A DNA stretch of 64,000 nt from Owenia fusiformis (Eukaryota > Annelida > Polychaeta > Sabellida > Oweniidae), in contig CAIIXF020000012.1 in NCBI GenBank assembly GCA_903813345.2, forward strand, positions 3,205,318 through 3,269,317, read 5' to 3'. The position numbers and the translations under genes were made by a program. The notes beneath the pieces were generated by a model, which worked only from the letters and a program-made list of their open reading frames with translations, ran no database searches and was not told the origin of the DNA. Below, one piece after another: positions 1 to 64,000 of the stretch; the first letter of the stretch is position 1; the number at the start of each line of letters is the position of its first letter.

Positions 1-645
1 TCTACATGTTCACACAACATTCTCTACATGTTCACACAACATTCTCTTCATGTTTACACAACATTCTCTACATGTTTACACAACATTCTCTACATGTTCA
101 CACAACATTCTCTACATGTTCATACAACATTCTCTTCATGTTTGCACAACATTCTCTTCATATTTACACAACATTCTCTACATCTTTACACAACATTCTC
201 TACATGTTCACACAACATTCTCTACATGTTCATACAACATTCTCTACAAGTTTACACAACATTCTCTACATGTTCACACAACATTCTCTACATGTTCACA
301 CAACATTCTCTACATGTTCACACAACATTCTCTACATGTTCACACATCATTCTCTTCATTTTTACACAACATTTTCTACATGTTCACACAACATTCTCTA
401 CATGTTCACACAACATTCTCTACATGTTCACACAACATTCTCTACATGTTCACACAACATTCTCTTCATGTTTACACAACATTCTCTACATGTTTACACA
501 ACATTCTCTACATGTTCACACAACATTCTCTACATGTTCACACAACATTCTCTTCATGTTCACACAACATTCTCTACATGTTCATACAACATTCTCTTCA
601 TATTTACAAAACATTCTCTGCATGTTTCTACAACAGCATCCATGA
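1..645. repeat. 22-bp minisatellite array
   Basis: About 29 head-to-tail copies of a 22-bp unit (core ACATTCTCTACATGTTCACA) run from the left edge to about 645. They differ mainly by TAC/TTC and CAC/TAC exchanges. Because 22 is not a multiple of 3 and the unit has no stop, all three forward frames stay open for about 200 codons and give repetitive His/Phe/Thr/Ser-rich peptides. I treat these as artefacts. The array probably continues left of the window and lies upstream of the CD20-like exon. Confidence 0.97.
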
Positions 646-802
646 CTAAAACTGTTAGGGACTTCATTATTTTTAGTTCCAAACTTGGTTTCAATTAATA
701 CATTTCTGTTTTTGTCCATTTTTGCAATTTAATTTACATGCTGCAAACTGTTTTTTTCGATTTATTCACATATGATTCATACCAATCTGTATTTATTTAC
801 AG

Positions 803-1335
803 AAGGTCCTCAAAGGTGACTCATAAACTAAGACATGGATAAGCAAGGTTACACTAATCTGAAGAATGATACTGAAAAACCTACTGGTCAACCAGGTGGC
901 CAAACAATAATCCATGCAGGACTCTCACCGATAGACATCACCCCTGGTGGTTTGCATGGGCCGCAGGAATCAATGAATCCAGCATCAATACCTCAGTGGC
1001 CTGAATATCCAACACAACCCAAAATGGGATATGTACCATCAAAAGCTACATACACAGTGCAACCAACTGCCGCACAACCATGTGACCCAAAGCCTGGTTA
1101 CAACAATGGTCCTAGGCGCAGACGGGCCAACAGCTGCCCATTGGTACTAAGCATTATTCTTATCATTTCTGGCATTATCATGATCATCATTAACATCATG
1201 GGTTTCATGGTTGGCTTTGATCAATTTGCAGCAAGCGGAGCTGGATTTTGGGGAGGTATAGTCTTGATAGTCATTGGCGGAATTGGCGTTTGGGCATCAA
1301 GAACAATTAATAATACAGCTGGACTCACGTGGTGA
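803..1335 (+). CDS. CD20/MS4A-like two-helix membrane protein, exon or short gene
   Basis: An exon with a clear acceptor (TTTACAG before 803) carries the start codon at 835, with an in-frame TAA six bases upstream of it. The 166 codons encode a Pro/Gly/Gln-rich cytosolic N-terminus (residues 1-93), a basic RRRR stretch (94-97), a first helix (about 102-128) and a second (about 138-154). The second helix has the FWGGIVLIVIGGIGVWASR pattern. The WGGI...I.G.....A.. spacing resembles the second helix of CD20/MS4A four-helix proteins; this is inference from a motif. The frame stops at 1333-1335, but a possible donor (GTGAAAG) at 1332 overlaps the stop, so a longer spliced form with helices 3 and 4 is possible. 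No such exon was found in the window. An ATTAAA near 1422 could serve a short 3' UTR. Confidence 0.6.
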
Positions 1336-2045
1336 AAGTGCATTCTAGATTCACGTAGCTGTCTGTACAATCTCAAGGAAATCAAAACTTTGGATTTACA
1401 TAAAAAGTTATATTTTAACAATTAAAGTGGCAGCCATTTTGAATCTTTGCAACATTTTGTCAAAACTGTAGACATTATTGTTAATTTGTGAGATAAGATT
1501 TTTGGTCCCATTTTTTTAATCTGCCATTGACTTCCATGTAACAAAAAAACCTTGAAATGTGAGCACCTGAAAAACTGAACACTTTTGGCTTGCACAAGTG
1601 GTGTTCAAACAAGACAGATTTTACTGCTTTGTGATCCAAAAATTAAACTTACCATAGTGTTTAGGATTTTTCATGATTCGTATATACAGAAATGTTGACC
1701 TAATCCACTCTAAAGCAACTGAGATGTCAGTTATAGTGTTCAGTACAATCTCTGCATTCAAGTGTTCAATCAGGTGTTCATGTAAACTGAAATAGATGTA
1801 TAAGCATATATAGCAAAAATGTATTTGGGAGAAAAGGGGTGGGTCAAAATATGATCCCCTTGTAGAAAACTAGCTGCCTCAGAAGTTTGCTATATAATAA
1901 CTCAAAAAGAAAGCACTCGATAAAGTAATATTAATGGAGTAATTTTGACGTTAGAAGTGTTGTGTTGAAGTGAAGCGATGCACATTTAATGAATGCATTT
2001 TGGAGAGGAAAGAAAATTGGGAGAAATATATATATATTGTATTGT
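1336..2045. other. Intron or 3' flank of the CD20-like gene
   Basis: AT-rich DNA without a convincing coding stretch. It contains an ATTAAA hexamer soon after the stop codon and a TATATATATA run near 2026-2035. No further transmembrane exon can be seen, so whether the upstream gene ends here is open. Confidence 0.4.
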
Positions 2046-2082
2046 ACGAGGGGTGATCAATAAGTAATGGACGCTTTTTTAC
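2046..2082. mobile_element. Mariner-type terminal sequence, solo copy
   Basis: The 37 bases beginning ACGAGGGGTGATCAATAAGT are repeated exactly at 4974-5010. The GAGGGGTGATCAATAAGT style and the preceding T (making TA) are typical of mariner-family terminal inverted repeats. No matching inverted end was found downstream, so this is a fragment. Confidence 0.6.
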
Positions 2083-2154
2083 TTGGATGTCATCAAAACA
2101 GTTGCATCAATCTAATTCAGAATTTTCAGAAATTGTGTTAGATAATTTTAACCT

Positions 2155-2305
2155 CACTAATGCCTGGGTCACATTTGCTGCGATTCATCGGGTGGCGCTG
2201 GGCCAATTGATTATTTTGTTAAAAACTGAATACAATTTTGGACAAAATACTCAATCGGCTGGGTGCCAGCAAATAAAATGCAAATGTGACCCGAACGTTA
2301 CCTGC
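2155..2305. repeat. Short foldback hairpin
   Basis: GGGTCACATTTGC near 2166 pairs perfectly with GCAAATGTGACCC near 2280, and flanking GGTGGCGCTGGG / GCTGGGTGCC pieces pair in part. An open frame crosses the hairpin by chance. It looks like a small inverted-repeat element. Confidence 0.5.
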
Positions 2306-2509
2306 TTTCGATGAGCTGAGCACCATTTAGAAATGACTCATATTTCTGTTTGGTTTCCATACGGGTCATTATAACAGCAGTTGCTGTGTCATCAAACTAG
2401 AAAAAACTAAATATTATATAATTGCATTCACTTTCTTAATTGATCTTTAGATAGATAACATTCTCTATACTTACTGAACCTAATTCATACAAGGCATTAA
2501 CATGACAAA

Positions 2510-3665
2510 ATGTTACCACCTAAAACAATTTGGTCGATTTAAAGCAAGTTGGAAAATACCTTTTGACCTTGAGAAGGTCATTGAAGGTCAAAGGTCAAAT
2601 CTAAAGTCAGATTTGAACTTCTGAGAACTTGTAAAGTCAAGTAGATGATTTTGAAAAAAAAATTTGGTCAATTTGAAGCAAGTTGAAAACAGACCTTTTT
2701 GACCTTTTTTGACCTTGAGAAGGTCATTAAAGGTCAAATGTCAAATCTAAAGTCAGATTTGAATTTCTGAGAACATGTAGATGATTTTGAAAAAAAAATT
2801 TAGTCAATTTGAAGCAAGATGAAAAATACCTTTTTTGACCTTTTTTGACATTGAGAAGGTCATTGAAGGTCAAATGTCAAATCTAAAGTCAGATTTGAAT
2901 TTCTGAGAACATGTAGATGATTTTGAAAAAAAAATTTAGTCAATTTGAAGCAAGTTGAAAAAAGACCTTTTTGACCTTTTTTGACTTTGAGAAGGTCATT
3001 GAAGGTCAAATGTCAAATCTAAAGTCAGATTTGAATTTCTGAGAACATGTAGATGATTTTGAAAAAAAAATTTAGTCAATTTGAAGCAAGTTGAAAACAG
3101 ACCTTTTTGACCTTTTTTGACCTTGAGAAGGTCAAATGTCAAATCTTAAGTCAGATTTGAATTTCTGAGAACACGTAGATGATTTTGAAAAAATTTTTTA
3201 GTCAATTTGAAGCAAGTTGAAAACAGACCTTTTTGACCTTTTTTGACCTTGAGAAGGTCATTGAAGGTCAAATGTCAAATCTTAAGTCAGATTTGAAGGT
3301 CAAATGTCAAATCTAAAGTCAAATCTAAAGTCAGATTTGAATTTCTGAGAACATGTAGATGATTTTGAAAAAAAATTTAGTCAATGTGAAGCAAGTTGAA
3401 AAAAGACCTTTTTGACCTTGAGAAGGTCATTGAAGGTCAAATGTCAAATCTAAAGTCAGATTTGAACTTCTGAGAACATGTAGATGATTTAGAAAAAAAT
3501 TGAAGTCAGTCTAAACAGTATTTGTTAAGTTATAGGAAGTTGTAAGAAATTGTTACAGACGCCAACCTCCAACCACCAACCGCCAACCACCAACCGCCAA
3601 CCACCAACTGCCGTCGCAAAAAAACGGAGACCATAACAATATGTCACCACTTTTGGTGGTGACAT
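2510..3665. mobile_element. ATGTYACCACC element carrying AGGTCA repeat array
   Basis: The left end ATGTTACCACC (2510-2520) is matched by GGTGGTGACAT (3655-3665) in inverted orientation. The last 25 bases (3641-3665) form a terminal hairpin. The interior holds about seven imperfect copies of a roughly 135-bp unit with GAGAAGGTCATTGAAGGTCA, AAATCTAAAGTCAGATTTGA and ATGTAGATGATTTTGAAAA segments. A CCAACCACCAACCGCC-rich tract precedes the right end. Shorter relatives of the same family occur at 3952, 5905, 23,205, 25,700 and 43,573. No coding capacity was seen, so it is probably non-autonomous. Confidence 0.75.
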
Positions 3666-3945
3666 AAAAACAGTGGTAGACAAGCGATCTTATCCACTGA
3701 CAGCAGCCCTATATAAAATATTTAATACAATGGTGAGTACTTCCTTGAAGGATAAGGAGATAACATATTTTACTTTGATCAAGAATTCAAGTAACATCAT
3801 GGGGATATGAATGTTTCAACTTTTCAGTTTTCACAGATTAATTAAGCAGTACATATGGCCTAGTTAATAAATATAATATTTCATGCTATCACAGATACTG
3901 TACTATATCTAGTTCAAAAATTGCAAAGGACTTTCTAAAAAATAG
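3666..3945. other. Unassigned spacer
   Basis: AT-rich spacer between two members of the ATGTCACCACC family. I see no coding, RNA or repeat structure in it. It should contain part of the HFM1 intron after exon 15. Confidence 0.3.
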
Positions 3946-3951
3946 AATTGT

Positions 3952-4045
3952 CACCACCTGGAAAAGCGTACCAATTGTTACAGTTACCAACACAAAACTC
4001 TCACAAAAAATGTTGGCTCTAACAATATTTCATCACTTCTTGGGA
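3952..4045. mobile_element. Degraded ATGTCACCACC-family fragment
   Basis: TTGTCACCACCTGG near 3952 followed by CCAATTGTTACAG, CCAACAC and a right part ATTTCATCACTTCTTGGGATGG follows the order of the family seen at 2510-3665, but with many changes. It lies just downstream, in the transcription direction, of HFM1 exon 15. Confidence 0.45.
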
Positions 4046-4079
4046 TGGTGGGCCAATATAGAATCTAGCAATCACTTGC

Positions 4080-4225
4080 CTGTGGCCTGCCAGCTCTTCC
4101 AATCATCTGCAACACTTGAGTTTCACTATACTCCTGGTATACTCCCATCACATAGTGTTGTGTGGACTTTATGATTACTAAGTGAGCTGGTAGGTTGACA
4201 CCCATAGCTAGAGTACTTGTAGCAA
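4080..4225 (-). CDS. HFM1: HFM1 exon 15 (helicase motifs V and VI) with a GC donor
   Basis: 146 nt complete the codon begun by exon 14 and give FATSTLAMG...[10 protein letters not shown], which ends in phase 0. The acceptor is TTTCAG at 4226-4231. The best donor is CAG|GCAAGT, the standard form of the minor GC-AG introns. The nearest GT alternative (AGGCAA|GTGATT) would add one codon-breaking base set. Unlike its upstream copies, this exon reads ACTCAAGTGTTG, so the internal CAG|GT possible donor of the copies is absent here. Confidence 0.85.
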
Positions 4226-7200
4226 CTGAAATAGAATACAATACAATGCAATGCAATGCAATGCAATACAACACCTGAGTTTCACTATACTCCTGGTATA
4301 CTCCCATCACATAGTGTTATGTGGACTTTATGATTACTAAGTGAGCTGGTAGGTTGACACCCATAGCTAGAGTACTTGTAGCAACTGAAATAGAATACAA
4401 TACAATACAATGCAATACAATACAAAACAACACCTGAGTTTCACTATATTCCTGGTATACCCCCATCACATAGTGTTGTGTGGACTTTATGATTACAAAG
4501 TGAGCTGGTAGGTTGACACCCATAGCTAGAGTACTTGTAGCAACTGAAATAGAATAGAATACAATACAATGCAATGCAATACAATACAATACAATACAAT
4601 ACAATACAATACAACACCTGAGTTTCACTATACTCCAGGTATACTCCCATCACATAGTGTTGTGTGGACTTTATGATTACTAAGTGAGCTGGTAGGTTGA
4701 CACCCATAGCTAGAGTACTTGTAGCAACTGAAATAGAATACAATACAATGCAATGCAATGCAATGCAATACAACACCTGAGTTTCACTATACTCCTGGTA
4801 TACTCCCATCACATAGTGTTGTGTGGACTTTATGATTACTAAGTGAGCTGGTAGGTTGACACCCATAGCTAGAGTACTTGTAGCAACTGATATAAAGTAA
4901 AATACAATACAATGCAATGCAATGCAATGCAATACAATACAATACAATACAATAAAACACAATACAATACAATACGAGGGGTGATCAATAAGTAATGGAC
5001 GCTTTTTTACATAGATGCTTTTTATAGACCATTCTCTTTTAATTCTTTCACCAGTGATACATCATTCAATTTTCTATCAACTCGGATGATTTGGAGACAA
5101 AGCATGTAATAGATTTTAGATATATCTTTATTTCTGTGTTCAAGGAGGTATAGGTACCCCGGGACCGACATAATGCAGTTTAATGCAAGTTGAACAAAAC
5201 GAACCATGATGGTTATGAATTACACCATTTCGATACGCCATAATTGATTTTGAATATTTTGTCATCACTTTGTGGCATCCATGCCACTTTCATTCTACAG
5301 GGCCCTCTACAAAGGTTCCATTAAGTGTTACACACTCCTCATTATCCTCTTAACCCACGATTGAAAGACAAGGCCAAATCCATTCTCTGACATGGTAGCA
5401 AGCTACAGTTACACAGCTGATTAATAGTTCATCAATGTCATTACTAAACCTGCATCCTTTCTCTACAGAAATAAGTAGTATAGAAATAAATAAGTCATGT
5501 GTGGCCAGATCTGGACTAAATGCTGCATGGGCCAAGGGCTTCATGTTCAGGTCCAGGGATATTGTATCCTGCACAGTTTGAGATGTTTGGGCATATTTGT
5601 ATTTGACCATAGAACACTTTGACATCACAATACTATAATCTTTTATGTGTTACCACAGGCAGCATGATATTCAAACAACACAACTCTTTTGGCATATCAA
5701 AAAGTTCAAATCTAACTGATATGCTAAATTGGCATTACTTCAGAATATGTGACGTAAATGTCGGTCCCGGGGTACCTGTAACCCCTTCAGGAAAATAAAG
5801 ATATATCAACACGCATTACATATCTTGTCTTCAAATCTTCAGAGTTGATAGATAATTGAATGATGGAGACTATTTATAACAATATGTCAATAATAACAAT
5901 GCAAAATGTAACCAACTGCCATTTCTTACAAACACCAACCACTGAACACCATCCACCAAAAATTTGGAGACTGTAACAATATGTCAAAACAAGGTAAATT
6001 GTTCACTTACACAGAACAGGCAGATCTCCAGATAAGAAAAGCTCTTCCATTGCTTTACGATCATGCATGTCAAGCCCAGCATGATGGAAGCCTACACCGT
6101 ACAACACTGTGTCTGGAAGTAGAAAGTATATTAGCCTGTAAACCAAAAGACCAAAGATGATTACAAGACACAGCAAGAAAAGGACATACAGTAAAAGCTC
6201 AATCAGTCATAAGAAAAATAAACCACTGCTATTCCAAGATTATTGAAGTACAAACGAATATCTATAGCCCCTCCCTTACCATTCAAAAATTTGGTACATG
6301 TTCACATAAAAATACAGAGTGACTCGCTTTTAAACACATGCATTTACAATGTTAATATTTTATTCATCCATATTGTAAAGTATTACATGTACTATTATTG
6401 TAGAGAACAGAATTATACATTAAGTACAATTTACATGTACCTCTCAACTTAGAATCTCTTAGTGAATTAGCAGTGAGTTGTAATTTCTGTTTATGTTCTA
6501 TATTCATGATAAACTTTGCATCTTTCACCAATGTGGCTGCTCCTTGCTGCACACTCTTCCTCGTTGCACAGAACTACAAAAAGCAAACTTCTTGATAAAA
6601 ACCTGTGAGCATTTTAGGCTGTGTTGAGCTGATCCTACCACCATGAATGTCATTTCAATCCCAAGTTAATTCAACTCGATAAAACTCAACCCCAAGTCAA
6701 CTCAATCCCAGTCAACTCAAGCCTAGTAAAACTCAACCCCATTCATTTCTGCAATATCCTCTCATTCATTTACTTTAATAATCTAGCATTTTGTTATTTC
6801 AAACGATACTTTGTTAAAATATTTGACAGACAGTTAAACATCTTTTAAAATCAAATTATAGGAAAATACAATTTTGGCAATTAACAACGAGATTATTAAT
6901 GATCAATACTGTTAACCTGAAAGGTATTCCAACAAAACAAATTTTATATTAACAAGATTCAAAATTGAAATAAAATGACATGTGAAATAAGATAAATCAC
7001 TCTTAATTCCCTGTTATAATCCTCGCTAATCCTTCAGTGTTTTGCAAGTTGCTGTTATGCTATTAATCCCACATAATGATCCTAGTAGTAGTAGGACTGT
7101 GTTGACAGTTTAGAATTTTGGAGAATTGCGCTCATAATAATCTAAACAAGGCGGGTCTTAGAATGGAGATCAAAAATTGAAACAAAATTCTGAATATTTT

Positions 7201-10200
7201 TATTTAACAAACTTATATCATATGGAATATAAATTTTTCAGTGCTAAAACATATTAGGGTCTAGTTCTACTGAGGTTGAATTTTACAGGGGTTGAGTTTT
7301 AATGGGGTTGAGTTGCCTTGTGGTTGAGTTTTACTGGGTTGAGTTAACTTGGGGTTGAGATGACCAGGAAGCGATCGAATGCCAACACATATTGCTCTAA
7401 GCCTAAGCTCTAGTTGTTACTCCACATGGTATAATGTATAAATTTCTAAATTCCTTCTCATATATCTAAAATCAAAAATACATACAGTCAAAGTGGCATT
7501 TTTGAAATTAATTGACTTTTGATAGATTTTTTGCCTAATCATTTCCCCTTTAACATTGAACTGAAACCAGAGTATATTAGATAATACATGTACCTGTAAA
7601 CAGATTCGTAATATTGATAACCAGTAGTCTTAAGAAACTAAACTCACAAACAATATGTTTGTAGAATTGTTTAATTACATACGAGTAAACACAAAGTCAA
7701 TAAGGTCTTTATGGTTTATTGGTTAACATGATCATGTCACAGTGATTCAGAACATAAGAGCAAATGTCTACAAGAACACAAATGTGTACAAAATGTCCCC
7801 ACCAATGGGTGATCCCATCAAATGGTTATCCTGAAAATGAGTAGACAAGACTTTACCAACACAATTTGAGGACGGAAAATCCAAAATGGCCACCTTAAAA
7901 TTTATCCAGAATGCCAAAAATTTAGTCAGTTCTAGATTTTCAAACTAAGAACCACCCCTGAAAATTTTTAATTGATCCATCACACAGTTGACTAGAAAAC
8001 ATGTAAACAAGACTTTACAGAAAATCCAAAATGGCTGCCTTGACATTTACCCAGAATGTCAAAAAACTAATCTGTTCCTAGATTTTCATTCTAAGAATCA
8101 TCCCTGAAAATATGACATTGATCTACCAAATGGTTCACCTGAAAACACGTAGACAAGACTTTACAGACAAGATTTTAGGACAGAAAATCCAAAATGGCTG
8201 CCATGACATTTACACAGAATGCCAAAAAACGAATCAGATATAGATTTTCACACTAGAAATCATCCCTGAAAATTTGAAATTGATCTACCAAACAGTTCAC
8301 CTAAAAACGCGTAGACAAGACTTTACAGGCAAGATTTTAAGACGGAAAATCCAAAATGGCTGCCTTGACATTTATCCAGAAAGCCAAAAAACTAATCAGA
8401 TCTACATTTTCATACTAAGAACCATCCCTAAAAATTTGAAATTGATCTACAGAACGGTTCGCCTGGAAATGCATAGGCAAGACTTTACAGACAAGATTTT
8501 AGGACGGAAAATCCAAAATGGCTGCCTTGACATTTACCCATTATGCCAAAAAACTAATCAGTTCTACATTTTCATACTAAGAATCATCTCTGAAAATTTG
8601 AAATTGATCTACCAAACGGTTCACCTGAAAACGCGTAGACAAGACTTTACAGACAAGATTTTAGGATGGAAAATCCAAAATGGCTGCCTTGACATTTACC
8701 CAGAATGCCAAAAAACAAATCAGATCTAGATTTTTATACTAAGAATCATCCCTGAAAATTTGAAATTGATCCACCAAACGGTTCACCTGAAAACAGGTAG
8801 ACAAGACTTCACAGACAAGATTTAAGGACGGAAAAATCCAAAATGGCCGACAATAAAAAAGTGATTATGTGTTTTTGCTGATTTCTTCTTACAAAATTAT
8901 CACATATAACTACTGTTAACAATAAAATAGGCTTTTACAACAAAGTACATCTGAAATTATTTATAAAGCTACTAAATAGTTAAAGTATGAAAACTCAAAA
9001 ACACCATTCAGTATGATACAAAGTATTATTGTGCGCTAACTTTTCTTAAGACATTCAAAATGGCTGACATGACTGAGCTAACAGGTCCAAAACCTAGTCA
9101 GATCTAGAATGAAGTGAGCTGAACAAGATGTTAAAGTTTTAAAAGCAACTGTGAAGACGTTTTTCTTTAAGTTTGCAGACAAGGATTTTAGCATTTGACT
9201 TCAAAATGGCCGACAGGAAGTAGGTATCGAGTTAAGATTTTTTCATCCACATCTGTATGCACTCATAAGTTATCCCTGAAAATTTGAAGGTGATATCTGT
9301 AGCAGTTTTGGAGAAAACTCCCGGACGTACGGACAGACGGACGGACAGACGGACGTACGGACGGACAGACGGACAGCGTAGGCCGACAATATGGCCCCAC
9401 ACTATGTGGTGGGGACATAATAAGTATAAGGTGTAATGTTATAGGTATAACGATAATTGAGCTTGTAGCCATCCCAAAAATTGGTGAGGTAAATAAAATA
9501 TTCAAATGAAGCAAATTTTAAATAGGTGAGGCAAAACAAAATATGATTCTTCTACACTACTTACATCCACATGATTTTCACAGTTTTAGTCAAAAAAGTG
9601 TTAAATTTTTCCAGGGTAAATCATTAGCAACACACATGTTGTTTGTGTTTGGTGCCAACCAGCTATCATTGTATGTAATTGACTATGTTTGACCTCACAA
9701 CAAAAATCAGTGAATATCTAGGCACCGCATGATACAAACGTGTCAAAGTCATTGATTCAGAGTGAATATATCACAAGTCTGCTCAATAAATAAAAGATTG
9801 TGTATTGATTATTGAGTCTGCAGTATCTGCACTTATATTTTATCTGGCAGATCAATTAAACATTTATTGACAGATATATTAAAACTTTAATCTCACCCCA
9901 CATGCTGTTAAATTGTAGCATTTGTGAAAAAATTGAATATTTTAATATCATGGATTTTGGATATATGGGGTTTGTTTTTCTTGACTGGTATGCACTTAGA
10001 GTTTGCTTTTTCTTTCTAAGTTCCATTACAACTTTTGGTCCTTTCCCTTTGGCACTCATGCTTAGATATTCATGAATTTGAATATTGTCATGATTCCCTG
10101 ATTTAGTAAAAACTTTATCAATTAATTTTTTGATTAATTCATTTTTGTTCGACAGCTGGATGACTCTATAACTGCTGTTAGCCTCATAAAAGAGGGTGGA

Positions 10201-13200
10201 CAAATTCGAAAGTTTGGAACAACAATGTTTCAATATCTGTGTTGTAAGGGACTAGATGCAAGTAGAAATAATCATTCAAAAATTAATTCATCTGATTTTT
10301 CAAAATGAGTATACTGCTTTAATCATTACATTTTTATGCACACTAGTCTCTTGTTGAACACTGTATTGACATAATCCAATATACATCCAATGTCAAGTCA
10401 ATACACCCTTGCTGAACTTAATGACCTCAACCTCAGCCCATGTGGTTCCAAATGCTTAAATACTTTTCAAAGTTTTATGTGACATTGTATTCTTTATGTT
10501 ACACCTAAAAATGATTGATTTGGTTCATGGAGAAATCATAATGGAGAGTGCACTAGATCTTTTAGTCAAATGATATCATATTTGAAATCTACATACACAA
10601 TTACATCTAAAATGTGGTTTTAAAAATTGTTCATCAAGTTTGAAATGATATGGGGTCTTTATCTAAAAATACCATGAAAACTGAAATATCCTTTCTAATG
10701 TTTTAAACAGAAAATAATTGAATTACCCAAACACATATCAAATTGTATAGTTATCAAACTCAGAAATGTGAGATTAGAACTGATCCTCTAAAAAGTGGAG
10801 TTTTTTTTGCCCATCCTGTATATATCATCCAAGTTTTGAGGATTTTTTTCTATTTCTGCCATGGTCTATCATGTTATATTACTTGTAACCGACCCAAATT
10901 AGCCAGTAGTGATGAAACTGATGATCACCAACTGCACATTGGTATAATTCCTTTTGGGATAAATTGTTTAATCTATAAATTGATGAAGTATTAACTTTTA
11001 TTTGTTTGTGTTTTCCAAATGTTGCCATGACAATGAATAACAAATGAGAAACTTTTTCATTGATTTCGATTAAAATACTCAATGATCAATCAAATGTATC
11101 TTGTTCTCAGGGAATCACGTTTTGAGTATCAGTTGATCCTAAATATCCATATCATATTGATATTTTGGAAATGTCAAGGTGCATTGAGTGCTCAAGTGTG
11201 GTCTTCATGTGGATCACATGTTTTGCTCTTAGCCACATTTAAAAAGTGTCACTGTTAAGTTTTGCAAATGCTTATAAAGGAGTAGCAATTTAAACCAGAG
11301 CCGCATAAAAGCTGGGGCCTTAACAAGATGTCACACTTCTTGGTATCATCAAACTGTGAATTATGCAAATTTTTGCACAAATATCTAGTTTTATAGTATT
11401 TCACTTAGGTACTCACCACTAATGTTGGTTTGTTTTCCGAGTATGTACTGATCACCCCTGCTATTTTGTAGTTTAGTGACAGGTCAAATCGGAATTCTGA
11501 TGCATTCTTGGCACAGGGGAAACCAAGGGTTACCTTACGTAACTTCACTGGCCTATGGCTGTCATCCATCCTGGAATTTGCAAACAAAAACAAAAATTCT
11601 GAAGCATAACACCAAGACAGAGGGGGTGGGTAAAGACAGAATCCAAAGACTTCATGTATCTCTGGGCTCAGGGCAAACTTAAATTGATGAGAACTCGAAC
11701 TACAATTTAACTAAGTGTAGATGTTATGTACATGTAGCACTAACTTACTATCTGGAATCACTATAGAGCTTTTTCTCATTACATTGAATATTAAAATTCT
11801 CATTTTTCATCATTGACTTACTTGTGGAAACAGGCTGGTTCATCTTTACTGCCCAACCATTCAGCGATCTAGAAAACATGAGAAATTGATATTTTAGAAT
11901 AAGTATTGACGATTAAATTATATGAAACTTAAATGTTTCACAATAAATGCCAAAATAAATAATTTGTACAGTAATTTTAGTTGATAACATTCTAGTTTTT
12001 TTGTATTGTATTGTATTGATTGCTTCCCTTTGAACTTTTTCATATTGTTCAAATTGTTCTTACATCTTCAATGTTAGTTAGTGTTGCAGAAACAGCAATC
12101 ACACGAAGACTGGGACTGTCTGAGTTGGTCTCTCTCACCATTGAGGCCTGTACAGTCTTCATCCGTGACACCACAGCTTCCATTGTAGCTCCCCTTGATG
12201 AGTCATTCAGTAGATGAACCTAGAAAGACATACATATGTATTGTACAAATGACAGCTTCCATTGTAGCTTCCCTAGTGGAGTCATTCAGTAGATGAACCT
12301 AGAAAGACATACACATGTATTGTACATTTTAATCATTTTAACATCATTTAAAATCAATTTAACTAACTAAGTTTTTACCAATACTGTATTCTAAAATGTA
12401 TGTTTACCATGTAACTGTATTGTAATTGTTTCATGCAATTTTTTTTGATGATAACCAAATATTGGCCAGATCGCTGCAGTTATCAATCAAAATTCAGATG
12501 CTCACAAGTACAAGGTTTTCCTGTACATGTAAGTGTTTTACTTTTTGGACTAAATGGTCGATATGGTAAAATAAGAAGACTGTTCAATCATCTTATCAAT
12601 AAATCAATGTCTTTTGGATAACTGATATCACTGATATTTAAGTTTAGATTAATTCACACGAAGGCCATTCACCTCCTCCATTGTGAAGATGAGGTGTGTA
12701 GGTCCAAAATTATTTTCTCATTTTCAGATCAGAGAAATATTAGCGATGAATCACTACAGTTTCAACAGGAATGTGCCAAAAGGTGGTTAAATATGTCAAG
12801 TCCGGGTGTCAATGGGAAACAAGTGAGAGTCCTTCAATATGACTTTAGCATCTCAGTATCTGTAGCAATAACCTTCTTAACCAGCTGAATTAATGCTTTC
12901 ACTGCTCACCTGTCAAATCCCTATTTCAATTGGCAGAAATCCAAATTTTCTATTTCAAAAACCCTGATTTTTATCCCGATTTTAAGAAAATATCCCAATT
13001 TTTTCGTAAAGTATCCCAACTTCAAGAAAACATCCTGATTTTTCATAAAATATCCCAATTTTTCCATAGAATATACCAACTCTTTTCATTAAATATCCCA
13101 ATTTTGTGTTCTAAAATCCTGATTTGTTAACGAGACATCCTGTTTTTTCAGTAAAAACCCCCGATTTTTAAATGATACCCTCCCAATTTTGTTTGGAAAT

Positions 13201-16200
13201 TCCCGAATCTTTAATGAGATGCCCTCGCAAAAGATGAAAGTCTACAATAGCTTTTGTGATAAAACAAAATACATTAACTTCACATCAAATATACATATGT
13301 AAATTTCTTGTATCTTCTTTTAACTACAGTATTTTAGACCAGAAATAAATTGAACGCTCTGGGACTGAGAAATTCTATAGTTTTTGAACTTCTGATTTTT
13401 CTCCCGACTTTTTCATAGAAATCCCAGTTTTCACCCCGATTTTCGCGATTTCTAAAAAATATCCAGATTTTTATTTTTTTTTACTTGACATATATATATC
13501 TGAAAGTGACTATTGACTTTCTGTTACTGCAATAAATAGTTGCAGTGGGAGGACCAAAGGATATGAGTATTAGTTCAGAATGGCAGTTTACATCCATCCG
13601 AAAATTGTTGACTGTTAGTTAAGATGGAAAGAGGGCCAGATGAACAAACAATAACCTCATGATGTAGCCCAAGCCAAAATGCCTTTTCATATAAATACAT
13701 AAAATGTAATAATGCTTAAATTATATATTTCATACTTATACATTTACACTTCCATTCAAAATAGATGCAAAAACATTATTAATGTTAAAAATTACAAAGC
13801 ATACTAACAGCGAGATTTTCTATCCCAGTGTGATAAACTATACTGTACAATTCTGTATGAATTTGAACATTAAAAGTGTATAAATCTTCAATATAATTTA
13901 CAAAAACTGAGTTGTTAAATCACAAACAGAAGAAATGAGTGAGTTGAATCTCTTTTCTATTACAGCTAAAACTGCATCAATTTATATATCAAATTGAATG
14001 AGAGCACTTGTTTGATAATATACAGCTACAGGTAGGATTTTTACAACTTTTATAGTGATCAATAGGTTGAATGATAGTGTTACTAATTTGATTAGACAAA
14101 AATACTTCACATATCAAATCTGATTAATCATACTTATGAACATTTTATTGACATGTTGTATCATTGCATAATTACATTACATGTAGTACAACAGCTCATT
14201 AAAAGACGAACTAGTAATTAGAACTTTTGGTACTTCTATCCCACATCATTTTAGACAGAATGCTCTATCTGCTTGTATGAATACTAGATTAGTATCTACA
14301 CTATTTTTGAGTGGCAATCTATCTTAGATTTATTCTTCAACATGTATTGTAATGGCTTTTGTATGAGTGAAATGTTTGTTTGTTCTATGGTCTCCAATTG
14401 TGATAATGGTACTAATGGTACTTGAATGGTGGGGAAGGGGTATTAGACATTGTTCCTTTACACATTAAATAATGGTTTGGGACAATTGTTTTTTTTCTTG
14501 CTGTGTTCTGTAACAATTTTTGGTCTTTTCTCTTGGCACTTGTGTGTAAATATATACTTGTATACGGTATCTACATCTACAGAGTAAAATACACAAATTT
14601 TATATGCATATTGAAAGCATACAGAGAGGAAGAGAGGAAGAATATTATTAAGTGTGGTGTACAGTTTATGATATATAAATTTACCAAAATGTTATTGTAT
14701 GATGACATTTTGTAAATACATTATCACTATTCAGATTGAATTTTGGTAATTGTGAATTCAGAAATTTTAGTGAAAAATATTTTCCTGTGTTGACAATACT
14801 TTGTACAATTTATGTCTACTATAAAGTGAAATTCACCTACACATTTACACATATTACGTATCTTTTCATTTACAGGTTTGGATTTTGGTTTTGTGTGTCT
14901 TCCTGTTTCTATTTTTAACTGATTGCTAATATATATTTTTTATTATCTAGCTTTGTATATGGTTCAATATTTCATAATAGTTAATATGTTCTTGATATAT
15001 GATATTTCAAAATATCATTTCCAACTATCTATGAACACTTTCTTTAGTTTCTTGTCAACCAAGTTGACAAAGTAAACTGTTTGTATTTTGGTCATCCCAG
15101 AAATCTGTCAGTTCACATTCATGGATTTTATTATAAACTTTTCCAGATCAAGATTTAAACCCTAATTCATGCTTTTCTCCCCTTCTTGTCCATATAAAAG
15201 ATTTAAAACCTATATCATATTTTTCTAGTCCATATGAATACGCCTGGTTTTAAATATTAGATTCCAGTTGTAGTAAACCCTTAGTAATGTCAGTATTCTG
15301 TAATCTTTATAAGAGTTGCCATCCTTAACATTGTTCTAAATAGCTTTCATCATATTCATGACTTTGATTTGATCAAGACTTCTAAGAGAATCCTTGTAGG
15401 CTAATCAATCATATCTATTTGATTCATGATAATACAATCATGTGACTTAAAGAGAGAATCAGATATAGCGAGCAGGCTAAACAAAAAATTGTTTCAATTT
15501 TAGAATATTTTTGGCTCATGTCATTCCTTGTCATGTCTATTTTCTAAAAATCACAAAGTGCATACTTTATTCCAGGAAAATTAAAGATTTTTACAATAAT
15601 ATATTATATTTTCTATAAGAATGGTTACCATTCTTATTATTTGGGAGAATTTAAACATTTTTCACCCATTTTTGCACTTTGAATCATTAATAACTTCACC
15701 AATTTATAACATATTGTGAATCTTTTGGGAGATATTGTATTTGATATTGTAAGGAATAGATAAGTAGGTCAATTATACATGTTGCTTGTAATTTTGTCAT
15801 CCCCTATAGATCAGATTCTGCCTTTAATACAGCCCAACTAATACAAATTTCATATTTTGGTCTCAACATTAAATGAAAATGCATAACACCTTAATTATGA
15901 CTTAAAAGAAAATGATTCATATTGTATGTTATTTACTTTTACAATGGGCTTTTAGGAAAGAATATAGCTTTATTAAAAGTTTCAAGAAAGTATCAATTTC
16001 CAACACTTTCTTCTTTTTGTAATATGAGATAATTATACCCCTTATTGAGACTTTTTCATTTTCTCAAGAATTTTGCGTCTAACAAATTGTCTCAACTTTT
16101 TGCTTTGACCTTGCTTGCAAAGAATCCATTGAAGTACTGACAGTGTGATTAATATCAGATCTGCTGGATGCCTGATCATGTGCTATGCCATATATGTCTA

Positions 16201-19200
16201 GTTTTCTACGACAGAACAGTTTTGCTGCACCTTTCTGGAACTCTTGAAACTGTATTGAGTAAAGAAATGGGTTAATTGCACAGTTACAGAATGTAGCTAT
16301 GACAGTAAAATTGTAAAAGACCCCTTCAAATGACACAGGAACCCCCAAATTAAAGAGAAGAAAAAACACTTGGTTAGATGACCAGCACATGACAAAACCA
16401 ACTCCAACTAGAATGAGAGTTTTGATGATGTTGCGCCTTGCTTTCAACATCTTCTTTTGTCGCTGCTCAGAGAATGTATTATTATTTAGATTAGTGTTGG
16501 TGTGAACAAACCAAGCAATCCGTCCATAGCATATTACCATGATGACAATCGGGACGAACCATTGGAACACAACGACGCAGATACCAAAAATTGTCTGACT
16601 CTCAGGTGGGTTCCATTCTGAGTATACACTACATTGTTCATATGTAACGGTTGTAGTTATAGCCAAATACAGGTTCCAAAATGGGCCGATTAGCCAAATC
16701 ATTCCAAGGACAATCTTCATTCTTCCTTTGGTGAAGAATTCCATGTGTTTAAACGAGTAGAGAATTGCGAAGTATTTCTCTATTGTCATGGCAACAAGGT
16801 TGTATGTTGAAGTCACCAACATTGACCACAGAAAAAACTTTGACATCCACAGAACACAGAATATGTGTGCTGGGAGTCCTTTTGGGACAGTGTTGATATC
16901 ATCGAACAATGTACTAGTGATGAGTATTAAAGAAGTTGAAGTATCAATGAAGGACTGGTTGATGATGAATTTGTTTGTAGTTTTTGAACGGAGTTTTTTG
17001 CTGCTTAGCATGACGATCAATACGATAACATTCCCAATCAGTCCAAGTGAACCGATTACAATATAGATAATTTTCATGTTTAGATTTGCCCCATGTGTTG
17101 CCGTCTCATTGTCTACATTATCATCAACAATGGTTCCAGTTTCATTACCACTAGTTGTGGACACATCAGAAATATGTGAGATCATTGTAGAGTCCATTTC
17201 TGATACAATTGTGGTGCTCAGGACAGCAACATTGTTTCCAACAGTTTCAGTTAGTGATATACCATTAGTAATTGCTGCAAGGTATGGAATAGTTGAATTG
17301 ACATCTTCAGCAACAGTTGGGATATTTTGCGCCATTATAATAGGCCTATGTATTACTGTCTGAATATATATTTTAAAGTTAAATGTTCTTCTTTGTGTTA
17401 AATATCCGTTGTATATTTCATACCAATATTTGTTTGATAAAATAACATAATAAAGTATACACAAATTGTTATCTGGTAACTATTTTGAAAACTTATCAAA
17501 ATAATTTCATAAAAAAATGTATACTATACATGTACTTGGTGCACACAATTTTCATAGATCTTCTTAAAACTTTCATATAATAATCTCTATCAACTTTCTT
17601 TTCCATATACTGTTATTGTTCCTCATGATCCTCTCAGTGTGAACTGGGTTTGGCACCCAACAGCATTTACCATATATTAACTACAGCACTGCTTATGTAT
17701 TGGTAGAACACTGATGATTTATATTCTTTCAGCATAGCCCAGGGGAGATTAGTAATCAATTGCATTGTTCCGATTGGTAAATTCACACCTGACATCAGAA
17801 ACCAAGATCATTCATTGCATGATTGCTTCAAATTATAGAAAGACCATGATTTTCCTCTACAGTGAAACCTGTTTTATCTGTATGCCATAGAAACGGAAGT
17901 GTTTATTTTAGGAGGTGTTCGGATTACAAAGGTGTTTGGATATACAGGTTTTACACCCCAGTCACATTTGTCGCACGGCGGCCGCAAGTCGACTGCAGAT
18001 CAATTAAATCGGTGAATTTCTGCGGCGAGCGTAGAAAAACTACGCTCGCCTTGTGGCCTCCGTACGGCGTATGCAGATTTTTACAGGCCGCAGGGAAGGC
18101 GTAGAAATTATAACTCGGAGTTATAATTTTTGTTCATTTCTGAGGTCGCCGTAGAAATCAACTGGCTCAACAAGATTTAATCATTATTTGTCAATGTTTC
18201 ACGATCACTTTTCATTTGATAGTACATCCTAGCACTATGAATACAATTTATAAGTTGTCCCGATGTAAATAAAATGAAAAAAGTATTATTTATCAACAGA
18301 AATTTAAAATTCACCGTGCGGCTGCCGTGGGAAATGTGACTGCAAAAGTATGAGAGCGCAGAAATTCCACGGCGAGCGTAGAAATGTTACTGGCCGCAGA
18401 AATGATAGACCGCAAGGTCGCCGTAAGAAATGTAACGGTGTTACTGTTTAATCTCAAAGGAAAAACGAAGTTAATTCTGTTATAGAGGGACTGTTTCATA
18501 TGTAGCTTTGCAACCCTATCATGTTATATATCATTTTGTTCCTTATAAGAAGTTACATAAGATTGCAAAGTTTCAAAATCAAGAGATGTTCCTGAACAAA
18601 GATATAATGAATCAAAGTATGCGAGTACGGCATCATTCATAAGCATTTTAGTAAGCACTTTAAAGCATCAAATAATTATCCAATAATTTGTTCAGGAAGG
18701 AAACAAGGTTAACTGGGCTTTACCATGTGAAATAATCATTAAAATACATCAAAGACACGAAAAAATGATATTTTTAAGTGGCCCTTTGACTTAATCAGGA
18801 TAATGCGATTAAAGAGCTGGGGTACATCACAATAGCCTTTGATTTACATAGAGCGAAACCTCACTGTGTAAATAGTAAATATTTCAAATGAGAACAATTA
18901 GAATACCTCTACTAGTGCAATGTGTTCACTTCAGTTTGTGTTGTTTGTTTTTAAGCAGTGTTTATCATGTTTATTTACTGTATCATAAACCTTTAAAACT
19001 GCAAACAGCATTGGCTTTTAGTAAACATAATGTATGAATAAATAGAATAATGCAATAAGGTAAGTGCATGTTAGAAGACAATGTTCCTGCAATACCACTT
19101 ACCAAAACAACATTAAGCCTACAGGATGGGCCAAAAAATTATTTTTCCATCCATTGTAACATTTTTTAGTCAAGTATTATCTTCAATACTTAAAGGCCCC

Positions 19201-22200
19201 ATGTAAAGTTTAAACCACTTTGGCTTATATTGTAGTCTTACCCAATGTTATCGAAGTGTGATATGTGAAACTTTTTTTTTTAATTTCAAAAAGTGGTTTT
19301 TGATAGACTTTTTGTTCCAAAATTTGTGAATTTATTTAAAACCAACTTTTAGAGGTCACTCATATCTTCTAATTAGCCACAATTCATACCAATGCATAGC
19401 ATACATCCTCCCATGTTTTTTGCCGAAAAAATTAAGAAAATCGGTTGATAAACAAGCGAGAAATGAACTTATCAGTGCATGAAAATGGTTCTGAGAAAAA
19501 TGCATTTCAAAATTCAATTTTTTTCAAAAAGTTTTTGTTACCTTAGTCACACCCGGTGATCGTGAAATTGGGACGGAGGGGGGGAGCAGGCAATTTCCGC
19601 TAGAAAATTCAACAAATCTGGTAAAATTATTTTTTCAAGACAGCGTTTACGATTGAATTGCAAATTGAATAAGCGCACGGTATGATAAAATATGTTAGGT
19701 GTTCTAGGATTATTTTTCAACCGATACTCTTTTAAGATATAAGATCTATTAAAAAAGGCGCAACGCAACCAACGTGCAAAAGTCAAAGTTTTTGCTATAA
19801 ATCAAGCAACAATGGACTACACGACCTGTAATAAATACTTGTAAGTGATGTTATCATAACTAAATTAATGTCATTGCTGAATTTATAAAATAAGTTTCAA
19901 TACGTAAAATAAAAAATAATCGAAAATAATTAAAATGGGACGGAGGGGGGGAGGGGACGGAGGGGGGGAGTAATAATTCTATAAAGTGAAACAACTTCAC
20001 ACGAATTCTTGTATTTGAAAAATGAACTCATTAACTTAGTAAGAAACTGGATGATATACCCCTGGAGACTGAAAAATGGGGACATTTGGAGTAAAAGGAC
20101 TTAAAGTCGCGAAACATCTCTAATCATGTCTTATATACATATTGCTCCCCCCCTCCGTCCCCTCCCCCCCTCCGTCCCAAATTCATTATTTTCGATTATT
20201 TTTTATTTCACATATGGAAACTTATTTTATAAATTCAGCAATGACATTAATTTAGTTATGATAACATCACTTACAAGTATTTATTACAGGTCGTCCAGAC
20301 CATTGTTGCTTGATTTATAGCAAAAACGTTGATTTGTGCCTGAAATGGCCTTGCGCCTTTTTTAATAGATCTCATACCTTAGATGCGTATCGTTTCAGAA
20401 AAAATCCCAGAAAACCTAACATATTCTACCATACCGTGTGCCTATCCATTTAGCAATTCAATAGTAAACTTTTTCTTGAAAAAATAAATCTTCCAGATTT
20501 GTTGAATTTCCTAGCAGAAATTGCCTGCTCCCCCCCTCCGTCCCATATTCACGATCACCGGGTGTGTTAGTGACATCACTAATGATTCAAAATATTTTTG
20601 ATATGCTAAAACATTGAAGTGGCCCATTAAATATGACATTTTATTATTGAAATAGTGTGTCTTTTGTTCAATCTTTGCATTGGTGTTAAAAATATAATCT
20701 TTTTTGAAATGCATTAAGAAATATTTGATGATTAAGAAACTTTTTTTGAAAAATGGCGGGAAATTTGAATATTTGAGAAATGAAATGCTCACAACTTTTT
20801 TTCGAAAATTTTTTTTTGTTCAAAAATCTTTAAAATCACTTTTTAAGTCCTGACAAATAGTAAATGTATGATAAAAAAATATTTTCAAACTTTAGACGGG
20901 GACTTTAAGGAAATGGAAAAACAATATGTTTTATTGCTGGAAATTGTGTTGAGACCATTTGAAGGGTACATATTGTCAAATGGTGTTCTATTTAGGAAGT
21001 TTTTACTTATATACCATATTTTAAGTGCAATTAAAAACATGGAATTGAGGAATAAGCATGAAACATTCAATGCACTCAATGGCCTCATCCTATTAGTTGC
21101 ATATATCCACAAGAGCTACTTTACTGATTAAAAGAATATTTGAAACGAATTGCTATAAGTATCATTCTTTGTTAAGTAAAATTAAAAGATAAAAGCATAC
21201 TTACATGTATAAAAAGCCGGAAATTGTTTTTATGTAAATTAAAAACTGCTGATCAGTAATGTACACTTACTTCAAAACCTGCATTAATTTCTTTGATTTT
21301 CCGTATCAGTATTTATATACTCAATTATGCGTCGCCATTAACATTGTAATATTTTTGAAAATGGGTTCATCATTTGTCTTTCATGATAGTTGAGCAAATC
21401 AGGGTCATTAGGAATATGACACTAATTGATCCACTGACTTTGAACATGATGTTAGAAACAGGGAAATATCATGAATAATGATATAAAAACATTACGGAAG
21501 TCTGTTAGTAAAAAGTTGATTCAAAGGTTATATCCTTTCAAAGCTAAGCTATTTCGCGAGACAAAAATGGCGGCCATTTTGAAAATAGGCGAGCTTTTGA
21601 ACCAGGAGTCATAGGGGAGTTTTCTGTATTGATGTTGAACAGAAATAACTTAAAACAGGAATCCTATCGACAGAGGTTTTAAAACGTGCCACTGTTGTTG
21701 ACAGAAAAGTGGATTTCGCGAGTCAGATGGACAAACTAAAATGGCTGAAAATAAAAAAAATGGATATCATTTTTTGCTGATTTTTTGTAACAAAATTATT
21801 TCATATATCTACTTTTCACATTGACATGGATTTTTACAATGTAGGACACCTGAAATTATTTGTAAAGCTAGGAAATGGGTCAAAAGTGAATTTCGCGAGA
21901 CAAAAATGGCAGCCATTTTGAAAATAGGCGAGGTTTTGAACCAGGAGTCATAGGGGAGTTTTCTGTATTGATGTTGAACAGAAATAACTTAAAACAGGAA
22001 TCCTATCGACAGAGGTTTTAAAACATGCCACTATTGCTGACGGACGGACGCACGCACGGATGGACAGACAGACAGACAAGTGAGTGATTGCAAAAGCTCA
22101 CCATGTGAAAAATATACCAGAAAACCAAAATAATTTTTAATAATCAAAAGAATTTTAACCTTGACTACTCAACTTTCAAAAGAAAGTCATCTAATGAAAA

Positions 22201-25200
22201 TGGCTGTTACCATCCAAACGAGAGAAAGAGAAAAACAATGCAAAATAAACATTTATATTAATACAGTTAAATCTATCTAAGTCAAAGGGGAACACTTTTG
22301 GTACCTCTAAAAAGGGTTCTACTTGGGAGGTATTTCACCTATCACTCCATTTAACATTAAGTCAGTTGGGTTCCACCAACAGAGGTGTTCCACTTCTAGA
22401 GTTTCATTCAACATTAAGATAGGTGGTCTTTGGACTCTGAAGTGTTCCACTAACAGAGATGTTCCACTTCTAGAGATGTTCTACTTTACAGGTTTCACTG
22501 TAGTATATACAATTGGTATGGCAAGATATAGTCATAGAAACAAAACAACACAAAAGACACACCTACAAATGGGTAACTGAAGGTGAATGAAATTGGTAAG
22601 ATTGATTTTTGTAATTGAGCACAATCTGTCTATTAAGTCTATATTCACTAGAAAAACACCAAATCCCCCGAGTAGCAAATCCCACCAAAAATATTTTTAA
22701 TCATCAATTTGATGCTCACAATGCTAACAACTTTTTTTCAAAATTTTTTTTTTCAAAAATCTCTAAATTAACTTTTTAAGTCACGACAAATAGTAAATGA
22801 ATAATAAAAAAATATTTACATGGGGACTTTAAGCACTAGTGCTATGCCCAATATTTATGGTATCTGGTCAACTTGGACCCTTAGGTATCAGTCTAAAAAA
22901 ATTGAACTAAATTCATAAACTGATATTTCGATTGATGGCTTCTCTATATCCGTATGACCTTCATTAGATGCGATAGTTACCTTGAGTTAAATAAATTGAT
23001 CATTTCTCTTTTTTGCAATATCATCTCCCATTACCTGTCTTTGTTTATCACAAGGGAACCCAAAGTGACTAAAGTATTCGATCAATTCAATCCACAGTCA
23101 TAAAAGGTTAACATTAAAGAAGGATAATCCGTTTTTGGATGAGTTATAAATGATGCATCATCCAATTACATAATGATTCCCTTGAGATAAACAAAAACAA
23201 TGCATGTCACCACCTAACATTTGCTAAATACATGTACAGATGCCCACCACTGAACGCCAACCGCCAAACACTGTCCACAAAAAAGTTGGACACCATAACA
23301 ACATGTAACCAATTCTCATGGTGATATAGTAAGTGGGAGATGAGATTATGAAAAAATTAGAGAAATCATTAATCTATTCCATCCTCATTAATGAATGAAA
23401 AAATTGTCCTTAGTAATCGATGAACTTTCAATTTGTTCAATTTATGTCATCAACTCTGTTCTTCCGATTCAATTTGTTTAATTTTTGTCATCAACTCTAT
23501 TCTTTCAATTCAATATGACGTTCAATTTATGTCATCAACTCTGTTCTTCCGATTCAATTTGTTCAATTAATGTAATCAACTGTGTTCTTTCAATTCAATT
23601 TGTTCAATTAATGTCATCAACTCTGTTCTTTCGATTCAATTTGTTCAATTTATGTCATCAACTCTGTTCTTTCAATTCAATTAGTTCAATTTATGTCATT
23701 GACTCTGTTCTTTCAATTCAATTTGTTCAATTTATGTCATCAACTGTGTTCTTTCAATTCAATTTGTTCAATTTATGTCATCAACTTTGTAATTCAATTC
23801 AATTTGTTCAATTTATGTCATTAACTCTGTTCTTTCAATTCAATTTGTTCAATTTATGTCATCAACTCTGTTCTTTCAATTCAATTTGTTCAATTAATGT
23901 CATCAACTCTGTTCTTTGAGTAGTTTATTCACATCTCTTTTCATAATGATTTATAACCATTTGATTGAATAACACAGTAACTGAAACCAGCAAAAACTTT
24001 TTGGATTAGCAGGTATCCACATTTCAATGTGAGACAATATCCTAGATGCGAGTAGAAAAAATCTTGATTTACGTCATTAAAAATTTACAATTCAGTCAAA
24101 CTGGTGTCATACTTGGAATCTACATATAAAACTACATCTAAATATGTGGTTTTGAAAAGAGTTTATCAACTTTGAAAATTTAATTTTCTTTGAAATGTGA
24201 CTTCTAGGTCGGGGAGATTCCCCATAGACCCCATGTTGTAAAACTACAAATAGTGAAATATCTTTTCTTGTGTTGGGCAGATAATATTTTCTTTTACTGG
24301 ACTTTTTTTAATTTGTTAACTATCACATACATAAGGGTAATATGAAAAGTGAACCACTAAAACTGATGCATATTCAAGTTTAAGGGAATTTTGTAATACC
24401 CTGCCATGTTATTTCCCCCGAATCAGCCACCTGGTGGCAAAACTGGTAACTACTTACTCGCATCTGAGTAATTGGAAGTGTCAAGTGTTCACATTGTGAT
24501 GTCTTCAAATAAGAGAGGTGTTTGATTGAATATGCAGGTTCCATTACAGACTTAAACATACTAATCAGTGTTGTTAGACTTTTGAAGAGGGGGTATAATG
24601 CTATAATTCCTACCTCATCCACCATGAAAAGCTTTACCATCTGAACCAATGACTTGTTGTCTCTCCACTTCCGAGTCATGCTGTCCCATTTTTCCTGAAA
24701 TCAAATATTTTACAAAATAATCAAAAATTGTTTTAGTGCCCAACATTTCTATTTTCCATACAGTGTATATACCAGAATAATTGACTGATACCTGAATAAT
24801 TGAGACTGATATGTCTAAATATTGAAAAGAACTATTTCAGCTTTTCATCAAATTCATTACTTGAACCAAAACACTCTACCATTCGGTAATAATTAATTGT
24901 TTAACTTACTGGCGTTGTCATGACAATGTTCACTTGTTGCAGTTCAAAGTAGTCGTCCAGTTCAGTATCACCAGTGAGTTCTTTGCATTCTAGACCAAGT
25001 GGTCCAAACTTCATTCTCCAATCTTCCATTCTCTCACTGCAGAGTGCTTTCATGGGTGCCACTGAAATAATACAAACATAATTTTCTTATTTTCAACAAA
25101 ACTAATTGTGTCCATTTCGCCACTAACATTGTATAAACATAATTTTCTTATTTTCAACAAAACTAATTGTGTCTATTTCCTGATTTCATGGGGGCCACTA

Positions 25201-26189
25201 ACATCATACAAACATATTTTTTTTGTTTTTAACAAAACTAATTCTGTCCATTTCCTTGAATCCAAGTTAGCGCCACCACCTGCACCCTTTTGAGCAATGG
25301 GAATAATTTAGGAATTTGTCTGAGACTAAATGGTAATGATAATTTAAAAGCAAGTGAGATTGAATCATTTGATTGTTTAAGTAGCTATTAAGTTTACCCC
25401 AATATGAGTGTATTTTTATTACACTTTTGGGCCTAAAAATAATAAACCGTCAATTGTTAGAGGCTGATTATTCAAAAGACTTTAATAGGAAAATTAGCAC
25501 AAAGTTTCAAAAAGGGCAAAAATTTTTCACTTACTGTACACAACCTTAAAGTTGCTGGTGACATGACCTCCCATTTGCATCAAAAGGCGTATTATGGCAA
25601 GCTCAAATAAGACCGTTTTGCCTGACCCTGTGGGAGCACACACTACCGTAGGTGTGTCTGTATACAGCACCTATGTTTAAAAGAAGAAACAAGGCATTAA
25701 CATACAAAATGTCACCACCTACCATTTGTTACACATGTCAACTGTTAACAGCAACTACCAAACACCAACAGTTTGCTGATGACACTACACTACTTCTCCA
25801 AGATGAAACATCGATAAAGCCAGCTATAAAATTACTCGAGAAGTTTGGAGAGACATCAGGTCTATGCATCAACAAAGAAAAGACAGAAAATGACGTTCTT
25901 GGGAGCTAGCTTTCTCAAACCGGAAGTCAAACCTGCGCAAACAGACGTGAAAACCGACCCGGTACTGCATCCTTAAACTCTTAGGTATAAACATCAGGCC
26001 TGTCAACTTGGGGACACCTAACATGAGTGACTTGCAAATGTTGAACACCTTTGTTCAAATTTTGGACACCTTGGTCCAAATCTGAACATCTTGGCCACAA
26101 TTTGAGCACCTTGTTTTCAATTTTATTGCATTTAATCAAATTTTGGACACCTCAATTTTTCGCGCTCGCTACGCTCGCGATATCGTCAA

Positions 26190-26228
<39 letters not shown>

Positions 26229-29200
26229 AGGTACGAAAATTTCCAATTAACATGCGTGACACATAAGGGATTCGCGTGACAAATCCGAACAAATTGCGTT
26301 CGGTTTTTTCCGACGTTCGTATTTTTACCGTATCGTCAACATATTTTGAAAAATTTTATACAGAAATATTTTTGCGTGACAATTACCAGGTAAAATGCGT
26401 ATTTGCGTGACATTTTCTGTCACGCAAAAAAAACTGGCGTGACTTCAAATTCTTCAGCAAATGCGTGACAAATACGCAAATTGCGGGACAGTTGACAGGC
26501 CTGAAACATTCCTATGAATGGGGATAAAATAGAAGACATTAATTATCAAGGAGCTTTGGAAAAAATTGAAGCCCAAATCAAAATGTGGAAGCAAAGAATG
26601 ATTACACCGATAGGGAAAATTCATGTAATCAAATCACTAATGATCTCTCAATTAACCTTTCTGCTAGCAGTTTTACCCCTTCCATCAGATGCATATCTTA
26701 AAGATGTTGAAACAAAACTATACAAGTTTATATGGAATGGCAAAAGAGATAAAATTTCAAGAAAAATATTACAGTTAGAACTGATCAAAGGAGGACTAGA
26801 AATGGTTAACCTAAAAGCCTTTGCCAAAAATGCAAAGGTTAAATGGTTAAGAAAATATTTCAATACAGATGACCAAGGTAAATGGAAAACTTTATGGAAA
26901 ATGAAGCTAAAAAACTATGATAACTAGACTTTGGAAATTGAACGAAGTTCAATTTCAGACTCCAGATCTAGACTTTTTTAAGCCCAGTCATCTAAAATAA
27001 GCCGAGTCATCCAGAATAAGCTGAGTCATCCAGAATAAGATGGATGGATAGAAAAGGAAGGTAGGATAGGATAGAATGGGAAGGAACGATAGGATAGAAT
27101 AAGAAAGAAGAATAGGATAGAACAGAATATGAAGAAAGGATATGATAGGAGAGGATAGGAAGGATAGGAAGGAAAGGATACGAAGGAAGGAAAGATAGGA
27201 AGGATAGGATAGGATCAGATTTGAAGGATGGATGAATTTTTCAATATTTTCTTCTCTACTCTTGACTTTCTATCAGGATACCATCAGATCGATTTTCCGA
27301 AATTTCAAAACGCCATAACTTCCGAACCGGAAGTCGGATCTAAATTTGATTTAAAGTTTCGGATTCCTGACAAAATTTTACCCCTAATTCATAAATCATA
27401 CGTTAAATTTGGCGAATTTTTATTTTGACCTACTTTTTGGACACACCATTACTTCGGAACCGAAAGTCGGATCGAAATTTGGTTTGCAGACTCGAATTCC
27501 TGAGAAAATTCTACCCTTAATTCATAACTCATATGTCAAATTTGGAGAACTTTTTTTTTTTTACCTACTTTTCGGACACCATATCTTAAAAGTGGGTCGA
27601 AATACTTTCTGACGGCAAAAGGCTAACACTATTAGCACACTCTTTCCTACCTGTATACAAAATTTTGAAGCAAATCATATATAGTGTCAGAATCGCAAAA
27701 ATAAGGAAAAACTATGAATTTGACCTAGATTTTGACCTAGGGATTTTGGTGTCCAAATTTTGAAGTTGGGTAGCCTTCGAGGTCCCCTTCTTTCATAGGC
27801 TTTCATTATTTTAAGCTGTACTTAGTCTATATCTCGTATTTTACACTTCAAAAAATCTTTTATCCCATTGACATAACATGGGGCACCAAATTTAGCGATT
27901 TTTGAGCTTTCAAAATGTCATAACTTCCGAACCGGAAGTCGGATCGAAATTTGGTTTGCAGATTCGGATTCCTGAGAAAATTAATACTTAATTTATAACT
28001 CAAACGTTAAATTTGGAGAATTTTTTATTTTGACCTACTTTTCGGACACCATATCTCAAAAGTGGGTCAAAATACTTTCTGACGGCAAAAGGCTAACACT
28101 ATTAGCACACTCTTGGCTACATGTATACAAAATTTCGAAGAATATAATTAATCTGTAGTGTCAGAATCGCAAAAATAAGGAAAAACTTTGAATTTGACCT
28201 AGATTTTGACCTAGGCATTTTGGTGTCCAAATTTTTATGAAAAGAAGGTTTTGAGGTCCCTTTCTTCTATGGGCTTCCATTATGTTTAGCTGTGCTTAGT
28301 CTATATCTCGTATTTTACACTTCAAAAAAATATTTTTTCCCGTTGAATTAACATGGGGCACCAAATTTAGCGATTTTTGAATTTTCAAAACGCCATAACT
28401 TCTGAACCGGAAGTCAGATCGAAATTTGGTTTTCAGATTCGGAATCCTGAGAAAATTTCCTATAAGACTGATATCCTGGACATTGGATTTGGAGAACTTT
28501 TTTTTGGACCTCGTTTTCGGACACTGATATCTCGAAATCGGTTTGAGATACCAAAAAACTAAATCATCCTAGATTTTCTCCTTTTTAATGAGGAACACAA
28601 TGAAAAAAACCCGGATCCAAAATATTGAAGGACGACCGAGAAAATCGAAAAAAGTGACAAAGTACTGGATTTGACCTAGTTCTTGACCTTTGACCTAGAT
28701 AAAAAATTGACCCAATTTCCCACCAACTACATACTGAACCTAAATAAACTGTATTATGGTCCTTACTGGATACCTCATAGTTATTGAAAAAACTCCTAAA
28801 GAATAATAAGAATAAGAATAAGAAGAATACTGGCAAAAACAATAGACTCCAGATTGACATCTGGAGTCTAATAAGGGAAAATGGAATTGTAATGCTAAGG
28901 ACCCAAAAACACTAGAAGACAAGGTGAACATTACAAGCATAGATGAAATACTAAAAATATGGTGTGAGCTACACTACAAAGCAGCAAATGAACTTGTCAC
29001 GAAGGAAGAAATAAAACATCAAATTATATGGAATAACAGCTGCATTCTGAACAGAAAAGAAACTATAAACAACAATGAATGGGAATCTAAGGGAATAAGG
29101 CATATACATCAGTTATATAAAGAGAACAAATTATTAAGATTCCAAGAACTGGAAACCAAGTATAATTTAGCTCATCAAACATTCCTAGACTATAACAAAA

Positions 29201-30018
29201 TTGTACTATGTATACCATTATCATGGAGACAAAAAATGGTGGAAGGGGGAGAAATTCGTACAAACTGGAAGCCACTCAGAGAACAATTGCCAAACATCTC
29301 AAATAAAAGCACTTATAGGAGGTTTAAAAGACAGATAAAAATACAACCAATAAAAGCACAAGACAAGTGGCTTAGGGTGCTAAATGTAAATGAGGATAAC
29401 TATAAAGAATGGGATGAAATATACACCACTTATAAAGTGATTACAGAAAATGCGAAACTTAGATACTTCCAGTTCAGATTATTACACAGAACAATTTACT
29501 TCAATAAAATGCTGAACAAAATGAATATAGAGGGAAAAAACACGCCAATGTGTACAATATGTAATGAGAACCATATAGATAGCATCGAACATGGATTCCT
29601 AGAATGTACAGCCACAAAGGACTTCTTGAGAACGTGCTGTGAGGAAGCTGGTGAAAACATACCAGAAAATAAAGACATTATTTTTGGATACAGTAGAGAA
29701 AAAAGACAACAAAATAAGCTACTGATCCATATGAAACATTTCATATACTTAAGAAAATTAGGAGACAAAAGACCAGAACTAGGTCCTTTTAAAATATACC
29801 TCCAGAGTCAAAAAGAAGAAGAAAAATACATAGCGAAGAAAAACAACAAAATGGAACAACATGAGACACTATGGAATATCTGTAGCAGACTTTTGCGTTA
29901 ATATCATCAATTTATACAAAGTGACAAAAATCATCAATCTTCCTTTCTCTCTCTCTCTCTCTCCTACAGTAAACAACATTAATAACCTGTAAAAAATAAT
30001 ATGTGAAAATAAAGATTT

Positions 30019-30051
<33 letters not shown>

Positions 30052-33000
30052 CACCAACAGTACATATGTCTAAATTAGATTATAAGAGGAAAATGGCACT
30101 TTCCATATAAACAAAATAAAAAACATTTAACACAAAAAGTGTAGATATTTCTATACATAATACTCACATCATCCAAGACTTTAGACTGCACAATGTTAAA
30201 ATAAGGAAAATTGAAGATGTTCCTATAGCGACCAGCTGTTTATTTGTTAAGGAAATACAACATATTGAAACAATTGATGGATGGATATTTAACAAATGAT
30301 GGATTATAGCACAAGAAATGTGGTTTCAAAATTGCTTATCACTTCTTGGACGTAAGCTATTCATTCTGAAGTCATACAGAACATGGTGAATAACAAACTA
30401 AAAAAAGATTTCCCATACTCTGTTGACATGCAAAAGTATTGAATGAACAGATATGACTACCCAACTTGCTAAGACTACCCAACTTGCTAATTGATATGAA
30501 TTATTATTCTATATTAAAATAAAGTAATTGCACCAACACAAAATGTTTATATATGTTCTCTCCAATTAGCAACTAAGCAGATCAAGGGAAGACACACAAA
30601 TGTCATAACTGTACATAGTAAAACAAATCTTACTTACAAGGTACTACAGTACTGTCAACCCCTAAAGATTTTCTCGCGGGACAGATTTTTTAGACCCAGT
30701 GCCCAAAATTCGCGGGATTTTGCGGGACATCTACTAAATTCGCGGGATTTTGCGGGACATTTAAGGGATTTGCGTGATTGCGCTAATAGGAGATTTTTTA
30801 ATCAAATTCGCGGGATTTCGCGGGACCATTCGAGGGACAAACACCCTAATTGCGGGACAGTTAACAGGTGTACCACCAAAAACTTCATAGAGGGACAGAT
30901 TTTTTAGACAAAGTGCCCTAAATTTGCGGGATTTCGCGGGACATCCACCTAAGTTTGCAGGATGTCCCGGGACATTCAAGGGATTTGCGTGATTGGGACT
31001 AATGTAAAAGCGTGTAGAAGTACTTAAATCAAACTTTCAGATACTGATTAATCAAATATAATGCACCGTTACATTGTAACTTAAATAAACGTCAACACAA
31101 TTTCACAAAATACGCATAGGAATATTATTAATCTTTATTGTAATTTATCAAAAACAAAAACCATGCTTCAGGTGTGATTACCGTAATCTAACACGAAATT
31201 CAAAATTCGGAACAACTTTCACTTCTGGCGTCGTGACCAACTATGAAACGCTTACCCCAATAATGTTATATATTAATGTACCTATTCATATACTGTAGGC
31301 ATGGGCTTTCAATTGAAAGCCCATGATATAGGGGTTCGATTAATCTACATCAAATTATAGGGAATGAGGTTAATTTTCTAGATAGGGTTTGTATAAAAAA
31401 CAGGGTACCGGGTAGTAAATCCTCCATGCTGGGTTCAAACTTGGTACCCGGTCGAAAAAAACCAAAAAACGAAATATACGAATACACAACATAATTAGAT
31501 CATTAGAAAACGTGTAAGATTTGTTTTGAATTTACAAAAATGTATGTAACTTCCTTCAAAATTGAGCTAGAAGCTTCAAATAAAAAGCATTTTAAGGCTC
31601 TTTTCTTCCTCTATCATCTTGCTCATATTTCCATTGGTAATGAAGGGGGGGGGGGGTGCGATCGCACCCCCTCCTGGCTACGCCAATGACATTGTAAGAC
31701 GATTTGAAAAACAAGACAAATCAATCTTACTCTATTTTCAATAGTTCGTATCTTGGTACGATAATTGTTTTGATTATGATTTAAATCTGTAAATAGCTAT
31801 CGTTGCTTTAGCAGAGAGGTGACGTGTGTTAATTTGCATGATGCAACGTGTAAGATTTTGATTATTAATCATAATTTAAGTTATCCCAATTTATGACAAA
31901 ATGTCCACTGAATTGTAAATTGTTATGTCTTACAATGTCATAGGCGTAGCCAGGAGAGGGTGCGATGGTGAAAATATGGCCATAACGATAGAGGAAGAAA
32001 AGTGCCTTAAAATATGCTTTTTATTTGAAGCTTCTAGCTCAATTTTGAATCATGTTACATACATTTTTGCAAATTCAAAACAAATCTTACACGTTTTCTC
32101 ATAATCTAATTATGTTATATATTCGTATTTTTCGTTTTTTGGGTACCCGTTTTTTTGGACCGGGTACCGGGTACCAAGTTTGAACCCAGCATGGAGGATT
32201 TACTACCCGGTACCCGTTTTTTTTATACAAACCCTTTCTAGATATCAGCGTACATTCATTGTAACTCGCGTTTGCTAACATTTGCTCAGTTCTGAGATGA
32301 AGGCCACACGGGTAGTAAAAAGGCCAACGTTGGAACTATTTGTGACCTACATCCCTATTTTCGTAATTAAAATGAAAGTTGAACCCTTCCCCTTTATTTT
32401 GATACCAAACAACAGCATGCTAGGTACTTAAAAAAATTAGGTAAACTTAACTCCTCAAAAGTGCAAAAACTTAGCTTCTTATATAAGATAAGATAATCAA
32501 AATATAGGGGATTGCAACAATTTCGGAAATTCGCGGAGGTCAAAGCCACATTTTGCGGGACTTCGCGGGACAATGCGGGACACGCGAATTAGCCTAATTT
32601 TGATCAAATTCGCGGGATAATCCCGCCATTCGCGGGACACTTGACAGCTCTGGTACTAGAAGAGTGGTAGCTTAAATATTAATATAATTCTCTAAAAGAT
32701 ACGGAGCTCTGCTACTGGACGTAACTTGGATATATCAGTCCTTGATCCACCTGGAGTTATGCCTGAAATCAAGAAGATCAAAAGGAAATCAGCAACCACA
32801 TGTGAACTTGAACCCATTGTGCTTCTCTCTCAAAGAACCCCTCCCATAGAGAAGTAGATATTGGGGTCTGGAGTCTTAATGCAAGATTTGGTGAATATAT
32901 ATGACAATTTAAAAATACCCACTAGCAATAGGTCCATAGGTACATGAAAGTTCCATACTGTCTGATTAAAGAAAGCATTACCTTGTATGTGTAAAGACCT

Positions 33001-34391
33001 AGGTGTATCATTACAGTCTCTAGTCCCTCTCCTAAGTGGAGTTTGTGTACCAAACATATCTTCTTGTGAATGTCTCTCATCATTGAAAGATGTCTCTGCA
33101 GTTTGGTGGTATGTATGCAAATGAGGTCTGTCTCTATGTAAAGATGTCTCTAGTGTACCATGATATGGTTCATTACTAGTTGTCCCAAAATCTGCTGAAT
33201 TCTCATACACGTTGTAGTCTTCTGTATTTGTATATGTATTTTCATCTGGACATTCTTAAAGCATACAAAGAAAGTGGAATATCAAATTTTAATTTTACAA
33301 ATGTACTATGCTAATATCATGAAATAATTTTGGAGTGATCAGTTGTTTATTGCCACCATTCATACAAATAAACACTCAACAAAACCAATTCTCCTTTAGA
33401 ATTACCCACTCCTCTTTGCTTTTAAGAATAACAAAATTGAGAAAACAAGTACCATTTAATTTTTGGCTCCGTGGTGATTTCTGCCAATGTTGAGTTGCTT
33501 GCTGGGAGACCTCTATTGTTACATCATCGTACTCTTTAGAAAACCTCCTTGAATTCTCAACATTTCTCTCCTGTCCATTATGCCCACTTCGAAAAAAGGG
33601 ATCTTTATCACGAGCCAATGCCTGTTTAAAGGGTGCCTTGAACAGTGGACGCCGTCTTCCTGAAGATGCTGAAAGATAAATGAGTCAAAAATCTAATCAT
33701 AATCTAAATTGCTAAAAATGTCACAGTGTTCCAAAATAAAAAAGTGCTAAATCAACATTTCGGTCAAAATATCTTAATATTTTATCATTTTGGTGGAATG
33801 TGTGATTTTCAGATATTCAGCTGTGTACATCACCAAGTTACTCTCATGTTCAAAGATACATGAGATAAAATGCAATGTAGAGTTGAGTATGTACGTACCA
33901 GGCTGTTGTGATGGCTTTACTATCTGAGACAATGGTACATCAGCGGTAGACTTAAATGCCTGGGACAAAGACACCTCCTGTGTGAGTGAAGGAGGGTCAG
34001 GCACTGTTGGTTTCACAGTGGCTGTTAAAAGGCTGTAAACATAAAGTAAGACCATTAGATTTTGAATATCATTTTCTTCATTCTTGGAATCTCTTAATCT
34101 TTAGAAAACCAGATAATGCTATTATCAAATCAACTCATGCACTCTCTTTCAATCAATTTAAACATTTTTGGCTAAAAGATTTTTCTTACAAAACCTACAG
34201 TAGCTATGCAGAAAATCAGAAACAGACATTTTTAAATTCAACATTTATACAGAGTATGTACAGTACTTGTTAGATGATTTCTTTAGGCTTCTCTGGTCGT
34301 GGAATAGGAAATCTAAGGACATGTCATCATCCATTGTAGAGTCAGTCCCTCAAGAATATGACTGCCCAATGTCAAATCAGTATTTCCAGTC
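4080..34391 (-). CDS. HFM1: HFM1/MER3 meiotic DNA helicase, N-terminal 642 codons in 15 coding exons
   Basis: This is the ATP-dependent superfamily 2 (Ski2-like) helicase of meiotic crossover formation. Coding exons on the minus strand are 34334-34267, 34032-33899, 33668-33453, 33254-32982, 32762-32703, 30235-30168, 25670-25535, 25061-24910, 24694-24614, 12219-12064, 11868-11822, 11570-11417, 6573-6441, 6112-6011 and 4225-4080. All phases join. The start ATG at 34334 has an in-frame TGA 15 nt upstream. The poorly conserved N-terminus (1-250) is followed by FRNIF/FPYFN-like Q-motif residues (about 254-264), Walker A APTGSGKT (285-292), DEVH (395-398), VSAT (439-442), YHHAG-like [19 protein letters not shown] and QMIGRAGRP (633-641). 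The winged-helix and Sec63-like parts are missing and must lie further along. A 5' UTR exon probably ends at 35905. Confidence 0.95.
4275..4886 (-). repeat. Four tandem copies of HFM1 exon 15 core with their acceptors
   Basis: Copies of the first 110 nt of exon 15 lie at 4384-4275, 4543-4434, 4727-4618 and 4886-4777. The repeat period is 159 bp (184 bp once). Each copy keeps its reading frame for [19 protein letters not shown], a TTCAG-type acceptor (ATCAG-like in the outermost) and a right edge reading CTCAG|GTGTTG, a possible donor. Between copies is a CAATA/CAATG pentanucleotide run, which on the sense strand makes a TTGTATTGCATT-rich tract. As 110 is not divisible by 3, using one copy plus the true exon would shift the frame. 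They are therefore either skipped or act as poison or alternative exons. Confidence 0.92.
4887..4973. repeat. CAATA/CAATG pentanucleotide microsatellite
   Basis: A run of CAATA and CAATG units upstream of the outermost exon copy. The same units fill the spacers between the exon copies. It ends exactly at the mariner-type end at 4974. Confidence 0.85.
4974..5890 (-). mobile_element. Decayed mariner-like element with internal inverted repeat
   Basis: The left end repeats the mariner-type terminal sequence of 2046-2082. Inside, the minus strand (5628-5350) encodes a degraded transposase C-terminus with [11 protein letters not shown], a match to the SPDLAP.D(Y/F) signature of mariner transposases, followed by an [13 protein letters not shown] segment. 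Arms of about 100 bp at 5074-5170 and 5757-5865 are inverted copies that meet at GGTACCCCGGGACCGAC. The second terminal repeat was not found. The copy is inactive and lies within HFM1 intron 14. Confidence 0.65.
5905..5993. mobile_element. ATGTCACCACC-family fragment
   Basis: AAAATGTAACCAACTGCCATTTCTTACA, then CACCAACCACTGAACACC and GGAGACTGTAACAATATGTCA, keep the family order of left end, CCAAC tract and GGAGAC-ATAACAATATGTCA right end. The terminal hairpin is lost. Confidence 0.55.
6011..6112 (-). CDS. HFM1: HFM1 exon 14
   Basis: 102 nt giving [15 protein letters not shown]...SGDLPVL. FHHAGLD corresponds to the YHHAGL motif of Ski2-like helicases. The acceptor is TTCCAG and the donor T|GTAAGTG. 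It leaves one base (T) that joins TT of exon 15 to restore the Phe seen in HFM1 homologues. Confidence 0.93.
6441..6573 (-). CDS. HFM1: HFM1 exon 13
   Basis: 133 nt giving [21 protein letters not shown]...RDSKLR, the start of the second RecA-like domain. The TRKSVQ segment corresponds to the motif IV region. The acceptor is TTTTTGTAG and the donor GAG|GTACATG. Confidence 0.94.
6574..7792. other. HFM1 intron 12, plain part
   Basis: AT-rich intron. Two clusters of short words, CTCAACCCCAAGTCAACTCAA near 6675-6735 and its inverted form GGGGTTGAGTT near 7275-7360, face each other about 600 bp apart and could be the arms of a decayed inverted-repeat element. Nothing else was recognised. Confidence 0.4.
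7793..9418. mobile_element. ATGTCCCCACCA inverted-repeat element with 162-bp tandem array
   Basis: Terminal ATGTCCCCACCA (7793-7804) is mirrored by TGGTGGGGACAT (9407-9418). The inside is about seven copies of a roughly 162-bp unit built around AAAATCCAAAATGGCTGCC, TTGAAATTGATCTACCAAAC and GTAGACAAGACTTTACAGA, then unique DNA, then a GGACGGACAGACGG tract next to the right end. The open frames here are repeat artefacts. The 3' part (8845-8980) has a relative at 21,735-21,880. Confidence 0.75.
9419..11416. other. Rest of HFM1 intron 12
   Basis: AT-rich intron. A 125-codon minus-strand frame at 10,233-9,856 (Lys-rich, with [14 protein letters not shown]) has no recognised homology. It may be a decayed retroelement remnant or chance. 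No other structure was seen. Confidence 0.35.
11417..11570 (-). CDS. HFM1: HFM1 exon 12
   Basis: 154 nt giving [19 protein letters not shown]...[13 protein letters not shown]...KPTLV, the linker and start of the second RecA domain in the HFM1 family. The acceptor is AATTCCAG and the donor GTG|GTGAGT. Confidence 0.95.
11822..11868 (-). CDS. HFM1: HFM1 exon 11 (47 nt)
   Basis: A very short exon encoding [15 protein letters not shown] plus two bases. It is recognised because it fills the gap between the SATLTNIED end of exon 10 and MDDSHRP of exon 12 in the correct phase. The acceptor is TTTCTAG and the donor AA|GTAAGT. Confidence 0.9.
12064..12219 (-). CDS. HFM1: HFM1 exon 10 (DEVH end and SAT motif)
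   Basis: 156 nt in phase 0 encode [21 protein letters not shown]...[15 protein letters not shown] completes the DEVH box whose DE is the end of exon 9. VSAT is helicase motif III. The acceptor is TTTCTAG and the donor GAT|GTAAGA. The exon's 5' end and acceptor are duplicated upstream. Confidence 0.96.
12250..12330 (-). repeat. Tandem duplicate of HFM1 exon 10 acceptor and 5' end
   Basis: About 75 bp copy 12,175-12,249 with few changes: GACAGCTTCCATTGTAGCTT, TCATTCAGTAGATGAACCTAG and AAAGACATACACATGTATTGTAC. On the sense strand the copy keeps the TTTCTAG acceptor and about 17 codons ([15 protein letters not shown]), then runs into the next unit's intronic part. If spliced, it would act as an extended or alternative exon start. 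Confidence 0.88.
12331..15446. other. HFM1 intron 9, proximal part
   Basis: AT-rich intron. From about 12,935 to 13,210 there is a degenerate array of roughly 30-36-bp units around TATCCCAATTTTT / CCTGATTTTT, with further relatives near 13,380-13,460. The rest, including several 60-70-codon frames, shows nothing I can support. Confidence 0.4.
15447..15827 (-). mobile_element. TTAA-bounded MITE, copy 1
   Basis: 381 bp from TTAAAGAGAGAATCAGATAT to CAGATTCTGCCTTTAA, so the ends are inverted copies (TTAAAGRSRGAATCAGA). The interior matches 34,624-34,996 and 57,072-57,451 in reverse orientation, including AAGAATGGTTACCATTCTT and TGCATACTTTATTCC. No coding capacity. TTAA ends suggest a piggyBac- or Kolobok-type mobiliser; that is inference. 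Confidence 0.8.
16079..17335 (-). CDS. Class A (rhodopsin-like) G protein-coupled receptor, single exon, nested in HFM1 intron
   Basis: The chosen start (17335, MAQNIPTV) gives 418 aa. An upstream in-frame Met (17464) would add 43 non-signal-like residues. The Ser/Thr-rich extracellular N-terminus (1-86) has N-glycosylation sequons (NST, NET). Seven helices follow. N102 (GN in TM1), D131 (TM2), C160 and C235 (TM3-loop 2 disulfide), P262 (TM5) and NPFLY (355-359, TM7) fit the family. EKY (186-188) replaces DRY, and CWSS (317-320) replaces CWxP in TM6. The tail has Ser/Thr sites and a CRRK end of helix 8. It resembles orphan peptide-type receptors expanded in marine invertebrates; the ligand cannot be read. 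Lack of introns and nesting in HFM1 on the same strand suggest retroposition or local expansion. Confidence 0.93.
   Translation of the reverse strand: MAQNIPTVAEDVNSTIPYLAAITNGISLTETVGNNVAVLSTTIVSEMDSTMISHISDVSTTSGNETGTIVDDNVDNETATHGANLNMKIIYIVIGSLGLIGNVIVLIVMLSSKKLRSKTTNKFIINQSFIDTSTSLILITSTLFDDINTVPKGLPAHIFCVLWMSKFFLWSMLVTSTYNLVAMTIEKYFAILYSFKHMEFFTKGRMKIVLGMIWLIGPFWNLYLAITTTVTYEQCSVYSEWNPPESQTIFGICVVVFQWFVPIVIMVICYGRIAWFVHTNTNLNNNTFSEQRQKKMLKARRNIIKTLILVGVGFVMCWSSNQVFFLLFNLGVPVSFEGVFYNFTVIATFCNCAINPFLYSIQFQEFQKGAAKLFCRRKLDIYGIAHDQASSRSDINHTVSTSMDSLQARSKQKVETIC
17465..17955. other. HFM1 intron 9 next to GPCR 5' end
   Basis: Putative promoter and 5' region of the GPCR, AT-rich, without a clear TATA motif that I would call. 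CTACAGTGAAACCTGT at about 17,860 also occurs inverted near 22,485 and resembles the terminal sequence of a decayed DNA transposon; the GGTGTTCGGATTACAAAGG-type text follows it in the same way. Confidence 0.35.
17959..18345. mobile_element. CpG-rich foldback element
   Basis: The left arm CAGTCACATTTGTCGCACGG (17,959) continuing to TCGGTGAATTT is mirrored by AATTCACCGTGCGG...GAAATGTGACTG at 18,308-18,340. CGGCGAGCGTAGAAA modules occur within and repeat beyond the right arm to about 18,450. In strongly AT-rich surroundings this is a dense cluster of CpG. No reading frame of note. Confidence 0.7.
18451..19188. other. HFM1 intron 9 spacer
   Basis: AT-rich, with no supported feature. Confidence 0.3.
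19189..20909. mobile_element. 1.72-kb inverted-repeat element containing a 1-kb palindrome
   Basis: Outer ends CTTAAAGGCCCCATGTAAAG (19,189) and CTTTAGACGGGGACTTTAAG (20,889-20,908) are inverted. Between 19,548 and 20,566 two arms of about 430 bp pair from GTCACACCCGGTGATCGTGA to TCACGATCACCGGGTGTG, around a loop of about 180 bp (19,967-20,148). Each arm carries GGGACGGAGGGGGGGAG at both ends. A broken relative of the right end lies at 22,720-22,834. No coding region. Confidence 0.85.
20910..21549. other. HFM1 intron 9 spacer
   Basis: AT-rich; the 87- and 75-codon frames on opposite strands near 20,870-21,130 overlap and have low-complexity composition, so I do not call them. Nothing else supported. 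Confidence 0.3.
21550..22080. repeat. Direct-repeat module with AAAATGG and GACGGACGG tract
   Basis: About 135 bp beginning TTCGCGAGACAAAAATGGC is present at 21,550-21,683 and again at 21,890-22,027. The intervening 21,735-21,880 segment is related to 8,845-8,980 of the ATGTCCCCACCA element. A GACGGACGGACGCACGCACG tract closes the right side, as in that element. It is probably a decayed member of the same family. Confidence 0.65.
22081..22719. other. HFM1 intron 9 with decayed transposon end
   Basis: 22,260-22,505 holds repeated AGGTGTTCCACTTCTAGAG words and ends with ACAGGTTTCACTGTAGTA, the inverted form of the motif at 17,860. A related GTGTTCCACATGCAGAGGTG stretch lies at about 51,040. 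This looks like remnants of one DNA-transposon family. No gene seen. Confidence 0.4.
22720..22834. mobile_element. Solo right end of the 1.72-kb element family
   Basis: About 115 bp match 20,785-20,906, including CTTTTTAAGTC.(C/T)GACAAATAGTAAATG, ATAATAAAAAAATAT and terminal GGGGACTTTAAG. Confidence 0.75.
22835..23409. other. HFM1 intron 9 with ATGTCACCACC-family relic
   Basis: At 23,205-23,325 GCATGTCACCACCTAACATTTG is followed by CACCACTGAACGCCAACCGCC, TTGGACACCATAACAACATG and a degenerate TTCTCATGGTGATAT, matching the family at 2510-3665. The rest has nothing supported. Confidence 0.5.
23410..23925. repeat. About 38-bp minisatellite
   Basis: Roughly 13 copies of a 37-41-bp unit (TTCAATTTGTTCAATTTATG plus TCATCAACTCTGTTCTTT). 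The open frame across it (23,485-23,919) is a repeat artefact with a CHQLCSFNS motif. Confidence 0.95.
23926..24613. other. HFM1 intron 9, distal end
   Basis: AT-rich intron up to the donor of exon 9 (GAG|GTAGGA at 24,613-24,608). Nothing else supported. Confidence 0.35.
24614..24694 (-). CDS. HFM1: HFM1 exon 9
   Basis: 81 nt in phase 0 encoding [20 protein letters not shown]...FMVDE, ending between DE and VH of the DEVH box. The acceptor is ATTTCAG and the donor GAG|GTAGGA. Confidence 0.96.
24910..25061 (-). CDS. HFM1: HFM1 exon 8
   Basis: 152 nt encoding (M)[19 protein letters not shown]...[12 protein letters not shown]...IVMTTP. It contains helicase motifs Ia (APMKALCSE), Ib (TGD) and Ic (MTTP). 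The acceptor is TTTCAG and the donor CCA|GTAAGT. Its acceptor region is triplicated upstream. Confidence 0.96.
25056..25260 (-). repeat. Triplicated acceptor region of HFM1 exon 8
   Basis: Three tandem units of about 65-70 bp start at about 25,056, 25,121 and 25,194, each with GCCACT.A followed by ACAAACATAATTTTCTTATT and CAACAAAACTAATTGTGTCC. On the sense strand each unit ends in AG|TGGC. The third also retains TGGCCCCCATGAAA, the first 14 bases of the exon with one change. The two extra units look like copies of the exon 8 acceptor. Confidence 0.85.
25535..25670 (-). CDS. HFM1: HFM1 exon 7 (Walker A)
   Basis: 136 nt in phase 0 encoding [19 protein letters not shown] followed by [15 protein letters not shown]...FKVVY plus one base. 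APTGSGKT binds ATP. The acceptor is CATAG and the donor A|GTAAGTG. Confidence 0.97.
25696..25771. mobile_element. ATGTCACCACC-family fragment cut by LINE insertion
   Basis: GGCATTAACATACAAAATGTCACCACCTACC and the following CAACTACCAAACACCAAC text match the left part of the family. The LINE at 25,772 begins inside its CCAAC tract, duplicating AAACACCAACAG. No right half was recognised after the LINE. Confidence 0.65.
25772..26927 (+). pseudogene. LINE reverse transcriptase remnant (FADD box to thumb)
   Basis: [20 protein letters not shown] with [11 protein letters not shown] is the catalytic palm of a LINE RT. A frameshift follows near 25,905, and KLLGINI is split by the 509-bp insertion and resumes as [20 protein letters not shown]...[18 protein letters not shown]...WNGKRDKI, a typical L1/Tx1/CR1-like post-RT region. 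Only this portion of the palm is present because of the 5' truncation. Clade assignment would need a tree. Confidence 0.85.
25995..26503. mobile_element. 509-bp DNA transposon, CAGGCCTGTCAACT ends, 6-bp TSD
   Basis: Perfect 14-bp terminal inverted repeats, CAGGCCTGTCAACT and AGTTGACAGGCCTG, are flanked by AAACAT on both sides (25,989-25,994 and 26,504-26,509). Removing it restores the LINE reading frame I-N-I-P. GCGTGACA words recur below the right end, and GCGCGCTC-type text forms a small hairpin near 26,160. It has no transposase and contains a 37-base G run (26,191-26,227). The ends resemble hAT-type CAG...CTG termini, but the 6-bp duplication differs from the usual 8. Confidence 0.92.
26930..28870. 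repeat. Composite repeat block inside the LINE
   Basis: The block separates two LINE coding parts. AGACTCCAGAT occurs at both borders (about 26,960 and 28,846). It holds GCCGAGTCATCCAGAATAA repeats, a purine-only GGATAGGATAGAA-type tract (27,035-27,235), and three to four modules of about 470 bp built on CATAACTTCCGAACCGGAAG (near 27,313, 27,459, 27,918, 28,389). GACGGCAAAAGGCTAACAC segments lie at 27,611 and 28,080. The modules look like a non-coding repeat family. Its mobiliser is unknown. Confidence 0.75.
28870..29901 (+). pseudogene. LINE ORF2 C-terminal domain with CCHC-type zinc knuckle
   Basis: An uninterrupted frame of more than 325 codons: [15 protein letters not shown] into [14 protein letters not shown]...[16 protein letters not shown], then [19 protein letters not shown]. 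The C-x2-C-x8-H-x4-C-like pattern is found near the C-terminus of LINE ORF2 proteins. The frame stops at 29,899-29,901, followed by a short UTR with (CT)n and the poly(A) tail. It is intact in itself but cut from the RT by the insertion, so it is part of a dead copy. Confidence 0.85.
30168..30235 (-). CDS. HFM1: HFM1 exon 6 (Q-motif region)
   Basis: 68 nt encoding (P)[19 protein letters not shown] then LDD, the segment just before Walker A in HFM1 homologues. The acceptor is AAACAG and the donor GAT|GTGAGT. Confidence 0.95.
30647..32652. mobile_element. 2.0-kb DNA transposon, CAG..CTGTCAA ends, 6-bp TSD, internal palindrome
   Basis: The ends CAGTACTGTCAACC and GACACTTGACAGCTCTG are inverted and flanked by GTACTA (30,641-30,646 and 32,653-32,658). 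Sub-terminal regions are filled with TTCGCGGGATTTTGCGGGAC words, and the left one is itself duplicated (30,660-30,860 and 30,890-31,000). The centre is a palindrome from about 31,371 to 32,250 containing GGGTACCGGGTAGTAAATCC and TAGCCAGGAG blocks. No transposase frame. The ends and TSD length match the 509-bp element at 25,995, so they form one family. It sits in HFM1 intron 5. Confidence 0.9.
32703..32762 (-). CDS. HFM1: HFM1 exon 5 (60 nt)
   Basis: Encodes (G)[19 protein letters not shown] with one base left. LRPVAELPGRYRNIF across the junction with exon 6 matches the pre-helicase segment of HFM1 proteins. The acceptor is TTTCAG and the donor C|GTATCT. Confidence 0.88.
32982..33254 (-). CDS. 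HFM1: HFM1 exon 4
   Basis: 273 nt of polar, low-conservation N-terminal sequence ([15 protein letters not shown]...TPRSLHIQ). It is assigned by position, phase and splice sites (CTTTAAG acceptor, AAG|GTAATG donor) rather than by motif. Confidence 0.85.
33453..33668 (-). CDS. HFM1: HFM1 exon 3
   Basis: 216 nt encoding a basic stretch ([20 protein letters not shown]) then polar sequence ([12 protein letters not shown]). FKAP-like text also occurs in vertebrate HFM1 N-termini. The acceptor is CTTTCAG and the donor G|GTACTT, both in phase with neighbours. Confidence 0.85.
33899..34032 (-). CDS. HFM1: HFM1 exon 2 (coding)
   Basis: 134 nt encoding [20 protein letters not shown]...VKPSQQP. An alternative acceptor 11 nt further in (AACAG at 34,022) would break the frame, so the upstream TTTACAG is preferred. 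The donor is G|GTACGT. Confidence 0.83.
34267..34391 (-). CDS. HFM1: HFM1 start exon
   Basis: The acceptor CATGTAG lies at 34,392-34,398, followed by 57 nt of 5' UTR with an in-frame TGA. ATG at 34,334 then opens [20 protein letters not shown]. The acidic-hydrophobic DFLF..QRSL pattern resembles the short conserved N-terminus of HFM1. The donor AA|GTACTG joins exon 2 in phase. Confidence 0.82.
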
Positions 34392-34435
34392 CTACATGTA
34401 AAAGTACAAATGTACTTATGTAGTGTAGTTATTGT

Positions 34436-34609
34436 CCGTAGCCAGCTTTTACCAGGAGGGGAAGCTTTTTTCCAGGGGAGAGCTTTTTCACAATTTTGGC
34501 TAAAAAGCATGCGAAAAATTCTCAGAATGGTGAAAAACTGCATGATTTTGAAAGAATTTCTGGCCAGGGGGGGGAGCTTCCGCTCCCCAAACTCCCCCTC
34601 TGGCTACGG
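34436..34609. mobile_element. Small MITE with CCGTAGCCAG ends
   Basis: CCGTAGCCAG (34,436) and CTGGCTACGG (34,600-34,609) are inverted, with GGGGGAGCTTCCGCTCCCC-type text beside the right end. TAGCCAGGAGGGGG-type ends are also present as a pair inside the 2.0-kb element (31,660-31,950). It lies in HFM1 intron 1. Confidence 0.65.
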
Positions 34610-34623
34610 GCATGCAGTTATTG

Positions 34624-34996
34624 TTAAAGGCAGAATCAGATCTATAGGAGTGACAAAATTACATGTACAATTGACTTACCAATCAATTCCTTTCAATCTC
34701 AAATACAATATCTCCAAAAAGATTCATGATATGATATGAATTGGTATGGATTCAAAGTGCAAAAATGGGTGAAAGAGTTTTAAATTCTCCCAAATAATAA
34801 TAAGAATGATGGTAACCATTCTTCTAGAAAAATAATACATCATTGTAAAAATCTTTAGTTTTCCTGAAATAAAGTATGCACTTTGGGAATTTTTAGAAAA
34901 TAGACACGACAAGTAGCCTAATGACATGATCCAGAAATATTCTAAAATTGAAAGAAATTTTTGTTGGCAGTGCTCGTTAGATCTGATTCTTGCTTG
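34624..34996 (+). mobile_element. TTAA-bounded MITE, copy 2
   Basis: The left end TTAAAGGCAGAATCAGATCT and the interior match 57,072-57,451. The right end is decayed (GATCTGATTCTTGCTTGAA). Length is about 373 bp. Confidence 0.78.
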
Positions 34997-35074
34997 AATT
35001 GCATGTAAGTATAGACAGAAAACACATCTGAACTCGGAGGAGTTATAAATTATCACTTAAAGGTGCAACAATTA

Positions 35075-35430
35075 GTGCAGAGGGGCCATTCAATGATCAT
35101 GGACCAGTGTCAAAATATATTTAAGTTTGGATATTTCATCAAGACTTACATCAATTTTTATTATCTTCAAAGAAGCCCCCTAGATAAACATTATTTCAGC
35201 TGATATTCCTCTTAAAACATGGTGGATCTTAAAAATATAAAAGTGGATTTCCCCTTTTTGAAGCTTTGAACTGAATTTACATTCATTAATGCTGAAATTG
35301 ATAGTTTATCCATACATTTTAAGAAAATAGGTATGTCAAAGAAGATGTTCAGCCAAATGTTGCCTTGATAGCTCAGAAAAAGTCAAAATTTTCCTATTTT
35401 TTCTCTACAGGCCGTGTTGCCCCTTTAAGA
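35075..35430. repeat. Dispersed repeat, inverse of 46,420-46,640
   Basis: TTATTTCAGCTGATATTCCTCTT, GATAGTTTATCCATACATTTTAAG and GTCAAAGAAGATGTTCAGCC are present here and as reverse complements at 46,435-46,630. Starts near GGTGCAACAATTAGTGCAG and ends at GGCCGTGTTGCCCCTTTAAG. GTGCAACA / GTTGCCCC could be decayed ends. Confidence 0.65.
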
Positions 35431-35904
35431 GCTTATTTTGCGACTCGAATTCCCTAAAAAATGCTCATCACTCTTAAAAGGCCAGCAAGGTACCACCCCC
35501 GCTGACCCGGCCCCCCACCCTTTCCTCCTCTGTACATGTATACTTCCTCCCCTCAGGGGTTCAGTCACAGATAAGAATTGCATCAGGCCTAAAGGTTTTC
35601 GCAAGTCTTTAATAAGCGGACAGTGGTGACTGGTGCTAGGCTAATCCAAACTCACGACATATAAAAATTTTATATGTCTCTGTTCAAACTGGGCAGAAAA
35701 TGTGAAAATCTGAAATTAAATCATGTATGACAGCAAAAATGCCAATCCAAACCAAAATCACCGAGCATAATGCAAATTACACAAGTTATTATGAGAACCT
35801 GTATACTCTGGAATGTCATATTTAATTTCATACGATAAAATAATACGTAAACGTCCCTTAAGATGGACAAAATAATATTTCATGAAAAACTTTTGAAAAC
35901 TTAC

Positions 35905-35950
35905 TTTTCTCGCCTTCCCGAATGAAGAGCTTTGTTTAGCGGATGTAGTT
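35905..35950 (-). promoter_or_regulatory. HFM1: Putative HFM1 5' UTR exon end and promoter side
   Basis: Reading minus, GGGAAGGCGAGAAAA|GTAAGTTT at 35,905 is a strong donor located 1.5 kb upstream of the start exon, so it probably ends a non-coding first exon. The transcription start would lie in about 35,950-36,100, facing the LRWD1 promoter. The exon's 5' limit cannot be seen. Confidence 0.45.
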
Positions 35951-36486
35951 TGTTTTAAAAAGGTAAGGTGTTAAATGAAAATTGCAATAGTTATTGAACA
36001 ATATGCATTTATTCTATACATTTTTTTGTAAAATTGATTTGTTAAGTGATCTTTTATGAAAAGTAGATGGTCAGGTTTTATATATTTACAGGGTAAAATA
36101 ACAATATACGTCTTCACATTTCACTTTGTTCTCTATTATCGCCCACTTAAAATTTATTTAAATTTTCAAAAGTTTGAGAGAGAATTGAGAACGATTCTAC
36201 CCCCATTTTACAATTATTATCAAGTAGATAAATCATTAAATCAAAAGCAAAAAATCTTATCTATTGATGAAACAAAACAACGTTTAGCAGAGAAATGTGA
36301 AATTCCTCTGCTTTTGTGTGAATTTGTATTGTATTGTAATGTCCCTCGAAAACAAGTTGCTGCTACAGCCTAGTTGTAGTGGGTAGCACTTATGGCTTGA
36401 GCGGTAAAGCCTAGGATGTAGCAGCGAATTGCTTTTGAGAGTCATTGCACCTAACCCCCCCCCCCCCCCCCCCCGCCTCCTAAAGA

Positions 36487-36640
36487 TGTCCCGCCGTAAC
36501 TGATTCACCAAATCATGAAAGGGAGTGTACTTATTCAATGCCCCGTGAGGAAATCAAATCCATGGCATGGAGCATTGAATTTTGCACACTCCCTTTCATG
36601 GTTTGCCCTTGTGAATCAGTTACGGTGGGACATAGTCCTT
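36487..36640. repeat. Foldback hairpin next to SINE pieces
   Basis: GTAACTGATTCACCAAATCATGAAAGGGAGTGTAC... is mirrored by ...ACACTCCCTTTCATGGTTTGCC-CTTGTGAATCAGTTACGG, arms of about 60 bp. The loop carries a tRNA-tail-like GGAAATCAAATCCATGG. It appears to be two SINE tails head to head. Confidence 0.75.
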
Positions 36641-36704
36641 CAGGTTGGTAGATCTACATGTAATGACTCTCAATACCAATTCAATGCATCAGCCTAGCTG
36701 GCTT

Positions 36705-36775
36705 ACCCTTATTGCTCGAGTGGTAGAGCATCAGGTAGGTTCTAGGTTCTATTCCCACTCGAGGCATTGAAATAT
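36705..36775 (+). repeat. tRNA-like SINE fragment
   Basis: CTCGAGTGGTAGAGCATCAGG resembles a D-arm/A box and GGTTCTATTCCCACTCGAGG a T-arm/B box. The anticodon arm is missing, so this is a degenerate tRNA-derived sequence rather than a tRNA gene. Confidence 0.5.
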
Positions 36776-36920
36776 GCATGAAGAAAATAAATATATAACA
36801 TCGCAACTTTCACAACACAATATCTTTGTAACTACATATAAATGTAGTTTGGCCATGCCCTTACAACACACTGCCTATATTAATTCTATACTTTAATATG
36901 TAAGGGAGTGTGGTTAATTC

Positions 36921-36995
36921 AATACCCCATGTGGGAGTCAAACCCAGGACCTTCCAGTTAAGAGTCTGATGCTTTAAGGACTGAGCTAAAATTTT
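36921..36995 (-). repeat. tRNA-Lys(CTT)-derived SINE head
   Basis: On the minus strand TAGCTCAGTCCTTAAAGC (A box and D arm), GACTCTTAAC (anticodon loop with CTT) and GGTTTGACTCCCAC (B box and T arm) follow in tRNA-Lys order and spacing. The acceptor stem does not pair well and no CCA-proper end is visible, so it is a SINE head or tRNA pseudogene. Confidence 0.7.
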
Positions 36996-37111
36996 CTGAG
37001 GTGTCAAGCTACAATAGGACAAACTTTGATTTTTGCATTCTTGATACGTGTTCCTAGGTTTATACTATAGTACCATGTTATGAAATAAAAATCATTTCAA
37101 TTATATTTCAG

Positions 37112-40100
37112 GTTTTAGATTGCACAAAGCACTGATTTTATCCGACATCTATCAGGATCCTTGGGCTCGTAAAGATAATGACGGACATTACAGAAGAATA
37201 CTTATTGAAGTGTTCCAAATGTAAGAAACTTCAAGACATCAAGAAGTTGAAGTAAGTTTGGAAAGATTTATTATTCAAAAGATATGTGTTTATGCAATGA
37301 AAGAAGATATAATTTCCATGATTTTTGACAAGTAAAAAATATAAAAGGCATTAGTATACTGTACAGTGTATGTACGTGTTTGTGACATCATATAGACTAT
37401 AAAACTTGATTTGAACCTGACATCATGTTATCACTTTTGAAATCATGTAGCAATACAGAAAGAAGCCAGTTGACTCAATAGACCTTGGCCTTAGGGTGTT
37501 TATGTTCCAGTAAACCCATATAAGCAGTTGTGTTATTATCCTTATAAGGTACATGTACAGATTTATATGTCAATTTTTACATTATTTTATTTATTTTCAG
37601 ACTTGGAAACAAAAGTATCAAGAAACTAGATAAAGACCTCTTCAAACAACTTTCAAATCTAGAAGACATTGATTTATCTCAAAACAAGCTTACTACTCTA
37701 CCAAGGGGCCTCAATTGGAAGAAATTACAAATTCTAGCTTTGGAGGATAATGAATTAGAAGACATTGAGTTTGTTGGTGAATTCCCCAACTTGTGTGACT
37801 TGTACATTGAGGGAAATGATAAACTCAGGGTTTGTATGTCTTCTGTCACCCCTGAATTACTTATAATTAAAGAAATTATAAAAAATATTGACAATCAACT
37901 ACATGTAGACCATTTTTAATTGTTGAAAAATTAATTTCTCAAAAATTGACCATTTTTCTAAATGAAACCTATTTTCTCATAAAAAGGCTCATTTTGAGGC
38001 CAGAAACATATCTATCTTTAATGTTCCTAATTTTTCTTTGGACCAAACCTGCCAGTGGTATAATTATATATTATTGGTTGAGCATGATCTCTCAATAACA
38101 GTATCTTGTATCACTTGTTACTGTTTTTACTATTTTAACTTTGTTTATTTTAATATATTTCTTATTTATATTTAGAAGTATGGTGGCTATATCGCTGTGT
38201 ACCTCTGCCCAAAGTTACAATGTTTAGATGATAAAGATGTATTCTACATGAGGAAACAGGTCACCAACACCAAAGACAAAGTCGAAATGGAGGTAAATGA
38301 ATTCATACAAACTTTAAATTTTTTTTTTATTATTCTTTATTCAATTTTAAAACATACAAAATACACTTTAAGCTTTAAATCAAAGGGCATTTAGTAGATA
38401 GACTAGTAGCTGTTGAAAAACAAGAAATAGGGAAGTTTAAGCTACATACTTTTAGATCAACTTGTATTGGAACTATATATGGTCCTATAGGGATTGTGTT
38501 TTGCCTTCATCGTATTTATGGAATGACCCTTGTATTTTGTACGTATGTACATTTGTATATTTTGTACATATAGTAAGACCAAGATATCTTTTGTATCTAC
38601 AGGTGAAAGGCATATGGGAAGGTGGCTTTGCAGATCACTATAGAGACAGGATACCTGCTCAAGAACTCGAACCCCTGGAGAAGAATTTTCTAGAAACACT
38701 ATCTAAGCATGATTTTGATACAATGCATGATACTTCAAAAGAATATCAAAACTTTGTGGTAGGTATTTCTGATTCTGATTGAGGCAAATGCCTCCATTGC
38801 ATTATTTTGCCTCAACATAGGTACAAATATATGTGTAATTAATCATGTATGTATGATACAGCTATGTTGGGTCCAGTCAGGTACCCCCCAAGGTTCGGCC
38901 ATATATTACTGAGAACCTCAGTAAAAAACACATATTTCATCATCATTTTTTGTACATTTTTTTCTCATTGGTGCATTTTTCATTTAGCTTTGACAGAAAT
39001 GGCAGGCTTGACTGTGTACCAAGTCCAGTATAATTATTTTAAGAGATAGGACTAACAGTTTTTTTTCCATTTTGAAAACTGACAATTAAGACACTTAATG
39101 AATTCTGAACATTTTCAGAAACATTCTCTGGGCAGAGAGCTGATCTCTTCAGTGCAAAAGCAGACATATGAGTCCCCCAGTAAGAGGTCTAGGGTGCGCA
39201 AAGTCCCTGCAAAATTTAGTGACTTATTTATATCGGAAAAACAAAGCCAGCCCAAACAAGACAAACACAATAAAATCCAGGAAAGTGAGATTGATTGGAG
39301 CTCTTCAGACGAGGACGGGACAACCTTTACTTCATTAAAAAAGAAAAAAAGTAAACCTGCTGCAAAAAGGATCAAGCTTGACCCAGCACCAACTGGGAAC
39401 CTGGTAAATCCATTTGCGTAGTAATTTTGGGAGAAATAATTCAATTTTGGTTTAATTTTTTTGAAATATGTCATGATCATTTTTATCCCAACGAACGAAG
39501 TTCGGTAGGGATATAGTGAAGCCCTCCATCCGTCCCTCAGTCCGTCAGTCCGTCAGTCAGTCAGTCCGTCCGGAAGATAACTCAAATATTAGTTGACGGA
39601 TTTTCTTCATATTTGGTGGAAAGATGTATATTGATGAATAGTTTTACAAAAAAAAAAATTTTTCAAGATGGCCGCCGCTTTAAAAATGACGGGACTTTTT
39701 CGCAAAAATCATAAATTTTTCATTCTAAACCAAAGTAATTAATATTATTGTTTGAAATTTTGGTAGTATATTTGCAACATCTATCTATTTCACATATATT
39801 CCGTGTTTTTTATCCTGACCCCCAGGGGCTGTGTATGGGGGGTCAGGAAAACAGAAATTTTCGTTAATTTTTAAATCTTTCTGAAGTATAGCTTTATTAT
39901 ACTCAAATGAAAGGCAATTAATAGTAGATTGCAAATATTGTATCTTTTTTCTGATTCGAGCCTCGTAAGATCCAAAATGGCCGTCTAATGTACGATTTCG
40001 CAATAATTTTCCGATCCCTTCAAAGTATGGCTATATTATACTCAAATTGAAGGAATTTTGGAGTAGAGCACAATTATGGTATTATTTTTCAGATTTGTAC

Positions 40101-43100
40101 CTCAGAAAATTCAAAATGGCTGCTTTGCAGGAATTCGCAATTCTAAAATCTAAATTTTCCAATTTTAACCAAAGTAATGAATATAATTGATTGGAATTCG
40201 GTAATTGATATTTTGTTCGTTGGGATTTGCTACTCCGAGGAGTTGCCGTTATCTAGTTTTTAAATGTTACTTTCCCTGGAATGGTCTTTTATTTAAGAAT
40301 ATTCAAAAGAGAATAAAAAATTTTCCTCAAATGTTAGTTGATAATATCTATATTGACCTAGAAAATAAAACCTCCCTCAAATGGCATCTTTTGTTTTTTC
40401 AGCCCAAAGCCCCAGATTACGATCCTGTTCATTTCCTACGCTGTCACTCAAAAGATAATTCCCCCAGTGATTCGAAAACAACTATATGGTGCTGTCAGTT
40501 TGAACCAAATCTAGAAAAAACAGGTAAAGACTATTAAAAAACAATTTCAGTTTTGCATGCTGAGTATATCTTTGAAGTGCATGTACCATACATTATCACA
40601 TGCTCTGTAAAATTCCAGTAATCTGATTGGTTGATTACCGTGTGAGTTTTCCCGTCTCACACGGCCGTCTCACACGTTACTAGAGGCAACCAGTGATGAT
40701 CGATAGCAACGATGTGACGTCACTGATTATATCACTTCTAGCTAAGAAAAACAATATGACGTCATACTATTTCACAAACAAGTACGAATACAACGGTATG
40801 ACGTCATATTGTTTCAAAGCGAAATCAAAAATTATAATAGTTACCAGAAGTACACGGGGTTCTGAACACAATCATAACTGACCAAATCAAAATGCTTCAA
40901 AATTCCTAGACATGTGATAAAATCGTCATCACACGTTTCAGCTTATGTGATACAGGAAATATTCCACTCGGGTAACAATGTATCACCACTCAAGCTTCGC
41001 TTTCGTGGATGATACAATATTACCTTTCGTGGAATATTTCCTGTATCACATGCTGAAACGTGTGATAACTGATAGTATCAATACTGTAAACTGTACTTTT
41101 TTTACTGTATGACTGATTTTGTTTTCATTACCCAAAACTTGTGATGAAAACATATACTGTGGACTGTACTTTTTTACTGTATGACTGATTTTGTTTTGAT
41201 TACCCAAAACTTGTGATGAAAACATATACTGTAAACTGTACTTTTTTTTACTGTATGGCTGATTTTGGTTTCATTACCCAAAACTGGTTATTGTTTCATT
41301 GCTGCAGTATGATAAATCATAGTTTTTATCATTAGGCTTTGAGTATATGTATGTGATAGAATTTTAGTTTTATAAAGGTTAACCCTTAGCAGTCTCTGTC
41401 AAGCATAAAAGTAACATAATTGGCCACTCATGATTTCCATTTTAAATCACATGTTTTAAACAAGAATAGTTGAGAGCAAATTCAGTGGAACTGTTCAGAC
41501 TTTAAAGAGTTAATTTAATACCTGAATATAATGAATCACTTTTGAGATTGATAAATTTCAGCCGTCAATAAGGAGCTAACACTGAACTTTAATTATTTCA
41601 GGGGAAACAACAAATATTGTCGCAACTTGTGGCGGAAACTCTGTGTGTCTGATTGATGTTTCAACTGGCAAAGTTATGAAGAAATATCACCATACAAAAG
41701 AGGTATTGACATTTTCATATTTTCCTGCACATTATTCTGCGCTTTTGATAATCTAATTCTTCATTTTTGGCATGCACAGGGTGAGCCAATACTCAATATG
41801 CCTACTCTCAAATGTATGCATGTGCATATCAAATTTTATGATATAAGCAGTATTAAGATAAACACCAGGGCTCTCATAAATTGCCATTTTAACTAGCTCT
41901 TTATAGCTCAATGTAAAGAATGTGTTATCTTGGGGCAGTTTTGTTTTTAGGTCACCTTGTATATGGTATTATCTGTGTATTACATTTATTGCATCAATTT
42001 AATTGTAAATACATGTAGTAGTTAATATATAATATTTTGTCTTGGTTCTAGGAGCTATTTGTTTTGTCTTGGACCACTATAAAAATGGAGGTGGAGAAAC
42101 ATAAAAGACGAACCAACATACTGGCAGTAGCAGGTGATAATTGATAGTTTTCCACTGGTCCTGGGTTCAATTCCAGGTTCAGACGAAACGTGTTTATTGT
42201 TAAAATAGACACATAACCTGCTGGAATTTGAATTCCTGATAACATGTAAAAACAATAGAAAACACCCTATGAACAAAATTTTTTAGAAATTATGATTTTA
42301 ATATTATAGAAAACACGTGCTAAATGCTTTATAACAATAGTCCACTTTTTAAATCAGAGAAAATCATGATTTTCATTATTACAACCAACTCACCAACATC
42401 CCAAATATGGAAAATCTGTCAAAAACACACTTCTTTCAAAATTAAAAAAACAGATATTTTCCAGGTTACACAAGGGATGACACTATTAAGTTGATAGATC
42501 CGGACCAAAACATTTGCTATGCTGAGTTGAAAGGGCACACCAAGTCTTTCAAACAGCAGATCAATGCTCTTGTCTTCCACAAAGATCACCCTACATTCCT
42601 GTTCAGTAAGTAGTTTAATTATGAATATTTTTTTTGTTAAAGTATAGTTTATGAGGATTTGAAACTGCAATTAAAGCATCCTCCAGGATTAAACATATGA
42701 TTCAATGATATCTCAAAAAAAACTTTGGGGGGCTTATAAGAGAGCATAAGGTATATGATTGGGGGGCTCATTTGAGAGCATACGGTATATGATTGAGGGG
42801 CTCATCAGAGAGCATACAGTATATGATTGGGGGGCTCATTAGAGAGCATACGGTATATGATTGGGGGGCTCATTAGCGAGCATTCGGTATATGATTGGGG
42901 GGCTCATTGGAGAGCATACGGTATATGATATGTTGCTAAATTTTGAAATCCATGAATTGCATTTTATTGTAAATGGTAAAAATATGTATGGAATAAATTG
43001 CCATTATATCCGTCTTACAGGTGGTGCTAAAGGAGAGATTCTGCTATGGGATATTGGGATTCCTGAATTTCCAGACTTCAAAGTTAAATACTCGTAAGTC

Positions 43101-46100
43101 TCAAATGTCCTTGTTAATCAGGGTTCTGATCTTTCAGCTACCATGAATCTTAAAAGGAGAAAATTGAAGCTAGGCCAAAATGTTTATTGTTGAATTTAAA
43201 AGATAATCAATCAAATTGCAATAAATGTTAATCGTTGAATTTAAAAGATAATCAATCAAATTGCAATAATAAGCCTCATTACCTTCCCAAATCAAAAATT
43301 AAAACAAAGATTTTTCTTTGGTTCTTTTAATTTATATCATACTGTTTAATTTTTATAGAATCCTAAGGTCATTCAGTCATACTGGTGATGAAACCTTGAA
43401 CCTTTCACTGTGCATGAACCAGACAGTGCTCATAGCAGGCTGTGCCCTGGGGTGTCATTTCTGGAATCTCAAGGAGAAATACTTCACTCCCCTCAAATCC
43501 TCAGAGAAATCCAAGTAAGAGATACACTGAACACCTCCCTAATCTGAAGAACATTCAATGTGAAGGATTTTATGTCACCTCAGCAAGTGGTGACAAATTC
43601 CTATAGTTTCCAACTTTTTGGTTGTAGCATTGGAGTTCAGTATATGGCATTTGCCATCTTAACAAATGGCAGGTGGTGACATTTTGCATATTATTGCCTT
43701 GTTTTAATCTGCCATGGATTACTTTGGAAGATTACTACTTTAATTGTGAGCACCTACCAATCTCTAAACACTTTTTCACAGTCCTGTGATGTTCGGTTTA
43801 GACAGGTTTTACTGTACAGGTTTCCAACGTTGTCAATAAACACCCCAAGCCTTCTCAGATTGGGGATGAAATAACTGATATTCTTGTTAGCGCAGTCAGA
43901 TGTCCCTTTGGTAGTTCAACTTTTTCAGGAAAGCAACAAACTTGGCACAGTTGTAGAAACATATGATCTGAATGAAAAATGATTTCGGGGCAAGTGATTC
44001 GGGGTGGTCTTCATGGATTTTAAGCCTCTGACCCCCACCCCTATCAGGCGGGGAGGGGGTACATTATAATAAAATAAATAAAAATAGTTGTAAAGTATAT
44101 TTCTTTAAATGACTTCATTTGGTCATTGCTTTGAGCCTGGAAATTGAGAAAAACCTATTTTAGAAGTGGTGTTTAGGAAGGAAAATACATTTTAACCCAA
44201 TTATCTAGTGTGAATTCATCTTTCAAAGGGTCAAATATAGGACAACAAGTACTGTATTTCAAGAATGTGATGTCTGATCATCCTGAAAAAATTCATACTA
44301 ATAGAGATATAGGTGTTAATCACTCATATGATATATGGCTTGTGTAGCTCATGTATTTTTTGAAAAATAAATTATCGAAATTTGGATATTTAAGCCCTTG
44401 CGGCCTAGGGGTGACCTTATTTTACCTTAATAATTTTTAAGATACCCGATGTTTGTGCCTCATATGAATTCTAAATATTGCATTAAGTATTGTTTTGTCA
44501 TATTATTCCTAATTAGATGTAAAAAAAGTATTGGAAATAAAAAAAAAATCAAATTTTCATTTTCGGTTCTAAAGGGCCAGGGGTAACCATATTTTACCCT
44601 AATAATTTCCCAGATATGTAATATAAGCAATCTCAAATTAGCTCAAGATGTTGCATATAGTTCTGTTTTATCATACTTCTTCCAATAAGATGTAGAAAAT
44701 GATCGGATATATCTAAAAAATCAAAATTTTCACTTAAGCTGTTGATGGCCCTGGGGTAACCTTATTTTACCTTAATAATTTTCTAAATATGAGACATAAT
44801 CACCTCAAATGAGCTTAAGATGGTATATTTAGTCCTGTTTTATCATATCATTCCCAAGGAGTGAAAAAATGATTGGAATTATAAGAAAATTACATTTTCA
44901 TATTACACCCCCAATCCGCAACATCTTCTTGCAGAGCTGTAAACAGTACTGAACAGTGCAGTCAGAGTACTGCACTTTATAGCAATGTACAATGCTATTC
45001 TAACACCATCTATTTTGGACAGCGTAGTACAGTACTGTTTTTACAGCTCAGTACTGTTTTAGAAAACAGCTGTGTACAGTACTGTTTTTACAGCACTGTT
45101 TATGAAACCATGCTGTTTGATGCAGTTTGAGATTGGTAGTGTAGTTTATGATAGGTCAGGAATGACCTAATTTTACCTTAAAAATTTAAACAAAGATATA
45201 AGTTATTGAATGATTTGAAGTGCAATACAGGATATATTCTGTTCAAGAAATTCTGTATTGGAACGAGACGAAGTCGAGTGCCAATACAGAATATCGAGAC
45301 AGAATATATCCTGTATTGCACTTCAAATCATTCAATAACGTTTTTATCGTGTGATCCTCTGTATTGCTACTGAGATTGTTCCCTCCGTACCAATATTTTC
45401 TGTATTGCGACGGAGATGATCAATGGGGACACTCTCAGTACCAATACAGATTGGTACAGCACAAGAACTGACCAATCAGAAGGCTTCATTTTACAGATCA
45501 TACGATAATATATCATATTATCTACTCAAATGAGCTCAAAATAGTGAATATAGTCTAGTTTTGTCATATTATTCCTACTGAGATATACAATAATGATTAA
45601 CAGTTATAAAAAATGAACCTCAACAGCCATTTATTCCTTTCTAGTACCAATGGCAATACTATCTAGTTTTATAGAAGTGAACATTTTCTAAGATATGAAA
45701 ATGTTTGATAAGTCCAGTTCATACACGCACGAGTAGTAGCATTGTTAAGATTCTGAATATTATCATTTGAGTATATAATCCAAATCTATAAAACCTAATC
45801 AAAGGAGTCACAATTTATGGATTCTGACAGTCTCTCCTACAGCTACATAGCTCAGAGCAAATCAGATCTGCTTTCAAACATTTGCATCTGTTCTCTTGAC
45901 ACAGGTATCTACCCCATGACCTACATTTTATGTTGTGGCCTCAGTATCAGCAGTTGGAGTAGGTCAGCCACATTCATGTGGTGATAGAAACTGTGGCTAA
46001 GAATGAATCAGAATGAATAAGGACTCTAATCTTCTAATTTTGGGGTATCAAAAAAGATTTAAAGCTTAAGAACACTTGCGTAACCTCTGGGTACACCTTC

Positions 46101-49100
46101 TATTCCTGCAAATCAGTTGACTAAGAGTAGTAGCAGAATGCATCTAGAGATTGTATGAAAAATGGTAAGCTCATGGCCAAGTGGCCTTGAAATATCTAAG
46201 ACAGGTTGTACGTTCTGGAGGAATTTCCTCTCACCATAGGGCATATGCAATCCAAATTGACATTTTCAGCACAAGTTACTGCCAGTTTAAACCACATCAA
46301 AATCAACTGTATTGACTATGATTCTTATTAGGTCATGACAGAAGCAGTCTTTGGCATGCTTCTTCATACAAGCGAATGGTGATGGCAGATACTTCAACAA
46401 GGTCTGTAGAAGATTCAATTTTTTTTACTTTTTTCTGAGCTATCAGGGTAATATTTGGCTAAACATCTTCTTTGACATACCTATTTTCTTAAAATGTATG
46501 GATAAACTATCAATTTCAGCATTAAGAAGTGTAAATTCAGTTCAAAGTTTCTATAAGGGAGGCCCACATAAAGATTTTTAAGATCCAAAACATTTCAAGA
46601 GGAATCAGCTGAAATAATGTTCATCCAGGGGGTTTCTTTGGAAAAAAATAAACATATATGTTAGTAGAGAGACTTGTGGAACTGGAACAAGGATAGTCTA
46701 AGGAGGAAACTGAAACCCTTGAAATGGATGGAAAGAAGATAGTGACCACATGAATTAAGGAGGCAATGCAATGTTTAGCCCAACAGTGAGGTTCTGCCAT
46801 CACCCTTGCTCTTAAGAAGAAGCAGATTCAAGGATATTTCTCAATATTTCTTCAATACAATTTACTTAAAGGAGTTTTTAACAAGTTAGACAGAATCAAG
46901 GTTGAGGCATTAAAAAACAGTGAAAGCAAAATATATTTTAATTGTATTCCTGTACAGAAAATCAATGTGCAATCAATAAAAAAGGGTTTGTAAAAAACAG
47001 TTTAACAGAATCCAAATCAGAAGAGTATTGGTCTGAGCAGTTTGCTCAAACAGATTTCTCAGATTTTTACAAGATTTTGTTTAAATGTAACATTAGCAAT
47101 AATGTTTAAGAATTTATATTTAAATGTTTTAATGGAGCCATATGGACAGAAAAAATTACAAAAAATTCAGAAGTCAAATGGAATTTGTAAAATATGCAAT
47201 GTTGAAGCAGAAAGTCATAAACACTTATTTGTCAATTGTACGAATGCAAAGGAATATGTAAATACTCAAAATTTAAAGTTTTCTGAACAAGAAATTTATT
47301 TTATAGCAATGAAGGAGATTTTGAGAGCAAATGCCATAGAAACCAGCTAGTGTTTAAACACAAGTTTGAAATTTGGAAAATTAGAAATAGTAAAATCTAT
47401 AACCAATAAGTTCTGTATTCCTGTATAGGTACCAATGTAACCATTGTATATTATGTAAAAATTGTATAAATGTTTCAATGTTAATAAATTAATTAAAAAA
47501 TAAAAAATAAAATTCTCAATATTTTCAATAAGACTGCTTCAATCATGGCCTTCAAGAGAAAGAATAATACTCCTTACATTTAATTCTGATGTGGTATCAA
47601 GGCATATATGTGATGTTAAAAACTGAAAAAGTCAATTTGGATAGCATATGGTAAGGGAGAAAACATATCAATATCTACCTGCCTACGACCAAAGTTTAAT
47701 CCTCCCCATTTCTCATACAATCATTGGATGTGATGTTACATCTGTATTCTACTGCTATTGGTAGTGCTAAAATGGAATAAATGGATTGAGATTTAAATGT
47801 CTCACTGAGTTTTCTAATTGTTGTTAATCATTATCTCAGTAGGAATAAAGTGAAAAACAGACTATTTTCCCCATTTTGAGATCATTTTATCTTGAAAATT
47901 AATAACATTTGGCATCATTGCGCCCAATCATTGACTGTCATTATTCACTTACAGAATCCTTGACAGAAGCAGCTCACCTTAACCCCCCCCCCCCCCCCCA
48001 TCAGGCTAAGGTGACTGGACTTACTACCCTTTGCATTCATTCGACTTTCCTTCTCAAAAGAGAGCTTCGTCTTCACTCTATCAGTTTTCAATAAATCTCT
48101 GAACTCACTGCGCTAATCAGAGTTTGTTGTCGAAATAAGGACGGCTTCTATATGGTCATTTTCTCTGACGAAATCGCATCAATAATGTACACGCATTTAG
48201 CACTTGTTCCTTCAAGCTCACTGATTGGTTGAGAATAGGTCAGAATGGTTTATTGCAGCTTGGGTCATAAATGCTTTAAGACCCAAGCTGCCAATGGCAT
48301 TGGTCATGGGGACGGGGCTGCTAAACTCACTCCATCCTTTGCTTCTATATTATGGTAATATATGATAAAATCACCTCTGACCTGTCAAAAGCTAAAAATG
48401 TCATTTTTCAAATTTCCATTATTTTTTACATCTCCTAAGGAATAATATGACAAAACAAGAGTATATGACACAATTTTCAAGCTCATTTGAGATGCATATG
48501 TCTCATAATTAAGAAAGGTTCAAGATTAAATAAGCCCCCCCCCCCCCCCCCAGGCATCATAAGCTAAAATGAAAATGTAAAATTTTAAGAAATATCCAAT
48601 CATTTTCTACATCTTATTGGAGGTATTATGATTAAACAGAACTATATGCACCATCTTGAGCTAATTTGAGATACATATATTACAAACCTTGAAAGTTATC
48701 AAGGTAAAATATGGTTACCCTGGCCCTTCAGAAGTGATAATGAAATTTTTTTTTTTTTGAAAAGTTCCAATCATTTTTCAATCCAATTAGGAATAATATG
48801 ACAAAACAAGACTCAATGCACCATTTTGAGCTCATATGAGACCCATACATTGCATATCTTAAAAATTATTAAGGTAGAATAAGGTTACCCCTAGGCCGCA
48901 AGGGCTTAAAAATTCAAATTTCGATAATTTTTATCTCAAAAAATACATGAGCTACCCAAGCCATATTCTACATTTGTGATGAACACCTATACCCCTATTA
49001 GTATGAATTTTTCCAAGATGATCAGACATCACATTCTTGAAATACAGTACTTGATGTCCCATACTTGACCCTTTAAAATATGAATTCACGCTAGATAATT

Positions 49101-51530
49101 GGGTCAAAATGTATTTTCCTCACTAAACACCAATTCTACAATCGGTTTGTCTCAATTTCAAGGCTCAGAGCAATCACCAAATGAAGTCATTTAAAAAAAT
49201 TTACTTCAAAACCATTTTTATTTATTTTTTATAATGTACCCCCTCCCCGCCTGATAGGGGTTGGGGTTAGAGACTAAAAAATCCATGAAGACCACTCCGG
49301 ATCACTTGCCCCGAAATCATTTTCCACTCAGATTAAGTGTTTCTACAACTGTGCCAAGTTTGTTGCTTTCCTGAAAAAGTCGAACTATAAAGGGCTCATT
49401 TCTGGACATCTGACTGTGCTATGTGACTTGTGAAACCAAAAAATCAACAATTTGCATATATGCACTTCTAGTTATTGTGACATCACTTATCATATTTGAA
49501 TGTAATTTTAAAGCATAAAACCTAATTATTAATACAAATCTAGTAATATTTTATGAATTTTATTTAGTTTAATAAATGTTTTCATATCTTATTTAGACAA
49601 AGTGCTGGTAAGGCTGTGCTGTTTCCTTCTTGTGACAGCGATGTTTCATGTGAGTCTGTGACACTTCTTTCTGACACGCTACTTGGTAAGGGAACATTAT
49701 TTATCACAATTTTCAAAGTGTTATATTGTCATTGTCTTGTGCTGCTGGGCATTTCGGCGGGCAGATAAGTGGCCATTTTGATTTTTTTATGGTTAAGATT
49801 CCTTAAATCCATCGTTCTCTAAGTATGATGTCATTGTATTGGTTACCACAATTGATCAAGGAATTCCTATTTTTGAAGACAGTAAACGTTAATGTCTCCA
49901 GCCCTACAAGTGCTATGTAAAAGGCTCTTCTGTCTCTTCTATTGTTAAGTGAATTCTAATTCATGTTCATGCATTGTTGTTATAGCAACACGCTGTTATG
50001 AGGAAAACACTATACAGGTCTGGGATGTACCAACCGTGACAACAATTGCCATGGGCAAGAAACGTCTCAAGACTCTTACTATGAAAGCTGAGCTTGAATG
50101 GGTGGATACGGATGAACCATACATCAATATGTCATTCCAGAAAAGTTAGTCAGGTTCAATTATGTTTCCACTGAGAAGTATAATGTCATAGCCACATGTA
50201 AGCAATGTTCAGCTGGTCAACGTTTGATGTCTAGCAAGATTTTTGTAGTTTTTTCGCCATTTGTAGGTATTTACCATTTACTAGGTGATGAGAAACGTAT
50301 TGTCATTTTAAATGCCTTGTGTTAAAGATAATTCAATCTGGTCTGGGTAAGAAATGTTTAAAACTTGTCAAAAGTTCCAATCAACAATCTCATCAAAATT
50401 TAAGACAACTTTCAAATCATCAAATGACTTAACTTAGGATTCTGCATCAAGTTGCTTCTAATTTTGGTGAAAGTACTCATACAACGTATACTTTGTGACC
50501 CAGAAATGTGTCTAACTGCACAGTAACACCCATACATCTAATGTTGATTATGGGTCCCAGAAAACTTTTTTTAAGCCAATATATAATTTACACCATATTG
50601 TCTTTGTAGCTTTTGTTCTATTTGGAGACACATTTTCAAGTGTTTAAAAAACGTCACAATTTTCCATTTTTATGTTTCAGGTCTCGGGCTTCTAGCAGCG
50701 GGTGATGATGCTGGGAATATAAGACTGTATAATTTAAAATGGTTGCTTGGCAACACTGAGAGTGATGAACTGTTTGAGCCATCTAGGGTACTTATGTGGT
50801 TTCTGAGTCTTTGTTAATTTTCAATTTTTCATTATTGCTTTTACATTTGAAAGAATCAGTCATAAAAGATGCAAAATTCACAAAAAAACATCATTCATTT
50901 AATTACATCTTGTTTATCATTTAGTTCGATATGGTTCAATTCAATAAAGAATGGAAAAGATCTTGTATAACTAAGGAGATTTTCCATTTACGAAGGTTCA
51001 TTTTACCCTCAGTTTAATGGTAATGGGACTTTGGCAAGTGTTCCACATGCAGAGGTGTTCCACTATACTGTTTGTACTTATGTATTTTCTCTCTGTTTAT
51101 AAGATATTACCCTGGCCAGAGTGTGAGGTTGACAAGTCAAACAGTCTCGATGTTCAACTGAATAATCTCAAAGTCGATGTAAGTATAAAAGTTATATCTA
51201 TATTATAATATTTGAAAATATTGAAGTTGATATCAGTCAAATTTGGTCGGACCTTAAAACACTCTTTCAAACCAAAATTTGAAAAATTCTGAAAAAATGT
51301 CCCATAGAAGTATATCTCATTCAGCTTAAGTCGCCAATTTTTTGATCCAAGGAATGTCCCTGCCTGTATTATGAACTGAGTGATTTAAGACTTTATCTTA
51401 CTTATTTATCATCTCTTGTTTTCAGCCATTGCTTGTAGTGTCAACTGGATTCAATAGCAATGGAGAATATCTTGTAGCAGGCACCAACAATAACATGGTG
51501 TGTGTATGGAAGAAGAACAAATCATCTTAA
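37112..51530 (+). CDS. LRWD1: LRWD1/ORCA, leucine-rich repeat and WD repeat protein, complete coding region in 16 exons
   Basis: LRWD1 stabilises the origin recognition complex on chromatin and binds repressive histone marks in vertebrates. Coding exons: 37178-37251, 37601-37829, 38176-38292, 38603-38758, 39119-39403, 40403-40523, 41602-41702, 42052-42133, 42465-42605, 43021-43093, 43359-43514, 49597-49685, 49986-50144, 50681-50787, 51104-51178, 51426-51530. All phases agree, giving 689 aa (human about 650). ATG 37,178 has an in-frame TGA in the same exon. LRRs occupy about 25-125 (LSQNKLTTLP, LEDNELEDI). A charged linker follows (193-287: SSSDEDG, KKKKSKPAAKRIK). FLRCHSKDNSP (about 295) is an LRWD1 hallmark, and WD repeats run to the end (LLWDIGIP, IQVWDV, VCVWKK). 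Exon 12 is reached only after a 6.1-kb intron filled by a transposon. Confidence 0.97.
37601..37829 (+). CDS. LRWD1: LRWD1 exon 2, leucine-rich repeats
   Basis: 229 nt encoding LGNKSIKKLDKDLFKQLSNL, EDIDLSQNKLTTLPRGL, LQILALEDNELEDIEFVG and LCDLYIEGNDKLR: three to four LRRs of LxxLxLxxNxL type. The donor GTTTGT is weak but leaves phase 0 for exon 3. Confidence 0.94.
37830..40402. other. LRWD1 introns 2-5 with exons 3-5
   Basis: Contains exon 3 (38,176-38,292), exon 4 (38,603-38,758) and exon 5 (39,119-39,403, the basic-acidic linker). An alternative stop lies directly after exon 5 (LVNPFA*), so intron 5 retention would give a WD-less protein. Intron 5 carries the element at 39,485-40,226. 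Confidence 0.7.
39485..40226. mobile_element. ATCCCAACGAAC inverted-repeat element
   Basis: ATCCCAACGAAC (39,485-39,496) is mirrored by GTTCGTTGGGAT (40,215-40,226). CAGTCCGTCAGTCCGTC repeats and AAGATGGCCGCC/AAAATGGCCG/AAAATGGCTGC modules lie inside. 742 bp with no coding region. Same general style as the ATGTCCCCACCA element but different ends. Confidence 0.8.
40403..40523 (+). CDS. LRWD1: LRWD1 exon 6, start of WD domain
   Basis: 121 nt encoding PKAPDYDPVHFLRCHSKDNS then PSDSKTTIWCCQFEP. HFLRCHSKDNSP is nearly identical to the vertebrate LRWD1 segment that opens the WD domain, the strongest single identifier of this gene. Confidence 0.97.
40600..41070. mobile_element. Foldback element with three TGACGTCA palindromes
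   Basis: Arms CATCACACGTTTCAGC-TATGTGATACAGGAAATATTCCAC (40,928-40,967) and their inverse (41,028-41,068) form a hairpin. Three perfect TGACGTCA octamers occur at 40,715, 40,757 and 40,799, and CTGATTGGTTGATTA / GACCAATCAAAATGCTTCA flank the body. It lies in LRWD1 intron 6. A structurally similar element is at 45,202-45,500. Confidence 0.75.
41070..41300. repeat. About 78-bp tandem repeat, three copies
   Basis: Units contain CTGTACTTTTTTTACTGTATG, ACTGATTTTGTTTTCATTACCC and AAAACTTGTGATGAAAACATAT. The third copy is partly degenerate. Confidence 0.92.
41301..42464. other. LRWD1 exons 7 and 8 with introns
   Basis: Exon 7 (41,602-41,702: GETTNIVATCGGNSVCLIDV) and exon 8 (42,052-42,133: ELFVLSWTTIKMEVEKHKRR) code for the first WD blade. 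Just after the exon 8 donor, 42,155-42,180 has a T-arm-like CCTGGGTTCAATTCCAGG, perfectly self-pairing, likely the tail of a tRNA-derived SINE on the plus strand. Confidence 0.75.
42465..43093 (+). CDS. LRWD1: LRWD1 exons 9 and 10
   Basis: Exon 9 (42,465-42,605) encodes YTRDDTIKLIDPDQNICYAE then KGHTKSFKQQINALVFH...FLF. Exon 10 (43,021-43,093) encodes GGAKGEILLWDIGIPEFPDF. GH...LLWD is a WD repeat blade. All splice sites are GT/AG. Confidence 0.95.
42724..42935. repeat. About 37-bp tandem repeat in LRWD1 intron 9
   Basis: Six copies of GGGGGCTCATTTGAGAGCAT plus ACGGTATATGATTG. It lies between exons 9 and 10 and extends an open frame that joins exon 10; the frame is an artefact. Confidence 0.93.
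43359..43514 (+). CDS. LRWD1: LRWD1 exon 11
   Basis: 156 nt encoding ILRSFSHTGDETLNLSLCMN, QTVLIAGCALGCHFWNLKEK, then SSEKS. LIAGC..GCHFWNL is the next WD blade and aligns with LLAGCEGGCCCWDV in vertebrates. Confidence 0.95.
43573..43692 (-). mobile_element. Short ATGTCACCACC-family element, complete
   Basis: 120 bp. On the minus strand it starts ATGTCACCACCTGCCATTTG and ends with the hairpin TTGTCACCACTTGCTGAGGTGACAT. This compact copy defines the two ends of the family seen at 2510-3665 and lies just after LRWD1 exon 11. Confidence 0.82.
44935..45120. repeat. Inserted ACAGTACTG-rich block
   Basis: Repeated ACAGTACTGTTTTTACAGC / CAGTACTGTTTT words interrupt the left arm of the 5.5-kb element. 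GCAGAGCTGTAAACAGTACTG and CAGTACTGTTTTTACAGC are partly inverted, suggesting a small palindromic insertion. Confidence 0.6.
45202..45500. mobile_element. Foldback element inserted in left arm
   Basis: TTATTGAATGATTTGAAGTGCAATACAGGATATATTCTG (45,202-45,242) is mirrored at 45,297-45,339. The loop carries a second inner pair around GGAACGAGACGAAGTCGAG. It ends with GACCAATCAGAAGGCTTCATTTT, very like the right end of the TGACGTCA element at 40,880. Same structural class. Confidence 0.75.
46420..46640. repeat. Inverse copy of the 35,075-35,430 repeat
   Basis: GGCTAAACATCTTCTTTGAC, CTTAAAATGTATGGATAAAC and AAGAGGAATCAGCTGAAATAA are reverse complements of text in the HFM1 intron 1 repeat. Part of the interior of the 5.5-kb element. 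Confidence 0.65.
46870..47515 (+). pseudogene. LINE 3' end with zinc knuckle
   Basis: A frame-shifted C-terminal domain: DRIKVEALKNSESKIYF..., SLTESKSEEYWSEQF, then in another frame GICKICNVEAESHKHLFVNC. The C-x2-C...H...C knuckle is of the same type as in the LINE at 28,870, but the sequences differ enough to be another family. It ends in TTAATTAAAAAATAAAAAATAAAA, a simple tail. Confidence 0.75.
47925..48345. other. Unclassified insertion in right arm
   Basis: Breaks the right-arm homology. It contains a C run (47,984-48,000), a GACTTACTACCCTTTGCATTC segment also found at 56,103 and a hairpin CAGCTTGGGTC / GACCCAAGCTG (48,256-48,293). The 56,103 relative precedes another transposon, so both may be pieces of one repeat. 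Confidence 0.45.
49597..50144 (+). CDS. LRWD1: LRWD1 exons 12 and 13
   Basis: Exon 12 (49,597-49,685) encodes QSAGKAVLFPSCDSDVSCES, then VTLLSDTLL. Exon 13 (49,986-50,144) encodes ATRCYEENTIQVWDVPTVTT then MKAELEWVDTDEPYINMSFQ. IQVWDV ends a WD blade, and AELEWVDTDEPYINMS aligns with ARLQWSSTELAYFSLS in vertebrates. Confidence 0.95.
50681..51530 (+). CDS. LRWD1: LRWD1 exons 14 to 16 and stop
   Basis: Exon 14 (50,681-50,787) encodes LGLLAAGDDAGNIRLYNLKW, matching the LCGDEEGNVWLYDV blade. Exon 15 (51,104-51,178) encodes ILPWPECEVDKSNSLDVQLN, a linker. Exon 16 (51,426-51,530) encodes PLLVVSTGFNSNGEYLVAGT then NNMVCVWKKNKSS and a TAA stop. Confidence 0.95.
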
Positions 51531-53300
51531 GAGAGAGAAACGGAGATTATGAGAGACACTTAATCCACAAAATATAAGGATTTACGAGCATAAGATCCCA
51601 AGGAATAGTGAATGACTATAGTGATGATGTACTTAACCTCTTGAATACCCAGAATGACGGATATATCTGTCACAAATAAAATCCCTTTGGAACCCAGAGC
51701 AACAGATAAATCTGTCAAAGAATTTTTCACTAAAACTGCTCTAACTTCAGCATGTGTTATTCAATCTTCACAAATTATGTTTTATAATGTATGTAATAGG
51801 TCCATGTTTACTATTCTTATGAAATCAAACATGAAATATTGTGTTTGCAGATGTAAATATCCAAAAAACTGGCAAAAAAATGAAAAATGATCTGGTTTCA
51901 AACCCTTTTTAGAGGCTGGTATTCAAGAGGTTGAAAGACACAGACAAAAGTTCTGTCTTGAGAGAAAACCATTCTTAGAACCTTAGGCAGTCAAAACTTA
52001 GATTTCAGAGGATGTTTGCAACTTTTGTAATGGCAATGTTCAAGAATGACAATCTCTCTCTTATGAGGATAGGAATCTCAAATTAATGATGATGATTTTT
52101 AACGGACAAAAGTCATGAAAATTCTTATGAAAGATTGTAACATCATTAATGCAAAAGTCAGTCCAGAGCTAGATACATGAATTCCTACAATCCTAAACCC
52201 AGATAGCATCCATTTACTCATCTTGCGATTAAAACATACAATTCGGAGAATCCAAATATTTATCTCACCTTAGATCAAGTTTAGACAAGGATTTATTCCA
52301 GGATTAGTTGCAGTTTTGTTGATTTGTCCCATTATATACTGGTAAACATGGGTACCAATATATCAGGATGCATAATCAGATTGTGCGAATTCACTGTTCT
52401 GTTTTTTACCACTTGAGACTTGACGTATTGAACATTCTTTTAGATTGTATTTGATTATTCGTGAAACATTTTTTATGTTATGAGACTTACATGTAAGTCC
52501 CAAGACAAAACAATTCTTAAACCCCCACCATCTTAATGGGAACCTAAACCTACGTATCTACTGTATGTTTTATTGTTATCATTGTAGTTTTTAAAAAAAA
52601 CTCCAGATTAAGGAGTTGTCAGATGAATTAACCCTTAAACAGTTAGGTTATATAGAGTTACACCAACGATTGGAATCTGCCTCCCCTCCTATCCGTTTAA
52701 GGGTTAATCATGAAACGCCCCAGATTAATGAATGGCTTAAGGCCTTTTAGTCAATGATTGTTACGAAAGTTTTAGTCTGAAATGTTGATACCAAGGTTAG
52801 AAGGGGAAAATTCCATTGCCATTGGGTCCTCCAATAGATGGCATTGTACACCAATCTTTAGTTAAGTTAGAAGTTAAAGTATAACTTTAAGTTTTATCTT
52901 ATATCAATCTTATACTCTTGTTTACAAAATGAAGGGTGAAATTAGCAAGGAATAAAGAAAACCGAGAGATAGCTAACCGTCTAAATTGTATGGAAATGCT
53001 GGAGTTCTAGTTTTCAACACCTCCCGTTTTAGGAAAAAATATGTAAATACATGTGGACAGAGATGACTTTGATTCATGCCTTATCTTGTATGTGTCCAAT
53101 ATTATTTTTAGTTATATTAAATTGTGATAAAAGTACTTTGATAAAGAATTATTTATCGTTTCTTAATATTTTTGTTGCATTTGTTTTTAATTGAAGATTT
53201 TAACCTTTTGAGTGCTAAGTGTCCCATCAAGAAGATTTGAAAGTGTCGTTTATACTAAAATGGTTCTTATTTTGACAATATTAAATTACATTTAAAATGT
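51531..53300 (+). other. LRWD1: Probable LRWD1 3' UTR and flank
   Basis: No coding signal. The first clear AATAAA downstream of the stop is at 52,951, a candidate poly(A) signal that would make a 1.4-kb 3' UTR. Earlier weak variants cannot be excluded. Confidence 0.4.
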
Positions 53301-53830
53301 GTATTATTGGTATATATCTTCATAACTCTTTTTTCTCTTAGATGCACTACCACTTGTAATCAGTGGCTATCCCTGTCCAAGAGTATTCATTCAGAAGGTA
53401 AAAACTTAAGTTGTTTGCCTCTTTCAAATTCCATTTCATGGTACATGAACTTCTCGGCATTTTTAGTAGACCCCAAGACAATGATTTGAATTGACTGAAA
53501 CAATGATCTAGCGGCGGTCACCCATATTCTCTTAGGTGCAAAAACCAACCCAAGCTAGACTTACAAAATACAAACAATCACAGATCACAACAACAATCGA
53601 CCATGACCTTAACAAGAAAATAATAAAACAACAACAGTCCCTGCTATCAATAAATGAAGCCTTTTTGGCACACTCCTTGTGGCACACTCCTCGAAGAGCC
53701 TCTTCTGAATCAGTGTCACGTGGCATATAACATGTTTAGATCTATCATCAATGTTAACATTAGATCTATAAAACCATCACCATTTCATGATGAGTACTTA
53801 ACTCATCAATTTAAAACTGGTAAAAATGGA
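53301..53830. other. Unassigned intergenic DNA
   Basis: 60-64-codon frames overlap on both strands with no recognised motif. I see no gene here. Confidence 0.3.
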
Positions 53831-53834
53831 TCAA

Positions 53835-54360
53835 TGTCATATAGGTGATGTTAACATGGAATTCAATATCACATATGTGATGCTAAAATGGAGATCAAGG
53901 TGACATAGGCGATATTAACATGGAGTAAAATGTCACATAGTTGATGCTAAAATGGAGATCAATGTGACATAGGCGATATTAACATGGAGTAAAATGTCAC
54001 ATAGTTGATGCTATAATGGAGATCAATGTGACATAGGCGATATTAACATGGAATTCAATATCACATATGTGATGCTAAAATGGAGATCAATGTGACATAG
54101 GCGATATTAACATGGAGTAAAATGTCACATTGTTGATGCTATAATGGAGATCAATGTGACATAGGCGATATTAACATGGAATTCAATATCACATATGTGA
54201 TGCTAAAATGGAGATCAATGTGACATAGGCGATATTAACATGGAGTAAAATGTCACATTGTTGATGCTAAAATGGAGATCAATGTGACATAGGCGATATT
54301 AACATGGAGTAAAATGTCACATAGTTGATGCTATAATGGAGGTGGAGGTGACTAATCAAG
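53835..54360. repeat. About 64-bp minisatellite with an inverted unit at its edge
   Basis: Eight units of GGAGATCAATGTGACATAGG, CGATATTAACATGGAGTAAA and ATGTCACATAGTTGATGCTA, with two alternating variants (GGAGTAAAATGTCACATAGT and GGAATTCAATATCACATATG). At 54,455-54,480 CTATGTCACATTGATCTCCA is the exact reverse complement of the unit core, so the array ends in an inverted copy. Confidence 0.93.
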
Positions 54361-56162
54361 GTGACATGGGTGAAGTTAATATGGAGATCAATTCAATTCA
54401 TTTATATCCAAGTTAAAATCATATTTTATGTGACATTAATTTATATGTTAACACCGGCTATGTCACATTGATCTCCACGTTGACACCATCCATTTCACTT
54501 TGAGATCCATGTCAACATGGATCACAAGTAATTATGGAATTCTATGACAGGGAGTCCGGCCAATGTCACTTGACCTATTTTTTCAATGTACATGTTTCGA
54601 CGAATTAATATATACATCAGAGAATATAATCTACCCTTCGTTAGAAAGCCCATGGTTAAAATGGCATCTTTATTTACACTTATTCTAGTTCTTTCTCCTT
54701 TAAATGTTGGTGTAAATAAAGTGTCCTATCGTTTGAAGTTCGATACATCCCAAGACTTCATGTTTTGGTTGTTACACGGCCTTGTCCATCAAATCTACTG
54801 TTTCATATTTAATAGACTATTGCTACCATTTCATTTCTCGGATCAATATAAAATTTATAAACGCATACGTTGGCATCCCTTAAATGTCATCATCGGCATG
54901 TTAAAACTGAACATAGCAGTGAGCCAAATACCAGAGTAAAACGTAAATAAACACATATCATATGAATTCAAAATTTCAAATTGTCAATAAGTCCATCAAA
55001 ATAAGTCACATCAATGATTTACATTTTCTCATTTTTCACAATCACAATTCATATTTTAATTTGTAATGGCCATGACAGAGGTAAGAATTTTATGCAAAGG
55101 ATGATATCAAACAGATGTTTCTGAAAGTCGCCTAATAGGTTTCCGTCAAGGTAAACAATAATGCAATTAAAATGTATATATTTAGTTTGTAATGATCATG
55201 GAACGAGCAATGCCATTCCTATGGCGTGTGTTGCGCAGCTGTGTCAATGACAGAAACAGAAAACATGTTACGTGTTTCAATTATGGTATACCATGCCAAT
55301 GAAGGCGACTTTCGATGTTATAGGGAATTGCTTGGACACGCTGTCCACTCAAGATTGAAACATATTTCATCTTTAAGAAAGACTATCTTATACGATTGAA
55401 AGTATTTGTGATTATCCTTTCATGATTATCTAAATCAAAATACATCCTTCAAGCGATTAAATTGTATGGCATTCAATTACCATGAAACTTATATGTTGTA
55501 TTATATTTTTTTGTATGTGATTAATTGTATTGTTTATATATACATCATCCAGTTTTAGCCATATCAAAGATTACGAATTACGACCCAATCATTCATCACA
55601 ATAATTTTCTTTTTCTTTCACATTTGGAGTTCCTACCATTTATAATATGCACTAAATTATTTACCCAAATTTCATTATAAGCTTTTAATATCGGTATTGT
55701 ATTAAGTGTGAAACAATTTTGATGTGTTATTCCATTGTACGGGAACATACATGTATGCATTTTATATTAAATGCTTTTTTGTACTTTTATTCATTACCAG
55801 CTACACAAACATCAGGTAGGTGGTTTCCCATTAATCTCGGATGAAAAAAAACATATTTAAAATGTAACGACGTTCTGGGAATGGAAAAAATGATTTCACA
55901 ACGCAATTTAGAATTAGAACAGAGAAAACGATAACATCAGGACGTCGTCAAGTTCATCTATTTTATAAGGAAAACTAAAATATAAAACTGAAATTACTGA
56001 TAATTGTCCACTCACGGTCTCAACAGAAAATACATCAAAGTAAGGTAATTATATGCATGTTATATTTTTTATTCATAATTTTTTAATCTCATACGTAATT
56101 TGGTACCCTTTGCATTCGTTCAACTTCACTTCTTAAAATAGAGCTTCGTCTAGACTCTGCAC
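54361..56162. other. Unassigned intergenic DNA
   Basis: A 117-codon plus-strand frame (54,586-54,939, hydrophobic N-terminal part MASLFTLILVLSPLNVG) has no recognised homology and no visible splice context, so it is not called as a gene. The remainder is AT-rich. 56,103-56,154 resembles 48,016-48,080. Confidence 0.35.
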
Positions 56163-57071
56163 TAGGGTGGTCCAAAATATGGCGAAAAACCAACTTTCTT
56201 TCGGATCATCTTCCTCATTTGACTTACTGTTGTCCATGACCTAAAACACCTGCACACCAAATTTTGAGACCCAAATCCCATGGGAAATTTACCCACGCTT
56301 CGACTGAAAATTCGGTTATTTCATGATTTTTTGCTATTTTCGATAAATTGCCATCTCCTTTTTCCTGGTATAAAATGTTTCTATTTTTTCATAATAAACA
56401 CTTTTGTAGGACTCTTTATTACTTAATAATACTAGGAGCTCAAACACCAAATTTTGAGACCCAAATCCCATGTGAAATTTACCCATGCTTTGACTGAAAA
56501 ATTGTGATTTTCACAGTTTTGTCCGATTTTCAATAGATTACTGTCTCCATTTTCCTGGTATAATATGTTTCTATTTTTTCATAATAAATATTTTTGGATG
56601 ACTCTTTATTACTTCATAATACTAGGAACCCATACACCAAATTCTGAGACCCAAATCCCATGGGAAATTTACCCATGGTTTGACTGAAAAATTGTGATTT
56701 TCACATTTTTTCCGATTTTCAATAAATTGCTGTCTCCATTTTCCTGGTACGATATGTTTTTATAAAAACATTTTTGAGGACTCTTTATTACTTCATAATA
56801 CTAAAAACCCATACACCAAATATCCACCAAATTTTGAGACCCAAATCCAATGAGAACGTTACCCATGCTTTGACTGAAAACTGGTGCTTATGATAGCTTA
56901 TGATGTCTGTTTTAGGGGCATAATATGTTAATAAACATTATGGTAATTCCTTCTTAATCCAAAGAAACACCTAAATATCAAGACTTTAAGTTTTATTGAA
57001 AGGCGACAAATTCAGTAGTTTGGGGAAAATTTAGGATCTTTTACTTGTACATTTATATACTGTGGTTAATA

Positions 57072-57451
57072 TTAAAGGCAGAATCAGATCTATAGGGGTG
57101 ACAAAATTACAAGCAACGTGCATAATTAACCTACCAATCTATTCCTTACAATATCAAATACAATATCTCCAAAAAGATTCACAATAAGTTATAAATTGGT
57201 GAAGTTATTAATGATTCAAAGTGCAAAAATGGGTGAAAAATGTTTAAATTCTCCCAAATAATAAGAATGGTAACCATTCTTATAGAAAAATAATACATTA
57301 TAGTAAAAATCTTTCGATTTCATTGAATAAAGTATGCACTTTTGTGATTTTTAGAAAATAGACATGACAAGGAATGACATGAGCCAAAAATATTCTAAAC
57401 TTGAAACAATTTTTTGTTGAGCCTCCTCGCTATCTCTGATTCCCTCTTTAA
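57072..57451 (+). mobile_element. TTAA-bounded MITE, copy 3
   Basis: 380 bp, TTAAAGGCAGAATCAGATCT to ATCTCTGATTCCCTCTTTAA, highly similar to 15,447-15,827 (inverted) and 34,624-34,996. It contains the internal palindrome AAGAATGGTAACCATTCTT. Nested in the 3.84-kb transposon. Confidence 0.85.
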
Positions 57452-57500
57452 GAAGTGATGACTCGACAGCAACTCAAATGCCTTTATGACGTGCACGGAC

Positions 57501-58377
57501 CTGGGGACAATTCGGGAAATACGGGCTGATTTCAGCTTTGAGCGTTAATCTCTGCCTTATTTAAAAAGCTTGCTATGTGTTTTATATATCATTTTGAAGT
57601 ATTTTTTATTCGCATTTCAGTGAAATTATTTTTTCTTCAAAATTTTGATGGGATCCAACATATTTTTAAAGTTAAACATATCCCAAAATCGTCAAATACG
57701 CTGTAAGACGTAACACTTTACACTTACAGGGCTCGTTGAAATTGGGATAACTTTTGAAATAATGATCAAAATGCCACTAAAATTTTACAATTTATTCAAA
57801 GGAACATGTTCATTTATGACGTCACAATTGCTTAACGGCTACAGTTTTAATTATCATATATGAACGCTTTTAAAATTTTCAAAATTGTGTAAGGTTTTGA
57901 AGGCGAATGGGACGAGCAATAAGTTTACCTTCATTTAACCTTCTAATTCAAGTCTGATTTGAAAGAAAAATTAACTGCACAATATTGTCATGGCGAAATT
58001 TACAAAACAATAACCAGTTTGTTTATTTTGCAAATAATATTAAAATAAGAGCTGGTTTTCGAGACTTGAAAAAATGTGACGCATCGATTTTCTACCACAA
58101 ATTCCATACATATCAATTTTTACCAACGCCCCAAGTGGATTTCTTGACCGTTTTCCAAAATTCAAAAACATTTTAGAAATATTGTCCTCGAGATCTTGTT
58201 CCCCTGTGAATTTTGTCATGATTAGATAAGGATAAACTATTTTATTTTTAGGTTGACTAAACTTGACAAAAATGTGACGCTTGTCGTTTTTGACGTTGTA
58301 AGGCTGTTTACGCCCTATGCTGCTCATTGTTTTGTCTTGTTTTTTTGACGCCATAATGTTACGCTAATTGTCCCCAG
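57501..58377. mobile_element. 877-bp element with CTGGGGACAATT ends
   Basis: CTGGGGACAATT (57,501-57,512) and AATTGTCCCCAG (58,366-58,377) are perfect inverted ends. A clear TSD is not seen. It carries the 104-codon minus-strand frame described next and lies inside the 3.84-kb transposon. Confidence 0.65.
58040..58354 (-). CDS. Small basic protein, unknown, inside 877-bp element
   Basis: 104 codons from ATG at 58,354, starting 12 bp inside the right inverted repeat: MASKKQDKTMSSIGRKQPYN, then IFVKFSQPKNKIVYPYLI and NPLGALVKIDMYGICGRKSM. It is Lys/Arg-rich at the N-terminus, without signal peptide or membrane helix. I do not recognise it. Position at the element's end suggests an element-encoded or captured first exon (a GTTAAT-like donor beyond the frame is possible), but chance cannot be excluded. 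Confidence 0.3.
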   Translation of the reverse strand: MASKKQDKTMSSIGRKQPYNVKNDKRHIFVKFSQPKNKIVYPYLIMTKFTGEQDLEDNISKMFLNFGKRSRNPLGALVKIDMYGICGRKSMRHIFSSLENQLLF

Positions 58378-59129
58378 TTTCGTGCGACGTGTACTTGAAG
58401 ATTTGGTTTGTTGGTTTCAGTAGGGATACATCACAGGACTTTGTTTGGATTTGTGTGAGATGTCATATTCTTTCTCACATCTGTGCAGGGTAAGGTCAAA
58501 TATCAAATCTGATTTTCTTTGGAGAAATGATTTTTTGATTGATCAATGTATCAATGGCATGGTCTCTGTTGTAACCAGTAAGCCTGTACCAAATCTTCAA
58601 GGGATTCGAGCTTCCACTGAGCTTTTTCATTTCTCTGAAAATGTTCATGCCCTGAAAGTACACAATGTAGAAGATAGGAAGAGCAATGAGAAACACTTAA
58701 GGTAATTCTGTATGTTCAGAAATTTTAAGTGAACTCCAATGTTATTTCTGGAACTCATTCCATACTTGGTCAGCTCTTTCAATTTTACACTGAGTTCAAA
58801 TATGTATTTAGATTATTAGTTGATGGTTAGTAATTTTCTATAATGTACTATGTGCTATGTTTATACACTGTTTGTGCATCTGAATGGAATGAGTTATGTG
58901 TTCCTGAAAAAACACGGGGCTCCAATTAGGAAGCCATTAAAACTGAAAATAAGGAATTACCTTAAAATACTATATAACCATCTTTCACGATGTAACGTAT
59001 GTAAGGCCAAACAGGATAATTAAGACAACGTGTAATACAATTTATTAAAAAATTGCACATCACACAACAATGATATGGTGCTCTAAACGACAAAAATCAA
59101 AAGTATATGATCAAAGCAAACGTGCATTT
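58378..59129. other. Interior of 3.84-kb transposon, right of the nested element
   Basis: An open stretch at 58,445-58,705 (WRNDFLIDQCINGMVSVVTS, ASTELFHFSENVHALKV) lies between an acceptor-like TTGGTTTCAG (58,414-58,423) and a donor-like AAG|GTAATT (58,701). It could be an exon of a decayed element gene. No family was recognised. Confidence 0.3.
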
Positions 59130-60432
59130 CCCATGGGGTTCAGGTCTAAACATTTGGTACATATTAAATGTATGGGTTCCTAGTATTAAGAACGTATTAA
59201 TGTCCTCCTAAAATGTTTAAAAACTAAATATAAGATTAATGTTGATCTATTGAAAATAGGAGAAAATTCGCAGAAAATCACAAATTTTTGGTTGAAGCAT
59301 GAATTAATTTCTCATGGGGCCAGGGTCTCAAAATTTGGTGCATATTTGGTGTATGGGTTCCTCGTATTATGAAGTAATAAAGAGTCCTCCCAAAATATTT
59401 ATTATAAAAAATAGAAACATATAATACCAGGAAAATAGAGATGTATTGTATTGTATATGAAATAACCCAATTTTTCAGTCGAAGCTTGGGTAAATTTCCC
59501 ATGGGATTTGGGTCTCAAAATTTGATGTATGGGTTCCTAAGTATTATGAAGTAATAAAGAGTCATCCAAAAATATTTATTATGAAAAGACATCTACCATT
59601 TTATACCAGGAAAATGGAAATGGCAATTTATCGAAAATAGCAAAAAATCATGAAATAACCGAATTTTTCAGTCGAAGCGTGGGTAAATTTCCCATGGGAT
59701 TAGGGTCTCAATATTTGGTGTATGGGTTCCTAGTATTATGAAGTAATAAAGAGTCTTAAAAAAATGTTTATTATGAAAAAATAGAAACATATTATACCAG
59801 GAAAAGGGAGATGACAATTTATCGAAAATAGCAAAAAATCATGAAATAACCGAATTTTCAGTCGAAGCGTGGGTAAATTTCCCATGTGATTTGGGTCTTA
59901 AAATTTGGTGTGCAGGTGTTTTAGGTCATGGACAACAGTAAGTGAAATGAGGAAGATGATCTGAAACAAAGTTGGTTTTTCGCCATATTTTGACCACCCT
60001 ACTCTGCACGCAGGGTATAATTTAGAGGAATGTTACGAACTGATGCATGATGGGACGTCTGGGCTATATGCTCCATTTCTTTCAGGAGTTTTAGAAGTTT
60101 TTCTAGAATACTAATTCGGATAATTTTACAATTTCATTTTGTGCGTCGCGATTAGTACAATGTTACAAAACACGACAAACCTTTAATTTAATTGAAACCA
60201 GCTAATGGCTTGAGGTAGCTACAGAATGCATCTTGTAAATTGTAACATGTTTTTGATAGGGTCGATAATTCTCCTGCGTAAACTCTGTACCTATTGTATT
60301 AAAATAAAACATAAAAAACAAGCTTTCACACGATTTCCAATGGGGACCTCCAATGGGCAAACTTATCACAGTAGATGTAGCTTGTAATATTTGCTAGACG
60401 CTCTATGGGTCCTTTCGTATTTGTAGAGCACC

Positions 60433-63400
60433 ATGAGGCTGTTCGTCTTGACACCTTTGCTGGGCCTATGCCTCGTGCATATGAACGCAGCAGTCGATAT
60501 AGGACCTCTTAGAGCCCAGTATGAAGACCTTGGCCCCGACATTTGGCAACAGATATTGAGTGGAGTAATTAAGCCACCGAAAGATGGAGGTCTGGTAGGA
60601 AGAGCTGGATTTGCATTAAATCTGCCGACCGATTTCTTTGACGAAAGATGTAAAACAACTACAGAAAAAGGTATGTCATTTCTATCAATTGATATTTTAT
60701 TGCTCTTGAAGGTCAAGGTCAAGAACTACCTCAATCTTTTATTTGTAACATTTTGCCAATTATCATAGTATTTATGTATTAACAAACAAATCTTTTTAAC
60801 ATCATATAGAAGTTGCCTTGAGTTCATATATGACCTCAGATTTGAAATTTGACCTTTATTTGACATCCAGTGACATTCGAAAGGTCAAAAGAATTGATTT
60901 TTCAAAATGAACAATGTTTTAAAGAAGGAGTTCCAACACGACCTCAGATTTTGACCTTTAACTGACCTTTAAAAAGGGGCCCCGTCAGATTTCCTGCAAT
61001 CTTAATGTCTCGTTAATTATTAGTGAATCATTATTTCAGTCGGCAACCAGGCAGATATCTGCTTTATCGTTCAAACATCGTGCCGAGAGACGAAAAAGGT
61101 TCAGAGTGACATCCTTGAGAGCGTTTATACCGACATAAAGGATATTCTGAAAAACCTTCACAATGAAACCAGATTTGCTGTCGTACCTTATAGTGGCAAA
61201 ATCAAGAAAAACCCCCAGTGGTTAAAAAGAACAAAACAGGTAAAAGAGTTGATAAAACCTGGTAAGAACTGCGACGATTGTAGAGCTGTGACGTATGAAG
61301 CATTGGACGCTTGTCGGAAATTTCTTAAAGAATCCAACTCAGCTAATGACGTAATACCAGATAACATTGTAATCTTCACTGATGGCATTTCCGTCGATCA
61401 GAAATATAATATGCCAACTGCAAGACGGAAGACCAATCAAGCGAGTGTCGACATTAAAAAAGAAGGAACGATCAATATGCAAGTTGTGAGAATGCACCCA
61501 ATATCTAAAAGTGTTGACCTTAATGGTAATGAAGAATGGAACGCGATGAAAGTTCGTTATGGGAGGGACAAAATAACAATACGTGAACTTGGTCTCAGAA
61601 ATAAACAAACGGTCGATATTGCTGTGACTGCTTCTACAAAAGAAGATACAGAAGTAGGTAAGCGGGTTCAATTGGATTTCGATATCAGAATATACAACTA
61701 CATGTAGCCTTTGCGAAGTGTTTGTTTTATTTTTTTCTGTTCTGTTATGCCATTTGGAATGCGCGAAGAGTACATGCTCGTGTACTTCTATCCTTACCAA
61801 ACATGGTTGCTAATATTTTGTAACTAAAACTATAGCATCGTTAAAATGTCAAGGCGGGCTCTAAGTACCCGTAAGAGGCCATCAAATTACTTTTTTTTTT
61901 ATTGCGAACTGATTTCATTACAAGAAATGAATGTACAAGTTCCGATGTGGTTTCAGCACCGGAATTCAGATCCGAAACGACTCAGAAAAACGTTCTTCTC
62001 GATTTTCTTCAGAACAGTGACGACATAGCAACCGCACAAAATCATATTGCATTGAACGCGTTTAAAAGCTTTTCATCTTTATTGTTGAATACTTTGCATA
62101 AACAAAGCATGCAACTCACTTAAAGCATGTTTGTTATTCCCGTACAAAGGGTAACTTGTGAAGCGTTTGATTGCGTCATCATTTATTGCGCAGCTCTATA
62201 CGTCCATAAGTGTGATATTCCTATATAGGGTATCTATACTTACGAATATCACACTGGACGTATGGACGTATAGGGCTGCGTAATAAATTATGACGTATAA
62301 TCTATATATAAGTGAGTTGCGAATTTCTAATTATATCTTGCAGATCCATGTTGTACCGCTGATGTTGTTTTTATACTGGACCGCTCCAACAGTATTAGAA
62401 AACCAGATGTTGATCGCCTTTTGGAATTCTTTGCTGATTTCATTGATGCACAACAGAAGATTCTTCAACCTAAAAAGAAGGACAGACATGAAGGATTACA
62501 GGTTTAAGTCTACAGCAAATATATAATGAGAAAGTTCGGTCTGATTCTCGCGATTTTCTATTTAATACAAGTCTTTAAATCCCACTTGGGTAGCAACACA
62601 ATAGAATTTGCTGTGGTTTATTTTTAAGAATGTATGGTTTTATCAAAAAGAAAGTGCATTATTTTTCTATTGTTTTTAAAGAATGTACACTTGGCAAGCT
62701 ATCAAAAACAAGTGAGACATAAATGACCATTGACAGTTTTTGATAGTTTTCATTCCCTAAAAACAATATACAAAAATACATGTACCCTTCTCTTGTTACT
62801 GTGCATTCTTTAGAATAAAACAATTTATCAATTTTTGTTGCTATCTACATCATTGATCTTACCTTACTTACAAATATTCTGCTGTATTCAAATTCAATGT
62901 TCTAGACTGGACAGTCACCTGTAGTGCACTGACAGCTAGACTAATTATAGCCCACTCAGTCACTTACATCAACTCACACTCATGAGGTCAATGCAACCAA
63001 CTCTTTTTGTTGTTACAATTAATTGGCTATATAACAACAAATTTTAACCAACAAGAGCAAGGGTCATTGTGAGCCTGGTTAAAGTTTGCAAAATTCACAG
63101 TTTGAATAGTCAATACAAAAGAAATCACATTTTCCGGATTAAAGACCTTTTAACTGTAATATAATAGACCCTTTGCCTGTGATAAGAGTCTGTGTGATTT
63201 AAGTAAGATAAAGCATTCGAATTCGATTTGATAAGAAATAATAACCTCAAGCCTTCGGTGTATTATTTCTTATAAAACCTCATTCTTATGCTTTATCTAG
63301 TACATAAAATAACCCCAAAACAAACTGATCCCAAGAAACTAGTGTAGCAAAATGCAATTTTGCAATAATTTATTTCAAATATATCTGCATCGATTAATAA

Positions 63401-63629
63401 CATTTTTTTGCTTTTGTATAATGTAAGACCTACTAAAAATCCTGGTTTGCTTTTTAATTGATGTTTGTTTGGCGTATTCTATTTTACATTTAGATCGCTC
63501 TTTTGACGTATGGACCTACCGTTGAAGTTCACTCAAGTTTGGGACAACATGGGAAAGCAGGTCTGATAGACGTTGCGAAAAAAATCCCAAGGACGACTAA
63601 CAAATATACATCTACCCATCTGGCTTTAG
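60433..63629 (+). CDS. Secreted protein with tandem von Willebrand A domains, first four exons
   Basis: Exons: 60433-60670, 61040-61657, 62344-62501 and 63494-63629, all in phase, continuing past the window. ATG at 60,433 has an in-frame TAG nine bases upstream. A signal peptide (MRLFVLTPLLGLCLVHMNA) and a short N-terminal segment precede vWA-1 (80-286). There the MIDAS DxSxS is replaced (ICFIVQTSCRE) although IVIFTDGIS is kept. vWA-2 starts at about 287 with DPCCTADVVFILDRSNSI, an intact MIDAS, then ALLTYGPTVEVHS and STHLALG. Such tandem vWA proteins are extracellular-matrix, collagen-VI-like or biomineral-matrix proteins; which of these applies here cannot be told. Reading through the exon 2 donor would give a short soluble form ending at 61,707. 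Confidence 0.92.
61040..61657 (+). CDS. vWA gene exon 2, degenerate vWA domain
   Basis: 618 nt encoding VGNQADICFIVQTSCRETKK, RFAVVPYSGKIKKNPQWLK, CDDCRAVTYEALDACRKFLK, DNIVIFTDGIS and an immunoglobulin-like or linker tail ending TASTKEDTEV. Fold-forming strands are kept but the metal-site Asp and second Ser are absent, so metal-dependent ligand binding is unlikely. Extra Cys pairs (CDDC) are unusual. Confidence 0.9.
61658..62343. other. vWA gene intron 2 with foldback
   Basis: GCGTCATCATTTATTGCGCAGCTCTATACGTCC... (62,173-62,220) is mirrored at 62,244-62,295 (GGACGTATAGGGCTGCGTAATAAATTATGACG), arms of about 48 bp with a 23-bp loop. It is a small MITE or hairpin. Otherwise no feature. Confidence 0.7.
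62344..62501 (+). CDS. vWA gene exon 3, MIDAS of second vWA
   Basis: 158 nt encoding PCCTADVVFILDRSNSIRKP, LLEFFADFIDAQQKILQPKK. DRSNS is the DxSxS metal site. The donor is CAG|GTTTAAG. Confidence 0.93.
62502..63493. other. vWA gene intron 3 with hairpin
   Basis: 63,208-63,298 holds AAGATAAAGCAT..AAGAAATAAT and its inverse ATTATTTCTT...ATGCTTTATCT, a foldback of about 40-bp imperfect arms. The rest is AT-rich with no gene. Confidence 0.55.
63494..63629 (+). CDS. vWA gene exon 4
   Basis: 136 nt encoding IALLTYGPTVEVHSSLGQHG, KAGLIDVAKKIPRTT, NKYTSTHLAL with one base left. ST.LAL supplies the Thr of the MIDAS. Acceptor TTTAG, donor G|GTAAGT; the donor region is repeated twice downstream. Confidence 0.92.
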
Positions 63630-63760
63630 GTAAGTAACACACAGATGTGCGTCTACGTCACCTATGTGGTCTTAGGTAAGAAACACACGGATATGCGTCT
63701 ACGTATACCCATCTGACTTTACGTATACCTACATGTATGTGGTCTTAGGTAATGAAAAAA
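63610..63760 (+). repeat. Tandem copies of vWA exon 4 donor region
   Basis: TACCCATCTGGCTTTAGGTAAG with ACACACAGATGTGCGTCTACGT is followed by TATGTGGTCTTAGGTAAG with ACACACGGATATGCGTCTACGT, then by TACCCATCTGACTTTACGTA and TATGTGGTCTTAGGTAATG. Each unit is about 45-50 bp and includes the TTAGGTAAG donor or a changed version. Confidence 0.8.
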
Positions 63761-64000
63761 TAAACATACGTATACCAAATCTGCAATATGATCAAAGTTA
63801 AGAAACACACAAATCTGGTATTGTCATTGTGTAAGGAACAAATATTTATTTAGCCTAAGGTTAGGAAAAAAAAGGACACCAGGTATTAAAACGTTGTTTT
63901 CAAAGGAAGCATATGAATAACTATTTTCTCTCCGTTATGGAAAAAATGAACTTTTAACCAAACGCATTACCAAATTTGAAGATTATCCTTCATCACTCGC
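63761..64000. other. vWA gene intron 4, to window edge
   Basis: AT-rich; no further exon seen before the edge. Confidence 0.4.

Follow-up and report, generated by a model that had tools for sequence, protein, structure and literature searches.

Five tandem copies of an exon head and its splice acceptor in the Owenia fusiformis HFM1 gene, probably a young and unstable repeat

On the minus strand of the HFM1 gene of the annelid Owenia fusiformis, the first 110 nt of exon 15 are present five times in tandem, each time with a splice acceptor, according to sequence comparison within the window (the whole stretch of 64,000 nt that was analysed). The question raised by this locus is whether the four extra copies are poison exons that tune the output of the gene, mutually exclusive exons or a minisatellite that only looks functional, the three readings offered in an earlier note on this DNA.

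The exon peptides of the gene match, in this order, the Pfam domains DEAD, Helicase_C and SNRNP200_wHTH and, further downstream, Sec63, as in Ski2-like helicases, with the qualification that the query for the Sec63 match consisted of three exon peptides strung together, with intervening exons possibly missing. Exons 14, 15, 16 and 17, which carry the numbers of the earlier note, join as one open frame. Exon 14 (6011..6112, on the minus strand like all the features of the gene described below) ends at the donor TTCTGT/GTAAGT and leaves one nucleotide of a codon; the terminal, complete exon 15 (4080..4225) comprises 146 nt, encodes the helicase motifs V and VI, and ends at the GC donor CACAG/GCAAGT; exons 16 (2302..2396) and 17 (1653..1786) encode, respectively, FDDTATAVIMT... 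and LHEHLIEHLNAEIV.... The 12 residues at the end of exon 15 correspond to motif VI. The GC donor of exon 15 (CAG/GCAAGT, 4074-4079) is the sole donor of this type among the 12 HFM1 donors mapped.

Among the relatives of exons 14 and 15 with solved structures, the best are ASCC3, SLH1 and SNRNP200, with Hel308 detected too, and no HFM1 chain is found among the 54 listed; the NCBIfam matches are all below the curated cut-offs, the best of them being models of archaeal Hel308-type helicases. We assume that the gene is HFM1 from the similarity to the human protein and from the presence of an ASCC3-like place that, judged by eye against the structure matches, is a locus separate from the HFM1 gene. 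Contig C143 contains an intronless helicase match (158 residues, 49% identity) that at first suggested a contaminant or a retrogene; by eye, the translation resembles ASCC3. At 5678-9157 of this 25,000-base contig, there is an ASCC3-like open frame of 482 aa without introns that corresponds to the C-terminal part of the helicase and may be a retrocopy, a large exon or part of a foreign contig. Within a 12.4-kb intron of HFM1, on the same strand, lies an intronless frame of 465 aa for a rhodopsin-family GPCR (16085-17479; 7tm_1, 7.2e-32).

The five acceptors of the array are located at 4886, 4727, 4543, 4384 and 4225, with the spacing of 159, 184, 159 and 159 nt, at precisely the coordinates given in the earlier note. 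Upstream of the terminal exon, there are four 110-nt exon heads, namely, copy 1 (4777..4886), copy 2 (4618..4727), copy 3 (4434..4543) and copy 4 (4275..4384), each followed by a linker that consists mostly of TATTG/CATTG pentamers (4728..4776, 4544..4617, 4385..4433 and 4226..4274, with the lengths of 49, 74, 49 and 49 nt, respectively). Every linker starts with the exonic hexamer GTGTTG, continues with the pentamer tract and ends with CTATTTCAG, the acceptor in linker 1 being TATTCTATTTCAG. Linkers 1 and 4 have the same sequence, and linker 2, which is 25 nt longer, interrupts the periodicity of 53 codons. The edges of the four upstream copies read CTCAG/GTGTTG compared with CTCAA/GTGTTG in the terminal copy, a contrast to which the earlier note had rightly drawn attention. 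The acceptor flank of copy 1 is of a type of its own (TTTTACTTTATATCAG) that differs from those of the other copies, and in copies 2 and 4, the 20 bases upstream of the acceptor are exactly the same as in the real exon 15.

The array is far beyond chance because the copies differ from the terminal 110-nt block at only 1, 2, 4 and 2 positions, respectively, with position 110 counted: A110G in copy 1; A91T, which replaces Q with L, and A110G in copy 2; A47T, A83G, G95A and A110G in copy 3; C66T and A110G in copy 4. The C66T change (4319 in the window) creates a TAA stop in the natural frame, and the same stop appears in the genome protein search, so that the proposal that the copies keep the acceptor and an open frame holds for the acceptors and fails for the frame of copy 4. 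Units 1 and 4 (159 nt each) are separated by a single mismatch, which is the stop mutation itself. The units are near-identical and arranged head-to-tail, as in an unstable tandem repeat (minisatellite or VNTR), and the duplicated block consists of the 3' end of an intron and the 5' end of an exon, that is, it crosses the boundary between the two.

In the DNA search of the same genome (at least 101 matches, with 40 of the 312 candidates scored), a match across the exon copies was found at the array locus only; the remaining listed matches lie within the pentamer tracts, bar short edges. In the genome protein search, eight of the 15 matches fall in the HFM1 gene and the other seven in helicase-like places with 41-54% identity. 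No second haplotype or paralogue copy of the array elsewhere in the assembly is present among the matches listed in these DNA and protein searches, although stretches that the assembly lacks may hold one. For the bare 11-mer CTCAGGTGTTG, the genome-wide count is 91+107, compared with 57+58 for the reversed control, and is uninformative.

How unusual such an array is can be gleaned from control loci of the same genome, the best 30 of 85 Helicase_C matches and the best 24 of 144 kinase matches. A direct repeat anywhere in the 3-kb stretch was detected at 17 of the 30 helicase loci and 11 of the 24 kinase loci, and one that overlaps with the matched stretch at none of either set (0/30 and 0/24), where the controls cover the matched exon stretch only and may miss exon heads, and include several long or intronless frames and some neighbouring loci. 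Tandem repeats thus often lie near exons but seldom extend across them. Given these two zero counts, four extra copies on a conserved exon are unusual for a neutral event.

Within HFM1, exon-head duplications are found in two of the 12 mapped exons. The second one (12173..12326) encompasses the acceptor and the first ∼47 nt of the exon at 12219-12064, with one extra upstream copy; the unit is 79 nt long, a length not divisible by three, and the copies are 93% identical. An enrichment of exon-head duplications in HFM1 was considered and abandoned: exon 15 was picked by the earlier note, so the fair comparison is 1/11 versus 0/54, which is not significant (P about 0.17). Intron 15 contains yet another tandem array (2560-3499) with a ∼136-nt unit, which again points to tandem duplication within HFM1.

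The consequences of the array for the message were derived by enumeration of 143 splice paths that start at exon 14, pass the array and end at exon 16; each acceptor and each internal donor could be used, the weak donor within the terminal copy among them, and linkers could be retained. A complete frame is preserved in one of the 143, the direct splice from exon 14 to 4225 without any extra copy. This is also the single open path among the 55 that end at the true donor, and all 54 paths that reach this donor with extra array sequence run into a stop; skipping exon 15 entirely results in a stop as well. The paths that lead from an internal CTCAG or CTCAA donor directly to exon 16 are open in five of 88 cases, each time without the 12-residue motif VI, the loss of which reduces the Helicase_C match from 43.1 to 29.3 bits and shifts its end from profile position 109 to 90 in a matched Pfam test. 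Eleven modelled products in which copies, spliced or retained, precede the full exon all contain a stop that precedes two to five exon junctions by over 50 nt, and would be candidates for nonsense-mediated decay. In silico, inclusion of the copies has the signature of a poison exon, in that translation would end prematurely, with exon junctions still to follow. A translated tandem peptide repeat was considered as well, the 159-nt unit being equal to 53 codons and the linkers being readable through, and was rejected because the 184-nt unit shifts the frame, copy 4 contains a stop and all four modelled read-through products include stops.

The splice signals of the copies differ in strength. Under a matrix built from 11 HFM1 acceptors, with exon 15 excluded and the native sites scored by leave-one-out, the array acceptors score from 10.3 to 15.1 compared with −5.4 to 13.0 for the native ones, the lowest value being that of copy 1 and the remaining ones being between 14.3 and 15.1; therefore, the upstream acceptors are no worse than native. 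The donor CAG/GTGTTG of the copies (CAGGTGTTG), by a matrix made from just 11 HFM1 donor sites, scores −0.6, under all 11 native donors (2.1 to 8.9), with −2.8 for CAA/GTGTTG of the terminal copy and 7.3 for the GC donor of exon 15. The stretch from exon 14 to exon 16 contains 254 GT sites, and for 122 of these, the array's own four counted, the score equals or exceeds that of the copies' donor. In terms of U1 duplex energy, this donor (−6.7 kcal/mol) is within the range of native GT donors (−4.3 to −9.3 kcal/mol) and CAAGTGTTG of the terminal copy (−3.4 kcal/mol, in a shifted register) is outside it, a contrast that a used cassette donor would show. The A110G change does improve the cryptic donor, yet this donor stays weak by matrix. 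With good acceptors and donors that are weak by this measure, the description of the copies as full cassette exons is not established.

The reading that we favour, at a probability of roughly 0.73, is that the array is a young, unstable tandem repeat, amplified by unequal exchange, that is near-neutral or mildly harmful, and not an evolved device. It corresponds to the recently born minisatellite that only looks functional, and among the three readings initially offered, it is the best supported, given the microsatellite linkers, the single mismatch between 159-nt units, the nonsense copy and the absence of a sign of constraint. The favoured order of events would start with a tandem duplication across the boundary between intron and exon, as the junction sequence suggests, the ends of which probably lay in the TATTG/CATTG microsatellite upstream of the exon 15 acceptor and in the look-alike exonic hexamer GTGTTG; the pentamer microsatellite upstream of copy 1 (4901..4975) is the likely upstream breakpoint. 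The ends of the two copies would have diverged, with acceptor type A and G at position 110 in the upstream copy and type B and A at position 110 in the downstream one. One unequal exchange inside the exon of this two-copy ancestor, followed by repeated exchanges, would then have amplified it to the order (A,G)(B,G)(B,G)(B,G)(B,A). Under the single-exchange view, A110G represents one mutation, not four, and therefore cannot count as independent evidence of selection. Private changes in the copies number five, two synonymous, two missense and one nonsense, with 25% synonymous expected under neutrality; the chance of at least two synonymous among five is then 0.37, and five changes give little power. 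At this low power, the copies appear to bear no sign of protein-level constraint.

The microsatellite adjoins a dispersed inverted-repeat element in intron 14 (4976..5865) that has many relatives in the genome and is possibly mariner-like. Compared with other genome copies, the element is seemingly truncated at the 5865 side, and a 45-nt piece of its end is present also at 2045-2089. A mobile-element origin of the array was considered and is not claimed: the element adjoins the microsatellite only, and it is not put forward as the cause because the duplicated unit starts within the pentamer tract.

By the frame analysis, a full-length HFM1 mRNA has to bypass every one of the four extra copies, with exon 14 spliced to 4225. 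The likely basis of the skipping is that the upstream copies combine good acceptors with the lack of a good donor within the normal exon length, whereas in the terminal copy, the GC donor, the higher rank of which is shown by the donor scores, follows 146 nt after the acceptor. The terminal exon would win by exon definition because a good donor at the normal exon distance exists there alone. Leaky use of the upstream acceptors would yield frame-broken RNA.

The same leak, if regulated, would turn the repeat into a poison or titrating array, in which the upstream acceptors take a controlled share of exon 14 splicing and channel it into stop-bearing RNA for decay, with the copy number or a splicing factor setting the HFM1 output. 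A poison-exon array would be mechanically possible: the 54 true-donor paths with extra array sequence all have a stop, in all 11 products examined, the stop precedes two or more exon junctions by over 50 nt, the acceptors match the native strength, and A110G brings the copies' donor into the native range of U1 pairing. Nevertheless, we consider this reading unlikely, since by matrix the copies' donor falls below 11 of 11 native donors, A110G in four copies is explicable by a single mutation, and the introns between neighbouring copies would be only 49 nt long in three of the four cases compared with at least 164 nt for all nine measurable HFM1 introns (assuming no missed exon).

Quite unlikely is an assembly artefact, with the copies miscounted or the repeat joined wrongly. 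Assemblies are known to be prone to error at short tandem units that are almost identical, but private changes are present in three of the four extra copies and the linkers are of unequal length, which argues against such an error. A mistake would more plausibly concern the exact copy number than the existence of the array, and the almost identical copies 1 and 4 are the likeliest site of a copy-number error.

Two further readings are very doubtful. One is that decoy 3' splice sites, arrayed at a microsatellite, would titrate full-length HFM1 through their copy number, whereby a rapidly changing repeat within a crossover gene would set heritable differences in meiotic recombination. The other is nascent intron gain, with the 49- and 74-nt linkers as new introns and the 110-nt blocks as new exons, comparable to the potato RdRp gene, with which the array shares the donor from a former exon and the acceptor and tract from an old intron; against it, the addition of one, two, three or four spliced blocks leads to a stop in all modelled cases, 49 nt is short next to the measured HFM1 introns, and the donor is weak by matrix.

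Docking or selector RNA pairing is one of several possible devices for the exclusion of exons; between the linkers and introns 14 and 15, the longest exact complement is 8 nt each, with G-U pairs uncounted, which is the shuffled background (76-87 of 100 mononucleotide shuffles reach 8 nt). The weakest reading is that of mutually exclusive exons, one copy substituting for exon 15 and joining exon 16, which is in frame for copies 1, 2 and 3 (146 − 110 = 36 nt) but is highly improbable and, although put forward in the earlier note, is rejected by the frame enumeration, the loss of motif VI in every in-frame substitution with the accompanying drop of Helicase_C from 43.1 to 29.3 bits, the stop in copy 4, the near identity of the copy peptides, which hence offer little choice, and the lack of exact selector pairing.

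A young repeat of this kind is a natural experiment on the choice that the spliceosome makes between several near-identical acceptors, and the sequence suggests that the decoy acceptors may be mostly passed over by the cell, with a regulatory effect of copy number that may exist. In the mouse, Hfm1-null females are reported not to have bred, and the MLH1 foci in null spermatocytes were down to background (PMC3605105). A splicing leak in a meiotic crossover helicase could affect fertility or recombination; such a leak could matter here, and therefore the effects of copy number on splicing are directly measurable.

Among the literature matches listed, as far as titles and abstract openings tell, there is no fitting precedent for an acceptor-bearing microsatellite array, which is not proof that there is none, and the listed matches on HFM1 alternative splicing hold nothing on the exon-15 array. 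Several known systems share some of its features. Similar to the LPA kringle IV-2 VNTR, the array is a copy-number repeat that contains coding exons, but the LPA repeat encodes protein repeats whereas the added HFM1 copies break the frame. Functional mutually exclusive duplicates are generally whole exons kept in frame; as in these, the HFM1 array consists of tandem homologous coding blocks with an acceptor on each, but its copies are near-identical and stop 36 nt short of the exon end. The functional, mutually exclusive tandem exon duplications described in the literature are mostly ancient and swap homologous protein regions (PMC9013439, PMC9741552). In the Drosophila gene hydra, an array of initial exons with alternative start sites is flanked by DINE-1 transposons (PMC9013439); the likeness is in the recurrent local exon duplication beside a mobile element, and the difference is that the HFM1 copies are heads of an internal exon and that no mobile element is claimed as the driver.

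The closest in anatomy is the potato RdRp gene PGSC0003DMG402000361, in which tandem duplication of the 3' end of an intron and the 5' end of an exon is described to have created a new intron, with the first ten nucleotides derived from the former exon and the junction seen in 106 RNA-seq reads (PMC4974935). In both cases, the duplication crosses the boundary, the acceptor and its tract are inherited, and the would-be donor comes from a former exon. In potato, there is a single duplication with the cryptic donor GTAAG, the splicing of which is shown by reads, whereas the HFM1 array has four extra copies, microsatellite linkers, the weak donor GTGTTG and a frame-breaking unit. The boundary-crossing duplication published for potato (PMC4974935) is a single step; the HFM1 locus appears to be a five-copy array caught young, which would show a route by which an intronic microsatellite captures a splice acceptor and an exon head and then amplifies them.
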